Below the pieces are notes generated by a model. It saw only the letters and a list, made by a program, of their open reading frames with translations. It did not search any database and was not told the DNA's origin. Positions 1 through 64,000 of a stretch of DNA of 64,000 nt are shown here, piece by piece. A program made the translations under genes and the position numbers. Location: positions 7,343,001-7,407,000 of the forward strand of contig NZ_CP108430.1 in the NCBI RefSeq assembly GCF_041435335.1. The letters are read 5' to 3'. Every line of letters starts with the position of its first letter. Position 1 is the first letter of the stretch. This DNA is from Streptomyces sp. NBC_01283. GTDB lineage: Bacteria; Actinomycetota; Actinomycetes; Streptomycetales; Streptomycetaceae.

Positions 1-2
1 CA

Positions 3-1184
3 GCGCTCATGTTCCCGATGCTCGACCGCGTCGAGACGCCGAACGCCAAAAAGGTCGTCTTCAAGCTCAAGTACGCCGACGCGACCTTCCCCAGCAAGAT
101 CGCGTCCGGCGCCGGCTCCATCGTCGACCACACGTCGTACGACATGAACAGCCTGCGCGGCGGTGACGAGGCCACCGGCTCGGGCCCGTACAAGCTCGAC
201 TCCTTCAACGACGACCAGGCGGTCTTCTCGGTCAACCCCGACTACAAGGGCACCGCCAAGGTGAAGAACAAGGGCGTCACCCTCAAGTTCTTCCACGACG
301 ACCAGAAGGGCCTGAAGCAGGCACTCCTGGACAACAAGGTCGACATCGCGTACCGAGGCCTCGCCGCCTCCGACATCGCGGACATCGAGGCCGACACCTC
401 CGACGCGAGCCAGAACATCGACGTCGTCGAGGGCACCAGCGCCGAGGTGCAGCACCTGGTCTTCAACATGAAGGACCCGGTCGCGGGCAAGCTGGGCGTC
501 CGCAAGGCCATGGCATACCTGCTCGACCGCGACGCCCTGGTCAAGGACGTCTACCGGGACACGGCGACGCCGCTGTACTCGATCGTCCCGGCCGGGATCG
601 GCGGTCACACCACCGCCTTCTTCGACACCTACGGCGCCCGCCCGCAGCGCTCCAAGGCCGCCGCCGCCCTGCGCGCGGAAGGCCTGAACGGCAAGGTCAA
701 GCTCACGCTCTGGTCCACGCCCTCGCGCTACGGGCCCTCGACCGACCAGGAGCTGAAGGCGATCGCCAAGCAGCTCAACGCGAGCGGTCTCTTCGACGCC
801 GACGTGAAGTCGGTCAAGTTCAGCCAGTACGAGCGGGACATCAAGTCCGGCAAGTACGGCGTGTACGTCAAGGGCTGGGTGCCGGACTACCCGGACCCGG
901 ACAACTTCACCCAGCCGTTCTTCGGCAAGGGCAACGTCCTGGGCAACAACTACCGGAACAGCGACATCACCGGGAAGATCATCCCCGGCACCGCCGCCGA
1001 GGCCGACCGCACCAAGACCGACGACGACTACTCCAAGCTCCAGGACACCGTCGCCGACGAGCTGCCGATCCTGCCGGTCTGGCAGGCCAAGCAGTACGCG
1101 GTGATACGCGACGACGTGTACGGCGTGGAGTCGTGCCTCGACGCGTCGACGGTGTTCCGCTTCTGGGAGCTCAGCAAGGCCTGA
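3..1184 (+). CDS. Peptide-type ABC transporter substrate-binding protein, C-terminal part (5' end outside window)
   Basis: The open frame runs in from the left edge, so the start, signal peptide and lipobox are not seen. The about 390 visible residues resemble the C-terminal two thirds of the solute-binding family 5 (DppA/OppA) fold. They include a segment on stepwise reaction of the chain with 'KAMAYLLDRDALV' followed by 'GWVPDYPDPDNFTQPFF', the usual late-domain signature. By family knowledge such proteins are extracytoplasmic lipoproteins that deliver peptides to an ABC permease. The permease genes are not in the window and presumably lie to the left. The stop is followed by a strong bidirectional terminator. 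Confidence 0.85.
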   Translation, partial: ALMFPMLDRVETPNAKKVVFKLKYADATFPSKIASGAGSIVDHTSYDMNSLRGGDEATGSGPYKLDSFNDDQAVFSVNPDYKGTAKVKNKGVTLKFFHDDQKGLKQALLDNKVDIAYRGLAASDIADIEADTSDASQNIDVVEGTSAEVQHLVFNMKDPVAGKLGVRKAMAYLLDRDALVKDVYRDTATPLYSIVPAGIGGHTTAFFDTYGARPQRSKAAAALRAEGLNGKVKLTLWSTPSRYGPSTDQELKAIAKQLNASGLFDADVKSVKFSQYERDIKSGKYGVYVKGWVPDYPDPDNFTQPFFGKGNVLGNNYRNSDITGKIIPGTAAEADRTKTDDDYSKLQDTVADELPILPVWQAKQYAVIRDDVYGVESCLDASTVFRFWELSKA

Positions 1185-1205
1185 TCCCCGGCGCCACGCA
1201 CACAT

Positions 1206-1248
1206 GAAGGTGGCCGCCCCCCTCTGACTGAGGGGGGCGGCCACCTTC
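1206..1248. terminator. Bidirectional intrinsic terminator
   Basis: A perfect 19-bp inverted repeat with a 5-base loop (TGACT) sits between the convergent substrate-binding and response-regulator genes. It has no long T-run, as is usual in Streptomyces, but its strength and position suggest it ends both transcripts. Confidence 0.85.
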
Positions 1249-1268
1249 GTCGGTCGTCCTGGCCGGTC

Positions 1269-1940
1269 CTACTGGGCGCCGGGCCGCACCAGACCGCTCT
1301 CGTACGCGTACACGGCCGCCTGCACCCGGTCGCGGAGGCCCAGCTTCGTGAGCACATGGCCCACATGCGTCTTGACCGTCGTCTCGCTCACGAACAGGTC
1401 CGCAGCGATCTCCGCGTTCGACAGACCGCGCGCCACCAGCTTGAGGACCTCGACCTCCCGCTCGGTGAGCGTGTGCAAGGTGTCCGGCACCGGCTCGTCG
1501 CCCGAGGGAAGATGACCGGCGTACTTGTCGAGGAGCCTGCGGGTGATGCTCGGCGCGAGCATCGCCTCGCCCGACGCGACCACCCGGATCGCCTGCACCA
1601 GCTCGTTCGCCGGGGCGTCCTTCAGGAGGAAGCCGCTGGCACCCGCGCGCAGTGCCTCCACCACGTACTCGTCGAGGTCGAAGGTGGTCAGGACCAGGAC
1701 CTTCGCCGGCCCGTCCCGGCCGGGCCCGGTGATCTGGCGGGTCGCCTCGACGCCGTCCATCCGCGGCATGCGGATGTCCATCAGGACCACGTCGGGCTGC
1801 AGCGCCCGCACCTGGTCGAGAGCCTGCAGGCCGTCCCCGGCCTCGCCGACGACCGCGACATCCTGCTCGGCCTCCAGAATCATCCGGAACCCGGTGCGCA
1901 GCAGTGGCTGGTCGTCGACCAGTAGGACACGGATCGCCAC
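1269..1940 (-). CDS. NarL/LuxR-family response regulator
   Basis: This 223-aa protein has a receiver domain (residues about 3-120) with the acidic pair near D9/D10 and phospho-acceptor D55 in 'VVLMDIRMP'. A LuxR-type helix-turn-helix follows (about 155-215, 'LTEREVEVLKLVARGLSNAE'). The GTG start at 1938-1940 is preceded by AAGGAGAG. The start lies only 14 bases after the stop of the RecB-like nuclease gene, so the two are probably one transcript. No histidine kinase gene is adjacent, so it is an orphan within the window. Its target genes cannot be told from sequence. Confidence 0.9.
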   Translation of the reverse strand: MAIRVLLVDDQPLLRTGFRMILEAEQDVAVVGEAGDGLQALDQVRALQPDVVLMDIRMPRMDGVEATRQITGPGRDGPAKVLVLTTFDLDEYVVEALRAGASGFLLKDAPANELVQAIRVVASGEAMLAPSITRRLLDKYAGHLPSGDEPVPDTLHTLTEREVEVLKLVARGLSNAEIAADLFVSETTVKTHVGHVLTKLGLRDRVQAAVYAYESGLVRPGAQ

Positions 1941-1954
1941 GTAACTCTCCTTCG

Positions 1955-2836
1955 CTAGCCCGGGGCCATTCTGCCCTGCGCGTCCTCCCCGGACTCGGGC
2001 ACCCTCACCGCAAGGGGGTACGGCGGGGGAGTCCCGCCGAATTCAGGACATACGGCCTGGTGGTCGCACCAGCCGCAGAGCTTCGTCGGCCTGGGCCGCC
2101 AGTCACCCGTCTCGGTGGCCAGCGTGATCGCCTCCCACAGCGCGTGCAGCTTCCGCTCGACCTGCTCCAGATCCTCGGTCCTGGGGTCGTACGTGATGAC
2201 GTCGCCGCTGCCCAGATAGACGAGCTGGAGGCGGCGCGGGACCACGCCCTTCAGGCGCCACACCACCAGGGCGTAGAACTTCATCTGGAAGAGCGGGCCG
2301 TCCGCGTACTCGGGACGCGGGGCCTTGCCCGTCTTGTAGTCGACGATCCGCACCTCGCCCGACGGCGCCACGTCCACCCGGTCGATGATGCCGCGCAGCT
2401 TCAGGCCCGAGTCCAGCTCCGCCTGCACGAACAGCTCGCGCTCGGCGGGCTCCAGACGGGTGGGGTCCTCCAGGGTGAACCAGCGCTCGACGAGCTTCTC
2501 CGCGTCCCCCAGCCAGCGCGCGAGCCGCTCACCCTGCTCGTCGTCGGCGAACAGCTCCGTCAGCTCCGGCCTGGCCTCGCGCAGCCGGTCCCACTGACCC
2601 GGGATCAGGGACTTCGCGCGCGGCGCCGTCCGCTCACCCGCGGGCGCGTCGAAGAGCCGCTCCAGGACGGCGTGCACCAGCGTGCCGCGGGTCGCCGCCT
2701 CGCTCGGCTTCTCCGGCAGCTTGTCGATCACCCGGAACCGGTAGAGCAGCGGACACTGCATGAAGTCGCTGGCGCGCGAGGGCGACAGGGACGCAGGACG
2801 CACGGCCGTCACGCCACCGTCGGTGCTGGTTTCCAT
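1955..2836 (-). CDS. RecB-family PD-(D/E)XK nuclease with Fe-S cysteines
   Basis: This protein of about 293 aa resembles the Cas4/AddB-like nuclease family (PDDEXK_1). The catalytic motif is seen as 'VRIVDYKTGKAPR' (D and K near residues 165-167). A lone N-terminal Cys (C28, 'CPLLYRF') pairs with a C-terminal cluster 'CGWCDHQAVC' near residues 248-258, which is the arrangement of the 4Fe-4S-bound nucleases of this family. The ATG at 2834-2836 is preferred over an upstream in-frame start because a perfect damage-type promoter ends 8 bases before it, implying a nearly leaderless mRNA. A role in DNA repair is inferred from family and promoter. The response-regulator gene follows closely. Confidence 0.88.
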   Translation of the reverse strand: METSTDGGVTAVRPASLSPSRASDFMQCPLLYRFRVIDKLPEKPSEAATRGTLVHAVLERLFDAPAGERTAPRAKSLIPGQWDRLREARPELTELFADDEQGERLARWLGDAEKLVERWFTLEDPTRLEPAERELFVQAELDSGLKLRGIIDRVDVAPSGEVRIVDYKTGKAPRPEYADGPLFQMKFYALVVWRLKGVVPRRLQLVYLGSGDVITYDPRTEDLEQVERKLHALWEAITLATETGDWRPRPTKLCGWCDHQAVCPEFGGTPPPYPLAVRVPESGEDAQGRMAPG

Positions 2837-2844
2837 AGGGACAG

Positions 2845-2867
2845 ACCCTACGACCCGCCACTGACAA
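2845..2867 (-). promoter_or_regulatory. PafBC-dependent (RecA-NDp type) damage promoter for the nuclease gene
   Basis: On the minus strand the sequence reads TTGTCAGTG, then 8 bases, then TAGGGT. This matches the published LexA-independent DNA-damage promoter consensus tTGTCRGTg-N8-TAnnnT at every defined position. The ATG follows the -10 hexamer by 8 bases. PafB and PafC, which activate this promoter class in mycobacteria, are encoded at 18.2-20.2 kb. Confidence 0.8.
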
Positions 2868-2964
2868 CGGCCGCATACCATCGACGACAGACCCTCTCGC
2901 CCTGCATGATCGTGCGTGTACCGCGCCGGACAGGGGCGAGGGACGCTTCGAACGAGGGGACATC

Positions 2965-4491
2965 GTGGACGAGAGCGGCGGGAGCGGCAGGCCGCGATCC
3001 GACGGCACGGACGGTCGGCGACCGGCTGCCGCAGAAGGTGCCGCAGCAGGCTCCGAGGCCCCTGAAAAGGCCGACGGCGCCCACGGCGCCGCCGACACCG
3101 ACCGCGCTGCCGATACGAACGGAGCCGACGAAACCGCCCGGCCCCGGCCGCGTGAAGAGACGATCCGGCAGGCGCCCGGGGAAGAGCAGCGGCCCGCGGC
3201 CGAACCCCCGCGGCCCGCCGACCGCCTCACCAAGACCCCGCACGACACGCCCGGGAAGGCACCGCAGGACACCCATCCCGAGTACGCGCACGCCAGCCAC
3301 GGCCCCGCCCCCAAGGCCACCCCTCCCAAGAACAAGAAGGGCCCCGGGGGAGGCCTGCTGATGGGGCGCCCCTTCGGCGTGCCCGTCTACGTGGCGCCGA
3401 GCTGGTTCCTCGTCGCCGCCCTCATCACCTGGGTCTTCGGCGGCCAGCTCGACCGCGTCCTGCCCGAACTCGGCGCCGCCCGCTACCTCGTCGCGCTCTT
3501 CTTCGCCGTCGCCTTCTACGCCTCCGTGCTCGTCCACGAGCTGGCGCACACCGTCGTCGCCCTGCGCTACAAGCTGCCGGTGCGCCGCATCCAGCTGCAG
3601 TTCTTCGGCGGCGTCTCCGAGATCGAGAAGGAGTCCGAGACACCCGGACGCGAGTTCGTCCTCGCGTTCGTGGGCCCGCTGCTCTCCCTCGTCCTCGCGG
3701 GCGTCTTCTACGGGGGCATGCGCGCCGTCGAGCCCGGCACCGTGCCCGGCGTCCTGCTCGCGGGCCTGATGATCTCGAACCTGATCGTCGCCGCCTTCAA
3801 CCTCCTGCCCGGCCTGCCCCTGGACGGCGGCCGCATGCTCCGCGCGGTCGTCTGGAAGATCACCGGCAAGCCCATGAGCGGCACCATCGCCGCCGCCTGG
3901 GTCGGCCGCGCGCTCGCCATCTCCGTCCTCATCGGCCTGCCCCTGCTCAACCAGTCCGGCGCGCTCGGCGGCGAGACCCAGGACATCGGCGGCATGGACA
4001 CCGTCACCGACGCCCTGCTCGCCGCGATCCTCGCCGCGATCATCTGGACCGGCGCCGGGAACAGCCTCCGCATGGCCCGCCTGCGCGAGCACCTGCCCGA
4101 GCTCCGCGCCCGCGCCCTGACCCGCCGCGCCGTCCCCGTCGAGTCGGCCACCCCGCTCTCCGAGGCGCTGCGCCGCGCCAACGACGCCGGGGCCCGCGCC
4201 CTCGTCGTGGTCGACGCCGACGGCGACCCGATGTCGGTGGTCCGCGAGGCGGCCATCGTCGGCGTGCCCGAACACCGCCGCCCCTGGGTCACCGTCAGCG
4301 GCCTCGCCCAGGACATCACCGAGGGCATGCGGATCTCCGCCGAGCTCGCCGGCGAGGAGCTCCTCGACACCCTCCGGGCGACACCCGCCACCGAGTACCT
4401 CGTGGTCGAGGCGTCGGGGGAGATCTACGGAGTGCTGTCCGCCGCCGACGTGGAGCGCGCCTTCGTCAAGGCGATGGCCCGCCCCAGCTGA
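2965..4491 (+). CDS. Site-2 protease family (M50) membrane metalloprotease with CBS region
   Basis: This 508-aa protein has a cytoplasmic low-complexity N-terminal extension (about 130 residues, rich in Pro and charged residues). An M50 membrane core follows, with zinc motif HELAH (H191/E192/H195) and the second motif 'NLLPGLPLDGGRML' near residue 286. The C-terminal part (about 395-505) looks like a CBS-domain pair. The family cuts transmembrane proteins such as anti-sigma factors; the substrate here is unknown. The GTG start at 2965 follows an AACGAGGGGA ribosome site. It is divergent from the nuclease gene with about 130 bases between them, and lies just upstream of trmI. Confidence 0.88.
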   Translation: MDESGGSGRPRSDGTDGRRPAAAEGAAAGSEAPEKADGAHGAADTDRAADTNGADETARPRPREETIRQAPGEEQRPAAEPPRPADRLTKTPHDTPGKAPQDTHPEYAHASHGPAPKATPPKNKKGPGGGLLMGRPFGVPVYVAPSWFLVAALITWVFGGQLDRVLPELGAARYLVALFFAVAFYASVLVHELAHTVVALRYKLPVRRIQLQFFGGVSEIEKESETPGREFVLAFVGPLLSLVLAGVFYGGMRAVEPGTVPGVLLAGLMISNLIVAAFNLLPGLPLDGGRMLRAVVWKITGKPMSGTIAAAWVGRALAISVLIGLPLLNQSGALGGETQDIGGMDTVTDALLAAILAAIIWTGAGNSLRMARLREHLPELRARALTRRAVPVESATPLSEALRRANDAGARALVVVDADGDPMSVVREAAIVGVPEHRRPWVTVSGLAQDITEGMRISAELAGEELLDTLRATPATEYLVVEASGEIYGVLSAADVERAFVKAMARPS

Positions 4492-4526
4492 ACCGCACCC
4501 TGGTCCCCGGCCCTCGAACGGGCCGG

Positions 4527-4532
4527 TAGGCT
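4527..4532 (+). promoter_or_regulatory. -10 element of probable leaderless promoter for trmI
   Basis: TAGGCT is followed by exactly 6 bases and then the trmI ATG, so the transcript should begin at or next to the start codon. No Shine-Dalgarno sequence is present. No convincing -35 was found. Confidence 0.5.
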
Positions 4533-4538
4533 GGTCAC

Positions 4539-5450
4539 ATGTCCGAACCGACCGGTGCCGCCCGCCGACGCGGGCCCTTCAAGGTCGGGGACCAGGTTCA
4601 GCTGACCGACCCCAAGGGCCGCCACTACACGTTCACGCTCGAGGCCGGGAAGAACTTCCACACCCACAAGGGTTCCTTCCCCCACGACGAGCTGATCGGT
4701 GCTCCCGAGGGCAGCGTTGTCCGCACCACGGGAAACGTCGCCTACCTCGCGCTGCGCCCCCTGCTCCCCGACTATGTCCTGTCCATGCCCCGCGGCGCCG
4801 CCGTGGTCTACCCCAAGGACGCGGGGCAGATCCTGGCCTTCGCGGACATCTTCCCCGGCGCCCGCGTCGTCGAGGCGGGTGTGGGCTCCGGCTCGCTCAG
4901 CAGCTTCCTCCTGCGCGCCATCGGCGACGAGGGAATGCTGCACTCGTACGAGCGCCGCGAGGACTTCGCCGAGATCGCCCAGCAGAACGTGGAGCGCTAC
5001 TTCGGCGCCCCGCACCCTGCCTGGCAGCTCACCGTCGGAGACCTCCAGGACAACCTGAGCGACACCGACGTCGACCGCGTCATCCTCGACATGCTCGCCC
5101 CCTGGGAGTGCCTGGACGTCGTCTCCAAGGCGCTCGTCCCCGGCGGCATCCTCTGCTGCTACGTGGCGACCACCACCCAGCTCGCCAGGACCGTCGAGTC
5201 CATCCGCGAGATCGGCGGCTTCAACGAGCCGACCGCCTGGGAATCGATGATCCGCAACTGGCACGTCGAGGGCCTCGCCGTCCGCCCGGACCACCGCATG
5301 ATCGGCCACACCGGCTTCCTGCTCACCGCCCGCCGCCTCGCGGACGGCGTCGAGCCGCCCATGCGCCGCCGCCGCCCCTCCAAGGGCGCCTACGGCGACG
5401 ACTACACCGGCCCGAACGCCGACGGCGGCACCCCTCGCGCGGAGAGCTGA
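4539..5450 (+). CDS. trmI: tRNA (adenine-58-N1)-methyltransferase
   Basis: This 303-aa protein is a TrmI-family SAM-dependent enzyme that makes m1A58 in the T-loop of tRNA. The N-terminal small beta domain ('GPFKVGDQVQLTDPKGR') is typical. The SAM-binding glycine motif 'VVEAGVGSGSLSSFLLRA' lies near residues 108-125, and the catalytic-region motif 'VDRVILDMLAPWE' near residue 175. Length fits the actinobacterial family. The gene lies near the proteasome locus in many actinobacteria (Rv2118c in M. tuberculosis). A promoter with 6 bases between -10 and ATG suggests a leaderless mRNA. Confidence 0.95.
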   Translation: MSEPTGAARRRGPFKVGDQVQLTDPKGRHYTFTLEAGKNFHTHKGSFPHDELIGAPEGSVVRTTGNVAYLALRPLLPDYVLSMPRGAAVVYPKDAGQILAFADIFPGARVVEAGVGSGSLSSFLLRAIGDEGMLHSYERREDFAEIAQQNVERYFGAPHPAWQLTVGDLQDNLSDTDVDRVILDMLAPWECLDVVSKALVPGGILCCYVATTTQLARTVESIREIGGFNEPTAWESMIRNWHVEGLAVRPDHRMIGHTGFLLTARRLADGVEPPMRRRRPSKGAYGDDYTGPNADGGTPRAES

Positions 5451-5486
5451 CGGCTCAGACAGCCGCTTACGACAGCTGAACGCACA

Positions 5487-5537
5487 GGCGCCGTCGCCGA
5501 GTTCCCCCCTTCGACCGGGGAACTCGGCGACGGCGCC
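5487..5537. terminator. Intrinsic terminator after trmI
   Basis: A perfect 21-bp inverted repeat (5487-5507 and 5517-5537) with a 9-base loop lies 36 bases after the trmI stop. Confidence 0.8.
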
Positions 5538-5660
5538 TCTCCGTTACGGGCTCGTGCGGACCCGGACCTTCATGGACCCCGGTGTTCCGCCCCGGTGTGA
5601 GGTATGGCACGATGCTGGCCACCTCCCCCACCGGCACAGCCCTCACAGGAGACACTCCTA

Positions 5661-6239
5661 GTGCAGCACCCCGCCGTCCCGGAACTGGCACACAACACCA
5701 CCCGTCCCATCCACTGGCTGGCCACCGCGGCCGCGCTCGCCGCTGTCGTCGCCGGCTCGTCCTTCCTGCAGCCCGACCCCGCGAACGCCGCCCAGCCGGG
5801 CTCCAAGCCGTCCAGCAGGACCGCGGCCGCCCCCGCGCCCGCACCGGATCCGGCCACCGTCACGTTCCCCATCGCCTGCGGCACGGTGAAACCCGTCGTC
5901 AAGAAGAAGGCCTCCGGGGACCTCGACGGGGACGGCAGCCCCGAGACCGTCGCCGTGGTGCACTGCGCCGCCGGATCGGGCACGCCGCCCGACGGCGTGT
6001 ACGTCGTCACGCGCGCCACAGGGGGCAAGCCCCGGGTCGTCGCCACCCTCGTCGACCCGAAGGACCGCCAGAACGTCAGCGGCTTCGCCCTGCGTGACGG
6101 TGTGATCACCGCCACCCTCCTCGGGTACTCGTCACCGAACGTGCCCAGCTGCTGCCCGGACCTCCAGGACGAGGCCAAGTGGCAGTGGAAGGACGGCGCG
6201 TTCGCGCGGTCCACCCCGGCCGGGGCGCACAGCGTGTGA
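5661..6239 (+). CDS. Secreted hypothetical protein
   Basis: This 192-aa protein has an N-terminal hydrophobic segment (about residues 18-38, 'WLATAAALAAVVAGSSFL') that looks like a signal peptide or anchor. An Ala/Pro linker and a compact C-terminal domain follow. The domain includes 'LDGDGSPETVAVVHCAAGSG', an FG-GAP/EF-hand-like loop, and a paired cysteine run 'SCCPD'. The GTG at 5661 is chosen because a CAGGAG ribosome site lies just upstream; longer starts would put extra residues before the signal. I do not recognise a function. It stands alone between two terminators. Confidence 0.75.
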   Translation: MQHPAVPELAHNTTRPIHWLATAAALAAVVAGSSFLQPDPANAAQPGSKPSSRTAAAPAPAPDPATVTFPIACGTVKPVVKKKASGDLDGDGSPETVAVVHCAAGSGTPPDGVYVVTRATGGKPRVVATLVDPKDRQNVSGFALRDGVITATLLGYSSPNVPSCCPDLQDEAKWQWKDGAFARSTPAGAHSV

Positions 6240-6266
6240 CCTCCGCGGGCGACCTCGGGGGACATC

Positions 6267-6313
6267 GACAAGGGCCTGTGCCCGCCGTCCAGCGGCGGGC
6301 ACAGGCCCTTGTC
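6267..6313. terminator. Bidirectional intrinsic terminator
   Basis: A perfect 21-bp inverted repeat with a 5-base loop separates the convergent secreted-protein and ferredoxin genes. Confidence 0.85.
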
Positions 6314-6364
6314 CATGCGTCAGTTCATGTGCCGGTCCATGGGGTCGTGTGCCGGCCCGTGCCC

Positions 6365-6679
6365 TCAGGCGGCGTCCGGACCGTACACCTCGACCCTGTC
6401 CGAAACGCGGCGCACATGAATGCAGTCACCCGGGCACTCCTTGGCCGAATCGACCACGTCACGCAGAAGCGGCAACGGAACGGGCGTTGTGGCGCCCGGA
6501 GCCTGCAGCAGCTCGTCCTCGCCGCTCTTCACATAGGCGAGCCCGTCGATGTCCAGCTCGAAGACCTCAGGCGCGTACTGCGCACAGATGCCGTCGCCAG
6601 TGCAGAGGTCCTGGTCGATCCAGACCTCCAGCGGATCACGGCTCTCGGAGCCGTTACCGGCCTCGTCTCCCACGGTCAT
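6365..6679 (-). CDS. Ferredoxin
   Basis: This 104-aa protein has a C-x5-C pair (C26 and C32, 'CTGDGIC') and a distal 'ECPGDC' (C82 and C86). That is the layout of the small single-cluster [3Fe-4S]/[4Fe-4S] ferredoxins that serve P450s and other reductive enzymes in Streptomyces. An acidic stretch (VFELDIDG) follows the first pair, as in the family. The ATG is preceded by GCAGGAGAG. It is divergent from arc across a region of about 250 bases. The electron partner is unknown; the P450 at 29.5 kb is a speculative candidate only. Confidence 0.88.
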   Translation of the reverse strand: MTVGDEAGNGSESRDPLEVWIDQDLCTGDGICAQYAPEVFELDIDGLAYVKSGEDELLQAPGATTPVPLPLLRDVVDSAKECPGDCIHVRRVSDRVEVYGPDAA

Positions 6680-6933
6680 CTCTCCTGCCGATCGTCACGC
6701 CGAGTGAGCCCACTTTCCAGCAAGTCGGGCCAGCCCTGACGGGTGTTGAACGCTTCGACGATACAACCGCCCGCTTTCCGATGTTGTTGGGTGGGTAATG
6801 ACCTGACGTGAGGGAGAGCGCAAGGGTGAAGATCGGACACACCTCTACCGTCTTTGTGATCTAGGGGTTTCAATCGACACCCACCCAGGTAGGGTCTGGA
6901 AGCGTCCAGCTCCCCTTGGAGGAGGTGAGGACC

Positions 6934-8700
6934 GTGGCAGCCCACGACGACGACATCAACCGCGGCATCCGGCCGGGGCGAGGGTCTGAGGACCCCGCCG
7001 GTCAGGTTGCCTATCTCGAGCAGGAAATCGCCGTCCTGCGACGCAAGCTCGCCGACTCTCCGCGTCATACGAGGATTCTCGAAGAGCGGATCGTCGAGCT
7101 GCAGACAAACCTGGCCGGCGTGTCCGCACAGAACGAGCGGCTCGCCAACACGCTCCGTGAGGCCCGCGACCAGATCGTGGCCCTCAAGGAGGAAGTCGAC
7201 CGGCTCGCGCAGCCGCCGGCCGGCTTCGGAGTCTTCCTCGTGGCGAACGAGGACGGCACGGCGGACATCTTCACCGGGGGCCGCAAGCTCCGGGTGAACG
7301 TCAGCCCGAGCGTGGAGCTCGAAGAGCTCAGGCGCGGCCAGGAAGTAATGCTCAACGAAGCGCTCAACGTGGTCGAGGCCATGGAGTACGAGAGCGTGGG
7401 AGACATCGTCACCCTCAAGGAGATCCTCGAGGACGGCGAGCGCGCCCTGGTGGTCGGGCACACCGACGAAGAAAGGGTGGTGCGGCTCGCCGAACCACTC
7501 CTCGACGTCACGATCCGCCCCGGCGACGCACTCCTGCTCGAACCGCGCTCCGGCTACGTCTACGAAGTGGTTCCCAAGAGCGAGGTCGAAGAGCTCGTCC
7601 TGGAAGAGGTCCCGGACATCGGCTACGAGCAGATCGGCGGTCTGGGCAACCAGATCGAGCTGATCCGCGACGCGGTCGAGCTGCCCTACCTCTACCCGGA
7701 CCTCTTCAGGGAGCACGAACTGCGGCCGCCCAAGGGCGTCCTGCTGTACGGGCCCCCCGGCTGCGGCAAGACGCTGATCGCGAAGGCCGTCGCCAACTCC
7801 CTTGCCAAGAAGGTCGCGGAGGTGACCGGACAGGCATCGGGGAAGAGCTACTTCCTCAACATCAAGGGACCCGAACTCCTCAACAAGTACGTCGGCGAGA
7901 CCGAGCGTCACATCCGCCTGGTCTTCCAGCGTGCGAGGGAGAAGGCGAGCGAGGGCACCCCTGTCATCGTCTTCTTCGACGAGATGGAATCCCTCTTCCG
8001 CACCCGCGGATCCGGAGTCAGCTCGGACGTGGAGAACACCATCGTCCCCCAGCTGCTCGCCGAGATCGACGGCGTGGAAGGCCTGGAGAACGTCATCGTC
8101 ATCGGTGCCTCCAACCGTGAGGACATGATCGACCCCGCGATCCTGCGGCCCGGACGACTCGACGTGAAGATCAAGATCGAGCGCCCGGACGCCCAGGCGG
8201 CGAAGGACATCTTCGCCAAGTACCTCACCGAGCGGCTCCCGCTGCACGCGGACGACCTCGCCGAACACAGCGCCGACCGGCGCACCACCGTGGACGGCAT
8301 GATCCAGTCCGTCGTGGAGCAGATGTACGCGGAGTCCGAGGAGAACCGCTTCCTCGAGGTGACGTACGCCAACGGCGACAAGGAAGTCCTGTACTTCAAG
8401 GACTTCAACTCCGGCGCCATGATCGAGAACATCGTCGGACGCGCCAAGAAGATGGCCATCAAGGCCTTCCTCGACGCCAACCAGAAGGGCATCAGGGTCG
8501 CCCACCTCCTGCAGGCTTGCATCGACGAGTTCAAGGAGAACGAGGACCTGCCCAACACCACCAACCCGGACGACTGGGCCCGCATCTCCGGCAAGAAGGG
8601 CGAACGGATCGTGTACATCCGTACGCTCGTCACCGGAAAGCAGGGCGCGGACACCGGACGCTCCATCGACACGGTGGCCAACACCGGTCAGTACCTGTAG
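6934..8700 (+). CDS. arc: Proteasome-activating AAA+ ATPase (ARC/Mpa)
   Basis: This 588-aa protein is the hexameric unfoldase that recognises Pup-tagged proteins and feeds them to the 20S core. In order it has an N-terminal coiled coil (about residues 20-90, which binds Pup), tandem OB domains, and an AAA+ domain with Walker A 'GPPGCGKT' (about 272) and Walker B '[10 protein letters not shown]' (about 347). The C-terminus is 'NTGQYL', the tail class that docks into the alpha ring. GTG 6934 is chosen because GGAGGTGAGG precedes it; a TTG 18 bases upstream lies inside that ribosome site. A TAGGGT -10 candidate is at 6890-6895. A terminator after the gene separates it from dop. Confidence 0.96.
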
Positions 8701-8711
8701 AAAGCAGGGCG

Positions 8712-8753
8712 GCTGCGGGTGTCCTTCGTGGGTACCCGCAGCTGTCTGTTTTT
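8712..8753 (+). terminator. Intrinsic terminator after arc
   Basis: A 9-bp stem (8712-8720 with 8734-8742) is followed by a T-rich tail ending in TTTTT, a classical factor-independent terminator. Confidence 0.8.
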
Positions 8754-8913
8754 CAATGAAGGCAATGATCTCCCCACCAGCGCAAAGGCGCTCTAGGCTC
8801 TTCGGTACCGCCGAGTCGCGCAGTGCGGGGACGGGCACCGCACACGCACCGGAGAACCAGCGGTACTTGAGCGCCGCGCCCGAATGGGAGCGCCGCCGGG
8901 CAAGGAGGGCCGC

Positions 8914-10425
8914 ATGACCGTACGGCGAGTAATGGGCATCGAGACGGAGTACGGCATCTCCGTCCCTGGCCACCCGAACGCCAATGCCATGCTCACCTCG
9001 TCCCAGATCGTCAACGCCTACGCCGCGGCGATGCACCGGGCGCGACGCGCCCGCTGGGACTTCGAGGAGGAGAACCCCCTGCGGGACGCGCGGGGCTTCG
9101 ACCTCGCCCGTGAGACCGCCGACTCCAGTCAGCTCACCGACGAGGACATCGGCCTCGCCAACGTGATCCTCACCAACGGGGCGCGCCTCTACGTGGACCA
9201 CGCGCACCCCGAATACAGCTCACCCGAGGTCACCAACCCCTGGGACGCCGTCCTGTGGGACAAGGCCGGCGAGCGCATCATGGCGGAGGCGGCCGAGCGG
9301 GCCGCACAGCTGCCCGGGGCCCAGCCGATCCACCTCTACAAGAACAACACCGACAACAAGGGCGCCTCGTACGGCACGCACGAGAACTACCTGATGAAGC
9401 GGGAGACCCCCTTCTCGGACATCGTGCGCCACCTGACGCCGTTCTTCGTCTCCCGGCAGGTCATCACCGGCGCGGGACGCGTCGGCATCGGCCAGGACGG
9501 GCATGAGCACGGCTTCCAGCTCAGTCAGCGCGCCGACTACTTCGAGGTCGAGGTCGGTCTGGAGACCACGCTCAAGCGGCCCATCATCAACACGCGCGAC
9601 GAGCCGCACTCCGACGCCGAGAAGTACCGCCGCCTGCACGTCATCATCGGTGACGCGAACCTCTCCGAGATCTCGACGTATCTGAAGCTGGGCACGACAT
9701 CCCTGGTCCTCGCCATGATCGAGGACGGCTTCATCGCGGTGGATCTCGCCGTCGACCAGCCCGTGCGCACCCTCCACCAGGTGTCCCACGACCCGACACT
9801 CAAGCGTCTGATCACGCTCCGTAGCGGCCGGACACTCACCGCTGTCCAGCTCCAGATGGAGTACTTCGAGCTGGCCCGCAAATACGTCGAGGAGCGGTAC
9901 GGCTCCGACGCCGACGAGCAGACCAAGGACGTGCTCGCCCGCTGGGAAGACGTCCTGGGCCGCCTGGAGAGCGATCCTATGAGCCTCTCCGGAGAGCTCG
10001 ACTGGGTCGCCAAGCGGGAACTCATGGAGGGCTACCGCCGCCGTGACAGCCTCGACTGGGACGCGGCACGGCTGCACCTGGTCGACCTCCAGTACGCGGA
10101 CGTACGGCCCGACAAGGGCCTCTACAACCGTCTGGTGGCACGCGGCAAGATGAAGCGCCTCCTGGAGGAGCCGCAGGTCGAGCGCGCCCAGACCAAGCCT
10201 CCTGAGGACACCCGCGCGTACTTCCGCGGCCGGTGCCTGGAGCAGTACGCCGACGACGTGGCCGCGGCCTCGTGGGATTCGGTCATCTTCGACCTTCCGG
10301 GGCGCGACTCGCTCCAGCGGGTGCCCACACTGGAGCCACTGCGCGGCACGCGGAACCACGTCAAGGAGCTCCTTGACCGCTGCCGCACGGCAGAGGATCT
10401 GGTACGGGTGCTCTCCGGAGGCTGA
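8914..10425 (+). CDS. dop: Pup deamidase/depupylase
   Basis: This 503-aa protein belongs to the glutamine-synthetase-like Pup ligase family. It begins '[19 protein letters not shown]', with the catalytic Glu/Tyr motif. It carries the extra loop after residue 40 ('[19 protein letters not shown]') that distinguishes Dop from PafA. Dop converts the C-terminal Gln of Pup to Glu and also removes Pup from substrates. Since the Pup gene here encodes a terminal Gln, the deamidase step is needed. ATG 8914 follows AAGGAGGG. The order dop-pup-prcB-prcA is the usual one in actinobacteria. Confidence 0.95.
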
Positions 10426-10486
10426 AAGGTCCGGCGTGTGGGAATCATCGAGGTGGTCCCCGGACGTTCTAGTAACTACGGGACCG

Positions 10487-10509
10487 ATGTCAGACCTGGC
10501 TTATAGGGT
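10487..10509 (+). promoter_or_regulatory. Candidate pup promoter with partial PafBC-type motif
   Basis: ATGTCAGAC is followed by 8 bases and TAGGGT. The spacing and the TGTCAG core match the RecA-NDp consensus, but the last two bases of the upstream box (AC in place of TG) and its first base differ. No normal -35 is seen at 17-18 bases. The TAGGGT -10 itself is credible; damage control is a guess. Confidence 0.45.
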
Positions 10510-10549
10510 CTGATCAAGTGCATCGAACCGAACGAGCGGGGTGAGGTAG

Positions 10550-10768
10550 ATGGCGACCAAGGACACCGGCGGCGGACAGCAGAAGGCCACGCGTTCCACC
10601 GAGGAGGTCGAGGAGCAGACAGAGGAAGCGCAGGGCTCCGAGGACCTCAAGGAACGCCAGGAGAAGCTGAGCGACGACGTGGACTCCGTCCTGGACGAGA
10701 TCGACGACGTCCTCGAGGAGAATGCCGAGGACTTCGTGCGGTCCTTCGTTCAAAAGGGCGGACAGTAA
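10550..10768 (+). CDS. pup: Prokaryotic ubiquitin-like protein Pup
   Basis: This 72-aa, acidic, largely disordered protein has a central helical region for ARC binding (about residues 20-58) and ends in 'FVQKGGQ'. The C-terminal GGQ is the form that must be deamidated by Dop to GGE before PafA links it to lysines of target proteins. The start ATG follows a 'GGGGTGAG' ribosome site. About 230 bases separate it from prcB, with a TAGGGT element at 10882-10887, so prcBA may have its own promoter. Confidence 0.97.
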   Translation: MATKDTGGGQQKATRSTEEVEEQTEEAQGSEDLKERQEKLSDDVDSVLDEIDDVLEENAEDFVRSFVQKGGQ

Positions 10769-11002
10769 GCACGGCGGACGCGGTGTGCGGTGCGGGGAGT
10801 GCGTGGCGCGACAGCGGGCCACGCATGACCGGCGGTCTCAACGACCTCGACCGCACATGTGGATCACCGCCACCAGGCGGGTAGGGTCCCTGACGTACCG
10901 CCCTTCAGACGTACTGCGCTTCAACTGCAATTCGGCCACCGGCGAGTTGGGATCCGCTCCCGGCGCTCAGCGCCCGGCCGTCACTTACCTGGAAGGAAAC
11001 GC

Positions 11003-11848
11003 GTGGAAGCCAACACTCGTAGCACCGGGCGTCTGCCGGCTGCCTTCCTGACGCCTGGTTCTTCGTCCTTCATGGACTTTCTGTCCGAGCATCAGCCCGA
11101 CATCCTGCCGGGCAACCGGCAGTTGCCGCCCATGCAGGGTGTGATCGAGGCGCCGCACGGCACGACCATCGTGGCGACGACGTTCCCCGGCGGTGTGGTG
11201 CTCGCCGGTGACCGGCGGGCGACCATGGGCAATGTGATCGCGCAGCGCGACATCGAGAAGGTCTTCCCGGCCGACGAGTACTCGGCGGTCGGCATCGCCG
11301 GCACCGCCGGTCTCGCCGTGGAGATGGTCAAGCTCTTCCAGCTGGAGCTCGAACACTTCGAGAAGGTCGAGGGCGCCACGCTCTCCCTGGAGGGCAAGGC
11401 GAACCGGCTCTCCACGATGATCCGGTCGAATCTGGGCATGGCCATGCAGGGCCTGGCCGTCGTCCCGCTCTTCGCGGGGTACGACGTGGACCGCGAGAAG
11501 GGACGCATCTTCTCGTACGACGTGACGGGCGGCCGTTCCGAGGAGCACGGCTTCGCGGCCACCGGCTCCGGTTCGGTGTTCGCGCGTGGTGCGATGAAGA
11601 AGCTCTACCGCAACGATCTGACGGAACAGGAAGCGACGACGCTCGTCGTGCAGGCGTTGTACGACGCGGCGGACGACGACTCGGCGACGGGTGGTCCGGA
11701 TGTCGCCCGCCGGATCTATCCGATCGTCACTGTGATCTCCGACGAGGGTTTCCGGAGGCTGGCGGAGGACGAGTCCTCCGAGATCGCGCGCTCGATCCTG
11801 GAGCGGCGCATGGAGCAGCCCGACGGCCCTCGGGCCTCGCTGCTCTGA
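11003..11848 (+). CDS. prcB: 20S proteasome beta subunit
   Basis: This 281-aa precursor has a 53-residue propeptide. Self-cleavage before T54 in '[13 protein letters not shown]' would expose the N-terminal threonine nucleophile of the mature peptidase. The Lys and other active-site residues of the Ntn-hydrolase fold follow ('[11 protein letters not shown]'). GTG 11003 is chosen for the preceding GGAAGGAAA and because the resulting length matches Streptomyces PrcB. In-frame codons upstream extend into the intergenic region and are not supported. Confidence 0.94.
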
Positions 11849-11901
11849 TCGATCCGTATTCGCCACTGACTGAGTCACTGACAGAAAGGGACGGATAGCC
11901 G

Positions 11902-12696
11902 GTGTCGACGCCGTTCTATGTCTCACCCCAGCAGGCCATGGCCGACCGGGCGGAATACGCCCGCAAGGGCATCGCCCGTGGTCGCAGCCTTGTTGTGCTG
12001 CAGTTCGCCGATGGCATCGTGTTCGTCGGCGAGAACCCGTCCCGTGCGCTGCACAAGTTCAGCGAGATCTATGACCGGATCGGCTTCGCGGCCGCCGGCA
12101 AGTACAACGAATACGAGAATCTCCGGATCGGCGGCGTGCGCTATGCCGATCTCCGTGGATACACGTACGACCGCGACGACGTGACGGCCCGCGGGCTCGC
12201 GAACGTCTATGCCCAGACGCTGGGCACGATCTTCTCGAGCAACGCGGAGAAGCCGTACGAGGTCGAGCTGGTCGTCGCCGAGGTGGGCGCCACGCCGGAC
12301 GGCGATCAGATCTACCGGCTGCCGCACGACGGTTCGATCGTGGACGAGCACGGCTCGGTCGCGGTCGGCGGCAATGCCGAACAGATCAGCACGTATCTCG
12401 ATCAGCGTCACCGTGACGGGATGACGCTCGCCGAGGCCCTGAAGCTGGCCGTGCAGTCGCTGTCCCGCGACACCAACGGCAGCGAGCGGGAGATCCCCGC
12501 GGAGCGGCTCGAGGTGGCGGTCCTGGACCGTACGAGGCCGCAGCAGCGGAAGTTCAAGCGGATCGTCGGGCGTCAGCTCGCGCGGCTGCTCGAGGGGGGC
12601 GCGTCGGCCCCGACGGACGCCGCCTCCGACAACGAGGAGCCGGATGCCGAATCCGGCTCCGCCTCCACCTCGGACTCCGGTTCGACCGAGGAGTAG
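11902..12696 (+). CDS. prcA: 20S proteasome alpha subunit
   Basis: This 264-aa protein forms the outer, non-catalytic rings that gate the core and bind the ARC tail. The N-terminal alpha-subunit signature is '[20 protein letters not shown]', and there is no catalytic threonine after a propeptide. The C-terminal 30 residues are a Ser/Glu/Asp-rich tail that is likely disordered. GTG 11902 lies 53 bases after prcB, behind GAAAGGGACGG, consistent with co-translation of the two rings. A strong terminator follows. Confidence 0.95.
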
Positions 12697-12707
12697 TTCG
12701 GTTCTTC

Positions 12708-12751
12708 GTGCGCCCCGTGTCCCGGCCCCGCGGCCGGGGTGCGGGGCGCAC
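12708..12751. terminator. Bidirectional intrinsic terminator
   Basis: Two 20-base arms (12708-12727 and 12732-12751) pair with only a small internal mismatch. The hairpin lies between convergent prcA and the lacI-type gene. Confidence 0.8.
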
Positions 12752-12765
12752 GTGTGTGCGGAGGG

Positions 12766-13794
12766 CTAGCGGGCGGCGGGGGCCGTCGAGCCGCGGACCA
12801 CCAGCTCGACGGGGAGGGTGTCGGTCCGGGGCGTGCGGCCGTCGAGGACGGCCAGCAGGGACGTCATGCCGCGTTCGCCGAACTGCTCGGCGGGCAGCCG
12901 CACGGTGGTGAGCTCGGGTTCCACGGCGGTCGCCAGGGTGAGGTCGTCGAAGCCGGTCACGGAGAGGTCCTCGGGCACGCGCAGGCCCAGTCTGCGGGCC
13001 GCCTTGCAGGCGCCGGCGGCGAGGATGTCGTCGTCGCAGACGAGCGCGGTGGGGCGGGGCCCCGGCGCGGACAGGGCGGCTTCAGCAGCCGTGCGGGCAT
13101 CCTCGACGGTGAGGAGTGCCCGGACGGTGCGTACGGCCGTGTGGGTGCCGCTCAGCGCCGCCGCGAGGGCGTCGGAGCGCACGTCGAAGGTCCAGGAGTC
13201 GACGTCCGCGGCGAGGTGCAGGAAGTCGCGGTGGCCCAGGGCCAGCAGATGCTCGGCGGCCCGGCGCATTCCGTCGCCGATGTCGAGGTTGACGGTGGCC
13301 GCGCCGAGGCTGCCGGCCGGGTCGCTGTCGAGCATGACCAGGGGGAGTTCGTCGCCCTGAATGGTGGCGAGCGCGTCGGACGCCATGGAGGACGCGAGGA
13401 TGCCGTCGAGGGCGGCGCGGCTGGAGCCGAAGGGGTCGCGGGCGGGGCCGGTGCCCTCGGGGGAGGGGTAGAGGACGACCGCGAAGCCGTTCTCGGCGGC
13501 GACGCGGGCGGCTCCGGTGTAGACGCGGGCGAAGAACTCGTTCGTGAGGGCGGGGACGACGAGGAGCGCCGTCCTGGTGCGGCCCAGGCGCAGGTTGCGG
13601 GCGGCGAGATTCGGGCGGTAGCCCAGCTCGCGCGCGGCGGCCCGGACGCGCTCGGCGGTCCGCTCGGCGACCCGGCCGCGCCACTTCTCGCCGAACACGA
13701 GGGAGACGGTGGCCTGGGACACCCCGGCGGCGCGTGCGACGTCACGGCTGGTGGGGCGTGGCCCCGCGGCCTCCTGCTGTGGCCCGGCCACCAC
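12766..13794 (-). CDS. LacI-family transcriptional regulator
   Basis: This protein of about 342 aa has an N-terminal LacI helix-turn-helix and hinge ('TSRDVARAAGVSQATVSLVF', residues about 14-34) and a periplasmic-binding-protein-like effector domain. GTG 13794, or the adjacent GTG 13791, is chosen for the GGGGAGGAA site just upstream; longer in-frame starts would cross the operator. It is divergent from an MFS gene across an inverted repeat. It probably represses that transporter and itself; the ligand is unknown. The pair interrupts prcA and pafA but is unrelated to protein degradation by sequence. Confidence 0.88.
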   Translation of the reverse strand: MVAGPQQEAAGPRPTSRDVARAAGVSQATVSLVFGEKWRGRVAERTAERVRAAARELGYRPNLAARNLRLGRTRTALLVVPALTNEFFARVYTGAARVAAENGFAVVLYPSPEGTGPARDPFGSSRAALDGILASSMASDALATIQGDELPLVMLDSDPAGSLGAATVNLDIGDGMRRAAEHLLALGHRDFLHLAADVDSWTFDVRSDALAAALSGTHTAVRTVRALLTVEDARTAAEAALSAPGPRPTALVCDDDILAAGACKAARRLGLRVPEDLSVTGFDDLTLATAVEPELTTVRLPAEQFGERGMTSLLAVLDGRTPRTDTLPVELVVRGSTAPAAR

Positions 13795-13855
13795 TGGTTC
13801 CTCCCCGGTCGGTCCCGCGGTGCGATCGGGATGGACCCGCGGTGAGCGCTCATGG

Positions 13856-13882
13856 TACGTATGACGCTTGACGTTATACGTA
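13856..13882. promoter_or_regulatory. Probable LacI-type operator between divergent genes
   Basis: An imperfect palindrome has arms TACGTATGACG and CGTTATACGTA separated by 5 bases, and 10 of 11 positions pair. It lies in the short region between the regulator and MFS genes, where an operator is expected. Confidence 0.6.
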
Positions 13883-13921
13883 AAACCTCGGCGCGTCGGC
13901 GCAGAGGGAGGGGCGGGAAGC

Positions 13922-15181
13922 ATGGCTGCCGGATACGCGGAGATCCTCCGGACGAGATACGCCGGACGGCTGCTCGCGGGCACGCTGGTGGGCCGGCTGC
14001 CGAACGCGACGGCCGCCATCGCCATCGTGCTGTTCATCCGCGCCGAGGGCGGCACCTACAGCCTGGCCGGCGCGCTCGCCGCGGTCTACGGCGTGGCCAA
14101 CGCGGTGGGGCAGCCGCTCCTCGGCCGCCTCGTGGACCTCTACGGCCAGCCGCGCATCCAGCTCCCCTCGGCGGTCGTATCCGCCCTCGGCATGGGAGCC
14201 TTCGCCTTCACCGGGCCCGATTCGCTCCCTCTCGCGTATGTCGCGGTGGGCGTGGCCGGCCTCTTCACGCCGCCGCTGGAGGGCGGCCTGCGCGCCCTGT
14301 GGCCGAACGTCCTGGGCAAGGAGGAGCAGGTGCACACGGCGTACGCCATGGACGCCATCGCCCAGGAAGTCATGTTCACCGTCGGACCGTTGCTCGTCAC
14401 GGGCTGCGTCGCGCTCTGGTCGGAGCAGGCCGCACTGCTCGTCGTCAACGCCATCGGCGTACTGGGTGCCCTCTCCGTGGTGCTGTCGCAGCCCTCGCGC
14501 GCGTGGCGCTCGGCACCCCGCGAGGCGCACTGGCTCGGCGCGCTGCGCTCACCCGGCCTCATCGCGCTGCTCGGCGCGTTCCTCTTCATCGGCATGGCGC
14601 TCGGCTCCATCACCGTCGCCGGGGTGTCGTACGCCGACGAACACGGGGGCGACGCGGTGTACGGCTGGATGATGGCGGCGCTCGGACTCGGCGCCCTCGT
14701 CGGCGGTTCCGTGTACGGGGCGCGCCAGTGGGCCGGGGTGCCGGAGAAGCGGCTGACCTTCCTGGTGGCCCTGCTCGCCCTCTGCTACTGGCCGTTGACG
14801 CTGACGCCCGGTGCCGTCGCCATGACGGTGCTCGCGGCCGTCGCCGGAGTCTTCCTCGCCCCCGCGCTCGCGTGCGCGTTCATCATCGTGGACCGGCACG
14901 CCCCGCGGGGCACCGTCACCGAGGCGTTCTCCTGGCTCGTGACCACGTTCACCGTCGGCGCGTCGCTCGGCACGGCCGCCGCGGGGCCGGTCGTCGAGTG
15001 GGGCGGGACCCGGTGGGGCTTCGCCGTTCCCGGGGCCGCGGGCGTCGCCGCGCTGCTTGTTCTGCTGGCCACAGCGCGGGCGCTCGTACTCCCCGCTGAA
15101 TCGGCGGTCGTTGCGGGTTCATCGGAAAATGATCGAAACGGTGCCGTCGAACCCGGTTTCAGGGCAGGGCATCAGGCGTAA
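13922..15181 (+). CDS. MFS transporter
   Basis: This 419-aa protein has about 12 hydrophobic segments in the major facilitator pattern. The loop motif after helix 2 appears as 'GQPLLGRLVDLYGQPR'. It looks like a drug- or sugar-efflux type; the substrate cannot be named. ATG 13922 follows a GGGAGGGGCGGGAAG purine run, and upstream TTG codons would lie in the operator. It is divergent from the LacI-type gene. Its TAA stop overlaps the putative -10 of pafA. Confidence 0.87.
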   Translation: MAAGYAEILRTRYAGRLLAGTLVGRLPNATAAIAIVLFIRAEGGTYSLAGALAAVYGVANAVGQPLLGRLVDLYGQPRIQLPSAVVSALGMGAFAFTGPDSLPLAYVAVGVAGLFTPPLEGGLRALWPNVLGKEEQVHTAYAMDAIAQEVMFTVGPLLVTGCVALWSEQAALLVVNAIGVLGALSVVLSQPSRAWRSAPREAHWLGALRSPGLIALLGAFLFIGMALGSITVAGVSYADEHGGDAVYGWMMAALGLGALVGGSVYGARQWAGVPEKRLTFLVALLALCYWPLTLTPGAVAMTVLAAVAGVFLAPALACAFIIVDRHAPRGTVTEAFSWLVTTFTVGASLGTAAAGPVVEWGGTRWGFAVPGAAGVAALLVLLATARALVLPAESAVVAGSSENDRNGAVEPGFRAGHQA

Positions 15182-15184
15182 TGT
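15179..15184 (+). promoter_or_regulatory. -10 element of probable leaderless pafA promoter
   Basis: TAATGT lies exactly 6 bases before the pafA ATG and there is no Shine-Dalgarno sequence. The hexamer overlaps the stop codon of the MFS gene. Only a weak -35 (GTTTCA, 16-base spacer) is seen. Confidence 0.4.
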
Positions 15185-15190
15185 TCAGTC

Positions 15191-16552
15191 ATGGACCGCC
15201 GCATTTTCGGGCTGGAGAATGAGTACGGCGTCACGTGCACGTTTAGGGGACAGCGCCGTCTGTCGCCTGACGAGGTGGCGCGCTACCTCTTCCGCCGTGT
15301 TGTCTCATGGGGCCGCAGCAGCAACGTCTTTCTGCGGAACGGCGCCCGCCTCTATCTTGACGTCGGGTCACATCCGGAATACGCAACACCGGAATGTGAC
15401 AACGTGACCGAGCTGGTCACGCACGACAAGGCGGGCGAGCGCATTCTGGAAGGCCTGCTCGTCGACGCCGAACGCCGCCTGCACGAGGAGGGAATCGCGG
15501 GCGACGTCTATCTCTTCAAGAACAACACCGACTCGGCGGGAAACTCCTACGGGTGCCACGAGAACTATCTGGTGGCCCGGCACGGGGAGTTCTCGCGGCT
15601 CGCGGACATCCTCATTCCCTTCCTCGTCACGCGACAGCTGCTGTGCGGCGCGGGCAAGGTGCTGCAGACTCCACGCGGCGCCGTGTACTGCGTCAGTCAG
15701 CGTGCCGAGCACATCTGGGAAGGGGTCTCCTCCGCGACCACCCGCTCCCGGCCGATCATCAACACCCGCGACGAACCGCACGCGGACGCCGAGCGCTACC
15801 GCAGGCTGCACGTCATCGTCGGTGACTCGAACATGTCCGAGACGACCATGCTCCTGAAGGTCGGCGCCACCGACCTCGTCCTGCGCATGATCGAAGCGGG
15901 CACGGTGATGCGGGACCTGACCCTGGAGAACCCGATCCGGGCGATCCGCGAGGTCAGCCACGACATCACGGGCCGCCGCAAGGTGCGTCTGGCCAGTGGC
16001 CGCGAGGCCTCCGCCCTCGAAGTGCAGCGCGAGTACTACGAGAAGGCCGTGGACTTCGTGGAGCGCCGCGGCATCCGCACCGGCACCGTCGAGCAGGTCC
16101 TCGAACTGTGGGGCCGCACGCTCGACGCGATCGAGGCCGAGGACCTCGACCGCATCGGCACCGAGATCGACTGGGTCATGAAGTACAAGCTCATCGAGCG
16201 GTACCGAGCGAAGAACAACATGACCATGTCGCACCCCCGGGTCGCGCAGATAGACCTCGCGTATCACGACATCCACCGCCGTCGTGGGCTGTACTACCTC
16301 CTGGAGAGGAAGGGTCAAGCCGCCCGCATCTGCAACGACTTGAAGATCTTCGAAGGCAAGTCGGTGCCGCCGCAGACCACCCGCGCGCGGCTGCGCGGGG
16401 ACTTCATCCGCAGGGCCCAGGAGCAGCGCCGCGACTTCACGGTCGACTGGGTGCACCTGAAGCTCAACGACCAGGCACAGCGCACGGTGTTGTGCAAGGA
16501 CCCCTTCCGGTCGGTGGACGACCGGGTGGAGAAACTGATCGCCGGCATGTAA
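15191..16552 (+). CDS. pafA: Pup-protein ligase
   Basis: This 453-aa protein is the only ligase of the Pup system. It phosphorylates the C-terminal Glu of Pup and joins it to substrate lysines. The N-terminus '[18 protein letters not shown]' carries the conserved Glu, and the loop '[14 protein letters not shown]' and '[21 protein letters not shown]' are shared with Dop. It lacks the Dop insertion. Length matches the family. It is separated from the dop-pup-prcBA genes by the LacI/MFS pair, an arrangement I associate with Streptomyces. It has its own apparent promoter and a terminator. Confidence 0.96.
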
Positions 16553-16570
16553 CCCCCGATACAGGAGGTG

Positions 16571-16619
16571 CGTTGCGGGAACGCAACGCGGGGCGCCGTA
16601 CGTTCCTCGTACGGCGCCC
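16571..16619 (+). terminator. Tandem hairpins, terminator after pafA
   Basis: A 7-bp stem hairpin (about 16571-16588) is followed by a perfect 12-bp stem (16591-16602 with 16608-16619) and a short TTCTCC tail. Confidence 0.75.
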
Positions 16620-16682
16620 TTCTCCATGCGTAGAGTTGCGCGCACGCCAACCGACAAGATCGACCGATACGAGGCCCCCACC

Positions 16683-17684
16683 GTGCGCCGACGCTCACTT
16701 CTGCTTGCTGTTCCGGCCGGCCTGCTCACACTGGCCGGGTGTGGTGACGACAAGAAGGCCGACAAGGCCAAGTCCAGCGACACCCCGTCCCCCGCGAACT
16801 CCTCCTCGGCCGCGCCGACGGCCAAGATCGTGGACGGGCCCCTGCCCGAGATCACGAAGGGGACGAAGTTCGGTCAGAAGCCGACCGTCGCGAAGGGGCC
16901 CGGCAAGCCGTCATCCGACCTCGCGGTCAAGACCCTGGTCGAGGGCAAGGGCGACGAGGTGAAGAAGGGCGACTACCTCCAGGCCAACTACCTCGGCCAG
17001 ATCTGGGCCACGGCCAAGGTCTTCGACAACTCGTACGACCGCGGCAACCCCACGGTCTTCCCGATCGGTGTCGGTCAGGTCATCCCCGGCTGGGACCAGG
17101 CCCTCGTGGGCAAGAAGCTCGACAGCCGCGTGCAGCTCGCCATCCCGCCGAAGATGGGTTACGGCACGGAGGGCAACAAGCAGGCGGGCATCAAGGGCGA
17201 CGACACGCTGGTCTTCGTCGTCGACCTGGTGGGCACCTTCAGCGCCAAGAGCTCGGCCAAGGGCAAGGAGGTCGCGCAGTCCAACATCGACCTTCCCAAG
17301 GTCGGCACGAACACGGACGGCAAGGCCCCCTCGATCGACGTCCCCAAGAAGGACGCCCCGAAGAAGCTCGTCGCGAACTACATCCTCGAGGGCGACGGGG
17401 AAGAGATCAAGGAGACCGACAGCCTCCTGTGCCAGTACAAGGGCGTGCTGTGGGCCGACGGCAAGGAGTTCGACTCCTCGTACAAGAGGAACGAGCTCGC
17501 CTCGTTCCAGCTCGCGCAGGTCGTCAAGGGCTGGGCGCAGGGCCTGACCGGCAAGAAGGTCGGCAGCCGCGTCCTGGTCGTCGTCCCGCCGAAGCTTGGG
17601 TACGGTGACAAGCCGCCGCAGGGCAGCCCCATCAAGAAGGACTCCACGCTGGTCTTCACCGTGGACATCCTCGCGAAGATGTAA
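16683..17684 (+). CDS. FKBP-type peptidyl-prolyl isomerase lipoprotein with two domains
   Basis: This protein of about 333 aa has a lipobox signal 'LLTLAGC' after an RRRS start, possibly Tat-exported, then a Ser/Lys linker. Two FKBP domains follow (about 95-190 and 235-333), each with the proline-isomerase core ('VIPGWDQALVGKK'; 'VKGWAQGLTGKK'). It would act on folding outside the membrane. The second domain has lost some typical aromatic residues. GTG 16683 puts the twin-arginine signal at the N-terminus; an ATG 57 bases upstream is possible. It is followed closely by a cytosolic single-domain FKBP. Confidence 0.88.
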   Translation: MRRRSLLLAVPAGLLTLAGCGDDKKADKAKSSDTPSPANSSSAAPTAKIVDGPLPEITKGTKFGQKPTVAKGPGKPSSDLAVKTLVEGKGDEVKKGDYLQANYLGQIWATAKVFDNSYDRGNPTVFPIGVGQVIPGWDQALVGKKLDSRVQLAIPPKMGYGTEGNKQAGIKGDDTLVFVVDLVGTFSAKSSAKGKEVAQSNIDLPKVGTNTDGKAPSIDVPKKDAPKKLVANYILEGDGEEIKETDSLLCQYKGVLWADGKEFDSSYKRNELASFQLAQVVKGWAQGLTGKKVGSRVLVVVPPKLGYGDKPPQGSPIKKDSTLVFTVDILAKM

Positions 17685-17727
17685 CACTGTCCCGGCAGGC
17701 CATTCGTATCAAAGCAGGAGCATTGAC

Positions 17728-18102
17728 GTGAGCATCGAGAAGCCCGAGATCGACTTCCCCGACGGCCCGGTCCCGACCGACCTCGAGATCGTGGACATCT
17801 GGGAGGGCGACGGCCCGGAGGCCAAGGCGGGCGACACCGTCCAGGTTCACTACGTGGGTGTCTCCTTCTCCAGCGGTGAAGAGTTCGACGCGTCCTGGAA
17901 CCGCGGCAACCCGCTCGCGTTCCAGCTGGGTGCCGGTCAGGTCATCGCGGGCTGGGACCAGGGTGTCCAGGGCATGAAGGTCGGCGGCCGCCGCAAGCTG
18001 ACCATCCCGTCGCACCTCGCGTACGGCGAGCGCGGTGCCGGTGGCGGCGCCATCAAGCCCGGCGAGACGCTGATCTTCGTCTGCGACCTCATCGCCGTCT
18101 GA
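17728..18102 (+). CDS. FKBP-type peptidyl-prolyl cis-trans isomerase, cytosolic
   Basis: This 124-aa protein is a single FKBP domain without a signal peptide. Active-site residues are seen in 'VHYVGVSFSSGEEFDASW', 'VIAGWDQGVQGMKVGGRR' and 'YGERGAGGGAIKPGETL'. GTG 17728 follows CAGGAG. It lies 43 bases after the lipoprotein isomerase and is probably co-transcribed with it. A terminator follows, so the next operon (pafBC) starts afresh. Confidence 0.94.
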   Translation: MSIEKPEIDFPDGPVPTDLEIVDIWEGDGPEAKAGDTVQVHYVGVSFSSGEEFDASWNRGNPLAFQLGAGQVIAGWDQGVQGMKVGGRRKLTIPSHLAYGERGAGGGAIKPGETLIFVCDLIAV

Positions 18103-18140
18103 GCGACGTCCGGGGCCAGGGTCCGACCGGACCTGCCCAC

Positions 18141-18180
18141 CGAGGGTCCATGCCTGTCCCGGCATGGGCCCTCGGCTTTT
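18141..18180 (+). terminator. Intrinsic terminator before pafB
   Basis: A 14-bp stem with one G-U type mismatch and a 5-6-base loop is followed by GCTTTT. The pafB promoter candidate (TTTGCC, 17 bases, TACGGT at 18201-18206) begins inside its tail. Confidence 0.75.
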
Positions 18181-18240
18181 GCCCGGACACCCCGGGGCGG
18201 TACGGTCGGCGGTCGGAAGCACTGTTGAGAAAGGGCGTCG

Positions 18241-19194
18241 ATGGCGATTGCCAAGGCCGAGCGGCTGATGAACCTGGCGCTGTGTCTGCTCGGGACACGA
18301 CGGCCGCTCAGCAAGCGCGAGCTGCGCGAGTCCATCGAGGCCTACCTGGAGGCGGGGTCGGACGACTCCTTCAACCGGATGTTCGAGCGCGACAAGGACG
18401 ATCTGCGCGAACTCGGCCTGGTCATCGAGACGGTGGAGAACCTCGACGGCGAGGTCGGCTACCTCGCGCGCCGCGACAGCAACCGCCTCCCACCCATCAC
18501 CATCGACGCCGAGGAAGCCGCCGCGCTCGGCCTCGCCGCCAAGGTCTGGCAGCAGGCCCGCCTCGCCGGAGCCGCCAGCGGCGCCCTGCAGAAGCTGCGC
18601 GCCGCCGGACTGCCCGAGGACGTGGACCCGTACGAGGCGCACAGCGCCCTGGAGCCGCGCATCCCCGTGCACGAGGCGTCCTTCGAGCCGCTGATGCTCG
18701 CCTGCCGCGACCGCCGCCCGGTGATCTTCGACTACCGCAAAGCCACCGCGGCCCGCCCCGAGCCCCGCCACATCGAGCCGTGGGCGCTCGAATGCTGGCG
18801 CGGCCACTGGTACCTCGCGGGCTGGGACCGTGACCGCGGCGCCGAGCGCGTCTTCCGGCTCTCCCGCATCACCGGGAAGGTCCGCGCCCGCGCCGGCAAG
18901 TTCACCGCCGAGATCCCCGATGTGGTCACGGTGCGCGAGACCGTCGCGAGCTGGGCGGGGGAGAGCGCCGACCGCTCCGCCCTGATCAGACTGCGCACCG
19001 GCGCGGGCTATCCGCTGCGCGCCAAGGCCGCCCACATACGTGAAGTGGGCGAGGGGTGGGACGAGTTGGAGATTCCGTACGGTCACGGGCTCGACGCCTG
19101 GCTGGTGGAGTTCGGGCCCGACGTGGTGGTCCTGGAGCCCGCGGAACTGCGGGCCGACGTGGTGGACCGGCTGCGTGCCGTGGCCAAGGGCTGA
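18241..19194 (+). CDS. pafB: WYL-domain transcriptional regulator PafB
   Basis: This 317-aa protein has an N-terminal winged-helix region (about 1-80, 'RLMNLALCLLGTRRPLSKRELRESI'), a central WYL domain ('RRPVIFDYRKATAARPEPRHIEPWALECWRGHWYL', split here only for description) and a C-terminal WCX domain. PafB with PafC forms the activator that turns on most LexA-independent DNA-damage genes in mycobacteria. ATG 18241 follows GAAAGGG. The gene is followed by pafC after 15 bases. Its name comes from linkage to pafA; it is not needed for pupylation. Confidence 0.93.
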   Translation: MAIAKAERLMNLALCLLGTRRPLSKRELRESIEAYLEAGSDDSFNRMFERDKDDLRELGLVIETVENLDGEVGYLARRDSNRLPPITIDAEEAAALGLAAKVWQQARLAGAASGALQKLRAAGLPEDVDPYEAHSALEPRIPVHEASFEPLMLACRDRRPVIFDYRKATAARPEPRHIEPWALECWRGHWYLAGWDRDRGAERVFRLSRITGKVRARAGKFTAEIPDVVTVRETVASWAGESADRSALIRLRTGAGYPLRAKAAHIREVGEGWDELEIPYGHGLDAWLVEFGPDVVVLEPAELRADVVDRLRAVAKG

Positions 19195-19209
19195 GGGGAC
19201 GTACAGACC

Positions 19210-20211
19210 ATGGCCTCGAACGCCATCGACCAGACCCGGCGGATGCTCTCCCTGGTGACCTATCTGCGTGAGCGCCCCGGCGCCCACGTCAGCGACGTCG
19301 CCCGCGCCTTCGGGATCACCGAGGACGAACTGATCTCCGACCTCGACGTGCTGCCGCTGTGCGGTACCAGCTTCCGCGGCGGCGACCTCCTGGACATCGA
19401 CACCGACGGCGACCGCATCTGGTGGCACAACCCGGACGACGTGGCGGCCCCCCTGCGGCTCGCCGCCGACGAGGCCACCGCGCTCCTGGTGGCCGCCCGC
19501 GCGGTCTCCACGCTGCCGGGGCTGCGCGAGAGCGACCGGCAGGCGCTGGTGCGCGCCACCGCCAAGCTGGAGACGGCGGCCGGCGAGAACGCGGGCGCCA
19601 GCGCGCGGCTCTCGGTGACCTTCGAGTCCGAGGGCGGTGTCTTCGCCGACGTCGACCGTGCCATCTCCGAGCGGCGCCGGCTCTGGCTGCGCTACTACTC
19701 GCCCGCGCGCGACGAGCTCACCGAGCGCGAGGTCGACCCGATCCGGCTCTTCGCCGTCGGGCACACGTACATGGAGGCGTGGTGCTACCTCTCCGAGGCG
19801 CGCCGCACCTTCCGCCTCGACCGGGTCGCCGAGATCAGGATCATGGACGAGCCGTCGTCGCCGCCGGAGGTCGAACTGCGCGATCTCTCCGAGGGGCTCG
19901 TACAGCCCGCGGCGGAGGACCCCGAGGTGGTCATCGAGGTCGGGCCCGGCGGCCGCTGGGTCGCCGAGTACTACCCCCATGACAGCGCCGAGGAGCTCCC
20001 CGACGGCGGTCTGCGGATCACCCTGCGGACGCCGGACCCCACCTCGCTGCGCAGGCTCGCGCTGCGGCTCGGCGGGGACGGGCACATCGTCTCCCCGGCG
20101 GATCTCGCGGACAGTGCACGGCTGGCGGCACGCGAGGCGCTCGCCGCTTATGACCGACACCCGGGCGGCTCGCCGGACGGGTCGTACGACAGGCAGGAGC
20201 AAGGGCGTTGA
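19210..20211 (+). CDS. pafC: WYL-domain transcriptional regulator PafC
   Basis: This 333-aa partner of PafB has the same winged helix, WYL and WCX order. The N-terminus 'QTRRMLSLVTYLRERPGAHVSDVARAFG' (HTH) and the WYL segment around residues 150-210 ('RLWLRYYSPARDELTEREVDP') are seen. ATG 19210 is 15 bases after pafB. Its stop overlaps the start of the zinc-ribbon gene, so translation is probably coupled. Targets in this window are suggested by three TTGTCAGTG-type promoters. Confidence 0.93.
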   Translation: MASNAIDQTRRMLSLVTYLRERPGAHVSDVARAFGITEDELISDLDVLPLCGTSFRGGDLLDIDTDGDRIWWHNPDDVAAPLRLAADEATALLVAARAVSTLPGLRESDRQALVRATAKLETAAGENAGASARLSVTFESEGGVFADVDRAISERRRLWLRYYSPARDELTEREVDPIRLFAVGHTYMEAWCYLSEARRTFRLDRVAEIRIMDEPSSPPEVELRDLSEGLVQPAAEDPEVVIEVGPGGRWVAEYYPHDSAEELPDGGLRITLRTPDPTSLRRLALRLGGDGHIVSPADLADSARLAAREALAAYDRHPGGSPDGSYDRQEQGR

Positions 20212-20474
20212 ACACCAGCATCTTGTCCGAGATTCCCGGAATGTCGAGAATCGCCCCTGTGCTCTTCAAGGCCGCGTGCCCCGACTGCCGCGCCCGCTTC
20301 GAACTCTCCGCGGGGGCCCTGCGATTGGCCATCGGCGCCTCGGCCCGCACCACCTTCTACTCGTTCACCTGTCCCGAATGCGGGACCGCGGTGCGCAAGC
20401 CCGCGGGCGAGCGCATCGTCGAACTGCTCACCGGCGGCGGGGTGCGGACACTGCGTCTGCACTCGACCGTCTAG
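20208..20474 (+). CDS. Small zinc-ribbon protein of unknown function
   Basis: This 88-aa protein has two CxxC pairs ('CPDCRARF' and 'CPECGTAV') about 35 residues apart, a likely zinc ribbon. The proposed TTG start at 20208 overlaps the pafC TGA by 3 bases, with AGGAGCAAGGG just upstream, so it should be translated by coupling. ATG 20241 is an alternative. The zinc ribbon next to PafBC invites a link to the damage response but nothing in the sequence proves it. I do not recognise a named family. Confidence 0.72.
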   Translation: MNTSILSEIPGMSRIAPVLFKAACPDCRARFELSAGALRLAIGASARTTFYSFTCPECGTAVRKPAGERIVELLTGGGVRTLRLHSTV

Positions 20475-20477
20475 GCT
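20472..20477 (+). promoter_or_regulatory. -10 element of probable leaderless promoter
   Basis: TAGGCT, overlapping the stop codon of the zinc-ribbon gene, is followed by 6 bases and the ATG of the 65-aa gene. No ribosome site is present. No clear -35 was found. Confidence 0.4.
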
Positions 20478-20483
20478 CGGCGC

Positions 20484-20681
20484 ATGTTCTGGGCGATGCT
20501 GGCGATCGCCGCGGGGTTCTGTGGCCTCGCGGTGCTCGGCGTACTGGCGATTCGGGTCTTCATCGAGGCGCAGCGCCTCAGCACGCAAGTGACGCAGACC
20601 ACACAGCGCATCAATCGCGCGGCCGAGGATCTCGAGGCGGCGGCGACGGGCGTGGCCCGTGCTGGTCGAGATGTCCTTTAG
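20484..20681 (+). CDS. Small single-pass membrane protein
   Basis: This 65-aa protein has one N-terminal transmembrane helix (about residues 2-24, 'FWAMLAIAAGFCGLAVLGVLA'; the run is quoted only to show hydrophobicity) and a C-terminal polar helix with heptad-like spacing that could be a coiled coil. It resembles the short DUF948-like envelope proteins. Position between pafBC and tatAC is conserved in my recollection of Streptomyces. No function can be given. Confidence 0.65.
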   Translation: MFWAMLAIAAGFCGLAVLGVLAIRVFIEAQRLSTQVTQTTQRINRAAEDLEAAATGVARAGRDVL

Positions 20682-20930
20682 GTCCTGCGAATCCCGCAGA
20701 TGCCACTGAGGCGCACATCGACGCCGCGGCCTGTCAACTTCCCTTGTCCGGAAGGTACGCTGCTCAAGTGGCCCGGAGTGCGAGGCGCGGGCCGCAACTG
20801 GGAGTACGCACAGGGATTGCCCTGCGTTCACCCCTGAGCGTTACGATCGCTGCCAGCACGGTGGCCGGACAGCAAGTCCGGCCTGTCCGGCAGCCCCGCC
20901 CCTGCCGCCTCGGTGAGAAGGTAAAGACCT

Positions 20931-21224
20931 ATGTTCGGAAAGATCGGCGCCCCCGAGATCATTCTCATTCTCGTCGTCATCGTTCTGCTGTTCGGCGCGA
21001 AGAAGCTTCCCGACATGGCCCGGTCGCTCGGCAAGTCCGCGCGCATCCTCAAGAGCGAGGCCAAGGCGATGAAGTCGGACGGGAAGAAGGACGAGGCCGC
21101 CCCGGCCGACCCGCCCACCGACTCAACCGCCACCGCTCAGCCGCGCACCATCCAGGCCGCGCCCGGCGACGTGACCAGCTCGCGTCCGGTCACCGAGCCC
21201 ACCGACAGCACGACGAAGCGCTGA
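20931..21224 (+). CDS. tatA: Sec-independent translocase subunit TatA
   Basis: This 97-aa protein has the TatA layout. A short N-terminal transmembrane helix ('[18 protein letters not shown]', residues about 4-21) is followed by the hinge '[16 protein letters not shown]', an amphipathic helix and an acidic tail. It forms the pore-like partner for export of folded twin-arginine proteins. The ATG follows a GTGAGAAGG purine run. About 250 bases upstream hold a hairpin (20864-20882) and possible promoter elements, none convincing. tatC follows after 47 bases; tatB is not here, as usual in Streptomyces. Confidence 0.95.
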
Positions 21225-21271
21225 TCCAAGGCCGGCGACGGCCGGCCTGCCGCACGAGATGAGGACGTGGG

Positions 21272-22234
21272 TTGCTCAAGTCTGCCCGCAAGAAGGAACA
21301 GGATCCCGAGGGGCGGATGCCTCTTGCGGAGCACCTGCGTGAGCTGCGCAACCGACTGGCCAAAGCCGTGCTGGCCATCATCGTCGTCGCGATCGTCGCC
21401 GCCTTCTTCTACAAGGACATCATCGAGTTCTTCACGAACCCGATCCTGAGCTCCGTAGGGTGCGAGTCCAGCTTCGCCGAGCTGGCGGAGAAGGGCGGCG
21501 AGGAGACCTGCGCACGCATCGTCCTGAACGGTCTGCTCACGCCGTTCACACTCGCCCTGAAGATCTCCCTCATGGCCGGAGTGGTGCTCGCGTCCCCGGT
21601 CTGGCTCTACCAGCTGTGGGCCTTCGTGGCCCCGGGCCTGCACAAGAGCGAGAAGAAGTACGCCTACGGCTTCGTCGCCGCCGGCTTCCCGCTCTTCCTG
21701 GGCGGCGGCTTCTTCGCGTACAAGACGCTGCCGACGATGGCGCGCGTGCTGCTCGAGTTCTCCCCGGGCGGGGTGGACAACCAGCTGCCGCTCGACGAAC
21801 TGATCGACCTCGTCACCCGCATGGTGATCGTCTTCGGTCTCTCCTTCGAGATGCCGCTCCTGCTGGTGCTCCTGAACCTCACCGGGGTGCTCACCGGCAA
21901 GCGGATGCTCGGCTGGTGGCGCGGCATGATCATGGGCATCACGGTCTTCGCGGCCGTGGCGACGCCCAGCACCGACCCGCTCACCATGATCATGCTCGCC
22001 GGGCCGATCTGGGTGCTCTACTTCGCGGCCACCGCCTTCTCACTCCTCAACGACCGCCGCAAGGCGAAGGTCGAGGCCGCGGGACCCGATGACGACGAGG
22101 CCTCCGACCTCGACCTGACCCCCGAGGACGTCGGCGCGATCGAGCCCGTATCCGCGAACAGGGCGCTCCCCGAGCAGGCCGGCGGCGACGGCGCGACCCG
22201 GGACCGGGTCAACGGTTTCGACGACGTGACCTGA
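21272..22234 (+). CDS. tatC: Sec-independent translocase subunit TatC
   Basis: This 320-aa protein has the six-helix TatC fold with the N-terminal motif 'RMPLAEHLRELRNRL' that binds twin-arginine signals. The family loop motif appears as 'SPVWLYQLWAFVAPGL'. A polar C-terminal extension of about 60 residues is typical of actinobacteria. TTG 21272 is the most likely start because it gives the conserved N-terminus; the ribosome site is weak (GAGGACG). It is co-transcribed with tatA. Confidence 0.95.
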   Translation: MLKSARKKEQDPEGRMPLAEHLRELRNRLAKAVLAIIVVAIVAAFFYKDIIEFFTNPILSSVGCESSFAELAEKGGEETCARIVLNGLLTPFTLALKISLMAGVVLASPVWLYQLWAFVAPGLHKSEKKYAYGFVAAGFPLFLGGGFFAYKTLPTMARVLLEFSPGGVDNQLPLDELIDLVTRMVIVFGLSFEMPLLLVLLNLTGVLTGKRMLGWWRGMIMGITVFAAVATPSTDPLTMIMLAGPIWVLYFAATAFSLLNDRRKAKVEAAGPDDDEASDLDLTPEDVGAIEPVSANRALPEQAGGDGATRDRVNGFDDVT

Positions 22235-22277
22235 CCTTGTAGGGTCCTCCCTCAAACTCCGTCCGGGGGGACCCCTA

Positions 22278-23195
22278 GTGACCAGCGAGATCACGCTCTT
22301 CGTCAATCCCACCGCGGGACGCGGCCGGGGCGCCCACGCGGCGCAGCCGGCCGCTTCCGCATTGCGGGCCGCCGGCCACTCCGTGCGCACGGTCATCGGC
22401 GAGGACTCCGCCGACGCGCTGCGCCGGGCACGTGACGCCGTCGGTGCCGGTACGCGCGCGCTCATCGCCGTCGGCGGTGACGGCATGGCCAGCCTCGCGC
22501 TGCAGGCCGTCGCGGGGACGGACACACCCCTGGGGGTGATCGCCGTCGGCACCGGCAACGACTTCGCCCGTGCTCTCGGGCTCCCGGTGCGCGATCCGGC
22601 CGCCGCGGGGACGGTCATCGCCGACGCGCTCGACGCGGGGCGCACACGCCACGTCGACCTCGGCCGGGTGGGCAAGACCTGGTTCGGCACGGTGCTCGCC
22701 GCCGGCTTCGACTCGCGGGTCAACGACCGGGGCAACCGGATGCGCTGGCCCACCGGACGCTTCAAGTACGACCTCGCGATGGCCGTGGAACTCGCGGCCT
22801 TCAGACCCATCCCGTTCCGGCTCACGCTGGACGACGAGCGGGTCCACGAGATCGACGCGACGCTCGTCGCCGTCGGGAACGGACCCTCGTACGGCGGAGG
22901 CATGAAGATCTGCGCGCGGGCCGACCTGAGCGACGGCCTCTTCGACGTCACCGTCGTCGGCGACTGCAGCCGAACGACACTCCTGAAGGTCTTCCCGCGG
23001 GTCTACAAAGGCACGCACCTGGACCACCCCACGGTCACCGTGCTCCGGGCCTCGAAGGTGGAGCTCGCCGCCCCCGGAGTCACCGGATACGCGGACGGGG
23101 AGCAGCTCGGCGGGCTCCCCCTGACAGCGGAGTGCGTGCCGGGCGCCGTGCGGATCCTGGGACCCGAGGGGCCGCGGGAACGGCAAGACAGATAA
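22278..23195 (+). CDS. Diacylglycerol/lipid kinase family protein
   Basis: This 305-aa protein carries the DAGK catalytic domain with 'NPTAGRGRGAHAAQ' near residue 10 and 'VGGDGMAS' near residues 65-72. The C-terminal beta domain ('GNGPSYGGGMKICARADLSDG') is complete. The family phosphorylates diacylglycerol or related lipids, recycling membrane lipids. GTG 22278 follows a G-run ribosome site. A TAGGGT -10 candidate lies at 22240-22245. The gene sits between tatC and helY in the same orientation. Confidence 0.88.
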   Translation: MTSEITLFVNPTAGRGRGAHAAQPAASALRAAGHSVRTVIGEDSADALRRARDAVGAGTRALIAVGGDGMASLALQAVAGTDTPLGVIAVGTGNDFARALGLPVRDPAAAGTVIADALDAGRTRHVDLGRVGKTWFGTVLAAGFDSRVNDRGNRMRWPTGRFKYDLAMAVELAAFRPIPFRLTLDDERVHEIDATLVAVGNGPSYGGGMKICARADLSDGLFDVTVVGDCSRTTLLKVFPRVYKGTHLDHPTVTVLRASKVELAAPGVTGYADGEQLGGLPLTAECVPGAVRILGPEGPRERQDR

Positions 23196-23205
23196 TGATC
23201 GTCCG

Positions 23206-23228
23206 TTGTCAGTGGTGGCCGGTAGTCT
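23206..23228 (+). promoter_or_regulatory. PafBC-dependent (RecA-NDp type) damage promoter for helY
   Basis: TTGTCAGTG, 8 bases, TAGTCT: a full match to the tTGTCRGTg-N8-TAnnnT consensus. The helY ATG lies 10 bases after the -10 hexamer, so the mRNA is nearly leaderless. The match is located 3 kb from pafC. Confidence 0.8.
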
Positions 23229-23238
23229 CGAAAGCACG

Positions 23239-26049
23239 ATGACAGAGGACCTCTCACCGGCCGAGCGGTACGCGGCGGCGCGCGAGCGCGCTGTCGAGCA
23301 GGCCACAGCACTCGCCGGCTTCCGCGAGATGTACGAATTCGGCCTCGACCCCTTCCAGATCGACGCCTGCCGGGCGCTCGAGGCGGGCAAGGGCGTGCTC
23401 GTGGCCGCCCCCACGGGCTCGGGCAAGACGATCGTCGGCGAGTTCGCCGTGCACCTTGCCCTGCTGCAGGGCAAGAAATGCTTCTACACCACGCCGATCA
23501 AGGCGCTCTCCAACCAGAAGTACGCCGACCTCGCCAAGAGATACGGCGCGGACAAGGTCGGTCTGCTGACCGGCGACAACAGCGTCAACTCCGATGCCCC
23601 GGTGGTCGTGATGACCACCGAAGTGCTGCGGAACATGCTGTACTCGGGCTCGCAGTCCCTGCTGAACCTCGGCTATGTGGTCATGGACGAGGTGCACTAC
23701 CTCTCCGACCGCTTCCGAGGCGCCGTCTGGGAAGAGGTGATCATCCACCTCCAGGAGTCGGTGACGCTGGTCTCCCTGTCGGCGACCGTCTCGAACGCCG
23801 AGGAGTTCGGCGACTGGCTCGACACCGTCCGCGGCGACACCCAGGTGATCGTCTCGGAGCACCGGCCCGTGCCCCTGTTCCAGCACGTCCTCGCCGGACG
23901 CCGGATGTACGACCTCTTCGAGGAGGGCGAGGGCCAGCGCAAGGCCGTCAACCCCGACCTCACGCGCATGGCACGGATGGAGGCCAGCCGTTCCTACAAC
24001 CCGCGTGACCGCCGCAAGGGCAAGATGGTCCGCGAGGCCGACCGCGAGCGCGAGCGCCGGCAGCGATCACGGATCTGGACGCCGGGCAGGCCCGAGGTCA
24101 TCGACCGGCTCGACTCCGAAGGGCTGCTGCCTGCCATCACGTTCATCTTCAGCCGCGCGGCCTGCGAGGCCGCCGTGCAGCAGTGCCTGCACGCGGGGCT
24201 GAGGCTGAACGACGAGGACGCGCGGATGCAGGTCCGCGAGATCGTCGAGGAGCGCACGGCCGCCATCCCCGACGAAGACCTGCACGTCCTCGGGTACTAC
24301 GAATGGCTGGAAGGCCTGGAGCGCGGCATCGCCGCACACCACGCGGGCATGCTGCCCACCTTCAAGGAAGTCGTCGAAGAGCTCTTCGTGCGTGGTCTGG
24401 TGCGCGCCGTCTTCGCCACCGAGACCCTCGCCCTGGGCATCAACATGCCCGCGCGCAGTGTGGTGTTGGAGAAGCTCGTCAAGTGGAACGGTGAGCAGCA
24501 CGCGGACATCACCCCCGGTGAGTACACGCAGCTGACCGGCCGTGCCGGGCGGCGCGGCATCGATGTCGAGGGCCATGCGGTCGTCCTGTGGCAGCGCGCC
24601 ATGAGCCCGGAGCACCTCGCGGGACTCGCCGGAACGCGCACCTATCCGCTGCGGTCCAGCTTCAAGCCGTCGTACAACATGGCGGTGAACCTGGTCGAGC
24701 AGTTCGGGCGGCACCGGTCGCGTGAACTCCTGGAGACGTCCTTCGCGCAGTTCCAGGCCGACAAGTCCGTCGTCGGGATCTCCCGCCAGGTGCAGAGGAA
24801 CGAAGAGGGACTCGAGGGCTACAAAGCCTCGATGACCTGCCACCTGGGCGACTTCGAGGAGTACGCCCGGCTCCGCCGCGAGCTGAAGGACCGGGAGACC
24901 GAGCTCGCCAAGCAGGGCGCCAACCAGCGCAGGGCGGCCGCCGCGACCGCCCTGGAAAAGCTCAAGCCCGGTGACGTCATCCACGTGCCGACCGGGAAGT
25001 ACGCGGGCCTCGCGCTCGTCCTGGACCCGGGGATTCCGGCGGGGCGGGTCAACGGCCACCGCGGGCTGGAACACCACGACGGGCCGAGGCCGCTGGTCCT
25101 CACCGCCGAGCGGCAGGTCAAGCGGCTTGCCTCGATGGACTTCCCGGTGCCGGTCGAGGCACTCGAGCGGATGCGCATCCCGAAGTCGTTCAACGCGCGC
25201 TCGCCGCAGTCGCGCCGGGACCTGGCGTCCGCGCTGCGCACGAAGGCCGGGCACATCGTGCCGGAGCGGCACCGCAAGGGGCGCGCGGCCGCCGCCGACG
25301 ACCGCGAGATCGCCCGGCTCCGTACGGAACTGCGGGCGCACCCCTGCCACGGGTGCGACGAGCGGGAGGACCACGCGCGGTGGGCCGAGCGCTTCTACCG
25401 CCTGCGGCGGGACACCGTGCAGCTGGAGCGGCGCATCGAAGGGCGCACGAACACGATCGCGCGGACCTTCGACCGGATCGTGGCGCTCCTCACCGAGATG
25501 GATTACCTCCGCGGCGACGAGGTCACCGAGAACGGCAAGCGGCTCGCCCGGCTCTATGGGGAGCTGGACCTCCTTGCGAGTGAATGCTTGCGGGACGGCG
25601 TCTGGGAGGGGCTCAGCCCGGCCGAACTGGCCGCGTGCGTCTCCGCGTTGGTGTTCGAGGCCCGGATGGCGGACGACGCGCTCGCCCCCAAGCTGCCCAA
25701 CGGCAAGGTGAAGGCCGCTCTTGGCGAGATGGTGCGGATCTGGGGGCGTCTCGACGCCCTGGAGGAAGAGTTCAAGATCAACCAGGCGGAAGGGGTCGGT
25801 CAGCGGGAGCCGGACCTCGGCTTCGCCTGGGCGGCATACATGTGGGCGTCGGACAAGGGCCTCGACGAGGTGCTCCGGGAGATCGAGATGCCGGCCGGGG
25901 ACTTCGTGCGATGGTGCAAGCAGGTGATCGACGTCCTCGGGCAGATCTCGGCGGCCGCTCCCCGCGAGGGTTCGACTGTGGCTAAGAATGCGCGTAAGGC
26001 TGTGGATCAGTTGCTGCGGGGTGTGGTGGCGTACAGCTCCGTCGGCTGA
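23239..26049 (+). CDS. helY: Ski2-like DEVH-box helicase HelY
   Basis: This protein of about 936 aa is a superfamily-2 helicase. Walker A 'APTGSGKT' is near residue 57, the DEVH box ('VVMDEVHYLSD') near 150, 'LSAT' near 185 and motif VI 'QLTGRAGRRGID' near 435. A C-terminal helical domain of the DSHCT type follows. The family is linked to RNA processing or DNA-damage tolerance; the M. tuberculosis homologue is called HelY and lies in the same pafBC-tatAC-helY order. ATG 23239 is preferred over an upstream in-frame start that overlaps the promoter. A terminator follows. Confidence 0.92.
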   Translation: MTEDLSPAERYAAARERAVEQATALAGFREMYEFGLDPFQIDACRALEAGKGVLVAAPTGSGKTIVGEFAVHLALLQGKKCFYTTPIKALSNQKYADLAKRYGADKVGLLTGDNSVNSDAPVVVMTTEVLRNMLYSGSQSLLNLGYVVMDEVHYLSDRFRGAVWEEVIIHLQESVTLVSLSATVSNAEEFGDWLDTVRGDTQVIVSEHRPVPLFQHVLAGRRMYDLFEEGEGQRKAVNPDLTRMARMEASRSYNPRDRRKGKMVREADRERERRQRSRIWTPGRPEVIDRLDSEGLLPAITFIFSRAACEAAVQQCLHAGLRLNDEDARMQVREIVEERTAAIPDEDLHVLGYYEWLEGLERGIAAHHAGMLPTFKEVVEELFVRGLVRAVFATETLALGINMPARSVVLEKLVKWNGEQHADITPGEYTQLTGRAGRRGIDVEGHAVVLWQRAMSPEHLAGLAGTRTYPLRSSFKPSYNMAVNLVEQFGRHRSRELLETSFAQFQADKSVVGISRQVQRNEEGLEGYKASMTCHLGDFEEYARLRRELKDRETELAKQGANQRRAAAATALEKLKPGDVIHVPTGKYAGLALVLDPGIPAGRVNGHRGLEHHDGPRPLVLTAERQVKRLASMDFPVPVEALERMRIPKSFNARSPQSRRDLASALRTKAGHIVPERHRKGRAAAADDREIARLRTELRAHPCHGCDEREDHARWAERFYRLRRDTVQLERRIEGRTNTIARTFDRIVALLTEMDYLRGDEVTENGKRLARLYGELDLLASECLRDGVWEGLSPAELAACVSALVFEARMADDALAPKLPNGKVKAALGEMVRIWGRLDALEEEFKINQAEGVGQREPDLGFAWAAYMWASDKGLDEVLREIEMPAGDFVRWCKQVIDVLGQISAAAPREGSTVAKNARKAVDQLLRGVVAYSSVG

Positions 26050-26112
26050 CAGATGACAGGTGACAGAAGCTGACATCTGATATCTGACGGCTGACACCTG
26101 GCACCGGAGTGA

Positions 26113-26148
26113 GGGCGGGCCCGGGGGTTTCTACCCCCGGGCCCGCCC
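26113..26148 (+). terminator. Intrinsic terminator after helY
   Basis: A perfect 16-bp GC-rich stem with a 4-base loop is followed by CTTTTC. Confidence 0.85.
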
Positions 26149-26465
26149 CTTTTCGCATCCAGATCCGCCTGTTCGACGCCATCACTCCACGTGTTCGATT
26201 GATCGCCACGCGTGCAAATGGAGCCGAGTGTATGCCTGTCGACGGGGCCGCGCAGGGCCTTGCTGAATATGACTCGGCGATGATTTCGGCCGACTAAGCT
26301 CGCCCGGAGCGCGGCGAGTTGAAACGAGTTGCGATAGATTCGCGCGCTTGTTCCCAAATCTTCAGCAAGTTCCCCTATGTCTTCCGTTCCCAACTCCCCG
26401 TAGGATCCCCACATTTCCCAGTACCACCCCCTATTCCCCCCAAGACAAGTGTTCAGAGGGCATAC
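26149..26465 (+). other. Intergenic region upstream of the conservon
   Basis: This stretch has no convincing gene. It is less GC-rich than the flanks. It holds two direct copies of TGTTCGA 22 bases apart (26170-26176 and 26192-26198) and two copies of CGAGTTG 10 bases apart (26315-26321 and 26325-26331). It probably contains the promoter of the rar/cvn operon, but I cannot pick a secure -35/-10 pair. Confidence 0.5.
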
Positions 26466-28103
26466 ATGGTGAGTGTTCAATCGCCTCCCGCTGGCCGAGA
26501 AGTCCCTTACGCACGCGTGCTGTTGCTGCCCGCCATGCTGATGGCCGCGGCCACCGGCGCCGCGGTCGCCGCGGTGACGGAACCCGCCCGCATCGCGGTG
26601 GGCTGGTGCGGTGCGATCGCGACCCTCGTCGTGGTCGCCGTCGGCACCGAAGCCGTGCGTCGCGGCCGGACCATCCGGGAGTTGCACACCCAGTACGCGC
26701 AGCGGCTCGCTCATCTGGAGCGCCGCATCGCATCCCATGACGACGAGACCGTCCGCCTGGGCAGGGAGATCATCCCCGAGGCCGTCCACCGGCTCCGGCA
26801 GGGCGAAGCACCCTCGGAAGTGATCCGCAATCTCGTCGACGGCGACGAGTCCTTCTCCGAACTCCCGCAGTCCCAGCGCAAGATGCTCCGGCACGTCCTG
26901 GACACCCTGGACACCGGAGAGGCGATGCGCGAGTCCTCGCAGCGCGCCTTCGTCAACATCGCCCGGCGCGTTCAGTCCATCGTCCACCAACAAGCCGCGG
27001 AACTGCGCGAGATGGAGGAGTTCCACGGCCGCAACCCCGAGGTCTTCGACGACCTCCTGCGCATCGACCACGGCACCGCACTGATCGGCCGCCTCGCCGA
27101 CTCGATCACCGTCCTCGGCGGCGCCCGTCCCGGACGTCAATGGCCCAAGCCCGTACCGCTGTTCAGCGTGTTGCGTGGCGCCATGTCCCGGATCCTGGAG
27201 TACCAGCGCGTCGACCTGCACTCGATCGCCAAGGTCGCGATCAGCGGCACGTCCGTGGAACCGCTCATCCACGCCTGCGCCGAACTGCTCGACAACGCCA
27301 CCCGCTACTCCCCGCCGCAGACCCGCGTGCACGTCACCGCCGTCGAGGTGCAGACCGGCATCGCCGTCGAGATCGAGGACGGCGGCGTCAGCCTCAGCGA
27401 GGAGGCGCGGGCACGGGCCGAGCGCATGCTCGCGCAGGCCCAGGCCGGCATCGACCTGAACGACCTCGGCGAGAGCCCGCGCCTGGGCATGGCCGTCGTG
27501 GGACGTCTCTCGCAGATGTACAACCTGCAGGTGTCGCTGCGGCAGTCCGCGTACGGCGGCGTCCGCGCGGTGCTCATCGTCCCGCGCGAGATGATCACCA
27601 CCGGACCCGCCCCCGGTCTCGCCCACGGCATCGGCGCCTCCGCCGTGCCCCGGGTGAACGCCGAAGGCGTGCCCATCGAGGAGGCCCACGGCATCCGGCG
27701 CAAGAAGCCCCGCGTGATGACGGCCGGACCACCGCTCTCCAAGTCGCTCGGCGCGGCCATGGAGGACGACATCCCCGAGGTCACCGAGTGGACGTCGAAC
27801 GGCCTGCCGCAGCGCCGCAGCCGGGTCCGCACCCCGCTCGGCGAGCGGCTGGCCCAGGAAGCCGCGGACGAGCGGTACGCGGCGCAGCGCGCCCAGTACT
27901 CCCCGCAGGCCGCCGCACCGGTCGTACCGGAACCGGCGAAGAAAGAGGAGAAGGAACCCGGCCTCTGGATCGAGGCCTTCATGAAAGGCGTCAACGGCGA
28001 CGGTTCCGCAGCCGATGACCCGTTGTTCCCCAAGGGCCACAGCGAGAACGACCACGGCGCCGCCGACGGTGCCGACAACGCCGACGAGGGGGGCTGGAAG
28101 TGA
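26466..28103 (+). CDS. rarA: Conservon sensor-kinase-like ATPase (CvnA/RarA)
   Basis: This protein of about 545 aa has two N-terminal transmembrane helices (about 18-65), a linker with a coiled coil, and a C-terminal HATPase_c domain ('HACAELLDNATRYSPP' near residue 272 is the N box). It lacks a phospho-accepting histidine domain of the usual kind, as in the conservon family. ATG 26466 is followed at once by GTG 26469, either being possible. It is first of a five-gene operon with overlapping ends. By gene order next to helY and tatC it matches rarA (cvnA9) of S. coelicolor, which affects aerial growth; that equivalence is inferred. Confidence 0.9.
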   Translation: MVSVQSPPAGREVPYARVLLLPAMLMAAATGAAVAAVTEPARIAVGWCGAIATLVVVAVGTEAVRRGRTIRELHTQYAQRLAHLERRIASHDDETVRLGREIIPEAVHRLRQGEAPSEVIRNLVDGDESFSELPQSQRKMLRHVLDTLDTGEAMRESSQRAFVNIARRVQSIVHQQAAELREMEEFHGRNPEVFDDLLRIDHGTALIGRLADSITVLGGARPGRQWPKPVPLFSVLRGAMSRILEYQRVDLHSIAKVAISGTSVEPLIHACAELLDNATRYSPPQTRVHVTAVEVQTGIAVEIEDGGVSLSEEARARAERMLAQAQAGIDLNDLGESPRLGMAVVGRLSQMYNLQVSLRQSAYGGVRAVLIVPREMITTGPAPGLAHGIGASAVPRVNAEGVPIEEAHGIRRKKPRVMTAGPPLSKSLGAAMEDDIPEVTEWTSNGLPQRRSRVRTPLGERLAQEAADERYAAQRAQYSPQAAAPVVPEPAKKEEKEPGLWIEAFMKGVNGDGSAADDPLFPKGHSENDHGAADGADNADEGGWK

Positions 28104-28507
28104 TCCAGCAACGGGCCAATTTCGACTGGATGCTCAAGGAGCTCGCCGACGGCGTGCCGCAGACCCGGCAGATCGTGGTGCTCTCCGCGGACGGCCTGCG
28201 CATCGCGCGCTACGGCGGAGATCCCGACGCCGCCGACCGGATCGCCGCCGCCTGCGCGGGACTTCAGTCCCTGGCCGCCGCGGTGGCCACCGAGATCCCC
28301 CGCAGCGATGGCGGGATGCGCATGGTGATCATCGAGGTCGACGGCGGTTACTTCTATCTGATGGCCGCGGGGGCCGGGGCGTACCTCGCCGTGCTCGCCG
28401 ACGAGACCGTCGACGCAGGGCTCATCGGCAATCGCATGCGGGACCTGGTCGTCCGGATCGGCGCCCATCTGACGAGCCCGCCCCGGCGAGACGGGCAGGC
28501 CGTATGA
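28100..28507 (+). CDS. rarB: Roadblock/LC7 protein of the conservon (CvnB/RarB)
   Basis: This 135-aa protein is a single roadblock/LC7 domain ('LKELADGVPQTRQIVVLSADGLRIA', described by its ends). In conservons it acts with the small GTPase as part of a membrane-bound signalling complex. Its GTG start overlaps the rarA stop in the GTGA arrangement, and its own stop overlaps the next start, so translation of the three genes is coupled. Confidence 0.9.
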   Translation: MIQQRANFDWMLKELADGVPQTRQIVVLSADGLRIARYGGDPDAADRIAAACAGLQSLAAAVATEIPRSDGGMRMVIIEVDGGYFYLMAAGAGAYLAVLADETVDAGLIGNRMRDLVVRIGAHLTSPPRRDGQAV

Positions 28508-28911
28508 ATCCTCCGCACGGCGAGAACCCCTCCCACCGAGACGACCCTCCCCACCGAGACGACCCTCCCCAACGGGAACGGCGCAGCCCGGAGAACCCCG
28601 AGCGGCTCTACATCCTGACCGGCGAGGACACGGAGCGGGCATCGCTCGACCTCGTCACGCTGATCGTCGCGCACGGCGAGGCATCGCCCACCGCCCAGCC
28701 CGAGCACTCCGTGGTCCTGCGGCTGTGCAGGACGCCGCTGTCCGTCGCCGAGCTCTCGGCGTATCTCGCGCTGCCGTTCAGCGTGGTGACCGTCCTGCTG
28801 ACGAAGATGCTCGGGGCCGACCTGGTACAGGCGCGGGCGCCCATCGTCCGCTCCACGCTCCCCGATCGTTCCCTCCTCGAAGCGGTGATGCATGGACTTC
28901 AAAAGCTCTGA
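28504..28911 (+). CDS. rarC: DUF742 protein of the conservon (CvnC/RarC)
   Basis: This 135-aa protein is a DUF742 member, with a winged-helix-like core ('LCRTPLSVAELSAYLALPF'). Its disordered N-terminus carries two copies of HRDDPP encoded by an 18-base tandem repeat near 28534-28569. ATG 28504 overlaps the rarB stop as ATGA. The 3' end overlaps rarD by 20 bases. The biochemical role of DUF742 is unknown. Confidence 0.9.
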   Translation: MNPPHGENPSHRDDPPHRDDPPQRERRSPENPERLYILTGEDTERASLDLVTLIVAHGEASPTAQPEHSVVLRLCRTPLSVAELSAYLALPFSVVTVLLTKMLGADLVQARAPIVRSTLPDRSLLEAVMHGLQKL

Positions 28912-29506
28912 CACGATCACCGGGCCCAGCAGCGAAGAGGTCCTGCCGCACACGGCCACGGCCGCGGTGAAGATCGTGATCGTGGGCGGATTCGGCGTCG
29001 GCAAGACGACGATGGTCGGCTCGGTCAGTGAGATCCGTCCGCTGACCACCGAAGAGACCATGACCCAGGCCGGCATCGGCGTCGACGACAACTACGGCTC
29101 CGAGACCAAGACGGCCACCACCGTCGCGATGGACTTCGGCCGGATCAGCATCTCCGAAGAGCTGGTGCTCTATCTGTTCGGCACCCCGGGCCAGGAGCGC
29201 TTCTGGTTCCTGTGGAACGGCCTCTTCGAAGGAGCGCTCGGCGCGGTCGTCCTCCTCGACACCCGGCGCCTCGAAGTCAGCTTCGACGTGATCGGCCGCC
29301 TGGAGGAGCGGGGTGTGCCCTTCGTCGTCGCCGTCAACGACTTCCCCGACGCGCCCCATCACCCGATGGAGACGCTGCGCCGCGCCCTCGACCTGGACGA
29401 GGCGGTGCCGATGGTGAAGTGCGACGCCCGGCAGCGCGCATCGAGCCGGGACACCCTGCTGACCCTCATGCGGTACCTGCACTCCCTGACCGTGGCCCGC
29501 GTCTGA
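28892..29506 (+). CDS. rarD: Small GTP-binding protein of the conservon (CvnD/RarD)
   Basis: This 204-aa protein is a Ras-like GTPase of the conservon type. P-loop 'GGFGVGKTT' is at residues 32-40, the switch II motif is 'GTPGQERFWF', and the base-recognition motif is altered to 'VNDFPD' in place of NKxD, which is usual for CvnD. It begins inside the 3' end of rarC. The family cycles GTP in a heteromeric complex with the ATPase and roadblock proteins. Confidence 0.92.
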   Translation: MDFKSSDTITGPSSEEVLPHTATAAVKIVIVGGFGVGKTTMVGSVSEIRPLTTEETMTQAGIGVDDNYGSETKTATTVAMDFGRISISEELVLYLFGTPGQERFWFLWNGLFEGALGAVVLLDTRRLEVSFDVIGRLEERGVPFVVAVNDFPDAPHHPMETLRRALDLDEAVPMVKCDARQRASSRDTLLTLMRYLHSLTVARV

Positions 29507-29541
29507 CACCTCACCTGATCCGCAACCCCGGAGCGACGAAC

Positions 29542-31029
29542 GTGACGACCCCTTCCCACTCCCGCCCCGGCATGGACGACCCCGCCATGCCCCCGCCCGG
29601 CTGCCCCGCGCACGGGCTCGGCCCCGGCGGCCTGCGCCGGCTCTACGGACCCGAGGCGGACACCGACCTCGCGGGTCTCTACGAGAAGCTGCGCGCCGAG
29701 CACGGCGCGGTGGCCCCGGCCCTGCTGCACAACGACGTACCCATCTGGGCGGTCCTCGGCCACAGCGAGAACCTCCACATGGTCCGCACCCCCTCGCAGT
29801 ACACCCGCGACTCGCGCCAGTGGCGTGCCGTGCAGGACGGTTCCATGGGACCGGACAATCCGCTCGCCCCCGTCGTGACCTGGCAGCCCATGGCCAGTTT
29901 CGTGGAGGGCGACGAACACCAGCGGCTGCGTGGCGCGGTCACCGGTGCCATGGCGGGCCTCGACCACCGGGGCATCCGCCGCTACATCAACCGCTACAGC
30001 AATCTCCTGCTCAACGACATCTGTCAGGACGGCAAGGCCGACCTCGTGAGCGGGTTCGCCGAGCATCTGCCGATGATGGTCATGTGCCATGTCCTCGGTA
30101 TGCCCGAGGAGTACAACGAGCGGATTGTGCAGGCCGCACGCGACATGCTCCGGGGCACCGAGACCGCCATCGCCAGCAACGCGTACATCATGGACGCGCT
30201 GATGCGCCTGGTGGCGCGGCGCCGGGCGCAGGCCGAGGAGGACTTCACCAGCAACCTCATCGCGCAGCCCCAGCAGCTGACCGACGAGGAGGTCGGCACG
30301 CACCTGCGGCTGGTGCTCATCGCCTCGTACGAGGCGACGGCCAACCTCATCGCGAACGCCCTGCGCATGGTCCTCACCGACCCGCGCTTCCGCGCCCAGC
30401 TCAGCGGCGGCCAGATGACGGTGCCGGAGGCGATCGAGCAGTCCCTGTGGGACGAGCCGCCGTTCAGTGCCATGGTCGGCTACTTCGCCAAGCAGGACAC
30501 GCAGCTCGGCGGCCAGCAGATCAAGGCGGGCGACGGTCTGATCTTCGGCATCGCGCCGGGAAACGTGGATCCCGTCGTACGCCCCGATCTTGCCGCCAAC
30601 ATGCAGGGCAACCGCTCCCATCTGGCGTTCGGGGGCGGGCCGCACGAGTGTCCGGGGCAGGACATCGGCCGTGCCATCGCCGAAACCGGCGTGGATGCGC
30701 TGCTCATGCGCTTCCCGGACGTGGAACTCTCCGTCGAGGAACACGAGTTGAAGTGGACGTCGTCGATCCTCTCCAGCCATCTGGTGTCGCTTCCGGTGCA
30801 GTTCGCGCCGCGGCCTCCGCAGGACGTGATGGCGCGGCCCATGGCGCGGGTGCCGGGCGCGCGCAACGACTGGCATGTGTCGTCCCCCGCGCCGCGGCCC
30901 GCGCATCCCGCGACGCCGACGCCCCAGCCTGTATCGCCGCCGCCCGCGCCGGAGTCCGCACCAGTGGTGGCACCGGTGCCGCGGCAGGGGGCGTGGCGGA
31001 GGCTGGTCACCTGGTGGCGCGGCTACTGA
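29542..31029 (+). CDS. rarE: Cytochrome P450 of the conservon, lacking the ExxR motif
   Basis: This protein of about 495 aa has the heme-binding loop 'FGGGPHECPG' with the axial cysteine at C370. The K-helix, where P450s almost always have ExxR, reads E299-Q-S-L-W303. The I-helix Thr motif is also poor ('SYEATANLI'). The CYP157 family of Streptomyces is described as lacking ExxR in this way, so it likely belongs there. A Pro-rich C-terminal extension of about 60 residues follows the P450 fold. GTG 29542 gives the N-terminus used. Its stop overlaps the convergent rluA-type stop by 7 bases. Confidence 0.9.
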   Translation: MTTPSHSRPGMDDPAMPPPGCPAHGLGPGGLRRLYGPEADTDLAGLYEKLRAEHGAVAPALLHNDVPIWAVLGHSENLHMVRTPSQYTRDSRQWRAVQDGSMGPDNPLAPVVTWQPMASFVEGDEHQRLRGAVTGAMAGLDHRGIRRYINRYSNLLLNDICQDGKADLVSGFAEHLPMMVMCHVLGMPEEYNERIVQAARDMLRGTETAIASNAYIMDALMRLVARRRAQAEEDFTSNLIAQPQQLTDEEVGTHLRLVLIASYEATANLIANALRMVLTDPRFRAQLSGGQMTVPEAIEQSLWDEPPFSAMVGYFAKQDTQLGGQQIKAGDGLIFGIAPGNVDPVVRPDLAANMQGNRSHLAFGGGPHECPGQDIGRAIAETGVDALLMRFPDVELSVEEHELKWTSSILSSHLVSLPVQFAPRPPQDVMARPMARVPGARNDWHVSSPAPRPAHPATPTPQPVSPPPAPESAPVVAPVPRQGAWRRLVTWWRGY

Positions 31030-31985
31030 CCGCCCGCTGAGCCGCTCTCCCACGCGTCGTACGAGGTCCAGGCATCCAGTGCGCGGGCGCTGACGAAGCG
31101 GTGGTCGGCGCCCGTGACGGGGTCGGTGAACTCCAGGACGCGGGAGAGGAGTTGGAGGGGCCGCCGGAAGTCGTCCGGCGGCACCGGGCCCGCCACCGCC
31201 GGGTAGACCGGATCGCCGAGGATCGGCAGGCCGAGCGCGTTCATGTGGACGCGCAGCTGATGGGTGCGGCCGGTGTGCGGAGTGAGGCGGTAGCGCCCCA
31301 ACGAGCCGTTGTGCTCGACGAGTTCGATGCGGCTCTCGCTGTTGGGCTCGGCGCCGGGGACCTCGTACGCGGCGATGATGCCGCGCTCCTTGACGATGTG
31401 GCTGCGTACGGTGCGGGGGAGTGCGGTTCCGGGGTCGTGGACGGCCACGGCCTCGTACTCCTTGCGCACCCGGCGTTCGCCGAACAGCGTCTGGTAGGCG
31501 CCGCGTTCCTCCGGCCGCACGGTGAAGAGGATGAGCCCGGCGGTCAGCCGGTCGAGGCGGTGCGCGGCGCCGAGCGCGGGGATGCCGAGGTCCCTGCGGA
31601 GGCGGGCGAGCGCGGTCTCGGTGACATGGCTGCCGCGGGGTGTGGTCGCCAGGAAGTGCGGCTTGTCGGCGACGACGATGTGCTCGTCGCGGTACACGAC
31701 GTCGATGCCGTACGGCACCGGGACCTCGTCCGGCAGATCCCGGTGGAACCACACGAAGGTGCTGGGCACGTACGGGGTGTCCGGCGTGACGGGAACCCCG
31801 TCCACGCCGACGATCAGCCCGTCCCGCAGCATTGCGTCGATCACCCCGGGCCCGGCCTTGAGCCGCTCGACGAGATGGTCCCGTACGGTCGCCCACGCTC
31901 CGTCGGCGGGCAGCTTGACCCGCATGGGGTCGACGCCGTGCCGCTGCGGCAGGGGAGAGGGCGGAATACGGGGCTTACGGGTCAC
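31023..31985 (-). CDS. RluA-family pseudouridine synthase
   Basis: This protein of about 320 aa has the catalytic RluA motif 'AAHRLDRLTAGLIL', with the active aspartate, and 'GRTHQLRVHMNALGLPILGDP' near the end. It would convert uridine to pseudouridine in rRNA or tRNA; the exact site cannot be told. GTG 31985 gives a short basic N-terminus before 'MRVKLPADG'; the ribosome site is weak, so a start at the internal ATG is possible. Convergent with the P450 gene. Confidence 0.85.
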   Translation of the reverse strand: MTRKPRIPPSPLPQRHGVDPMRVKLPADGAWATVRDHLVERLKAGPGVIDAMLRDGLIVGVDGVPVTPDTPYVPSTFVWFHRDLPDEVPVPYGIDVVYRDEHIVVADKPHFLATTPRGSHVTETALARLRRDLGIPALGAAHRLDRLTAGLILFTVRPEERGAYQTLFGERRVRKEYEAVAVHDPGTALPRTVRSHIVKERGIIAAYEVPGAEPNSESRIELVEHNGSLGRYRLTPHTGRTHQLRVHMNALGLPILGDPVYPAVAGPVPPDDFRRPLQLLSRVLEFTDPVTGADHRFVSARALDAWTSYDAWESGSAGGQ

Positions 31986-32013
31986 AACCGGCAACAGTAC
32001 GGGGCGCCCGAGG

Positions 32014-32610
32014 TCAGGAGTCCCCGGGCGCGTCCCCCTGGATGCGGGCGTGCTGGTGCATGTCGTGCCAGCCGTCCTCGTGCAGCACCGCACTGCGCTT
32101 GGTGCCCTCCGGCGCGAAGCCGGTCTTGAGCGCGACGCGGCAGGACGCTTCGTTGGCCACGGCGTGGAGGAGTTCCAGGCGGTGCAGGCCCACTTCGGCG
32201 AAGGCCCAGTCGGACAGGGCGGTGAGGGCGCGCGGGGCGATGCCCCGGCCGCGGGCCGCCGGCATGGTCCAGTAGGCGACCTCGGCCTGCCCGTCGCCGA
32301 ACACGATCTGGCGCAGCGCGATCCGGCCCACCACCGTGTCCGTCGTGGCGTCGGCGATGGCCCAGTACGCGTCACGCTCCTCGGTCCAGGCCGTGCGCCA
32401 GTCCTCGATCCAGCCGCGGGCCTCGTCGACGGACTCGGCGTCGCGTGCGTGCCAGCGCTGGATCACCGGGTCCTGGAACGCCTCGTACACGGCGGGCGCG
32501 TCGGCGAGGGACCAGGGGCGGATGACCAGTCCGCCGGGGACGGGGATGGCCGGCTGCTCCTGGTGGGCGAAGGTGCCTGCTGTGACGACGTCAGGGATCT
32601 TGAAGGGCAT
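32014..32610 (-). CDS. GNAT acetyltransferase (RimJ/RimL-like)
   Basis: This 198-aa protein is a GNAT fold of the RimJ/RimL type. The acetyl-CoA loop reads 'PAARGRGIAPRALTALSDWAF', with the R-G-x-G-x-A signature, and the late 'NEASCRVALKTGFAPEG' is typical. The acceptor (N-terminal amine or amino-sugar) is unknown. It lies 28 bases upstream of the pseudouridine synthase on the same strand and may share its mRNA. Confidence 0.87.
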   Translation of the reverse strand: MPFKIPDVVTAGTFAHQEQPAIPVPGGLVIRPWSLADAPAVYEAFQDPVIQRWHARDAESVDEARGWIEDWRTAWTEERDAYWAIADATTDTVVGRIALRQIVFGDGQAEVAYWTMPAARGRGIAPRALTALSDWAFAEVGLHRLELLHAVANEASCRVALKTGFAPEGTKRSAVLHEDGWHDMHQHARIQGDAPGDS

Positions 32611-32672
32611 GCGGGCATCGTGTCAGCGCCCGACGCCGGAGGAAACGGGATTTCACCCGGCCCCCGAGGGAC

Positions 32673-32745
32673 GGGCCCCGTAAGGGGCGCGGGGAGCTGC
32701 GCGATCAGCCCCCACCCAGCGGCAGACAACGGCGCCCCGGCACCT
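32673..32745. repeat. Streptomyces dispersed intergenic repeat
   Basis: The segment with GGGCCCCGTAAGGGGCGCGG, then a GCTGCGCGATCAGCC block and a GGCAGAC end, matches the family of intergenic elements that I recognise as very common between Streptomyces genes. It can fold into a GC hairpin and may act as a terminator. Only one copy was noticed in this window. Confidence 0.6.
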
Positions 32746-32781
32746 GAGGGAACCGCACCCCGCTCAAGCCGAGCGCAGCGG

Positions 32782-33624
32782 TCACGCCGAGGGCGCCGGC
32801 TCCTGCTCCGCTTCCACCTGTGCGTTCCAGTCGCGCTTGGATGCCTGCCAGCCGTCCTCGTTGTGGCCCAGGCGCCAGTAGCCGGAGATCGAGAGGCGCT
32901 CACGGGGCACCTCGCGCTCCATGCGGAGATGGCGGCGCAGCTCCTTCACGAACCCGGCCTCGCCGTGTACGAACGCCTGCACGTCGCCCGCCGGGAAGTC
33001 GAGGGAGCGTACGGCCTCGACGAGGGCCTCGCCCACGGGGCGCGAGCCGCGGTGCAGCCACTGGATCTGAGCGGCCGAGCTGACCTTCTGTTCCTCGTCC
33101 GCGTCGGCGACCTCCACGAAGGCGAACGCCTTGGCGCCCTCGGGCAGTGCCTCCAGGGCCGCGGCGATCGCGGGCAGCGCGCTCTCGTCACCGGCCAGCA
33201 GATGCCAGTCGGCGTCGGCGTCCGGGGCATACCCACCGCCCGGGCCGAGGAAGCGGATCGTGGTGCCCGCCTCGGCGTCACGCGCCCACGGTCCGGCGAG
33301 GCCCTCGTCGCCGTGGATCACGAAGTCGACGGCGAGCTCGCGGGTCTCCGCGTCCCAGGAGCGCACCGTGTACGTCCGCGTCACGGGCCACTGGTCGCGG
33401 GGGAACTCCTCGCGGATGCGCTGCATGTCGAACGGCTCGGGGTACGTGACGCCCTCGGCGTCGAAGAGCAGCTTCACGTAGTGGTCGGTGGAGCCGTCCG
33501 TCGCGAACTCGGCGAGGCCCTCGCCGCCCAGGACTACGCGCTGCATGTGCGGTGTGAGGCGCTCGGTGCGCACCACCCGGCCGACGTGAGTCTTCGGTGC
33601 CTTGCGTGCCGGACGTTCTGCCAT
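32782..33624 (-). CDS. Siderophore-interacting FAD protein (ferric-siderophore reductase)
   Basis: This 280-aa protein is of the ViuB/YqjH family. The FAD-binding site appears as 'TRTYTVRSWD' near residue 84 and the NAD(P)H-domain as 'LLAGDESALPAIAAALEAL'. Such enzymes free iron from ferric siderophores inside the cell. ATG at 33622-33624 follows a GGGGAGG site. An iron-box-like repeat lies 28 bases upstream, so iron repression (DmdR1/IdeR) is likely. Confidence 0.92.
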   Translation of the reverse strand: MAERPARKAPKTHVGRVVRTERLTPHMQRVVLGGEGLAEFATDGSTDHYVKLLFDAEGVTYPEPFDMQRIREEFPRDQWPVTRTYTVRSWDAETRELAVDFVIHGDEGLAGPWARDAEAGTTIRFLGPGGGYAPDADADWHLLAGDESALPAIAAALEALPEGAKAFAFVEVADADEEQKVSSAAQIQWLHRGSRPVGEALVEAVRSLDFPAGDVQAFVHGEAGFVKELRRHLRMEREVPRERLSISGYWRLGHNEDGWQASKRDWNAQVEAEQEPAPSA

Positions 33625-33651
33625 GGCGGCGGCCTCCCCTGATCAAATATT

Positions 33652-33672
33652 GCTTAGGCTTACCTAAGCTAA
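33652..33672. promoter_or_regulatory. Iron box (IdeR/DmdR1-type operator)
   Basis: A perfect inverted repeat GCTTAGG-CTTA-CCTAAGC, extended to TTAGGCTTACC with TAAGCTAA on its right, resembles the TTAGGTTAGGCTAACCTAA-type iron box. It lies just upstream of the siderophore-interacting gene. Confidence 0.7.
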
Positions 33673-33676
33673 CACC

Positions 33677-34606
33677 TCAGCCTTCGAGAGTCGTGAGCAA
33701 TCGCTTGAGTGCTCCACCGAGGTTCCACCGCTCGGCGAGCTCGTCCAGGGCCGCCGGATCGCGGGGCTCTGCCGGAAGCGCGAGGTCCACTTCCGGCAGC
33801 GGTACGTCGCCCGCGACGCGGACGACCGTCGGCGCGACGGCCACGTACGCGCGGGATTCGTCGAGCCGCTTGCGCTGAGAAGGCGTCAGCTTGCTCATCG
33901 GGTCGTCCACCGCGGCCATGATTCCGGCCAGATCGCCGTACGCGTCGAGCAGCTTGGCCGCCGTCTTCTCGCCGATGCCGGGCACGCCGGGCAGGCCGTC
34001 GCTCGGGTCGCCGCGCAGCAGGGCGAGGTCGACATAGCCGGAGCCGTCCACCCCGTACTTCTCGCGGAGCCAGGCCTCGTCCGTGAGCTGGAGGGAGCCG
34101 ACGCCCTTGAGGGGGTAGAGGACGCGGACGCCCCGCTCGTCGTCGACCAGCTGGTAGAGGTCGCGGTCGCCGGTGACGATGTCGACCGGGCCGGTGGCGC
34201 GGCCGGCGTAGGTGCCGATCACGTCGTCCGCCTCGTACGACGGCACGCCCACGCGGGCGATGCCGAGTGCGTCCAGGACGTCCTCGATGATCGGGACCTG
34301 CGGGGAGAGGGTGTCCGGGGTCTCCTCGGTGTCCGGGCCCTGCTCGACCTCCTCGGCGACGCGGTGCGCCTTGTACGAAGGGATCAGCTCGACCCGCCAG
34401 TGCGGGCGCCAGTCCGCGTCCATGCAGGCGACCAGGTCGTCCGGGCGGTGGTCCTGGACGAGCCGGGCGATGAAGTCGAGCAGACCGCGCACCGCGTTCA
34501 CCGGGGTGCCGTCCGGGGCCTTCACGGAATCGGGGACCCCGAAATAGGCCCGGTAGTACAGGGACGCCGTGTCGAGCAGCATGAGCCGTCGCGTTCGCTG
34601 AGTCAC
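33677..34606 (-). CDS. 5'-3' exonuclease (Pol I N-domain/ExoIX type)
   Basis: This protein of about 309 aa is a free-standing FEN-like nuclease domain. Acidic metal sites are in 'MLLDTASLYYRAYFG', 'ACMDADWRP', 'PSYEADDVIGTYA' and 'VTGDRDLYQLV'. The helix-three-turn-helix is 'LPGVPGIGEKTAAKLL'. It would process 5' flaps in DNA repair, alongside Pol I. GTG 34606 is favoured over ATG 34582 because a damage-type promoter sits 6 bases before it, giving a leaderless mRNA. Confidence 0.9.
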   Translation of the reverse strand: MTQRTRRLMLLDTASLYYRAYFGVPDSVKAPDGTPVNAVRGLLDFIARLVQDHRPDDLVACMDADWRPHWRVELIPSYKAHRVAEEVEQGPDTEETPDTLSPQVPIIEDVLDALGIARVGVPSYEADDVIGTYAGRATGPVDIVTGDRDLYQLVDDERGVRVLYPLKGVGSLQLTDEAWLREKYGVDGSGYVDLALLRGDPSDGLPGVPGIGEKTAAKLLDAYGDLAGIMAAVDDPMSKLTPSQRKRLDESRAYVAVAPTVVRVAGDVPLPEVDLALPAEPRDPAALDELAERWNLGGALKRLLTTLEG

Positions 34607-34612
34607 CTTCGC

Positions 34613-34635
34613 ATCATGCCGCACCGCACTGACAT
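34613..34635 (-). promoter_or_regulatory. Near-consensus PafBC-type promoter for the 5'-3' exonuclease
   Basis: On the minus strand ATGTCAGTG is followed by 8 bases and CATGAT, and the GTG start follows 6 bases later. The upstream box lacks only the first T of the consensus, and the -10 has C for T at its first position. The spacing is exact. Confidence 0.6.
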
Positions 34636-34862
34636 CGCACCGGGCGGCGGACCGCGGCACTTTCCGGTCGACAAAAGTGAACAGAATGTGAACTGGAACA
34701 CTCTTGCGTTTGATTCGTGTAAGCGAGGGCAGGCGCCGGGCCGGAGCGCCTCCGGTCGAGGATTCAACTATTTCGCCGGGCAAGTAGCGAGCGGAACTCG
34801 CGTCGCTCCACGGCCCGCCGGCGGGGGAGGCGGGCCGTCTTGGTTCAACCCGAGAGGTGTAT

Positions 34863-36026
34863 GTGTCCAGGCTGCAAGCCGAACACCTGTACAAGGTATT
34901 CGGCAGACGACCCGCTGACGCGGTGGAGAAACTCCGCCACGGAACCGACCGGGAGGAGCTGCGCGCCGAAGGCACCACTGCCGCGGTGATCGATGCCTCC
35001 TTCACGGTCGAGCCGGGCCAGATCTTCGTCGTCATGGGTCTCTCCGGATCCGGCAAGTCCACGTTGTTGCGCATGCTCAACGGGCTGTCGGAGCCAACGG
35101 CCGGACAGGTGCTGTTCGACGGTCAGGACCTGACCGGGCTGAGCGCCCGCGAACTGCGCGAGGTGCGTTCCAAGAAGATCAGCATGGTCTTCCAGCACTT
35201 CGCGCTCTTCCCGCACCGCAGCGTCCTGGAGAACGCCGGCTACGGCCTCGAGGTGCAGGGCGTGCCGCGCGCCGAGCGGGAGGAGCGCGCCACGGTGGCG
35301 CTCGAACTCGCCGGCCTGAAGGGCTGGGAGAAGTCCTGGCCCGACGAGCTCTCCGGCGGCATGCAGCAGCGCGTGGGCCTGGCCCGCGCCCTCGCGACCG
35401 ACGCGGACCTGCTCCTCATGGACGAGTCGTTCAGCGCGCTCGACCCGCTGATCCGCCGCGACATGCAGGACCAGCTCCTGGAACTCCAGAAGCGGCTGAA
35501 GAAGACCATCGTCTTCATCACCCACGACCTGAACGAGGCCATGCGCCTCGGCGACCAGATCGCCGTCATGCGCGACGGCGAGATAGTCCAGATCGGCGGG
35601 GCCGAGGACATCCTTGTCACGCCGGCCAACGACTACGTCGCCGCGTTCACGCAGGACGTCGACCGCGCCCGGGTCCTCACGGCGGGCGCCATCATGGCCG
35701 AGCCCGAGACCGTGTTCGGCACGAAGACGGCCGAGGGCAAGGAGCTGAAGACCGCACAGGACGTGCTGTCCGCGGCCCCCGCCACGGTCGCCGCCGACAC
35801 CCCCATCATCGAGCTGTTCACGCCGTGCTCCACCAGCAGCCTCCCGGTCGCCGTCACCGACGGCGAGGGCGGCCTCATCGGAGTCGTCCCGCACTCGCGT
35901 CTGCTCGCCGTGCTCGGCGAACCGATGCCCGCGGTGGACGAGTCCGGTGACACGCCGCGGGACGCGGCGCAGGTGAAGCAGGACAAGGGCGAAGGCCCCG
36001 TGAGCAAGGTGATCGCCAGTGCCTAG
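34863..36026 (+). CDS. Glycine betaine/proline ABC transporter ATPase
   Basis: This protein of about 387 aa has Walker A 'GLSGSGKST', the signature 'LSGGMQQR' and Walker B 'LLLMDESFSALD'. A C-terminal CBS-like part follows ('TPIIELFTPCSTSSLPVAV'), as in ProV/OpuAA. It energises uptake of compatible solutes such as glycine betaine. GTG 34863 follows GAGAGG; GTG 34857, two codons upstream, overlaps that site. Its end overlaps the start of the permease gene by 8 bases. Confidence 0.92.
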   Translation: MSRLQAEHLYKVFGRRPADAVEKLRHGTDREELRAEGTTAAVIDASFTVEPGQIFVVMGLSGSGKSTLLRMLNGLSEPTAGQVLFDGQDLTGLSARELREVRSKKISMVFQHFALFPHRSVLENAGYGLEVQGVPRAEREERATVALELAGLKGWEKSWPDELSGGMQQRVGLARALATDADLLLMDESFSALDPLIRRDMQDQLLELQKRLKKTIVFITHDLNEAMRLGDQIAVMRDGEIVQIGGAEDILVTPANDYVAAFTQDVDRARVLTAGAIMAEPETVFGTKTAEGKELKTAQDVLSAAPATVAADTPIIELFTPCSTSSLPVAVTDGEGGLIGVVPHSRLLAVLGEPMPAVDESGDTPRDAAQVKQDKGEGPVSKVIASA

Positions 36027-38631
36027 GATCCATATCGGCGACTGGGTCGCCTCCGGCGTCGACTGGCTGCGCGACAACTGCGAGTGGCTCTTCGACTTCA
36101 TCAAGATGGTCGTCGGGAACGCCTACGACGGCGTCAACGCCGTCCTCACGTCGCCCGAGCCGCTGCTCCTCATCGGCATCTTCGCCGTGCTCGCCTTCTG
36201 GCTGCGCGGAATTCTCGCCGCCGTGGCGACCTTCGCGGGATTCGCGCTGATCGACTCGATCGAGCAGTGGGAACCGGCGATGAACACGCTGTCCCTCGTG
36301 CTCGTCTCCTGCGTGATCATCTTTGTGTTCGCGCTGCCGATCGGCATCTGGGCGGCCAAGAACCGCACCGTCAGCGGCGTCATACGCCCGGTGCTCGACT
36401 TCATGCAGACCATGCCCGCCATGGTCTATCTGATCCCGGGCATCTTCTTCTTCGGTGTCGGCCCCGTCCCCGGCATGGTCGCGACCATCGTGTTCGCGAT
36501 GCCGCCGGCCGTCCGCCTCGCCGAGCTCGGCATCCGCCAGGTCGACGAGGAACTGATCGAGGCCGCCGAGGCGTTCGGCACGCACCCGCGCAACACGCTG
36601 TGGCGCGTCCAGCTCCCGCTGGCCCTGCCCACGATCATGGCGGGCGTCAACCAGGCGATCATGCTCGCCCTGTCGATGGTCGTCGTCGCCGGCATGGTCG
36701 GTGGTGGCGGTCTCGGCTCCACCGTCTACGACGGCATCAGCTCGGTCGATGTCGCGCTCGGCTTCGAGGGCGGCATCGCGGTGGTCATCCTCGCGATGTA
36801 CCTGGACCGTATGACCGGTGCCCTCAACCAGCGCGTCTCGCCGCTCGGCCGGCGCGCCCTGGCCAAGGCCAACTCCGCGCTCGGCGGCCTGAAGATCATG
36901 CGGTGGAAGCCGGCCACGCCGGTCGCCATGGTCGGTGTCCTGGTGCTGGCGCTCGTCGCCGGCGGCCTGAACATCTTCGGCGGCGACGACGAGGGCCCCG
37001 CGGTCTCCGCCAACGTCGGCCAGGGCCGCTCGGTCAAGATGGGCTACATCGACTGGCCCGAGGGCACCGCCTCCACGTACCTGTGGAAGAACGTCCTCGA
37101 ACAGCGCGGCTTCAAGCCCGAGGTGCAGTCGCTCGAGGTGGGCGCGCTCTACAACGGTCAGGCGCAGGGCAGCGTCGACGTGCAGACCAACTCCTGGCTG
37201 CCGGCCACGCACGCCCCGTACTGGAGCAAGTACAAGAACCAGCTCGAGGACTACGGCAGCTGGTACGACCCGACCTCGCTCGAGATCGCGGTGCCCAAGT
37301 ACGTCAAGGGCGTCAAGACGCTCGACGACCTCAAGGGCAAGAGCAGCCAGTTCAAGGGCAAGATCTACGGCATCGAGCCCGGCGCGGGCGAGACGAAGCT
37401 GTACGAGGACAAAGTCCAGAACGAGTACGGCCTCAAGGGCAAGTACGAGCTGGTCAAGTCCAACACGTCGGCGATGCTGGCCCAGCTGGACCGTGCGTAC
37501 AAGAAGAAGGAGCCCATCGCGGTCACCCTCTGGTCGCCGCACTGGGCATACGACAAGTACAAGCTGACCAAGCTGAAGGACCCCAAGGGCGCCTTCGGTT
37601 CGGGCGACGGCATCCACACCCTCGGCCGCAAGGGCTTCGCCGAGAAGGAGCCGCAGGTCGCCCAGTGGCTCAAGGACTTCAAGCTCAGCGAGGCGCAGCT
37701 CACCTCGCTCGAGGGCGCGATCCAGGACGCCGGCAAGGGCAACCAGGACCAGGGCGTCAAGGACTGGATGAAGAAGAACCCGGGCATCGTCGACAAGATG
37801 GCCCCGGTCGCCAAGGGCACGTACGAGAAGGGCAAGCAGGCCGGCGCGGCGCCGAACATCGGCTTCCCGGCCTGGGACGAGGGCATCGCCGCCACGTACC
37901 TGTGGAAGAACGTCCTGGAGAAGCGCGGCTACAAGCCGAAGACCACCAAGCTCGACGTCGGTCCGCTGTTCACGGGTCTGTCCACCGGGCAGGTCGACTT
38001 CGAACTCGACGGCTGGCTGCCGGTCGCGCAGAAGCAGTACTGGGAGAAGTACAAGAAGGATCTCGTCGACGTCGGGGCGTGGTACGACAAGACCACGCTC
38101 GAAGTCGCGGTCCCGTCCTACGTCAAGGGCGTCAAGACCATGGACGACCTGCGCAAGAACAAGGACAAGTTCAAGGGCAGGATCGTCGGCATCGAGCCGG
38201 GCACCGGTCAGATGACGCGTCTCAAGGACAAGGTCATGCCGGCCTACGGTCTGGACGGCTTCGAGCTGACCAGCGCGGGCACGAGCTCGATGCTCGCCGA
38301 GCTGGAGCGCGCGTACGCCAAGAAGGAGCCGGTCGCCGTCGTGCTCTGGTCGCCGCACTGGGCGTACAACAAGTACGACCTCACGCGCCTGAAGGACCCC
38401 AAGAAGACCTGGGGTGCCAACAACCAGATCAAGACGCTGGCCAACAAGAGCTTCCCGAAGAAGTACTCGGAGCTCAACGGCTGGCTGAAGAACTGGCACA
38501 TGAGCCCCGACGAGCTGATGAGCCTCGAGCAGGCCGTCCAGAAGGCCGGCCGGGGCAATGAGGAAGACGGCGTGCGGAAGTGGGTCGACGCCCACCCGGG
38601 CATCGTCGACAAGATGGCGCCGGTGAAGTAG
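36019..38631 (+). CDS. Glycine betaine permease fused to two substrate-binding domains
   Basis: This 870-aa protein joins an OpuAB-type permease (about residues 1-330, six or more helices, with 'EAAEAFGTHPRNTLWRVQLP' as the coupling motif) to two OpuAC-type binding domains, about 334-608 and 610-870. The two domains are clear repeats: each has 'YLWKNVLE', 'LWSPHWAY' and ends in 'PGIVDKMAPV'. The binding domains are anchored outside by the permease. GTG 36019 overlaps the ATPase stop, so both genes are coupled. A terminator follows. Confidence 0.93.
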   Translation: MPRIHIGDWVASGVDWLRDNCEWLFDFIKMVVGNAYDGVNAVLTSPEPLLLIGIFAVLAFWLRGILAAVATFAGFALIDSIEQWEPAMNTLSLVLVSCVIIFVFALPIGIWAAKNRTVSGVIRPVLDFMQTMPAMVYLIPGIFFFGVGPVPGMVATIVFAMPPAVRLAELGIRQVDEELIEAAEAFGTHPRNTLWRVQLPLALPTIMAGVNQAIMLALSMVVVAGMVGGGGLGSTVYDGISSVDVALGFEGGIAVVILAMYLDRMTGALNQRVSPLGRRALAKANSALGGLKIMRWKPATPVAMVGVLVLALVAGGLNIFGGDDEGPAVSANVGQGRSVKMGYIDWPEGTASTYLWKNVLEQRGFKPEVQSLEVGALYNGQAQGSVDVQTNSWLPATHAPYWSKYKNQLEDYGSWYDPTSLEIAVPKYVKGVKTLDDLKGKSSQFKGKIYGIEPGAGETKLYEDKVQNEYGLKGKYELVKSNTSAMLAQLDRAYKKKEPIAVTLWSPHWAYDKYKLTKLKDPKGAFGSGDGIHTLGRKGFAEKEPQVAQWLKDFKLSEAQLTSLEGAIQDAGKGNQDQGVKDWMKKNPGIVDKMAPVAKGTYEKGKQAGAAPNIGFPAWDEGIAATYLWKNVLEKRGYKPKTTKLDVGPLFTGLSTGQVDFELDGWLPVAQKQYWEKYKKDLVDVGAWYDKTTLEVAVPSYVKGVKTMDDLRKNKDKFKGRIVGIEPGTGQMTRLKDKVMPAYGLDGFELTSAGTSSMLAELERAYAKKEPVAVVLWSPHWAYNKYDLTRLKDPKKTWGANNQIKTLANKSFPKKYSELNGWLKNWHMSPDELMSLEQAVQKAGRGNEEDGVRKWVDAHPGIVDKMAPVK

Positions 38632-38650
38632 CCGGACCAGCAGCACAGTT

Positions 38651-38689
38651 GAGCCCCCGCCGACGGCAGCCTGCCGTCGGCGGGGGCTC
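38651..38689 (+). terminator. Intrinsic terminator after the betaine importer
   Basis: A perfect inverted repeat with about 17 usable base pairs and a small loop lies 20 bases after the stop. Confidence 0.85.
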
Positions 38690-38736
38690 GGTCGTGCCCG
38701 GGTGTCCTGCCCGGGTTCAGGCCCGGCGACGGGGCG

Positions 38737-39093
38737 TCAGAACTTGCGGCACAGCAGGTGCTTCCGCTGCACGAAGGCGTTCCTGACCTTGCCGGGAACG
38801 TCCTTGGCGATGATGCGGTACGTCACCGCGCGCTTGCCGGTGGGGGTGTAGCGGGGCGTGAACAGGTAGCCCTGGGTGTTGCCGAAGTCGTGGGTGTAGA
38901 CGTGGTGGCCGCTGCCCGGCGTCTTGAACTTGTGGATGACGCGGCCGCCGGCGGTGGAGGAGATGATCACCTGCTGGCCCCTGCCGCAGCGCTTGGTGCC
39001 GCCCTCCGTCTCGGAGGCGTGGGCTGCACCCGCCGGGGAGAGGAGTGCGGCGGCGCAGGCGGCGAGGACGACCGTGGTGAGCTGCTTCTTCAT
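38737..39093 (-). CDS. Small secreted protein with two cysteines (third of operon)
   Basis: This 118-aa protein has a signal peptide (about 1-26, 'MKKQLTTVVLAACAAALLSP', cut after AHA). The basic mature part of about 90 residues has one Cys near its start ('KRCGRGQ') and one near its end ('LLCRKF'), probably a disulfide. It resembles the upstream protein in the pattern C-G/S-R/K-G...V..S. The gene begins 7 bases after the previous stop. No function is recognised. Confidence 0.75.
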   Translation of the reverse strand: MKKQLTTVVLAACAAALLSPAGAAHASETEGGTKRCGRGQQVIISSTAGGRVIHKFKTPGSGHHVYTHDFGNTQGYLFTPRYTPTGKRAVTYRIIAKDVPGKVRNAFVQRKHLLCRKF

Positions 39094-39100
39094 GGTCCGA

Positions 39101-39538
39101 TCACAGTCCCGTCTTGCTGCAGTACGCGTACACCTTGACCAGGGTCTTCGTGTCCTTGCCCGGCAGTGCGGTCACCTTCCAGTACACGTCCTTGCGCCAG
39201 GTGGGGATCTTGCGGATGCCGATGGTGCCGTCGCTGGCGTTCCAGTAGTGCTGGGAGTGGAGCTTGCCGCCCGGGCTCTTCCACGTGAAGCGGTACTTGA
39301 GCGCCGCCTTCACGGAGAGGAAGACCGTCTCGCCCCGCTTCGAGCAGCTCTTGAGGCCCTTCTTGGAGTGGAACCCCTGAGCGGCCCGGTACTCCTTGGC
39401 GGTGCTGGAGCCGGCCGTGGCGGTGGGCCGGGAGCCCTCCTGCGCGGACGCGCTGCCGACGGCCGGCAGCGCGAGCGCCGCTCCGGCGATGACTGCTGCG
39501 CACACGCCGGTGCGTATGCGGTGCTGGTGAGTGAGCAT
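39101..39538 (-). CDS. Small secreted protein with two cysteines (second of operon)
   Basis: This 145-aa protein has a signal peptide (cut near 'GSASA'), a Ser/Thr linker and a basic domain of about 90 residues. One Cys begins it ('LKSCSKRGE') and one lies near the end ('YAYCSKTGL'). It aligns with the downstream protein around 'VYWKVTALPG' and 'VTYRIIAKDVPG'. ATG 39538 follows GGAAGGAACC. It is 13 bases from the first gene. Function is unknown. Confidence 0.78.
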   Translation of the reverse strand: MLTHQHRIRTGVCAAVIAGAALALPAVGSASAQEGSRPTATAGSSTAKEYRAAQGFHSKKGLKSCSKRGETVFLSVKAALKYRFTWKSPGGKLHSQHYWNASDGTIGIRKIPTWRKDVYWKVTALPGKDTKTLVKVYAYCSKTGL

Positions 39539-39551
39539 GGTTCCTTCCGGG

Positions 39552-40040
39552 TCAGCGCGGGCAGATCTTCTTCGGCTTGGATGTCTTGGCGAACTCGTAC
39601 ACGGCGTTGCCGCGGCTGTTGAAGGCGAGCGTCCAGACCTTCAGCTTCCAGGTCTGGCAGTGCGTGCCCGACATCCCCGCCGACGTCTGGGCGTAGGCGT
39701 AGCGCTTGCCCCTGGGGCCGGGCAGGTTGACCTTGTCGACCTTGTGGCCGTTGCGGTACAGCGTCACGACGTTGTTGATCTTGCGGACCTTGGAGGCCTT
39801 CGAGCAGTGCACCTCGACGTTGCCGACCACCACCGTGGTCCGCGCCGGGTGGTAGAGCTTCCGCGCGACCTTGCACTTCTTGGCCTTGGCGGTGGCCTTG
39901 ACGGCGGTCTTGGCCGCGGTGGCTGCCGGGGCGTTCGCGGGCGGGCCCTGCGCGGCCTGGGCCTGGGCGACACCGCCGGCGAGGACGGTCACTGCGGAAA
40001 GTGCTGCGACGGCCGTCATCCGGCCCTGGTTCCTGACCAC
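39552..40040 (-). CDS. Small secreted protein (first of operon)
   Basis: This 162-aa protein has a signal peptide (cut near 'AQAAQG'), an Ala/Lys linker and a basic domain with four Cys: 'KKCKVARK', 'EVHCSK', 'GTHCQTW' and 'KKICPR' at the very end. GTG 40040 is preceded by GAGAGGAG. It starts the three-gene operon. The mature proteins have high lysine content, which could suit binding to cell-wall polymers, but that is inference. Confidence 0.78.
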   Translation of the reverse strand: MVRNQGRMTAVAALSAVTVLAGGVAQAQAAQGPPANAPAATAAKTAVKATAKAKKCKVARKLYHPARTTVVVGNVEVHCSKASKVRKINNVVTLYRNGHKVDKVNLPGPRGKRYAYAQTSAGMSGTHCQTWKLKVWTLAFNSRGNAVYEFAKTSKPKKICPR

Positions 40041-40455
40041 GTGGTGGTCTCCTCTCGTGCGACCCGCCGCAAGTTACTAGTCGTCGCCGACGCCCGGTAT
40101 TGGCCGAAAGGGCACTGCCTGAAAGGGACGTGACGGGTGGCTGCCGAGGGTTGTCGGGGAATCGCCTTCGCAATGTGCAGCGCGTAATAGCAAATCCGGC
40201 GCTATGGGTGAGATCGGCGGCTTTCGGCCCGTTGGCGGCCATCTTGTGAGAGGCGGGGCGCACCGGCCGCACCGGCCGCACGGCAACCTCAGATCCACCT
40301 CAAGGAGAACTCTCCGACGCCCAGTGGCCTGTCAAAATGCCTGACAGGACCGGAAGATGGGCACTAATGGCGACATTGCGGAGCTGGCTGTTCCGGTGAG
40401 TGGAAGCGGGATCGGATCATGTAACGAACGTCCTTGGCTTCGTTGTCTCACGTGG
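40041..40455. other. Intergenic region without a clear gene
   Basis: This stretch should hold the promoter of the secreted-protein operon on the minus strand. It contains a small inverted repeat (CCTGTCA at 40328-40334 with TGACAGG at 40342-40348) and an AAGGAG run near 40300 with no supported gene behind it. Part may belong to the remnant IS element to its right. Confidence 0.5.
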
Positions 40456-40803
40456 TCAGCCGGAACGCCTAGCCGCAGCCGCGGCGATCGCCGCCGTCCA
40501 CTCCGGCTCGACCCCGGCCTCCGCCGCCGCGGCGTGCAGGCGTTGCCACAGGTCGGAGCGGGTCCAGGCGGTGCAGCGGCGATGCGTGGTGGCGGGCGAG
40601 ACGCCGAACACCGTGGGCAGCTGCCGCCACGGGCAGCCGCTGGTCAGCACGTACACCACCGCTGTGAACACGGCGCGTTCATCATGCGGGGCCGTGCCTC
40701 CGCCCTGCGGGCGCGCGGTGAAACCCGGCAGCAACGTACGTGCCAGTGCCCAGAGTTCGTCGGGTACGAGACGGAGTGAGAGGTCGTCGGTCACGCCCGC
40801 CAT
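40456..40803 (-). pseudogene. Truncated IS5-type transposase, N-terminal part
   Basis: The reading begins 'MAGVTDDLSLRLVPDELWAL' and continues with 'VFTAVVYVLTSGCPWRQLP', the N-terminal (DUF4096) domain of Streptomyces IS5-type transposases. It stops after about 115 residues in an Ala/Arg-rich run with no DDE catalytic domain. The usual second frame was not found downstream, so the element looks broken and immobile. Terminal repeats were not identified. Confidence 0.78.
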
Positions 40804-40919
40804 TTTGCCGTATGCCATACGCCACATGAGACATGACATTTCTGCCTCACTACTGCGAACTCATTGGCCTACAGTGCCTGTTGAGTCATGACAACGGGGA
40901 ACAACGGGGAACGGGGAAG

Positions 40920-41297
40920 GTGACCATCGCAGTGACGATCCAGAACGCGGAGCAGAACCACCTGTGTGGCGAATCGCTGGACACACTCAAGACCATGGAG
41001 GAGCTGGAGCCCCACTGTCCGTGCCGGTCCGCGCTCCACTCGGCCATGGCGCCGCCGGCCGTCGATGACCTGACGGCCCGGGAGAGGGAGGTCCTGCTGC
41101 TCCTGGGTGCCGGGCTGCCCAATCCGGCCCTGGCCCGTCAGTTGGGGATAGCGGAGCGCACGGTCAAGGCGCATGTCGCGCGCATCACGGAGAAGTTGGG
41201 GCTGCGCAGCCGTCTCGACGCCGTGGTCCTCGCCATCGTCCACCACGGACTGCTGTGCCCGGACGGAGCGGGGACCGGAGCGTCGGCGCGCGCCTGA
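40920..41297 (+). CDS. Small LuxR-type DNA-binding protein
   Basis: This protein of about 125 aa has a C-terminal LuxR helix-turn-helix ('LTAREREVLLLLGAGLPNPA' and 'AERTVKAHVARITEKLGLRS') and a short N-terminal region with three Cys and His ('CGESLDT', 'HCPCRS') that could bind metal. No receiver domain is present. GTG 40920 or GTG 40932 is possible. It lies just upstream of the phospholipase gene and may regulate it. Confidence 0.72.
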   Translation: MTIAVTIQNAEQNHLCGESLDTLKTMEELEPHCPCRSALHSAMAPPAVDDLTAREREVLLLLGAGLPNPALARQLGIAERTVKAHVARITEKLGLRSRLDAVVLAIVHHGLLCPDGAGTGASARA

Positions 41298-41361
41298 CCG
41301 GCGACACCGCCGCTCCATCTCCACGGCCCACTGCCCACTGGCGACTGACCAAAGGATTGCT

Positions 41362-41380
41362 TGCACTAAAGGGCAGTGCA
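41362..41380. promoter_or_regulatory. Inverted repeat upstream of the phospholipase gene
   Basis: TGCACT is followed by 7 bases and AGTGCA, a perfect inverted repeat about 85 bases before the phospholipase start. The size suits a dimeric HTH protein such as the adjacent LuxR-type protein. No promoter was assigned with confidence. Confidence 0.45.
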
Positions 41381-41463
41381 CAAAGATTCACTATGAAGCG
41401 TTCCCCGGTCTTCCTACGCTCTTGCCCGTAGCGGAGCAGGACCGATGAACGGGGAACAACAGA

Positions 41464-41994
41464 ATGATCATCGCGCGGACAACCGTCGCGTCACTGGCCG
41501 TGGCGGGAGCCCTGGTCGCGGGTTCGGGCGTGGCCCAGGCCACGCCCGAACCCGGCCCTGAGGCGACGGCCTCCACGGCTTCCACGGCTTCCACGGCCTC
41601 CACGGCGGGCGGCCCGAGCAAGATGGGGCGGCTCCATGAGCTCACCCGCTCCACGAAGACGAGCGTCACCGACTGGCGTCGGACGCGCAAGCTCGCCAAG
41701 GCGGGCGTCGACCGCTGGTCGTTCCGCTGGGACACCGACTGGTGCACGCGCCTGGCCGACAAGCCCGGCGGCTTCGACTTCCGGCTCTCCTGCGCGCGGC
41801 ACGATTTCGGGTACCGCAACTACAAGGCGCTGATCGGCAAGAAGGCGTTCGCGGGCTCCACGCACGAGCGGCGCGTCGACAAGGCGTTCCTCTTCGACAT
41901 GAACCGCCAGTGCGCCGCCCAGCCGCACAAGACGAAGGCCGAGCGCACGAAGTGCCGCAAGATGGCCAAGGCGTATTACGACCGGGTCAGCTGA
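41464..41994 (+). CDS. Secreted phospholipase A2
   Basis: This 176-aa protein has a signal peptide (about 1-26), a low-complexity linker of Ser-Thr-Ala repeats encoded by short tandem copies, and the prokaryotic PLA2 domain. The catalytic His-Asp pair is seen in 'CARHDFGYRNY'. Flanking Cys residues ('WCTRL', 'QCAAQ', 'KCRKM') form the family's disulfides. It would hydrolyse the sn-2 ester of phospholipids outside the cell, with Ca2+. Length fits the Streptomyces enzymes. Confidence 0.9.
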   Translation: MIIARTTVASLAVAGALVAGSGVAQATPEPGPEATASTASTASTASTAGGPSKMGRLHELTRSTKTSVTDWRRTRKLAKAGVDRWSFRWDTDWCTRLADKPGGFDFRLSCARHDFGYRNYKALIGKKAFAGSTHERRVDKAFLFDMNRQCAAQPHKTKAERTKCRKMAKAYYDRVS

Positions 41995-42046
41995 CCCCGC
42001 CGCACTGACACCGCCCGGCCGGGCGCGGCGAGGCGGTACGGACGAG

Positions 42047-42084
42047 GCGGGGTGGGACGTGCCGTGTGGCGCATCCCACCCCGC
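42047..42084 (+). terminator. Intrinsic terminator after the phospholipase gene
   Basis: An 11-bp inverted repeat (42047-42057 with 42074-42084) is followed by GTTTCG. Confidence 0.65.
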
Positions 42085-42204
42085 GTTTCGCGCCGGTGGC
42101 CGGGGTCGAGTCCCTAACCTCGGTCAGGTCCCCGCCAGCCTCGGCGGGGCCCTCGCCGCCCCGCACGCCGTCCCGCGTGAATCCCCCCGTGAGCAGCCCC
42201 GCCC

Positions 42205-43206
42205 GTGACCGACACCCGTTCCCTCCGGGCCGTACCGCTCCTGGCCGTCCTGGCCGTCCTGGCCCTGGCTCTCCTCGGGGTGCTGCTCGGCTGGCGCCTG
42301 CCCACCGCGAGCGCTTCCCCCGCCTCCGCCGGCACCGCGCGCCTCGCCGCGCTCGCCGACGACGTGACGGCCGCCGACGGCCACCGCTACGACGCGCGGG
42401 ACCACACCGGCCGCACCATGGACGCCGCGCAGATCACGCAGGCCACCGACGGCACCTATCTGGCCGTCTACCACACCCTTCTGCGCGACGGCCGCTTCCA
42501 TGCCGCCGTGGCCACGTCCACCGATCTGCGGCACTGGCACCGCCGCCATGACTTCGGGCCCGGCACCCACCAGGCCTCGCTCGCCGCCGACGGGCGCGGC
42601 GGGTACGTCCTCGCGTACGAGAGGGACCCGGAGAACCACATCGCCGTACGCGGGTACGGGGACCGGGCGGCGCTGCTCGACGGGCGGGCCGACCGTGCCT
42701 TCGACGCGCCGCGCACCCTCTCGCGGTGCGCCGAGGGTACGCCCAGCATCACCGCCGTACACGGGAAGACCATCGAGCTCACCGGGCACTACCGCGCCGA
42801 CTGCGACACCGACCGCCAGCTGCGCGCCACCCTCACCGGGTTCCGCGACTGGCACGCGACGCCGGACCGGCGGCTCGACCGGGCACTGCAGACGTGGGGC
42901 AACAGCGGGAACTTCGGGGACCGGGCGCCCGTCGAGCTCGACGGGCGGCGGCTGCTCCTCGTGGAGGGGCAGCGGTGGCGGGGCGACTTCGGGAGCTGGC
43001 GGACCTACGCGTACGACCCCGTGAGCGGCCGGGCCGACCGGCTGGCCCTCTCCACCCATGGCGGAAGCCGCGCCTTCGCCAATCCGTCGGCGACCCTCCT
43101 CACCGACCCGCAGGGCAGGCCTGCGTTGCTGGTCAGCCTGTTCATACCGGCGGAAGGGGCGGCTCCCGGGGAGGCGGGTCAGCTTGTCTACTGGCGGAAG
43201 CTGTAG
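42205..43206 (+). CDS. Secreted protein with sialidase/GH43-like beta-propeller pattern
   Basis: This 333-aa protein has a strong N-terminal hydrophobic segment (about residues 9-30) and a mature part rich in beta structure, with repeats like 'VYHTLLRDGRFHAAVATSTD'. Short segments of this kind occur in five- or six-bladed propeller enzymes. No catalytic residues can be picked with confidence. GTG 42205 has only a weak ribosome site. Function is not known. Confidence 0.7.
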   Translation: MTDTRSLRAVPLLAVLAVLALALLGVLLGWRLPTASASPASAGTARLAALADDVTAADGHRYDARDHTGRTMDAAQITQATDGTYLAVYHTLLRDGRFHAAVATSTDLRHWHRRHDFGPGTHQASLAADGRGGYVLAYERDPENHIAVRGYGDRAALLDGRADRAFDAPRTLSRCAEGTPSITAVHGKTIELTGHYRADCDTDRQLRATLTGFRDWHATPDRRLDRALQTWGNSGNFGDRAPVELDGRRLLLVEGQRWRGDFGSWRTYAYDPVSGRADRLALSTHGGSRAFANPSATLLTDPQGRPALLVSLFIPAEGAAPGEAGQLVYWRKL

Positions 43207-43311
43207 ACGGCGGTCCTCGCAACGGGGCGAAACCGTTTGGCGAACATGCGTAGGGTGCAGAAAACCCCTCAGGGTTGAGAGTGGACCGACGCGCAGAAGG
43301 GAGCCGAGGCG

Positions 43312-43884
43312 ATGGACGAGCAGAAGGAAACCCTCCGGGTGGGCTCGGCCGTGCGGCGCCGCCGCCGGCAGCTGGAGCTCACCCTCGCCGTGGTGGCCGA
43401 GCGCAGCGGTCTCTCGGTGCCCTTCCTGAGCCAGGTGGAGAACGAGCGGGCGCGGCCCAGCAGGCGCTCCCTGCAGCGGGTCGCCGACGCGCTCCTGACG
43501 ACCGACGTCGAACTGCTCGCCGCCGCCGATCCCGCGTGCACGGTCGACCTGACGCGCGCCGACGAGGGCGACGGCGAGGGCGCGGCCCCTGACGCCCGGG
43601 TGCGCGACCTGGTCCGGGGCCACCATCAGCTGCATGCCATCGAGTTCACCGGCGACCACGACGAGGGACGCGAGTTCCAGCACCGGAACGACGAGCTGAT
43701 GTACGTGGTGGGCGGCGCCGTCGAGGTCGAGGCGGAGGGCAGGGCGTACCGCCTCGGGCGCGGCGACAGCCTGTATCTGACCGGCGGGGTGCGCCACCGG
43801 TGGCGGGCGACCGTGCCGGACAGCCAGGTGCTCGTCGTGGCCGTGGCCGATCACATCGAAGCCGTGGACGGCTCGCGGCGCTGA
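43312..43884 (+). CDS. XRE-family regulator with cupin domain
   Basis: This 190-aa protein has an N-terminal XRE helix-turn-helix ('LTLAVVAERSGLSVPFLSQV', about residues 25-45) and a C-terminal cupin (about 110-185, 'GRAYRLGRGDSLYLTGGVRH'). The domain order is that of HipB/PuuR-like regulators which bind small ligands in the cupin. ATG 43312 follows GAAGGGAGCCGAGG. A TAGGGT element about 65 bases upstream may be its -10. It lies 12 bases before the BtuF-like gene and is probably its operon partner. Confidence 0.9.
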   Translation: MDEQKETLRVGSAVRRRRRQLELTLAVVAERSGLSVPFLSQVENERARPSRRSLQRVADALLTTDVELLAAADPACTVDLTRADEGDGEGAAPDARVRDLVRGHHQLHAIEFTGDHDEGREFQHRNDELMYVVGGAVEVEAEGRAYRLGRGDSLYLTGGVRHRWRATVPDSQVLVVAVADHIEAVDGSRR

Positions 43885-43896
43885 GGGGAGCGCACG

Positions 43897-44619
43897 GTGA
43901 CTGCGGTACGGGTCGTGTCCCTGGTGCCCTCGCTGACCGAGGCGGTCGCGGTGAGCGTGCCGGGAGCGCTGGTGGGGGCCACGGAGTGGTGCAGCCATCC
44001 GGAGGATCTTGACGTCGTCCGCGTCGGTGGCACGAAGAACCCTGACGTGCGCCGGATCATCGGGCTCGCCCCGGACCTGGTGGTCGCCAACGAGGAGGAG
44101 AACCGCGCGCCCGACCTCGCGGCGCTGCGGGCGGCGGGGATCCAGGTGCTCGTGACGGAGGTACGCGATCTGCCGGGCGCCTTCCGCGAGCTGACCCGGG
44201 TGCTTGCCGCCTGCGGGGCGGGGCGGCCCGGATGGCTGGCGCAGGCGGAGACGGCGTGGGATCAACTCCCCGAGCCGGCCGCCCGGTTGAGGGCGGTGGT
44301 TCCGATCTGGCGGCGCCCCTGGATGGTCCTGGGGTGCGACACGTTCGCCGGGGACCTGCTGCGGCGCCTGGGCGTCGACAACGCGTACGCGACACACGCC
44401 GAGCGCTATCCGCGCATCCCGGTCGAGGACCTGCGGGCGGTGTCCCCGGACGTGGTGGTCCTGCCCGACGAGCCCTACCGCTTCACCCGTGAGGACGGCC
44501 CCGAGGAGTTCACTGCCCCATCGGCCCTGGTCAGCGGCCGCCACCTCACGTGGTACGGCCCGTCCCTGGCGGAAGCACCCGCGGTTCTGGGCGAGGCGCT
44601 GCGAGCAGCTTGCCGTTGA
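43897..44619 (+). CDS. BtuF-like helical-backbone metal/cofactor-binding protein
   Basis: This 240-aa protein has the BtuF/FecB-like fold. It opens 'VVSLVPSLTEAVAVSVPGAL' and 'VGATEWCSHP', the family motif, with 'PDLVVANEEENRAPDLAALRAAGI' in the middle of the fold. No signal peptide or lipobox is visible, unlike true ABC binding proteins, so it may act in the cytoplasm. GTG 43897 follows a GAGGGGAG site. Its 3' end overlaps the convergent TDT gene by 74 bases. Confidence 0.82.
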   Translation: MTAVRVVSLVPSLTEAVAVSVPGALVGATEWCSHPEDLDVVRVGGTKNPDVRRIIGLAPDLVVANEEENRAPDLAALRAAGIQVLVTEVRDLPGAFRELTRVLAACGAGRPGWLAQAETAWDQLPEPAARLRAVVPIWRRPWMVLGCDTFAGDLLRRLGVDNAYATHAERYPRIPVEDLRAVSPDVVVLPDEPYRFTREDGPEEFTAPSALVSGRHLTWYGPSLAEAPAVLGEALRAACR

Positions 44620-45727
44620 GTGTGCCGCGCAGGGTCTGGGTGAGGGCCACTGCCCAGGCGGTCACCAGGAGGGCGTACAGGGCGATCGCCAGCCAGTCGT
44701 AGACCGCCAGGCCCGTGTGTTTGCCCAGGCCCTCGGCGCCCGTGACGCACGTGCCGACGGGGAACGTGAACGCCCACCAGGTCATCGCGAAGCCCATGCC
44801 CCGGCGCCTGGCCCGCACCACCATCGCGCCCGCGAGCGCGAGCCACAGCAGGGCGAAGCCCATCACCGGGACGCCGTAGAGCACGGCGAAGACGGCGAAG
44901 CCCTGGTCGTACGGGGCGGGGACCACGCCGGTCGCGGCCGTGTCGGCGAACTTGTTGACGGCCGTCGTCGACTGGCCCAGCGGGCCGAGCACCAGGAAGA
45001 GCGCCGGAGTGAGCGCGATCGGGAACGGGCCGCCGGTCAGCAGGCGGGCGAAGATCATCGGCAGCATCACCAGGGTGGCGAGCAGGCTCAGGCCGAACAT
45101 CGCGAAGCAGGCGTAGAGGAGGGTCTGCTGGGCCTGGCCCGCCGGGACGTGGGGGATCAGGAGGGGGCCGAGTGCGGCGGACACCATGGGCGCCACCAGG
45201 GGCAGCAGCCAGACGGGCGACGCCTGGCCCGGCTCCGGACGGTGCTTCACCACCATCAGGTACGGGATCGCGACGGCCGCCGCGAGGCCGATGACCGTAC
45301 CGGCGACGAAGAGCACGGCGTCGAGCGCGACCGCCGCGCCCGTCCCGATCCAGTCCTCGCCCACGAGGAGGGCGCCGCCGCCGACCGCGAGCAGAGCCAT
45401 GGAGAGACAGCCGTAGAAGGGCGCGACGGCCGGGTCGAGGAGATGGGCGCGGGCCTGGTCGCGGTGGTGGATCCAGTGCAGCGTCCGCGCGGCGATGAGC
45501 GTGACCAGCATGAGCAGCGAGAACGCCCAGACCGCGGTGCAGGCGGTCCGCAGGCCGGGGACGTGGACCGGCAGGGTCGCGCCCGCTCCGGCGATGATTG
45601 CCGTGCCCATGACGGAGGCGTACCAGTTCGGGCCGAGGTGGCGGGTGGCGAGGGCGATGCGGGGGGTGCCGGAGGTGGGGGACGTGGCGGAGTTCGAGGG
45701 TGCCTGCGGGTGGGCGACGGTGACCAT
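44546..45727 (-). CDS. TDT-family (SLAC1/TehA-like) membrane transporter
   Basis: This protein of about 393 aa has about ten transmembrane helices of the tellurite-resistance/dicarboxylate-transporter family. It begins 'LATRHLGPNWYASVMGTAII', the usual start of the fold. Substrates of relatives include C4-dicarboxylates, sulfite and anions; the one here is unknown. ATG 45727 is preferred over the much longer open frame, which runs into the divergent lysR-type gene. Its end overlaps the BtuF-like gene. Confidence 0.88.
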   Translation of the reverse strand: MVTVAHPQAPSNSATSPTSGTPRIALATRHLGPNWYASVMGTAIIAGAGATLPVHVPGLRTACTAVWAFSLLMLVTLIAARTLHWIHHRDQARAHLLDPAVAPFYGCLSMALLAVGGGALLVGEDWIGTGAAVALDAVLFVAGTVIGLAAAVAIPYLMVVKHRPEPGQASPVWLLPLVAPMVSAALGPLLIPHVPAGQAQQTLLYACFAMFGLSLLATLVMLPMIFARLLTGGPFPIALTPALFLVLGPLGQSTTAVNKFADTAATGVVPAPYDQGFAVFAVLYGVPVMGFALLWLALAGAMVVRARRRGMGFAMTWWAFTFPVGTCVTGAEGLGKHTGLAVYDWLAIALYALLVTAWAVALTQTLRGTLNGKLLAAPRPEPRVLPPGTGRTT

Positions 45728-45783
45728 GGTTCCACGGTCGCGCCTCGGCGGACCCCCCACCAGGAGGCATCTTCGTATGAGGA

Positions 45784-45800
45784 CATAACCTGGGCTTATG
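45784..45800. promoter_or_regulatory. Possible LysR-type box at the regulator start
   Basis: CATAA is followed by 7 bases and TTATG, containing the T-N11-A core of LysR-type sites. It lies between the divergent transporter and LysR-type genes and overlaps the regulator's ATG, so it could mediate autorepression. Confidence 0.5.
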
Positions 45801-46748
45801 AGTACGTCTTCTGGGTCGGCCGGTGTGTCCGATACGTCGACGGGGGCGGCGCCGCTCGCGCACCGGGTGCCGGACCTCGGGGCGCTGGAGCTGCTGCTCG
45901 CCGTGGCGCGGCTCGGCAGTCTGGGGCGGGCCGCGAAGGAGCTCGGCATCACGCAGCCCGCCGCGAGCAGCCGCATCCGGTCGATGGAGCGGCAGCTGGG
46001 GGTCGCGCTGGTCGACCGGTCGCCGCGGGGGTCACGGCTCACGGACGCGGGGGCGCTCGTCACGGACTGGGCGCGGCGGATCGTGGAGGCGGCGGAGGCG
46101 TTCGACGCGGGCGCGCAGGCGTTGCGGGACCGGCGGGACTCGCGGCTGCGGGTCGCGGCGAGCATGACGATCGCCGAATATCTGCTGCCGGGCTGGCTCA
46201 TCGCGCTGCGGACGCAGCGGCCGGACACGGCGGTGTCGTTGACGGCGGGCAACTCGACCGCGGTCGCGGAGCGGCTCCTGTCGGGGGAGGCGGACCTCGG
46301 CTTCGTCGAGGGGCTCGCGGTGCCGACCGGCCTCGACTCGGCGGTCATCGCCCACGACAGCCTGATCGTCGTCACGGCGCCTGGCCACGCGTGGGCGCGG
46401 CGCGGAAAGCCGCTGGGGGCGGGGGAGTTGGCGGCCACACCGCTGATCCTGCGGGAGGAGGGTTCGGGGACCCGGCAGGTCCTTGACGCGGCGCTGGGCG
46501 GCCTGGCCCGCCCGCTGATCGAGCTGTCGTCCACCACGGCGGTGAAGGCGTCCGCGGTGAACGGGGCGGGGCCCGCGGTGCTGAGTGAGCTCGCGGTGGG
46601 GGAGGAGTTGTCGGCTCGGCGCCTGGTGAACATTCCCCTGGAGGGGGTTCAGCTGCGCCGCGCCCTCCGGGCCGTGTGGCCCACGGGGCACCGTCCCACG
46701 GGGCCGGCCCGCGACCTGCTTTCCCTCACCCGGGCGGGGACGGCTTAG
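45798..46748 (+). CDS. LysR-family transcriptional regulator
   Basis: This 316-aa protein has an N-terminal winged helix ('LGSLGRAAKELGITQPAASS') and a LysR effector domain of two lobes. ATG 45798 follows no clear ribosome site and the mRNA may be leaderless. It is divergent from the TDT transporter gene with a 70-base gap, so it most likely controls it. The effector is unknown. Confidence 0.9.
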   Translation: MSTSSGSAGVSDTSTGAAPLAHRVPDLGALELLLAVARLGSLGRAAKELGITQPAASSRIRSMERQLGVALVDRSPRGSRLTDAGALVTDWARRIVEAAEAFDAGAQALRDRRDSRLRVAASMTIAEYLLPGWLIALRTQRPDTAVSLTAGNSTAVAERLLSGEADLGFVEGLAVPTGLDSAVIAHDSLIVVTAPGHAWARRGKPLGAGELAATPLILREEGSGTRQVLDAALGGLARPLIELSSTTAVKASAVNGAGPAVLSELAVGEELSARRLVNIPLEGVQLRRALRAVWPTGHRPTGPARDLLSLTRAGTA

Positions 46749-46811
46749 CTTTCCCCGGGTTGGGGGTCCCTGCCCCCGCCTTCGGCGACTGCTTTCCGCC
46801 TTCGGCGGACT

Positions 46812-46861
46812 TTCCCACCCGCCCGTCCGGTACGCCGGGTAATCGGGTGGGTGGGTGGGAA
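46812..46861. terminator. Bidirectional terminator region
   Basis: A long imperfect inverted repeat (46812-46825 with 46844-46861) follows two copies of a CCGCC-TTCG-GCGG mini-hairpin type. It lies between the convergent LysR-type and glutamine-amidotransferase genes. Confidence 0.6.
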
Positions 46862-46931
46862 GGTCCTGGCGAGGGTTGACCAGGCGTCGCGGATCCGGGC
46901 AGGGCAGGTGCCTCCCGGACCGGGGGACCCG

Positions 46932-47639
46932 CTAGCCCCGGGGTCGCGCCGCCCGGACCAGGGCGGACATGACCCGGAGGTCCTCACCCATCTCCGGGTG
47001 CCACTGCACCCCCAGTGCCCAGTGCGGGGACGGGAGTTCCACCGCCTCCACGGTGCCGTCCTCGGCGTGGGCCGACGCGATCAGGTCCTTGCCGAGCCGG
47101 TCCACCGCCTGGTGGTGGTACGTGGGGACAGCGGTCGACGGCTCCGGCGCGATGGACTCGTACAACGTGCCCGGCACCGGCTTCACCCCGTGCGTGCCGA
47201 AGACGCCCACCGCCTCCACATGCCCCTCCAGGTGCTGCACCAGCGTCCCGCCGAGCGCCACGTTCAGGAGCTGCATCCCCCGGCAGATGCCGAGCAGCGG
47301 CGTCCCGGACGCCAACGCCGCCCCGATCAGCGCCAGCTCCCACGCGTCCCGCTCCCGTGCCGGGGGGCCCGTACGCTCCTCACGCTCCGAGCCGTAACGG
47401 ACCGGCTCGACATCGGGCCCACCGGCGATGACCACGCCGTCGAGCCGGGCGACGACTTCATCCGCGTACGAAGGATCGTCCGGCGGGAGCATCGCGGTGA
47501 GTCCGCCCGCCGCCTGGACCAGCCGCGGGTAGCCGGCGGGGAGCAGCGCCGCGGGCAGCTCCCACACGCCCCAGCTCGCCTTCGCCTCCAGGTAGGTGCT
47601 GACGCCGATCAGCGGTCGGCGGGTGGTCTCACTGCTCAC
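46932..47639 (-). CDS. Gamma-glutamyl-amine hydrolase (PuuD-like class I amidotransferase)
   Basis: This 235-aa protein is a peptidase C26-type fold, with catalytic Cys in 'LLGICRGMQLLN' (C119) and the His-Glu pair in 'GVQWHPEMG' (about 215-219). By family it would hydrolyse gamma-glutamyl-GABA or a related gamma-glutamylated product. That is the last step expected in a glutamylated-amine route together with the GlnA-like enzyme and dehydrogenases to its right. GTG 47639 follows a GGGAG site. The permease gene lies 42 bases upstream, so the two likely share an mRNA. Confidence 0.9.
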   Translation of the reverse strand: MSSETTRRPLIGVSTYLEAKASWGVWELPAALLPAGYPRLVQAAGGLTAMLPPDDPSYADEVVARLDGVVIAGGPDVEPVRYGSEREERTGPPARERDAWELALIGAALASGTPLLGICRGMQLLNVALGGTLVQHLEGHVEAVGVFGTHGVKPVPGTLYESIAPEPSTAVPTYHHQAVDRLGKDLIASAHAEDGTVEAVELPSPHWALGVQWHPEMGEDLRVMSALVRAARPRG

Positions 47640-47681
47640 CCTCGTCTCCCGTCAAGTTCCGTCGCGACATGCTCGACATGC

Positions 47682-49127
47682 TCAGTCGCGTTCCAGTTCC
47701 GCCTCCGCGGCGGCCAGCGCCGCGAACTCCTCCTCCGGCGCCCGCGCCACCAGATGCTTGCGGCTGTAGAAGCCGAAGTACGCGATCGCCACCACGTATA
47801 CCGCGAGCGCGATCAACGCCGCCGTCACGTCCACCAGGAACGTCGCGACCAGCGCCGAGCAGGCGAGGACCAGCGCCACCGAAGAGGTCACCATGCCGCC
47901 CGGCGTACGGTACGGCCGCTCAAGGCCCGGCTCCCTGCGACGCAGCACGATGTGCGAGAGCGACATCAGGGCGTACGAGATGGTCGCCCCGAACACCGCG
48001 ACGTTCAGCATCCGCGCACCGTCCCCGGTGGCCGCCGCCAGGCCGAAGCCGATCGCCCCGGGGACCAGGAGACCCAGGTACGGAGCCTTGCGGCTGCTCG
48101 TGAGCGACAGGAACCTCGGCAGGTAGCCCGCCCTCGACAGCGCGAACAACTGGCGCGAGCCCGCGTAGATCAGGGAGAAGAACGACGCCACCAGGCCGGC
48201 CAGACCCGCGTAGTTGACGATGCGGCTCAGCGCCGTCGCCTCGCCGCCCGGCTGCAACGCCTCCACCAGCGGATTGCCCGCGCCCTGGATCGCGTTCGCG
48301 CCGCGGGCCCCCGCCGACGCGAAGAAGGTGAGGAGTGCGAGGACGACGAGGATGGCCATCGACCAGCGGATCGCGCGAGGCAGCGTGCGCGCCGGGTCCT
48401 TCGTCTCCTCGGCCGCCAGCGGCACGCCCTCCACGCCCAGGAAGAACCACATGCCGAACGGGAACGCCGCCCAGATTCCCAACAGCCCCATCGGCAGCCA
48501 GGAGTTGGAGCCGAACGCGTTCGCCTCCACGGGGATGTCGTTCAGCTTCGACGCGTCGAAGTCCATGAACGCGCCGACCGCGAAGACCAGCAGCGCCGCC
48601 ACCGCGATGCCCGTGACGACGAAGCTGAAGCGCAGCGCCTCGCCGACACCCCACAGGTGGATGCCGATGAAGACGACGAAGCAGGCCAGGTACACCGGCC
48701 AGCCGGAGGTGAGCCCGAAGAGGCCGAGCGACTCCACGTAGTCGCCGATGAAGATGGAGATCGCGGCCGGCGCCAGGATGTACTCGATGAGGATCGCCGT
48801 GCCGGTGAGGAAGCCGCCCCACGGGCCGAGCGCCCGGCGTGCGAAGCCGTAGCCGCCGCCCGCGGTGGGCAGGACCGACGACAGTTCCGCCAGTGAGAAG
48901 ACCATGCAGGCGTACATCACGCCCATGAGCGCCATGGCGATCGCGAGGCCGCCGAATCCGCCCTCCGCCAGGCCGAAGTTCCACCCCGAGTAGTCGCCCG
49001 AGACGACATAGGCGACGCCGAGCCCGGTGAGCAGCAGCCAGCCCGCGCTGCCCCGGCGCAGCGTTCTGCGCTCCAGATAGTCGTCCGCCGGTTCGGCGGT
49101 ACTCGTCTTGGGGGACTCCACGGTCAT
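47682..49127 (-). CDS. APC-family amine/amino-acid permease (ethanolamine permease type)
   Basis: This protein of about 481 aa has about 12 helices of the APC superfamily. 'VSGDYSGWNFGLAEGGFGGL' in the first helices is very like ethanolamine permeases of the EatA type. ATG 49127 follows TAGGAG with 8 bases between. It lies upstream of the PuuD-like gene on the same strand. The shared motif at 49166-49188 lies in its promoter region. I infer that it imports the amine used by the cluster. Confidence 0.88.
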   Translation of the reverse strand: MTVESPKTSTAEPADDYLERRTLRRGSAGWLLLTGLGVAYVVSGDYSGWNFGLAEGGFGGLAIAMALMGVMYACMVFSLAELSSVLPTAGGGYGFARRALGPWGGFLTGTAILIEYILAPAAISIFIGDYVESLGLFGLTSGWPVYLACFVVFIGIHLWGVGEALRFSFVVTGIAVAALLVFAVGAFMDFDASKLNDIPVEANAFGSNSWLPMGLLGIWAAFPFGMWFFLGVEGVPLAAEETKDPARTLPRAIRWSMAILVVLALLTFFASAGARGANAIQGAGNPLVEALQPGGEATALSRIVNYAGLAGLVASFFSLIYAGSRQLFALSRAGYLPRFLSLTSSRKAPYLGLLVPGAIGFGLAAATGDGARMLNVAVFGATISYALMSLSHIVLRRREPGLERPYRTPGGMVTSSVALVLACSALVATFLVDVTAALIALAVYVVAIAYFGFYSRKHLVARAPEEEFAALAAAEAELERD

Positions 49128-49165
49128 GGCACGGCTCCTATGCGGCGGCACTGCGGTGGGGTGAC

Positions 49166-49188
49166 TCAATGGAACGGATCCATACCTT
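49166..49188. promoter_or_regulatory. Shared operator-like motif, copy A (permease promoter)
   Basis: TCAATGG, then 9 bases, then ATACCTT. The core GGAACGGATCCATACC is a near-palindrome (12 of 16 positions). The same motif occurs in the FadR/glnA4-like intergenic region. Confidence 0.55.
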
Positions 49189-49257
49189 TGCCGTGCCGGG
49201 TACGAGAAATCAAGACCCCTGCGTTACGCCGCGGTTAATCGCCCCTGGCTCCGCCCC

Positions 49258-50040
49258 TTATGTCAGGAAACCCCGCAGCAAGGCGGCCGTACCGCCGCAG
49301 TGCTCGCGCATCATCTCCCGCGCGCCGTCCGCGTCCCCGTCGAGTACCGCCTCGACGAGTGCGGTGTGCTGGCGCTGCGAATGCTCCAGGTTCCGTACCA
49401 AGAGCGGGATGCAGTCCAGGAGGTCGTTGACGGTCGCGCGGACCGCCGCGTACTGCGCGGTGAGCGAGGGGGAGCCGCACAGCTCGGCCAGGGTCAGGTG
49501 CAGGAGGGTGTCCAGGCGGCGGTACTCGGAGAGAGGTGCCTCGTGGGTCTGCGCGAGCGCCGTGCGCAGCCGCTCGCGCTGCTCCCCGCTCAGGCCGTGC
49601 GCCGCGCAGAGCCCGGCCGCGCCGACCTCAAGGACCTCGCGGAACCGCAGTGCGTCCTCGACGTCGACGTCCGCCACGCGCCGCCGCAGCTCGTCCTCGC
49701 CCGCCGCCTCGGGGCGCGGGCGGACGAACGTCCCCCCGTACCTGCCCCGCCGCGACTCGACGAGGCCCTGGTCCTGCAGCACCTTGAGGACCTCGCGCAG
49801 CGTGACCCGGCTGATCCCGAGCCGTTCGGCCAACTCCCGCTCCGAGGGCAGGCGTTCACCGCCGGGCACCAGGCCGAGGCGTACGACCTGGAGGATCTGT
49901 TCCAGGGCCTCCTCGAAGCCGTTGCCCGCCCGTACGGGACGTAGTACCGGCGTGAGCCGGTCGTCGGCGGTCGCGGCGGCCGTCTCTGCCGCCGCCCCCG
50001 GGGTCGTCCCCGCGGCTCCGTCGGCATCCGTGTGCGACAT
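49258..50040 (-). CDS. FadR-type GntR-family regulator
   Basis: This protein of about 260 aa has a GntR winged helix ('LPSERELAERLGISRVTLRE', near residues 62-82) and a C-terminal FCD domain of helices that binds an organic-acid ligand and metal. An Ala/Thr-rich tail of about 35 residues precedes the DNA-binding domain. ATG 50040 follows AAGGGGG; the TTG at 50061 is less likely. It is divergent from the glnA4-like gene, and the shared motif lies on both sides of it, so it is the best candidate controller of this cluster. Confidence 0.88.
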   Translation of the reverse strand: MSHTDADGAAGTTPGAAAETAAATADDRLTPVLRPVRAGNGFEEALEQILQVVRLGLVPGGERLPSERELAERLGISRVTLREVLKVLQDQGLVESRRGRYGGTFVRPRPEAAGEDELRRRVADVDVEDALRFREVLEVGAAGLCAAHGLSGEQRERLRTALAQTHEAPLSEYRRLDTLLHLTLAELCGSPSLTAQYAAVRATVNDLLDCIPLLVRNLEHSQRQHTALVEAVLDGDADGAREMMREHCGGTAALLRGFLT

Positions 50041-50061
50041 CTGGCCGTACCCCCTTCCCAA

Positions 50062-50095
50062 TCAATGGTTCTCGGCAATACCTTATGGCTCTCGG
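50062..50095. promoter_or_regulatory. Shared operator-like motif, copy B, with direct repeats
   Basis: TCAATGG, 9 bases, ATACCTT (50062-50084), plus direct copies ATGGTTCTCGG (50065-50075) and ATGGCTCTCGG (50085-50095) at a 20-base period. The region is between divergent fadR-type and glnA4-like genes. Confidence 0.6.
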
Positions 50096-50117
50096 CTGAC
50101 CCAAGGAGGATTTTCCC

Positions 50118-51482
50118 GTGGCAGACCGCACACCCCCGCTCGGGATCGAGGAGCTGCGTGCTCTCGTCACGAGCGGCGAGATCGACACTGTCGTCCTGGC
50201 CTTCCCCGATATGCAAGGGCGGCTGCAGGGCAAGCGGTTCGCCGCCCAGTTCTTCCTGGACGACGTCCTGGAGCACGGCACGGAGGGCTGCAACTACCTC
50301 CTGGCCGTCGACGCGGAGATGAACACCGTCGAGGGCTACGCCATGTCCTCCTGGGACCGCGGCTACGGCGACTTCGCCATGCACCCGGACCTCAGCACCC
50401 TGCGCCGTGTCCCCTGGAACGAAGGCACCGCGATGCTCATCGCGGACCTGGCCTGGAACGACTCCTCGCCCGTCGTGGCCGCGCCCCGCCAGATCCTGCG
50501 CCGCCAGCTCGACCGGCTGGCCGAGCTCGGCTACACCGCCAACGTCGGTACGGAGCTCGAGTTCATCGTCTTCAAGGACACGTACGAGCAGGCCTGGGAC
50601 GCGGGCTACAAGGCCCTGACCCCGGCCAACCAGTACAACATCGACTACTCGGTGCTCGGCACGGGACGCATCGAGCCGCTCCTGCGCCGCATCCGCAACG
50701 AGATGGCCGCGGCCGGACTGGTCGTCGAGTCGGCCAAGGGCGAGTGCAACCCGGGCCAGCACGAGATCGTGTTCCGCTACGACGACGCCCTCGTCACCTG
50801 CGACCAGCACGCCATCTACAAGACCGGCGCCAAGGAGATCGCGTCCCAGGAGGGTGTCTCGCTCACCTTCATGGCCAAGTACAACGAGGCCGAGGGCAAC
50901 TCCTGTCACATCCACCTCTCCCTCGCGGACGCGGACGGCACCAACGCCATGGCCGGTGACGGACCCGGTGGCATGTCGCCCGTCATGCGGCACTTCCTGG
51001 CCGGACAGCTCACGGCGCTCCGCGAGTTCTCGCTGCTCTACGCGCCCAACATCAACTCCTACAAGCGGTTCCGGCCCGGCTCGTTCGCGCCGACCGCCGC
51101 CGCCTGGGGCTACGACAACCGCACCTGCGCGCTGCGCGTGGTCGGCCACGGCCGCTCGATGCGCTTCGAGAACCGCCTCCCCGGCGGCGACGTGAACCCG
51201 CACCTCGCGGTCGCCGGACTCGTGGCCGCGGGGCTGCACGGCATAGAGCAGAAGCTCGAACTGCCCGAGGAGTGCACGGGCAACGCCTACACCGGCGACT
51301 ACGCACACGTCCCCACCACTCTGCGCGAGGCCGCCGAGCTCTGGGAGAACAGCGCCATCGCCAAGGCCGCCTTCGGCGACGAGGTGGTCGCGCACTACAG
51401 CAACATGGCGCGGGTCGAGCTGGACGCCTTCGACTCCGCGGTGACCGACTGGGAGCTCCGCCGCTCCTTCGAACGCATGTGA
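50118..51482 (+). CDS. glnA4: Glutamine-synthetase-like gamma-glutamyl-amine synthetase (GlnA4-like)
   Basis: This 454-aa protein is a type I-like GS relative that probably joins glutamate to an amine. 'VGTELEFIVFKDTYEQAWDA', 'KGECNPGQHEIVFRYDDALV' and 'NSYKRFRPGSFAPTAAAWGY' follow the GS catalytic layout, but the family is distant from true GlnA. Its position with an ethanolamine-type permease, a FadR-type regulator and two dehydrogenases fits GlnA4 of S. coelicolor, described as a gamma-glutamylethanolamide synthetase; the assignment rests on context. ATG... the start used is GTG at 50118, after AAGGAGG. The aldehyde dehydrogenase gene follows after 7 bases. Confidence 0.85.
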   Translation: MADRTPPLGIEELRALVTSGEIDTVVLAFPDMQGRLQGKRFAAQFFLDDVLEHGTEGCNYLLAVDAEMNTVEGYAMSSWDRGYGDFAMHPDLSTLRRVPWNEGTAMLIADLAWNDSSPVVAAPRQILRRQLDRLAELGYTANVGTELEFIVFKDTYEQAWDAGYKALTPANQYNIDYSVLGTGRIEPLLRRIRNEMAAAGLVVESAKGECNPGQHEIVFRYDDALVTCDQHAIYKTGAKEIASQEGVSLTFMAKYNEAEGNSCHIHLSLADADGTNAMAGDGPGGMSPVMRHFLAGQLTALREFSLLYAPNINSYKRFRPGSFAPTAAAWGYDNRTCALRVVGHGRSMRFENRLPGGDVNPHLAVAGLVAAGLHGIEQKLELPEECTGNAYTGDYAHVPTTLREAAELWENSAIAKAAFGDEVVAHYSNMARVELDAFDSAVTDWELRRSFERM

Positions 51483-51489
51483 GGCACCC

Positions 51490-52890
51490 TTGCCCGACGC
51501 ACAGAACCTCGAAGCACTGAACCTCGAAGTACTGAACCCGGCGACCGAAGAGGTCATCGCGACCGTCCCCGCCGCCACGCCCCAGGACGTCGACGCGGCC
51601 GTCGTGCGCGCGAGCGCCGCACAGGCGAAGTGGGCCACCGCTGCCCCCGCCGACCGCGCCCGTCTGCTGCGCCGCTTCGCGGTGGCCGTCGACGACCACC
51701 TCGAAGAGCTGGCCCAGTTGGAGGTGCGCGAGGCCGGTCACGTCATCGGCAACGCGCGCTGGGAGGCCGGCAACGTCCGCGATCTCCTGGACTTCGCCGC
51801 GGGGGGAGTGGAGAGGCTGAGCGGCCGTCAGATCCCGGTACCCGGCGGCCTGAACGTCACGATCCTCGAACCCCTCGGGGTCGTCGGCGTCATCGCCCCC
51901 TGGAACTTCCCGATGCCGATCGCCGCCTGGGGCACCGCCCCGGCGCTCGCGGCCGGCAACGCGGTCATCCTGAAGCCCGCCGAGACGACACCGCTCACCG
52001 CGCTCCGGCTCGCCGAACTCGCCCTGGAAGCAGGCCTCCCCGAAGGTCTCTTCCAGGTCCTGCCCGGCGCGGGCGCCGTCGCGGGCAACGCCCTGGTCGA
52101 GCATCCCGGCGTCGCCAAGATCGTGTTCACCGGCTCCACGGGCGTCGGCAAGCAGATCATGGCCAAGTGCGCCGCCCGCGTGAAGCGCGTGACGCTCGAA
52201 CTCGGCGGCAAGAGCCCGAACATCGTCTTCGCCGACGCGGACGTGGAGGCCGCCGCCCTCGCCACGCCCATGTCGTACCTCGACAACTCCGGCCAGGACT
52301 GCTGCGCCCGCACCCGCATCCTCGTCCAGCGATCGGTCTACGACCGCTTCCTGGAGATCGTGCGGCCCGCGGTCGAGTCGGTCGTCGTCGGTGACCCGTC
52401 CGACGAGAAGACCCAGATGGGTCCGCTGATCTCGAAGTCGCAGCTGGAGCGCGTGCGCTCGTACGTACCGTCCGGCACCGGAATCCACGGCGCGGCCCCC
52501 GAGGGCCCCGGCTTCTGGTTCCCGCCGACGCTCCTCACCGACGTCGACCCCGCGTCGCCGGTGGCGACGGAGGAGGTCTTCGGGCCGGTCGCCGTCGTCC
52601 TCCCCTTCGATGACGAGGCCGACGCCATCCGCCTCGCCAACGCGACCGAGTACGGCCTCTCCGGCTCCATCTGGACGCGTGACGTGGGCCGTGCGCTGCG
52701 GGTCTCGGGAGCCGTCCAGGCCGGGAACCTCTCCGTCAACTCGCATTCCAGCGTGCGCTATTGGACCCCGTTCGGGGGTTACAAGCAGTCCGGGCTCGGC
52801 CGTGAACTCGGCCCGGACGCGCTCGCCGCCTTCACGGAAACCAAGAACGTCTTCATCAGCACGGCAAGCACCGAAAGCACGGAGGCCTGA
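51490..52890 (+). CDS. Aldehyde dehydrogenase
   Basis: This 466-aa protein is an NAD(P)-dependent aldehyde dehydrogenase. The catalytic Glu lies in 'VTLELGGKSPNIVFADAD' and the nucleophile Cys in 'NSGQDCCARTRI' (about residue 271). It would oxidise a gamma-glutamyl aldehyde to its acid in the amine pathway. TTG 51490, 7 bases after glnA4-like, has a weak GAGGC site and is the only start that gives a full N-terminus. The first 12 residues include a short repeat (AACCTCGAAG twice). Confidence 0.9.
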   Translation: MPDAQNLEALNLEVLNPATEEVIATVPAATPQDVDAAVVRASAAQAKWATAAPADRARLLRRFAVAVDDHLEELAQLEVREAGHVIGNARWEAGNVRDLLDFAAGGVERLSGRQIPVPGGLNVTILEPLGVVGVIAPWNFPMPIAAWGTAPALAAGNAVILKPAETTPLTALRLAELALEAGLPEGLFQVLPGAGAVAGNALVEHPGVAKIVFTGSTGVGKQIMAKCAARVKRVTLELGGKSPNIVFADADVEAAALATPMSYLDNSGQDCCARTRILVQRSVYDRFLEIVRPAVESVVVGDPSDEKTQMGPLISKSQLERVRSYVPSGTGIHGAAPEGPGFWFPPTLLTDVDPASPVATEEVFGPVAVVLPFDDEADAIRLANATEYGLSGSIWTRDVGRALRVSGAVQAGNLSVNSHSSVRYWTPFGGYKQSGLGRELGPDALAAFTETKNVFISTASTESTEA

Positions 52891-52896
52891 AGCCCT

Positions 52897-53676
52897 ATGT
52901 CAGAAAACATCTGCCGCCGCCTCGTGGGCCGCACCGCCGTCATCACCGGCGCCGGCAGCGGCATCGGCCTCGCCACCGCGCGCCGCCTCGCGTCCGAGGG
53001 CGCGCACGTCGTCTGCGGGGACATCGACGAGAGTGCGGGCAAGGCCGCAGCCGACGAGGTCGGCGGGACCTTCGTCAAGGTCGACGTCACCGACGCCGAG
53101 CAGGTCGACGCGCTCTTCAAGACCGCGTACGACACCTATGGCTCGGTCGACATCGCCTTCAACAACGCGGGCATCTCGCCGCCCGACGACGACTCCATCC
53201 TGGACACGGGCCTGGAGGCCTGGAAGCGCGTCCAGGAGGTCAACCTCACCTCCGTGTACCTGTGCTGCAAGGCCGCCATCCCCTACATGCGGCGCCAGGG
53301 CAAGGGCTCCATCATCAACACCGCGTCGTTCGTGGCGAGGATGGGCGCGGCGACGTCCCAGATCTCGTACACGGCGTCCAAGGGCGGCGTCCTCGCCATG
53401 TCCCGCGAGCTGGGCGTGCAGTTCGCCCGCGAGGGCATCCGCGTGAACGCCCTGTGCCCCGGCCCGGTCAACACCCCGCTCCTCCAGGAGCTCTTCGCCA
53501 AGGACCCCGAGCGGGCCGCGCGCCGCCTCGTCCACATCCCCGTGGGCCGCTTCGCCGAGGCCGACGAGCTCGCCGCCGCGGTGGCGTTCCTCGCCAGCGA
53601 CGACTCCTCGTTCGTGAACGCCACCGACTTCCTCGTCGACGGCGGCATCTCGGGCGCCTACGTCACGCCCGTGTAG
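52897..53676 (+). CDS. Short-chain dehydrogenase/reductase
   Basis: This 259-aa SDR has the NAD site 'TGAGSGIGLATARRL' and catalytic residues in 'QISYTASKGG' (Y158, K162), with a Ser near 'NTASFVARM'. ATG 52897 is 6 bases after the aldehyde dehydrogenase stop. It probably oxidises the glutamylated alcohol to an aldehyde before the neighbouring enzyme acts; that order of steps is my inference. It closes the operon before a terminator. Confidence 0.93.
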   Translation: MSENICRRLVGRTAVITGAGSGIGLATARRLASEGAHVVCGDIDESAGKAAADEVGGTFVKVDVTDAEQVDALFKTAYDTYGSVDIAFNNAGISPPDDDSILDTGLEAWKRVQEVNLTSVYLCCKAAIPYMRRQGKGSIINTASFVARMGAATSQISYTASKGGVLAMSRELGVQFAREGIRVNALCPGPVNTPLLQELFAKDPERAARRLVHIPVGRFAEADELAAAVAFLASDDSSFVNATDFLVDGGISGAYVTPV

Positions 53677-53715
53677 TCCACCCGCCCGTGTAATTCACCT
53701 TTCAGCAACCACCCC

Positions 53716-53747
53716 GTCAGCCGGGCGTCGCACGACGCCCGGCTGAC
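53716..53747 (+). terminator. Intrinsic terminator after the SDR gene
   Basis: A perfect 15-bp inverted repeat with a 2-base formal loop lies 39 bases after the stop. Confidence 0.75.
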
Positions 53748-53771
53748 CTGCGTAAACACGGGAGTGTGTTC

Positions 53772-55064
53772 GTGAACTTCAAGCGCCGCGCCGCCGCGGC
53801 AGCAGCAGTGACAGCCGTCGCCGGAGCCGGTCTCATCACCGTCCAGGCCACCGCGGAAGCCACCCAGCCCGTGCGGTCCCAGCCGAAGGACTGCCCCTCG
53901 CTCACCGTCTCCACGGGCTGGTACGGCGACAACAAGGCCCGGCTCCAAAAGATGATCGACACGTACGGCCGCTGCGGCGACAGCGGGGGCAAGGGGGCGG
54001 CCAAGCCCGTCGCCACCTTCGACTGGGACAACACCGTCATCAAGAACGACGTCGGCGACGCCACCATGTTCTGGCTCCTGCGCAACGGCAAGATACGTAC
54101 GCCCCGGAACGCCGACTGGCACACCACGAGCCGCTATCTCACCGACCCCGCGGCCAAGGCCCTCGCCAAGGCCTGCCCCGCCGACGGCGCCACCCTCCCC
54201 ACCGGCCGCGACACGGACTGCGCCGACGAGATCACCTCCGTCTACGGCGAGGGCACCACCACCGGCGGTGCCGCGGCCTTCGCCGGCTTCGACCACCGGC
54301 GCATGGAACCCCAGTACGCCTGGCTCGCCCAGCTCACCCGCGGCTGGTCCACCCGGCAGGTCAAGGGCTTCGCCGCAGCCGCCCGCAAGGAGAACCTCGC
54401 CGCACCCGTCGGCACCGAACAGCGCGTCGGGACCGGCAAGTTCACCGGCTGGGCCCGTTACTACGACCAGCAGCGCGACCTGATCCGTACGCTCAAGAAG
54501 GCCGGATTCGACGTCTACGTGGTCTCCGCGTCGCCCGAGCCGGTCGCCGAGGTGTGGGCGAAGAGCGTCGGCGTCGACGCCCGGCACACCATCGGCATCC
54601 GCAATGTCACCGCACACGGGAAACTGACGGCCCATCTGGAGGGCTGCGGCACCGTCAAGGACGGCGACGACTCGATGATCACGTACATCGACGGCAAGCG
54701 CTGCTGGATCAACCAGGAGATCTACGGCGTCCGTGGCGCGGCGGCCGAGAAGGTCCAGCCGGCCGCCGGGCGCCAGGTGTTCGCGGCCGGCGACTCCGAC
54801 ACCGACATCTCCTTCCTGCGCGACGCCACCGGCCTTCGCCTCGCCCTGAACCGCAACAAGAACGAGCTCATGTGCCGTGCCTACGACAACGGCGACGGTC
54901 GCTGGCTGGTGAACCCCATGTTCATCGAGCCCAAGGGCAAGCTCGCGAAGCCGTACCCGTGTGCCAGCACCGGCTACACCGAACGGGACGGCGGGGAAGG
55001 CCCCGTGCGCCGCGCCGACGGGTCCGTCATCCCCGACCAGAAGGACACGGTGCACGGGGTCTGA
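53772..55064 (+). CDS. Secreted HAD-superfamily phosphatase, copy 1
   Basis: This protein of about 430 aa has a signal peptide (about 1-28, cut after 'TAEA') and a HAD fold. Motif I is 'FDWDNTVIKND' (near residue 82), motif II 'VVSASPEPV', and motif IV 'AAGDSDTDISFL' (near 340). It would be a phosphatase outside the cell; the substrate is unknown. GTG 53772 follows GGGAG; a GTG 6 bases earlier overlaps. Copy 2 follows at once and is a clear paralogue. Confidence 0.88.
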   Translation: MNFKRRAAAAAAVTAVAGAGLITVQATAEATQPVRSQPKDCPSLTVSTGWYGDNKARLQKMIDTYGRCGDSGGKGAAKPVATFDWDNTVIKNDVGDATMFWLLRNGKIRTPRNADWHTTSRYLTDPAAKALAKACPADGATLPTGRDTDCADEITSVYGEGTTTGGAAAFAGFDHRRMEPQYAWLAQLTRGWSTRQVKGFAAAARKENLAAPVGTEQRVGTGKFTGWARYYDQQRDLIRTLKKAGFDVYVVSASPEPVAEVWAKSVGVDARHTIGIRNVTAHGKLTAHLEGCGTVKDGDDSMITYIDGKRCWINQEIYGVRGAAAEKVQPAAGRQVFAAGDSDTDISFLRDATGLRLALNRNKNELMCRAYDNGDGRWLVNPMFIEPKGKLAKPYPCASTGYTERDGGEGPVRRADGSVIPDQKDTVHGV

Positions 55065-55091
55065 CCGCTCCGGGGGATTGATGTACGGTCC

Positions 55092-56402
55092 ATGCGCATG
55101 CGTAACAGACATGCCTTGGCGTTGACGCTGGCCACGGCCGCCGCTCTGGCGGCCGTGCCCGCGTCGCTCCCCGCGGCCGCCGCCACGCCCGCGAACCCCT
55201 CCGCTGCGAAGGCCCATTGCCCGCAGCTCTCCAAGAAGCTGACCTGGTTCGGCGACAACCGTGACCGGCTCCAGCAGATGATCGACGAGCGCGGACGCTG
55301 CGGCTCCCACCGGGGTCACGACCAGAAGCGTCCCGTCGCCGCCTTCGACTGGGACAACACGGTCGTCAAGAACGACATCACCGACGCGACGATCGCCTGG
55401 TCCCTGCACCACGACAAGATCCTGCGTCCCGCGAGCTGGAAGTCCACCAGCAAGTGGCTGACGGACGAGGCCGACCAGGCGCTCACCAAGGCCTGCGGCA
55501 CGAAGGTGCCGGTCGGCAAGCCGCTGCCCACCTCCACCGACACCGACTGCGCCGACGAGATCTTCGAGGTCCGCGAGGACGGCAAGACGATGAGCGGCGC
55601 CGCCGCCTTCGCGGGGAAGTGGGACCACCGGCACACCGTCCCGCAGTACGCCTGGGTGCCCCAGCTCTTCGCCGGACACACCGTGCCCGAACTGGAGTCG
55701 TACGCCGCGAAGGCCCGCAAGCAGGTCCTCGCCGCCCCCGTCGGCGCCACCCAGAAGGTCGGCACGCACGAGATCCCCGGCTATGCCCGCTACTACGACC
55801 AGCAGCGCGACCTGATCCGCACGCTCAAGAAGGCCGGGTTCGACGTCTACATCGTCTCGGCGGGTTCGGAGCCGGTGACGGAGGTCTGGGCTGGTGGCAA
55901 GGGGGGCGTCGGCATCGACCGCGAGCACACCATCGCCATCCGCTCGGTCCTCGACCGCAAGGGCCGGATCACCACCTGGAACCAGGGCTGTGGCGACGTC
56001 CCGCGGAACAAGGGCGAGGCCATCCCCTACATCGACGGCAAGCGCTGCTGGATCAACCAGGAGATCTACGGCGTCAAGGGCAAGTCCGCCTGGGACAGGC
56101 AGGACCGGTCCCACCGCATCGCGCTCGGCGGCGGTGACGCCGACACGGACGTGACGTTCGTCGGCGACGCCACGGGCGCCCACCTCGTCCTGAACCGCAA
56201 CAAGAACGAGGTCATGTGCCGTGCGTACGACAACGCCGACGGCCGCTGGGTCGTGAACCCCATGTTCATCGAGCCCATGAAGCAGAAGCCGGACCTCTAC
56301 CCGTGCTCGACGGCCGCGTACAACGCACCGGACGGCAGCAAGGGCCCGCTCCTGCGCGGGGACGGCTCGGTCGTTCCTGACCAGGTGGACGCGGTGTTCT
56401 GA
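55092..56402 (+). CDS. Secreted HAD-superfamily phosphatase, copy 2
   Basis: This protein of about 436 aa is a paralogue of the upstream gene. It has its own signal peptide (cut after 'PAAAA'), HAD motif I 'FDWDNTVVKND', 'IVSAGSEPVTE' and a motif IV 'GGGDADTDVTFVGD'. Long blocks such as 'YYDQQRDLIRTLKKAGFDVY' and 'YIDGKRCWINQEIYGV' are the same in both copies, while linkers differ. ATG 55092 or 55098 are possible. A TACGGT hexamer lies just before. The pair arose by tandem duplication. Confidence 0.88.
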   Translation: MRMRNRHALALTLATAAALAAVPASLPAAAATPANPSAAKAHCPQLSKKLTWFGDNRDRLQQMIDERGRCGSHRGHDQKRPVAAFDWDNTVVKNDITDATIAWSLHHDKILRPASWKSTSKWLTDEADQALTKACGTKVPVGKPLPTSTDTDCADEIFEVREDGKTMSGAAAFAGKWDHRHTVPQYAWVPQLFAGHTVPELESYAAKARKQVLAAPVGATQKVGTHEIPGYARYYDQQRDLIRTLKKAGFDVYIVSAGSEPVTEVWAGGKGGVGIDREHTIAIRSVLDRKGRITTWNQGCGDVPRNKGEAIPYIDGKRCWINQEIYGVKGKSAWDRQDRSHRIALGGGDADTDVTFVGDATGAHLVLNRNKNEVMCRAYDNADGRWVVNPMFIEPMKQKPDLYPCSTAAYNAPDGSKGPLLRGDGSVVPDQVDAVF

Positions 56403-56454
56403 CGGTCCCGACTGTTCCGACTGCTCCGACTGTTCTGATCTTCACGGCACGTCC

Positions 56455-56460
56455 TAGAGT
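56455..56460 (+). promoter_or_regulatory. -10 element of probable leaderless promoter
   Basis: TAGAGT is followed by 6 bases and the ATG of the DUF2510 gene; no ribosome site is present. Confidence 0.45.
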
Positions 56461-56466
56461 GCCGGG

Positions 56467-57426
56467 ATGAGCATGTCGCCCCCTCCCGGCTGGTACACGG
56501 ACCCCTCGGCCCCACCGGCACAGCACGTCGAGCGCTGGTGGGACGGGTCCGCCTGGACCGAGCACCGGCGTGCGCCCGAGGCCCCGCAAGCGGCCCAGGC
56601 GCAGCCGGGGTTCGGCCCGCCGCAGCCACAGACCCAGGTCCAGCCGCTCCCGGGGGCCTCCGGCGGCGGCCGGGGCAAGGCGGTGGCGCTGGCCACCGCC
56701 GGGGTCGTCCTGGTCGCGTCGATCGTCACCGGCGTGGTGCTCCTGAAGAAGGACGAGGAACCGCAGGTCGAGGGCCCCGTGTCGACCACGTCGAAGGAGG
56801 TGGACCCGCCGTCGCCGACCTCGCCGACGCCCACCACCTCGGCGCCGGATCCCGACCCCTCCACCCTCGTCGACCAGCTCAACGGCATCACGATCCCCGT
56901 CCCCGACGGCTGGGAGAAGGCCGACAGCACGGTCGGCGGCGACCCGACCGTCCGCACACCGGACGTCTACGACCGCCCGGGCGAGGGCAGCCTCTGCCGC
57001 CACGGCACGGTCTACTCCCGCACGTCGACCGCGACCGACGAGCGTTCGCCCAAGAAGCTGGCCCAGCGGGACATCAAGGACGCGGCGGACAGCGCGTACG
57101 AGGAGGACAAGGTCGGCATGCGGCCCTTCGGGGGCATCGCCAGCCACGAGAAGGTCAAGGAGGGCTCCGTCGCGGTCGCGGGCCGCTCCGGATACCTCGT
57201 GCGCTGGCGGGTCCGCACGGAGAAGGGCCCCGGCGGATACGTCCAGTCGCTCGCCTTCCCGTCGAGCCACGGCTCCGAGGCGCTGGTCATCGTCCGCTTC
57301 GCCATCGACGCCGGGGACGCGGCGCCGCCGCTCTCCGACATGGAGACGATCACCAAGGGGATCCGTCCGGTGGGCGGCGGAGAGACGAGCGGCGGCGTGG
57401 GCAACAGCGTGGGCGCGACGCCCTGA
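56467..57426 (+). CDS. DUF2510-domain membrane protein
   Basis: This 319-aa protein begins with a DUF2510 motif ('PPPGWYTDPSAPPAQHVERW'), then a Gln/Pro linker, one transmembrane helix (about 75-98) and an extracytoplasmic domain of about 200 residues. DUF2510 is common in actinobacterial membrane proteins; its role is unknown. ATG 56467 follows a -10-like hexamer by 6 bases, so it is probably leaderless. The minus-strand PLP-enzyme gene converges on it. Confidence 0.85.
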   Translation: MSMSPPPGWYTDPSAPPAQHVERWWDGSAWTEHRRAPEAPQAAQAQPGFGPPQPQTQVQPLPGASGGGRGKAVALATAGVVLVASIVTGVVLLKKDEEPQVEGPVSTTSKEVDPPSPTSPTPTTSAPDPDPSTLVDQLNGITIPVPDGWEKADSTVGGDPTVRTPDVYDRPGEGSLCRHGTVYSRTSTATDERSPKKLAQRDIKDAADSAYEEDKVGMRPFGGIASHEKVKEGSVAVAGRSGYLVRWRVRTEKGPGGYVQSLAFPSSHGSEALVIVRFAIDAGDAAPPLSDMETITKGIRPVGGGETSGGVGNSVGATP

Positions 57427-57462
57427 CGGTCCCCTATTACGCCCTGACGGGCTGACGGTCCT

Positions 57463-58665
57463 CTAGAGGAACGTGTGGCCCTCCCCGCGGTACGTCGGGA
57501 CAGTTGCCGTCACACGGTCGCCCTCGACGAGACACAGCGCCTCGAACCGCTCGCACATCTCCCCGGCCTTCGCGTGCCGGAACCACACCTTGTCGCCGAT
57601 CCGCAGGTCGTCGGCGGGCCCGCCGAGCAGCGGGGTCTGCACCTCGCCCGCGCCTTCCTGCGGGTCGTAGCGCAGCCCCTCCGGGAGGTACGGCACCGGG
57701 GAGCGGTCCGGGCCCGCCGAACCCGACGCGGGGTAGCCGCCGCCGAGCACGGTCACCGTGCCCGGGCCGGGGCGGCGCACCACGGGCTGGGCGAAGAGCG
57801 CGGCCGGACGCCCGCTGAACGACGTGTAGTTGTCGAAGAGCCGCGGTACGTACAGGCCCGACCCCGCGGCGATCTCGGTCACCGCACGCTCGGCCGCCGT
57901 GTGCTGCACGCTGCCGGTACCGCCGCCGTTGACGAACTCCAGGTCCGGCGCGACGGCCCGCACCGCGCGGATGGTCTCGGCCCGCCGCGCCGCGAGCTCC
58001 TTGCGGGCCGCCGTCTGCATCAGCCGGATCGCCTGCGAGCGCGCGGGACGGCCGTCGACCGCGTCACCGACCCCGGCCACATGCCCCTCGTACGCCATCA
58101 CGCCCACGAGCCTGAAGCCGGGTCTGCGGCCCACCGCGCGGGCGAGCGCGGCGACCTGGGCGGGGGAGTGCAGGGGCGACCGCAGCGCGCCGACCCGCAC
58201 CCGCCCGCCAAGGACCTTGTAGGCGGTGTCCAACTCCAGGCAGACCCGGACCTCTTCGCGTCCGCCGCCCCTGGCCTCGTCGATGAGCCGCAGCTGCGCG
58301 GGGTCGTCGATCATCACCGTCACCGACGAGGCGAGCTTCGGGTCGGCGGTCAGCTCCGCGAAGCCGGCACGGTCGGCCGAGGGATAGGCCAGCAGGACAT
58401 CGTCGAACCCGGAGCGCGCGAGCCACAGGGACTCGGCGAGCGTGAAGGACATGAGCCCGGCGAAGCCGTCGCGGGCCAGCACACGTTCGAGCAGGGCGCG
58501 GCAGCGCACGGACTTGCTCGCGACCCGGATCGGCTTCCCGCCGGCCCGGCGCACGAGGTCGTCGGCATTGGCGTCGAACGCCTCCAGATCGACGATCGCG
58601 AGGGGGGCGTCGAGGTGCGCGGTGGCCCGGTCGTAGCGGGCCCTGTCTGCTGCACGGGCTGTCAT
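57463..58665 (-). CDS. PLP-dependent fold III enzyme (alanine racemase/D-amino-acid aldolase-like)
   Basis: This protein of about 400 aa has an alanine-racemase-like barrel, with the PLP lysine in 'IRVASKSVRC' (K51) and a C-terminal beta domain ('VWFRHAKAGEMCERFEAL'). It is closest by pattern to amino acid deaminase/aldolase proteins such as D-threonine aldolase. The substrate is not known. ATG 58665 follows CAGGCT by 6 bases, so it may be leaderless; the longer frame lacks support. It converges on the DUF2510 gene. Confidence 0.85.
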   Translation of the reverse strand: MTARAADRARYDRATAHLDAPLAIVDLEAFDANADDLVRRAGGKPIRVASKSVRCRALLERVLARDGFAGLMSFTLAESLWLARSGFDDVLLAYPSADRAGFAELTADPKLASSVTVMIDDPAQLRLIDEARGGGREEVRVCLELDTAYKVLGGRVRVGALRSPLHSPAQVAALARAVGRRPGFRLVGVMAYEGHVAGVGDAVDGRPARSQAIRLMQTAARKELAARRAETIRAVRAVAPDLEFVNGGGTGSVQHTAAERAVTEIAAGSGLYVPRLFDNYTSFSGRPAALFAQPVVRRPGPGTVTVLGGGYPASGSAGPDRSPVPYLPEGLRYDPQEGAGEVQTPLLGGPADDLRIGDKVWFRHAKAGEMCERFEALCLVEGDRVTATVPTYRGEGHTFL

Positions 58666-58803
58666 GGCCGAAGCCTGCCAGACGCGATTACCCGAGGGTA
58701 GGGGGATGATCCGGGCAGATCGCCCGGGGGCCGAGACTGGTTCCCGCACGACCGGAACCTGCCCTTAGAGTTACGCGCAGAAGAGCGAGGAAACGGGGGG
58801 TGC

Positions 58804-60318
58804 ATGAGCACGGAAGCGCGACGGGCCCCAGTCCCGCCACGTCCCACGACTCCACCCCCACCGCCGGGCCCGCCCTCGTCGATGCCGCCCCCCGCTCCGT
58901 CCGCCCGCTTCCCCGACCAGAGCCCGCCGTCGGCGGATCCGGCACCGGAGGACCAGGGCCAGGCGGACGACGATCAGGACTCCCTCCTCGGGGATCTGCT
59001 CGCCCCCTTCGACCGGGTGCGGAGGCCGCGGCCGCCACTGGACGACCCGGACGACGTGAACAAGGCGGACGTGGCGGCCGACACCGCCGACGAGACGCAG
59101 CAGCTCGCGGACGAGGAACAGCAGTCCCCGCCCCCGCCGCCCGCGTCGGCGCGCTTTCCCGATACGCCGCCGCCGTCGGCGCTGATCCGGACCCGCGCGC
59201 GCACCCCCGCTCCTGCCCCGGCTCCTGCCCCCTCCCCGCCGCTCCCTCCTGGCCCGCCGCACGTCGAGGCTCCTGACGCCCGGGATGCCGAGGACGAGCA
59301 GCACGGCGCGGACTATCCGCTGCGTCCGCCGATGCCTCCGGCGCCGCCGTCGGATCCAGTGGCGGCGCTCATATCCGCGCCCGCCCCGGACCCGTCGACC
59401 GCACCCCTGCCTCCGCCCCCTCCCTCCCCCCGAACGACCGCCGCCCGCCGTGCGGTCGGCGCCGTCGACCTGACGCCCGGCCCCGGAGCGGGGCGGCCCT
59501 TCGTGTCGTTCGCCCGGCCCGCGATGTACGACGACAGCACCACGCGGCTGCGCCCCGTCCGCACCTGGGCCCAGCCCCGCGTGAGCGCCGCCGCTGCCTG
59601 CGTCGTGCTCGGCCTCGGGCTCATCGGGGGCGCCGCGACCGGGAGTTGGCTGACCGGCGGCTCCGAAGGGGCGGGCACCACGCGGAGCACGTACGCCATG
59701 GCGGGCCAGCTCTGGCACAGCGTGCCCGTCGACCAGCTTTTCCCGGCCACCATCAAGGGAGAGGGTGCGGGTCCCGGCGGAGCCGACCGCACCTGGACCC
59801 GGGTCGCCGTCGCCCCCGACTCCCCCTGCAAGAACGCCTTCGACCCGCTCCTGCGCAAGGCCCTGGCCCCGGCGGGCTGCCTCCGGCTGCTGCGCGCCAC
59901 GTACACGGACGCGACCCGCAGCCATGTCACCACCGTGGGCCTGCTGTTCACCAAGGCCGACGCCGACGCGATGCGCTCGCTGCGCACCCGCTTCACGGAG
60001 GAGGGCCTCGACCGGCGCCCCGACCTGATGCCACGGCCGTACGCGGCCAAGGGCACCCCGGCAGCGGACTTCGGTGACGCCCAGCGCGCCTCGTGGACCG
60101 TGTCGGTGCTCCCGGACGCCCCCGTCGTCGCCTTCTCCGTCTCCGGATTCGCCGACGGCCGCACGGTCACCGAACCCGAGCCCGCCGATGAGGCCATGAA
60201 GACGTCCGCCACCTCCGCCCCCGCCCAGGCGGGCCTCGGCAACGAGGCGAGGGGCATCGCCGACCGCGTCGAGCGGCGCCTGCGCAAGACCATCGCGGCC
60301 ACGGAGAAGTCCTCATGA
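58804..60318 (+). CDS. Proline-rich single-pass membrane protein, mycosin partner
   Basis: This 504-aa protein has a long disordered Pro/Ala/Asp-rich N-terminal region of about 250 residues, one transmembrane helix (about 259-282) and an extracytoplasmic domain of about 220 residues with two Cys ('SPCKNAF', 'AGCLRLL'). The next gene, for a mycosin-like protease, overlaps its stop by 4 bases, so both are made together. The external domain is a possible substrate or scaffold for the protease. No family name is recognised. Confidence 0.78.
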   Translation: MSTEARRAPVPPRPTTPPPPPGPPSSMPPPAPSARFPDQSPPSADPAPEDQGQADDDQDSLLGDLLAPFDRVRRPRPPLDDPDDVNKADVAADTADETQQLADEEQQSPPPPPASARFPDTPPPSALIRTRARTPAPAPAPAPSPPLPPGPPHVEAPDARDAEDEQHGADYPLRPPMPPAPPSDPVAALISAPAPDPSTAPLPPPPPSPRTTAARRAVGAVDLTPGPGAGRPFVSFARPAMYDDSTTRLRPVRTWAQPRVSAAAACVVLGLGLIGGAATGSWLTGGSEGAGTTRSTYAMAGQLWHSVPVDQLFPATIKGEGAGPGGADRTWTRVAVAPDSPCKNAFDPLLRKALAPAGCLRLLRATYTDATRSHVTTVGLLFTKADADAMRSLRTRFTEEGLDRRPDLMPRPYAAKGTPAADFGDAQRASWTVSVLPDAPVVAFSVSGFADGRTVTEPEPADEAMKTSATSAPAQAGLGNEARGIADRVERRLRKTIAATEKSS

Positions 60319-61505
60319 GAATCCGTCAGCTGGGTGCCGTCGCCCTCGCCGCGTCGCTCGCCCTCCTGCCCGCAACCGCCCACGCCGACGACGGCATACG
60401 CGCCCAGCAGTGGGCCCTCGACGCCATGCACACGGACCAGGCCTGGCAGACCACCAAGGGCAAGGGCATCACCGTCGCCGTCCTGGACACCGGCATAGAC
60501 GGCAGCCACCCCGACCTGGCGGGCAGCGTCCTGGAGGGCAAGGACATGGTCGGCTTCGGGGCGAGGAAGGGCGATCGCTCCTGGGCCAGGCACGGCACCG
60601 CCATGGCCGGCATCATCGCGGGCCACGGACACGGCGCGGGCAGCGGGGACGGCGTGCTCGGCATCGCGCCGGAGGCGAAGATCCTGCCGGTCCGCGTGAT
60701 CCTGGAGGACGGGGACCCGGACCGTTCGAAGGCCCGCAACACCCGGGGCAACGCCCTCGCCGACGGCATCCGCTGGGCCACCGACCACGGCGCCGACGTC
60801 ATCAACCTCTCCCTGGGCGACGACTCCAAGTCCGCCCACCCGGAACCCGCCGAGGACGCCGCCGTCCAGTACGCCCTCAAGAAGGGCGCCGTCGTCGTCG
60901 CGTCGGCGGGCAACGGCGGTGAACGCGGCGACCACATCTCGTACCCCGCCGCCTACCCCGGGGTCATCGCCGCGACCGCCGTCGACGAGGGCGGCGACCG
61001 CGCCTCCTTCTCCACCCGCCGCTGGTACGCCACCGTCAGCGCCCCCGGCAAGGAGATCGTCATCGCCGATCCCGACCGGGAGTACTACGAGGGCTGGGGC
61101 ACCAGCGCCGCCTCCGCCTTCGTCTCGGGCGCCGTCGCCCTCATCCGCGCCGCCCACCCCGGCCTGACCCCGCCCCAGATCAAGCAGCTCCTGGAGGACA
61201 CCGCACGCGACGTGCCGAGCGGCGGCCGCGACGACTCACAGGGCTTCGGTTTCATCGACCCGGCGGCCGCGATCACCGAGGGCGGCAAGAAGCAGCCGGA
61301 CGGGCTGAAGTCCGCGGCGTACGGCGAGAAGTACTTCGGCCCTGGACCGGACACGGACCAGGGCGACGACGGGCCCGCCGGCTGGGTCGGCCCGGTCGCG
61401 GGCGGCCTCGGCTTCGCCCTCCTCGCGGCGGCGGTCCACCTCTGGCGCGGTCGCCGCGGAACCCGCACCGGCACCGCCCGCCAGGCCCCGGGCCGCGGTC
61501 GGTAG
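60315..61505 (+). CDS. Membrane-anchored subtilisin-like protease of the mycosin type
   Basis: This 396-aa S8 protease has a signal peptide (about 1-24) and a short N-terminal extension. The catalytic triad is D58 ('AVLDTGID'), H93 ('ARHGTAMAG') and S264 ('WGTSAASAF'). A Pro-poor linker and C-terminal transmembrane helix (about 360-380) end in a basic tail. This matches MycP of type VII secretion systems, but no ecc or esx genes lie nearby. ATG 60315 overlaps the previous stop. Confidence 0.9.
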   Translation: MRIRQLGAVALAASLALLPATAHADDGIRAQQWALDAMHTDQAWQTTKGKGITVAVLDTGIDGSHPDLAGSVLEGKDMVGFGARKGDRSWARHGTAMAGIIAGHGHGAGSGDGVLGIAPEAKILPVRVILEDGDPDRSKARNTRGNALADGIRWATDHGADVINLSLGDDSKSAHPEPAEDAAVQYALKKGAVVVASAGNGGERGDHISYPAAYPGVIAATAVDEGGDRASFSTRRWYATVSAPGKEIVIADPDREYYEGWGTSAASAFVSGAVALIRAAHPGLTPPQIKQLLEDTARDVPSGGRDDSQGFGFIDPAAAITEGGKKQPDGLKSAAYGEKYFGPGPDTDQGDDGPAGWVGPVAGGLGFALLAAAVHLWRGRRGTRTGTARQAPGRGR

Positions 61506-61508
61506 GGT
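61503..61508 (+). promoter_or_regulatory. -10 element of probable leaderless promoter
   Basis: TAGGGT is followed by 7 bases and the GTG start of the SseB-like gene. It overlaps the mycosin stop codon. Confidence 0.4.
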
Positions 61509-61515
61509 CGGGGCC

Positions 61516-62247
61516 GTGGCGAACAAGAACATCCCGGACCCCGGCTTCTCCGACGACGACGGGTCCGCCGACCCCCGGCTCACCGAGGCCCTGGCCGCGT
61601 GGGCCGAGGACCGCACGGCCCACGGCCCCGTCCTGGAGGCGCTCACCGGCGCCCGGCTGCTCGTCCCCGTGGTCGCCGTGCTCGGCGAGGTCGAAGAGGG
61701 CGCGGACGGGCTGCGCCGCGAGAAGTCCAGCGACATGGCGGTCCCCACCCTCAAGGCCGGCGACCGCAAGGCGCTGCCCGCGTTCACCTCGACCCAGGCC
61801 CTCGCCCTGTGGGACCCGGAGGCCCGGCCCGTCGCCGTCCCCCTGCACCAGGCGCTCCAGGCCGCCGCGCACGAGCAGGCCGACACGATCGTGCTCGACC
61901 TCGCGGGACCCGTCCCGTACGAGATCAACCGGCCTGCCCTGATCGCCCTCTCCGAAGGCCGCCACACCCGGGACCCGCTCGCCGACCCCGCCGTCACGGC
62001 CGCCGTGCGCGCGGCCGTCGCCGCCGAGCCCGCCGTCCTGCGGGCCCACCTCGGCGCGGGCACCGCGGACGGCACCCTCGCGCTCGTCCTGGACCCCGCG
62101 GCGGACCAGGCCGAAGCCGCCCAGCGTGTCGCCCGGCACATCGCGGCCGACGAAACACTGAGGGCCCGCCTGGTGAGCGGCCTCGACCTGGCACTGCTGC
62201 CGACCGGGGCGACGCCACCGGGCGAGCCCTTCTACGTACGTCCGTGA
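61516..62247 (+). CDS. SseB-family protein
   Basis: This 243-aa cytoplasmic protein has an N-terminal SseB domain ('LLVPVVAVLGEVEEGADGLR' and 'VPTLKAGDRKALPAFTSTQA') and an Ala-rich C-terminal region. The family was named for an enhanced-serine-sensitivity phenotype and its biochemistry is not settled. GTG 61516 has no ribosome site and a -10 hexamer 7 bases upstream. It converges on the DUF1844 gene. Confidence 0.85.
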   Translation: MANKNIPDPGFSDDDGSADPRLTEALAAWAEDRTAHGPVLEALTGARLLVPVVAVLGEVEEGADGLRREKSSDMAVPTLKAGDRKALPAFTSTQALALWDPEARPVAVPLHQALQAAAHEQADTIVLDLAGPVPYEINRPALIALSEGRHTRDPLADPAVTAAVRAAVAAEPAVLRAHLGAGTADGTLALVLDPAADQAEAAQRVARHIAADETLRARLVSGLDLALLPTGATPPGEPFYVRP

Positions 62248-62278
62248 ATCACGTACGCCCATGAATCACGGACGTACG
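62235..62278. terminator. Bidirectional terminator hairpin
   Basis: A 13-bp perfect stem (62235-62247 with 62266-62278) includes the SseB-family stop codon and lies between convergent genes. Two copies of TGAATCACG are in it. Confidence 0.65.
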
Positions 62279-62295
62279 CGTGTCATGGGTGGTGC

Positions 62296-62682
62296 TCAGC
62301 CGAAGACCGGGCCCGTGTACTTCTCGCCCGGGCCCTGACCCGGCTCGTCCGGAACGTCGGACGCCTCGCGGAAGGCCAGCTGCAGCGACTTCAGGCCGTC
62401 GCGCAGCGGGGCCGCGTGGAACGAGGAGATCTCCGTGGCGCTCGCGTCCATCAGACCGGCGAGCGAGTGGATCAGCTTGCGGGCCTCGTCGAGGTCCTTG
62501 TGGCCCTCGCCGCCCTCGGCGAGGCCGAGGTTCACGGCCGCCGCGCTCATCAGGTGGACGGCGACCGTGGTGATCACCTCGACCGCGGGGACGTCCGCGA
62601 TGTCACGGGTCAGGGTGTCGAAGTCGGGGGAATCGGAGCCCGGGCCGGTGCCGGACTCGGGGGTGGGGGTCGCGTCGCTCAT
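62296..62682 (-). CDS. DUF1844 protein
   Basis: This protein of about 128 aa is a DUF1844 member ('VEVITTVAVHLMSAAAVNLGL' near residues 35-55). The family is commonly found beside infC in actinobacteria, as here. ATG 62682 follows TATCGT by 7 bases, so the mRNA is probably leaderless; the longer open frame runs into the infC promoter region. Function is unknown. Confidence 0.88.
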   Translation of the reverse strand: MSDATPTPESGTGPGSDSPDFDTLTRDIADVPAVEVITTVAVHLMSAAAVNLGLAEGGEGHKDLDEARKLIHSLAGLMDASATEISSFHAAPLRDGLKSLQLAFREASDVPDEPGQGPGEKYTGPVFG

Positions 62683-62941
62683 GTCCCACACGATAAGCGG
62701 AGCCCCGTCCGGAGCAGTCCGCGGGAGTCCGTGCGCACCGTTGGTTAGCCCCACCCCCGCGGAGCTGCTAACCTTGTGTAACGACCGGCCGGATACTCGC
62801 GTGCCACGCAGAGACCCGGCCCACAAGTGGAGGCTCCGCTTCCCACCTAGTCGCTCCCTGAGCGGCGGGTCACCGGTCAGGCAGTCGCAGTCCCCGAGAC
62901 TACGGCAGGCCCGAATTGCGCCCCGCGATCATCGCGGAGGT
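62683..62941 (+). promoter_or_regulatory. infC promoter region and upstream leader
   Basis: This non-coding stretch holds an inverted repeat (GGTTAGC at 62743-62749 with GCTAACC at 62767-62773) and a small CCGCGAT/ATCGCGG hairpin near 62925-62939. It must contain the infC promoter and the 5' part of its leader; I cannot fix the transcription start. Confidence 0.5.
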
Positions 62942-62990
62942 GCTCCGGTAGTAATGGAGCCCCTTCCTGTGATCGGTTGGGGCATTTTTT
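62942..62990 (+). promoter_or_regulatory. Attenuator-like leader of infC
   Basis: A hairpin GCTCC/GGAGC (62942-62946 with 62956-62960) overlaps the first arm of a GCCCC/GGGGC hairpin (62959-62963 with 62979-62983) followed by six T. The two cannot form together, so a terminator and an antiterminator are likely. Ribosomal-protein or IF3 feedback on infC operons is known in bacteria; the ligand here is not shown. Confidence 0.6.
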
Positions 62991-63071
62991 ATGTACTCAC
63001 TCGGTTGGTCGGATAACAGACGTAACGCGGCTGTCCGCCAGACCGCCGCGTGGTGCTACCGAGGAGGATCC

Positions 63072-63746
63072 ATCAGCGCCGAGCCCCGCATCAACGACCG
63101 GATTCGCGTTCCCGAGGTGCGACTTGTCGGTCCCAGCGGCGAGCAGGTCGGGATTGTTCCGCTTGCCAAGGCCCTGGAGCTCGCACAGGAGTACGACCTC
63201 GACCTGGTCGAGGTGGCGGCTACCGCCCGTCCGCCCGTGTGCAAGCTCATGGACTACGGGAAGTTCAAGTACGAGTCGGCCATGAAGGCCCGTGAGGCGC
63301 GCAAGAACCAGGCGCACACGGTCATCAAGGAGATGAAGCTCCGGCCGAAGATCGACCCGCACGACTATGACACCAAGAAGGGTCACGTCGTCCGGTTCCT
63401 CAAGCAGGGCGACAAGGTCAAGATCACGATCATGTTCCGTGGTCGCGAGCAGTCCAGGCCGGAACTCGGCTACCGACTGCTGCAGCGTCTCGCGAACGAC
63501 GTCGAAGACCTCGGGTTCATCGAGTCGAACCCGAAGCAGGACGGCCGAAACATGATCATGGTCCTCGGTCCGCACAAGAAGAAGACCGAAGCCATGGCCG
63601 AGGCCCGCGAGGCTCAGGCGGTCCGCAAGGCGGATGCGAAGGCCAACCCGGGCCGCTCGCAGAACTCCGCCGAGGAGGGGGAGTCCGACGAGGCTCCTGC
63701 CGAAGCTGCCGCCGAAGCCCCTGCCGAGGCTCCCGCCGAGGCCTGA
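63072..63746 (+). CDS. infC: Translation initiation factor IF-3
   Basis: This protein of about 224 aa has the IF-3 N domain ('[20 protein letters not shown]'), linker and C domain ('KPGDKV'-like '[20 protein letters not shown]') with an Ala/Glu-rich tail. The proposed start is ATC 63072, just after GAGGAGG. No ATG/GTG/TTG lies in frame between 62991 and the conserved N-terminus, and ATG 62991 is at the end of the attenuator's T-run. A non-AUG start in infC is used by other bacteria for autoregulation. rpmI follows. Confidence 0.93.
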
Positions 63747-63792
63747 TCCCGGGACGTGAGTCCGGGGATCGCCACCTGATACATACGGTTCC

Positions 63793-63822
63793 CGGATGCC
63801 CGGTTTCACGACCGGGCATCCG
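63793..63822 (+). other. Hairpin between infC and rpmI
   Basis: A perfect 12-bp stem (63793-63804 with 63811-63822) and 6-base loop lies in the operon, with no T-run. It may stabilise or process the mRNA. Confidence 0.5.
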
Positions 63823-63851
63823 AGTGCCACTGACGAGGAGAGAACGGCGCT

Positions 63852-64000
63852 ATGCCGAAGAACAAGACGCACAGCGGTGCCAGCAAGCGCTTCAAGATCA
63901 CCGGCTCCGGCAAGGTGCTCCGCGAGCGCGCCGGCAAGCGCCACCTGCTCGAGCACAAGTCGTCCCGTCTGACGCGTCGCCTCAGCGGCAACGCCGAGAT
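63852..64000 (+). CDS. rpmI: 50S ribosomal protein L35 (3' end outside window)
   Basis: The visible 49 residues begin '[20 protein letters not shown]' and continue in the basic L35 pattern. The protein is usually about 64 aa, so about 15 residues are missing at the right edge. ATG 63852 follows GAGGAG about 14 bases upstream. It is the second gene of the infC-rpmI-rplT operon; rplT is expected next. Confidence 0.95.

Follow-up and report, generated by a model that had tools for sequence, protein, structure and literature searches.

The window, by which we mean the whole analysed stretch of 64,000 nucleotides from Streptomyces sp. NBC_01283, carries the gene of a RecB-like nuclease on its reverse strand and, further along on the forward strand, pup, pafB, pafC and the gene of a Ski2-like helicase (Table 1). 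The pup gene was named from its sequence and position, a label that we assume to be right, and we take the DSHCT helicase to be HelY. A preliminary description of this DNA had placed PafB and PafC 15 kb away from the nuclease. Indeed, pafB starts 15.4 kb from the nuclease gene, and pafC is the next gene.

Table 1. Genes and promoter elements of the nuclease-pafBC locus; positions are those of the window.
Feature	Position	Strand	Basis or remark
RecB-like PD-(D/E)XK nuclease, 293 aa, four invariant cysteines	1955..2836	-	PF12705 PDDEXK_1, 3.2e-41
Predicted transcription start region, leader of 0-2 nt from the A of the ATG	2836..2838	-	inferred from the distance to the -10 element
-10 element TAGGGT	2845..2850	-	fits TAnnnT after an 8-nt spacer
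PafBC-type -26 element TTGTCAGTG	2859..2867	-	exact match to TTGTCRGTG
Candidate PafBC-type promoter TGTCAG-N10-TAGGGT upstream of pup	10488..10509	+	40 nt to the pup ATG
pup (prokaryotic ubiquitin-like protein)	10550..10768	+	translation
pafB	18241..19194	+	matches M. smegmatis chains 7p5x and 9fnd; ssDNA-site residues kept
pafC	19210..20211	+	matches 7p5x, 9fnd and 9fne; R202 and R205 kept
Second exact PafBC-type promoter	23206..23228	+	10 nt before the helicase ATG at 23239; 2 mismatches relative to the first site
Ski2-like DSHCT helicase, downstream of pafBC	23239..26049	+	PF08148, PF00270

The family search bears out the earlier assignment of the first gene to the RecB-like nucleases. We compared the protein with its homologues from 20 genomes. 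All 21 sequences, the window included, share the presumed catalytic residues D152, D166, K168, Q184 and Y188 as well as the cysteines C28, C254, C257 and C263. The nearest solved chains were UvrD/REP-type helicases (6ppu, 7sjr, 6ppj and 9np6; E values from 4.3e-5 to 8e-4), and 6ppu and 7sjr are presumably AdnAB. The PD-(D/E)XK core and the flanking cysteines are common to these helicase-nucleases (6ppu/7sjr), to the Cas4/AddB-type iron-sulphur nucleases and to the window protein. Unlike the helicase-nucleases, the window protein stands alone, at 293 aa and without a helicase. We liken a four-cysteine PD-(D/E)XK protein of such a size to the iron-sulphur nucleases of the Cas4/AddB sort, and the window protein is probably one of them. 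By its naming and by gene order, rv2119 of M. tuberculosis is the presumed orthologue. Rv2119 shares the RecB-family naming, being listed as 'RecB exo3' in a table of PMC2587704, and a passage of PMC8151990 describes rv2119 as overexpressed after mitomycin C in an M. tuberculosis recA mutant.

The RecA-NDp/PafBC consensus of mycobacteria consists of TTGTCRGTG, an 8-nt spacer and TAnnnT. Performing a motif scan of the window, we found a match to TTGTCRGTG-N8-TANNNT without any mismatch at 2867-2845 of the reverse strand (TTGTCAGTG GCGGGTCG TAGGGT). The last T of TAGGGT is separated by exactly 8 nt (CTGTCCCT) from the nuclease ATG at 2836. The preliminary description had read this element, its distance from the ATG and its fit to the damage consensus at every fixed position, and all three readings were exact. 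At up to three mismatches, the window holds three matches against 0.55 expected, a number that 3 of 100 shuffles also reached. The core pattern TGTCRG-N10-TANNNT likewise occurs three times, against 0.05 expected and with 0 of 100 shuffles reaching three; these core sites lie upstream of the nuclease, pup and the DSHCT helicase. The LexA box TCGAACNNNNGTTC, searched with at most one mismatch, gave six matches in the window against 3.54 expected, none of them in the intergenic region 2837-2964.

Homologues of the nuclease were present in 135 of the 158 genomes of the class, and we compared the upstream DNA of 100 of them, hand-picked for spread (15 from the same genus). The arrangement TGTC-N12-TAnnnT followed after 5 to 9 nt by an in-frame RTG was found at 75 of the 100 loci, namely at 13 of 15 same-genus loci and at 62 of 85 others. 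No locus of the 100 had TGTC at another spacing from TAnnnT (6-11 or 13-18), and rearranging TGTC in each of the 11 other possible ways gave no match at the same place. All other four-letter words at this place were rare (CGTC 6, AGCT 2, the rest at most 1). The distance from TAnnnT to an in-frame RTG was 6, 7 or 8 nt at 25, 49 and 21 of the 100 loci, and any other distance up to 44 occurred at no more than 5; the control pattern TnnnAT never preceded an in-frame RTG at more than 3 loci at any distance. Among the named Streptomyces loci, which are the best matches only, 75 of 80 showed the layout, and the remaining five show it with a start 87-159 codons further upstream, which makes 80 of 80. 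The leading T of the motif is not conserved at the nuclease gene (C 62, T 9, A 3 and G 1 at 75 Streptomyces loci). Thus, the invariant part of the nuclease promoter is TGTC and TAnnnT at a fixed spacing.

The TGTC core is missing from its fixed place at 25 of the 100 loci, one of which is a contig edge (L055) and another has a doubtful start (L045). At 22 of these 25, TAnnnT still stands 6-8 nt before an in-frame RTG. They include 6 of the 8 fetched loci of family f19 and 6 of the 6 of family f27, which keep the -10 element and the leaderless geometry without the core. Such loci would suit an ordinary housekeeping -10 element with a leaderless start, at which TGTC is conserved for a reason other than PafBC and the gene is not induced by damage. 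Against this, TGTC is found only at the PafBC spacing, the copies of the motif elsewhere in the genome mark repair genes (described below), and the presumed orthologue rv2119 is induced without recA according to the passage of PMC8151990. We consider the housekeeping explanation very improbable and prefer a PafBC-dependent promoter.

A scan of the genome for the same motif had been proposed in the preliminary description, and it bore fruit: TTGTCRGTG-N8-TANNNT has 35 exact matches in the whole genome, against 0 for the reversed pattern. Sixteen genomes of the same genus, our own included, together hold 412 exact sites against 2 reversed ones (totals added by hand). Ten genomes reached via the named Streptomyces loci, among them S. 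coeruleorubidus ATCC 13740, S. antibioticus DSM 40234 and S. hygroscopicus ATCC 21589, hold 349 against 1; this set overlaps the former by at least one genome (S. cyaneofuscatus, probably identical with G032). All 151 genus genomes examined contain the motif with an RTG 4-10 nt behind it; the reversed control matched 4 times overall. A chance match to a loose consensus would account for the window matches at up to three mismatches, which, taken alone, were equalled by 3 of 100 shuffles. It fails to account for a nuclease site with 0 mismatches, for the one spacing kept across relatives and for the genome-wide enrichment. We rule out a chance origin on the conservation, on the 35 sites against 0 and on the 412 against 2, and give it next to no credence.

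We read the gene behind every one of the 35 sites and performed a family search. Seventeen sites precede replication or repair genes: those of RecA, a DinG/YoaA-type helicase, a UvrD-family helicase, PcrA, RecQ, RadA, DnaX, an AlkZ-like glycosylase, DnaE, UvrB, Ogt, UvrA, a weak RecD2-like helicase, the window nuclease, RuvC, a RarA-like ATPase and uracil-DNA glycosylase. The DinG/YoaA, RarA and RecD2 matches fall under the NCBIfam curated cut-offs, and these names were given by best similarity. Three more of the 35 are borderline cases, ThyX, ribosomal protein S6 and the DSHCT helicase; the ssb gene often adjoins that of ribosomal protein S6. The other 15 comprise a SigX5-family ECF sigma factor, a second ECF factor, a SWIM protein, a GNAT acetyltransferase, an ABC permease, a DUF218 protein, a TPR protein, a VOC protein, a transposase-like protein on a small contig, and proteins with no family match at L009, L027, L036 and L040. 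The last two of these 15 sites, L023 and L039, had no convincing gene behind them.

The distant same-genus genome G139 has 23 sites, of which 11 precede proteins similar to those behind the sites of the first genome and the other 12 do not. RecA, RadA, DnaX, Ogt, RuvC and UNG belong to the shared ones. Across the class, TGTC-N12-TAnnnT was found at recA in 15 of 16 genomes, a count made without shuffle control.

Further sites were noticed in the course of this reading. A similar ABC transporter permease, with no evident role in repair, stands behind the motif in two distant same-genus genomes (L020 and L231). In G139, the exact motif at L225 stands 80 nt upstream of a protein that resembles the MADS anti-phage methyltransferase MAD2, with a score below the curated cut-off and in a piece cut by the end of the locus. 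Two genomes of family f16 hold many exact copies (63 in G122 and 119 in G140), and in G122 the listed copies often share one spacer, which suggests a repeated sequence that carries the motif.

Many sites lie close to a start codon. In the first genome, the first plausible start codon follows TAnnnT at 4-10 nt at 21 of 35 sites, at exactly 7 nt at 11 of them; none of the 35 sites has a candidate start codon at 11-17 nt, and a second group lies beyond 22 nt. Some of these start assignments are doubtful, and the usual start of RecA lies further on. G139 has 10 sites in the 4-10 nt bin and 1 in the 11-17 nt bin. Transcription is expected to start about 6-8 nt past a -10 element, so a start codon 6-8 nt after the -10 element makes leaders of 0-2 nt likely. 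The nuclease mRNA is thus likely to be leaderless or nearly so, as the preliminary description had suggested; its ATG lies 8 nt past the -10 element, and 6-8 nt are common in the relatives.

At recA, the nearest in-frame start lies at least 35 nt from the motif in 11 of 15 cases and 5-8 nt from it in 4 of 15. As recA starts are mostly 35 nt or more away, leaderlessness is not a consequence of the motif as such. At L011 and at L226 (G139), a GTG stands 7 nt after the -10 element of recA and would give RecA the N-terminal extension VKRSTQANRVEP, which is identical in both genomes; this GTG may be a leaderless start or part of conserved leader DNA. In the databases, many homologues of the nuclease are given lengths above 293 aa. 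If the leaderless starts are true, the present annotation of these genomes would misplace the N-terminus of some repair proteins.

We also checked the proposed regulator. The PafB and PafC of the window align with the M. smegmatis PDB chains over nearly their whole length. Counting along these alignments, we find R181, Y196, R204, R208, R211 and R214 of M. smegmatis PafB identical to R176, Y191, R199, R203, R206 and R209 of the window protein, and R201 and R204 of M. smegmatis PafC identical to R202 and R205. Passages of PMC11804915 describe PafBC as activated by ssDNA, with PafB reading the -26 motif and PafC contacting sigma domain 4. They also state that ssDNA binding was lost in PafB variants at R181, at Y196, at R204/R208 together with R181, and at R211/R214, and that mutating the R201/R204 pair of PafC alone did not abolish it. 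The conserved PafC pair therefore says less, because its mutation alone left ssDNA binding.

The motif could also be real and damage-responsive and have a reader other than PafBC. ClgR is such a candidate: a 2011 study reportedly proposed it as the reader of the RecA-NDp motif in mycobacteria, and its recognition by ClgR is discussed in a section of PMC5656591. Some support for this idea comes from two genomes of family f23 that keep the motif both at the nuclease and at recA and in which a search at 1e-6 detected neither PafB nor PafC. They do encode WYL domains, in G023 as two close together on one strand. In G061, one ORF has a weak PafB match of 23 bits (E 1.5e-8, in a search of few ORFs); no such match was seen in G023. 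PafBC is at most putative in these two genomes, and the retained WYL domains speak against a different reader there. PafB was found in 153 of the 158 genomes of the class at 1e-25, and three of the five misses have a PafB or PafC match at a looser threshold. Moreover, PafBC was bound at the motif in vivo, as stated in part of PMC6789036, and takes part in the initiation complex on such promoters, as stated in part of PMC11804915. We hold a reader such as ClgR to be very unlikely and retain PafBC.

Our best explanation, to which we assign a probability of roughly 0.86, is a PafBC-dependent damage promoter of the RecA-NDp type that gives rise to a leaderless or nearly leaderless mRNA of a RecB-like, probably iron-sulphur nuclease, under the same switch as a genome-wide replication and repair set. 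DNA damage would leave ssDNA, which would bind the WYL domains of PafBC. PafB would recognise the TGTCRG element at about -26, PafC would hold domain 4 of the sigma factor of the housekeeping RNA polymerase, and transcription would begin at or beside the nuclease ATG. Across the Streptomyces genome, the same PafBC switch would govern a set of replication and repair genes. From the observed motif, its geometry and conservation, the genes behind its copies, the kept PafBC residues and the linkage (see below), we infer PafBC binding, damage induction and the exact 5′ end. Control of the nuclease by PafBC is supported by the agreement of the fixed-spacing conservation, the repair genes, the PafBC residues and the induction of rv2119.

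The nuclease gene keeps company with pafBC. Counting by hand, we find that nuclease and pafB share a contig and lie no more than 50 kb apart in all 50 genomes that have at most 10 contigs and list both genes; nine of these genomes are from the same genus and several are close kin within f19. Three f19 genomes share the order nuclease, trmI, pafB, pafC, tatC, a kinase-like gene and the DSHCT helicase. In the 11 kb fetched from these three small genomes, no match was found to arc, dop, prcA, prcB or pafA. Three larger genomes have the Pup-proteasome genes between trmI and pafB. Of the neighbour labels, those of TrmI, an M50 peptidase and the helicase come from a family search, and the remaining ones are assumed. 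The nuclease gene seems to be linked to pafBC and not to the proteasome genes. With its promoter at 75 of 100 loci, its linkage in 50 of 50 genomes and its place beside pafBC in the three small genomes, where none of the five genes searched for was matched in the 11 kb, the nuclease is a natural candidate for a factor that acts on the ssDNA signal.

A similar site lies upstream of pup. Among 14 other genomes of the genus, 13 have TGTC-N12-TAnnnT no more than 160 nt upstream of pup. Of 23 genomes examined in all, 21 yielded a pup gene and 16 of these have the site, figures without chance control; two f16 sites have AC and not RG after TGTC. The flanks of this block are conserved in relatives as well, so the pup site stays a candidate only. 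In the window, the pup site also shows an inverted repeat, TCAGACC..GGTCTGA, which we considered as an alternative. Most relatives have G for A in its 5′ half with an unchanged 3′ half, the pairing is not kept, and we rejected it. A section of PMC5656591 reports no influence of PafBC on the pupylation components of M. smegmatis. Control of pup by PafBC, if true, would differ from that case.

The pafBC locus of Streptomyces might even be a self-contained damage circuit. PafBC would switch on three of its neighbours (nuclease, pup and DSHCT helicase). By producing or removing the activating ssDNA, the nuclease would set the strength or the duration of the response, and pup, once induced, would tag repair proteins for removal and end it. 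We regard this circuit as speculative and on the whole unlikely.

The Streptomyces sites resemble the mycobacterial RecA-NDp/PafBC promoters in the -26 element, the 8-nt spacer, TAnnnT and the occurrence of copies before DNA-repair genes, and as in mycobacteria the genome encodes a PafBC with the ssDNA-site residues, a likeness seen at the level of sequence. They differ from the mycobacterial motif in the leading T, which is usually C at the nuclease (62 of 75), and in the candidate start codon 4-10 nt after the -10 element at 21 of 35 sites. In Streptomyces, the RecA-NDp promoter of S. rimosus recA has reportedly been noted. S. coelicolor recA and SCO6735 carry the RecA-NDp motif, and SCO6735 is UV-inducible, as stated in parts of PMC5087735 and PMC9411070. 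These cases have the same motif at single genes; unlike them, we describe a genome-wide set and the nuclease of the pafBC locus itself.

The motif, the regulator and its role in mycobacteria are thus already known, as is the motif at recA and SCO6735 of Streptomyces. The genome-wide Streptomyces motif set (a predicted PafBC regulon), the putative leaderless geometry and the similar candidate site before pup appear to be new, and we found no description of a Streptomyces PafBC regulon or of this geometry in the open-licence literature that we searched. Parts of PMC9380542 say that the existence of a RecA/LexA-independent damage response in Streptomyces remains to be shown, and that, judging from a first search, S. 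venezuelae does not seem to conserve the PafBC motif of M. smegmatis. That search may have been negative because it relied on a mycobacterial matrix. The 412 sites against 2, together with the repair genes behind the 35 sites, predict that Streptomyces has such a RecA/LexA-independent response, and they provide a testable list of its genes.
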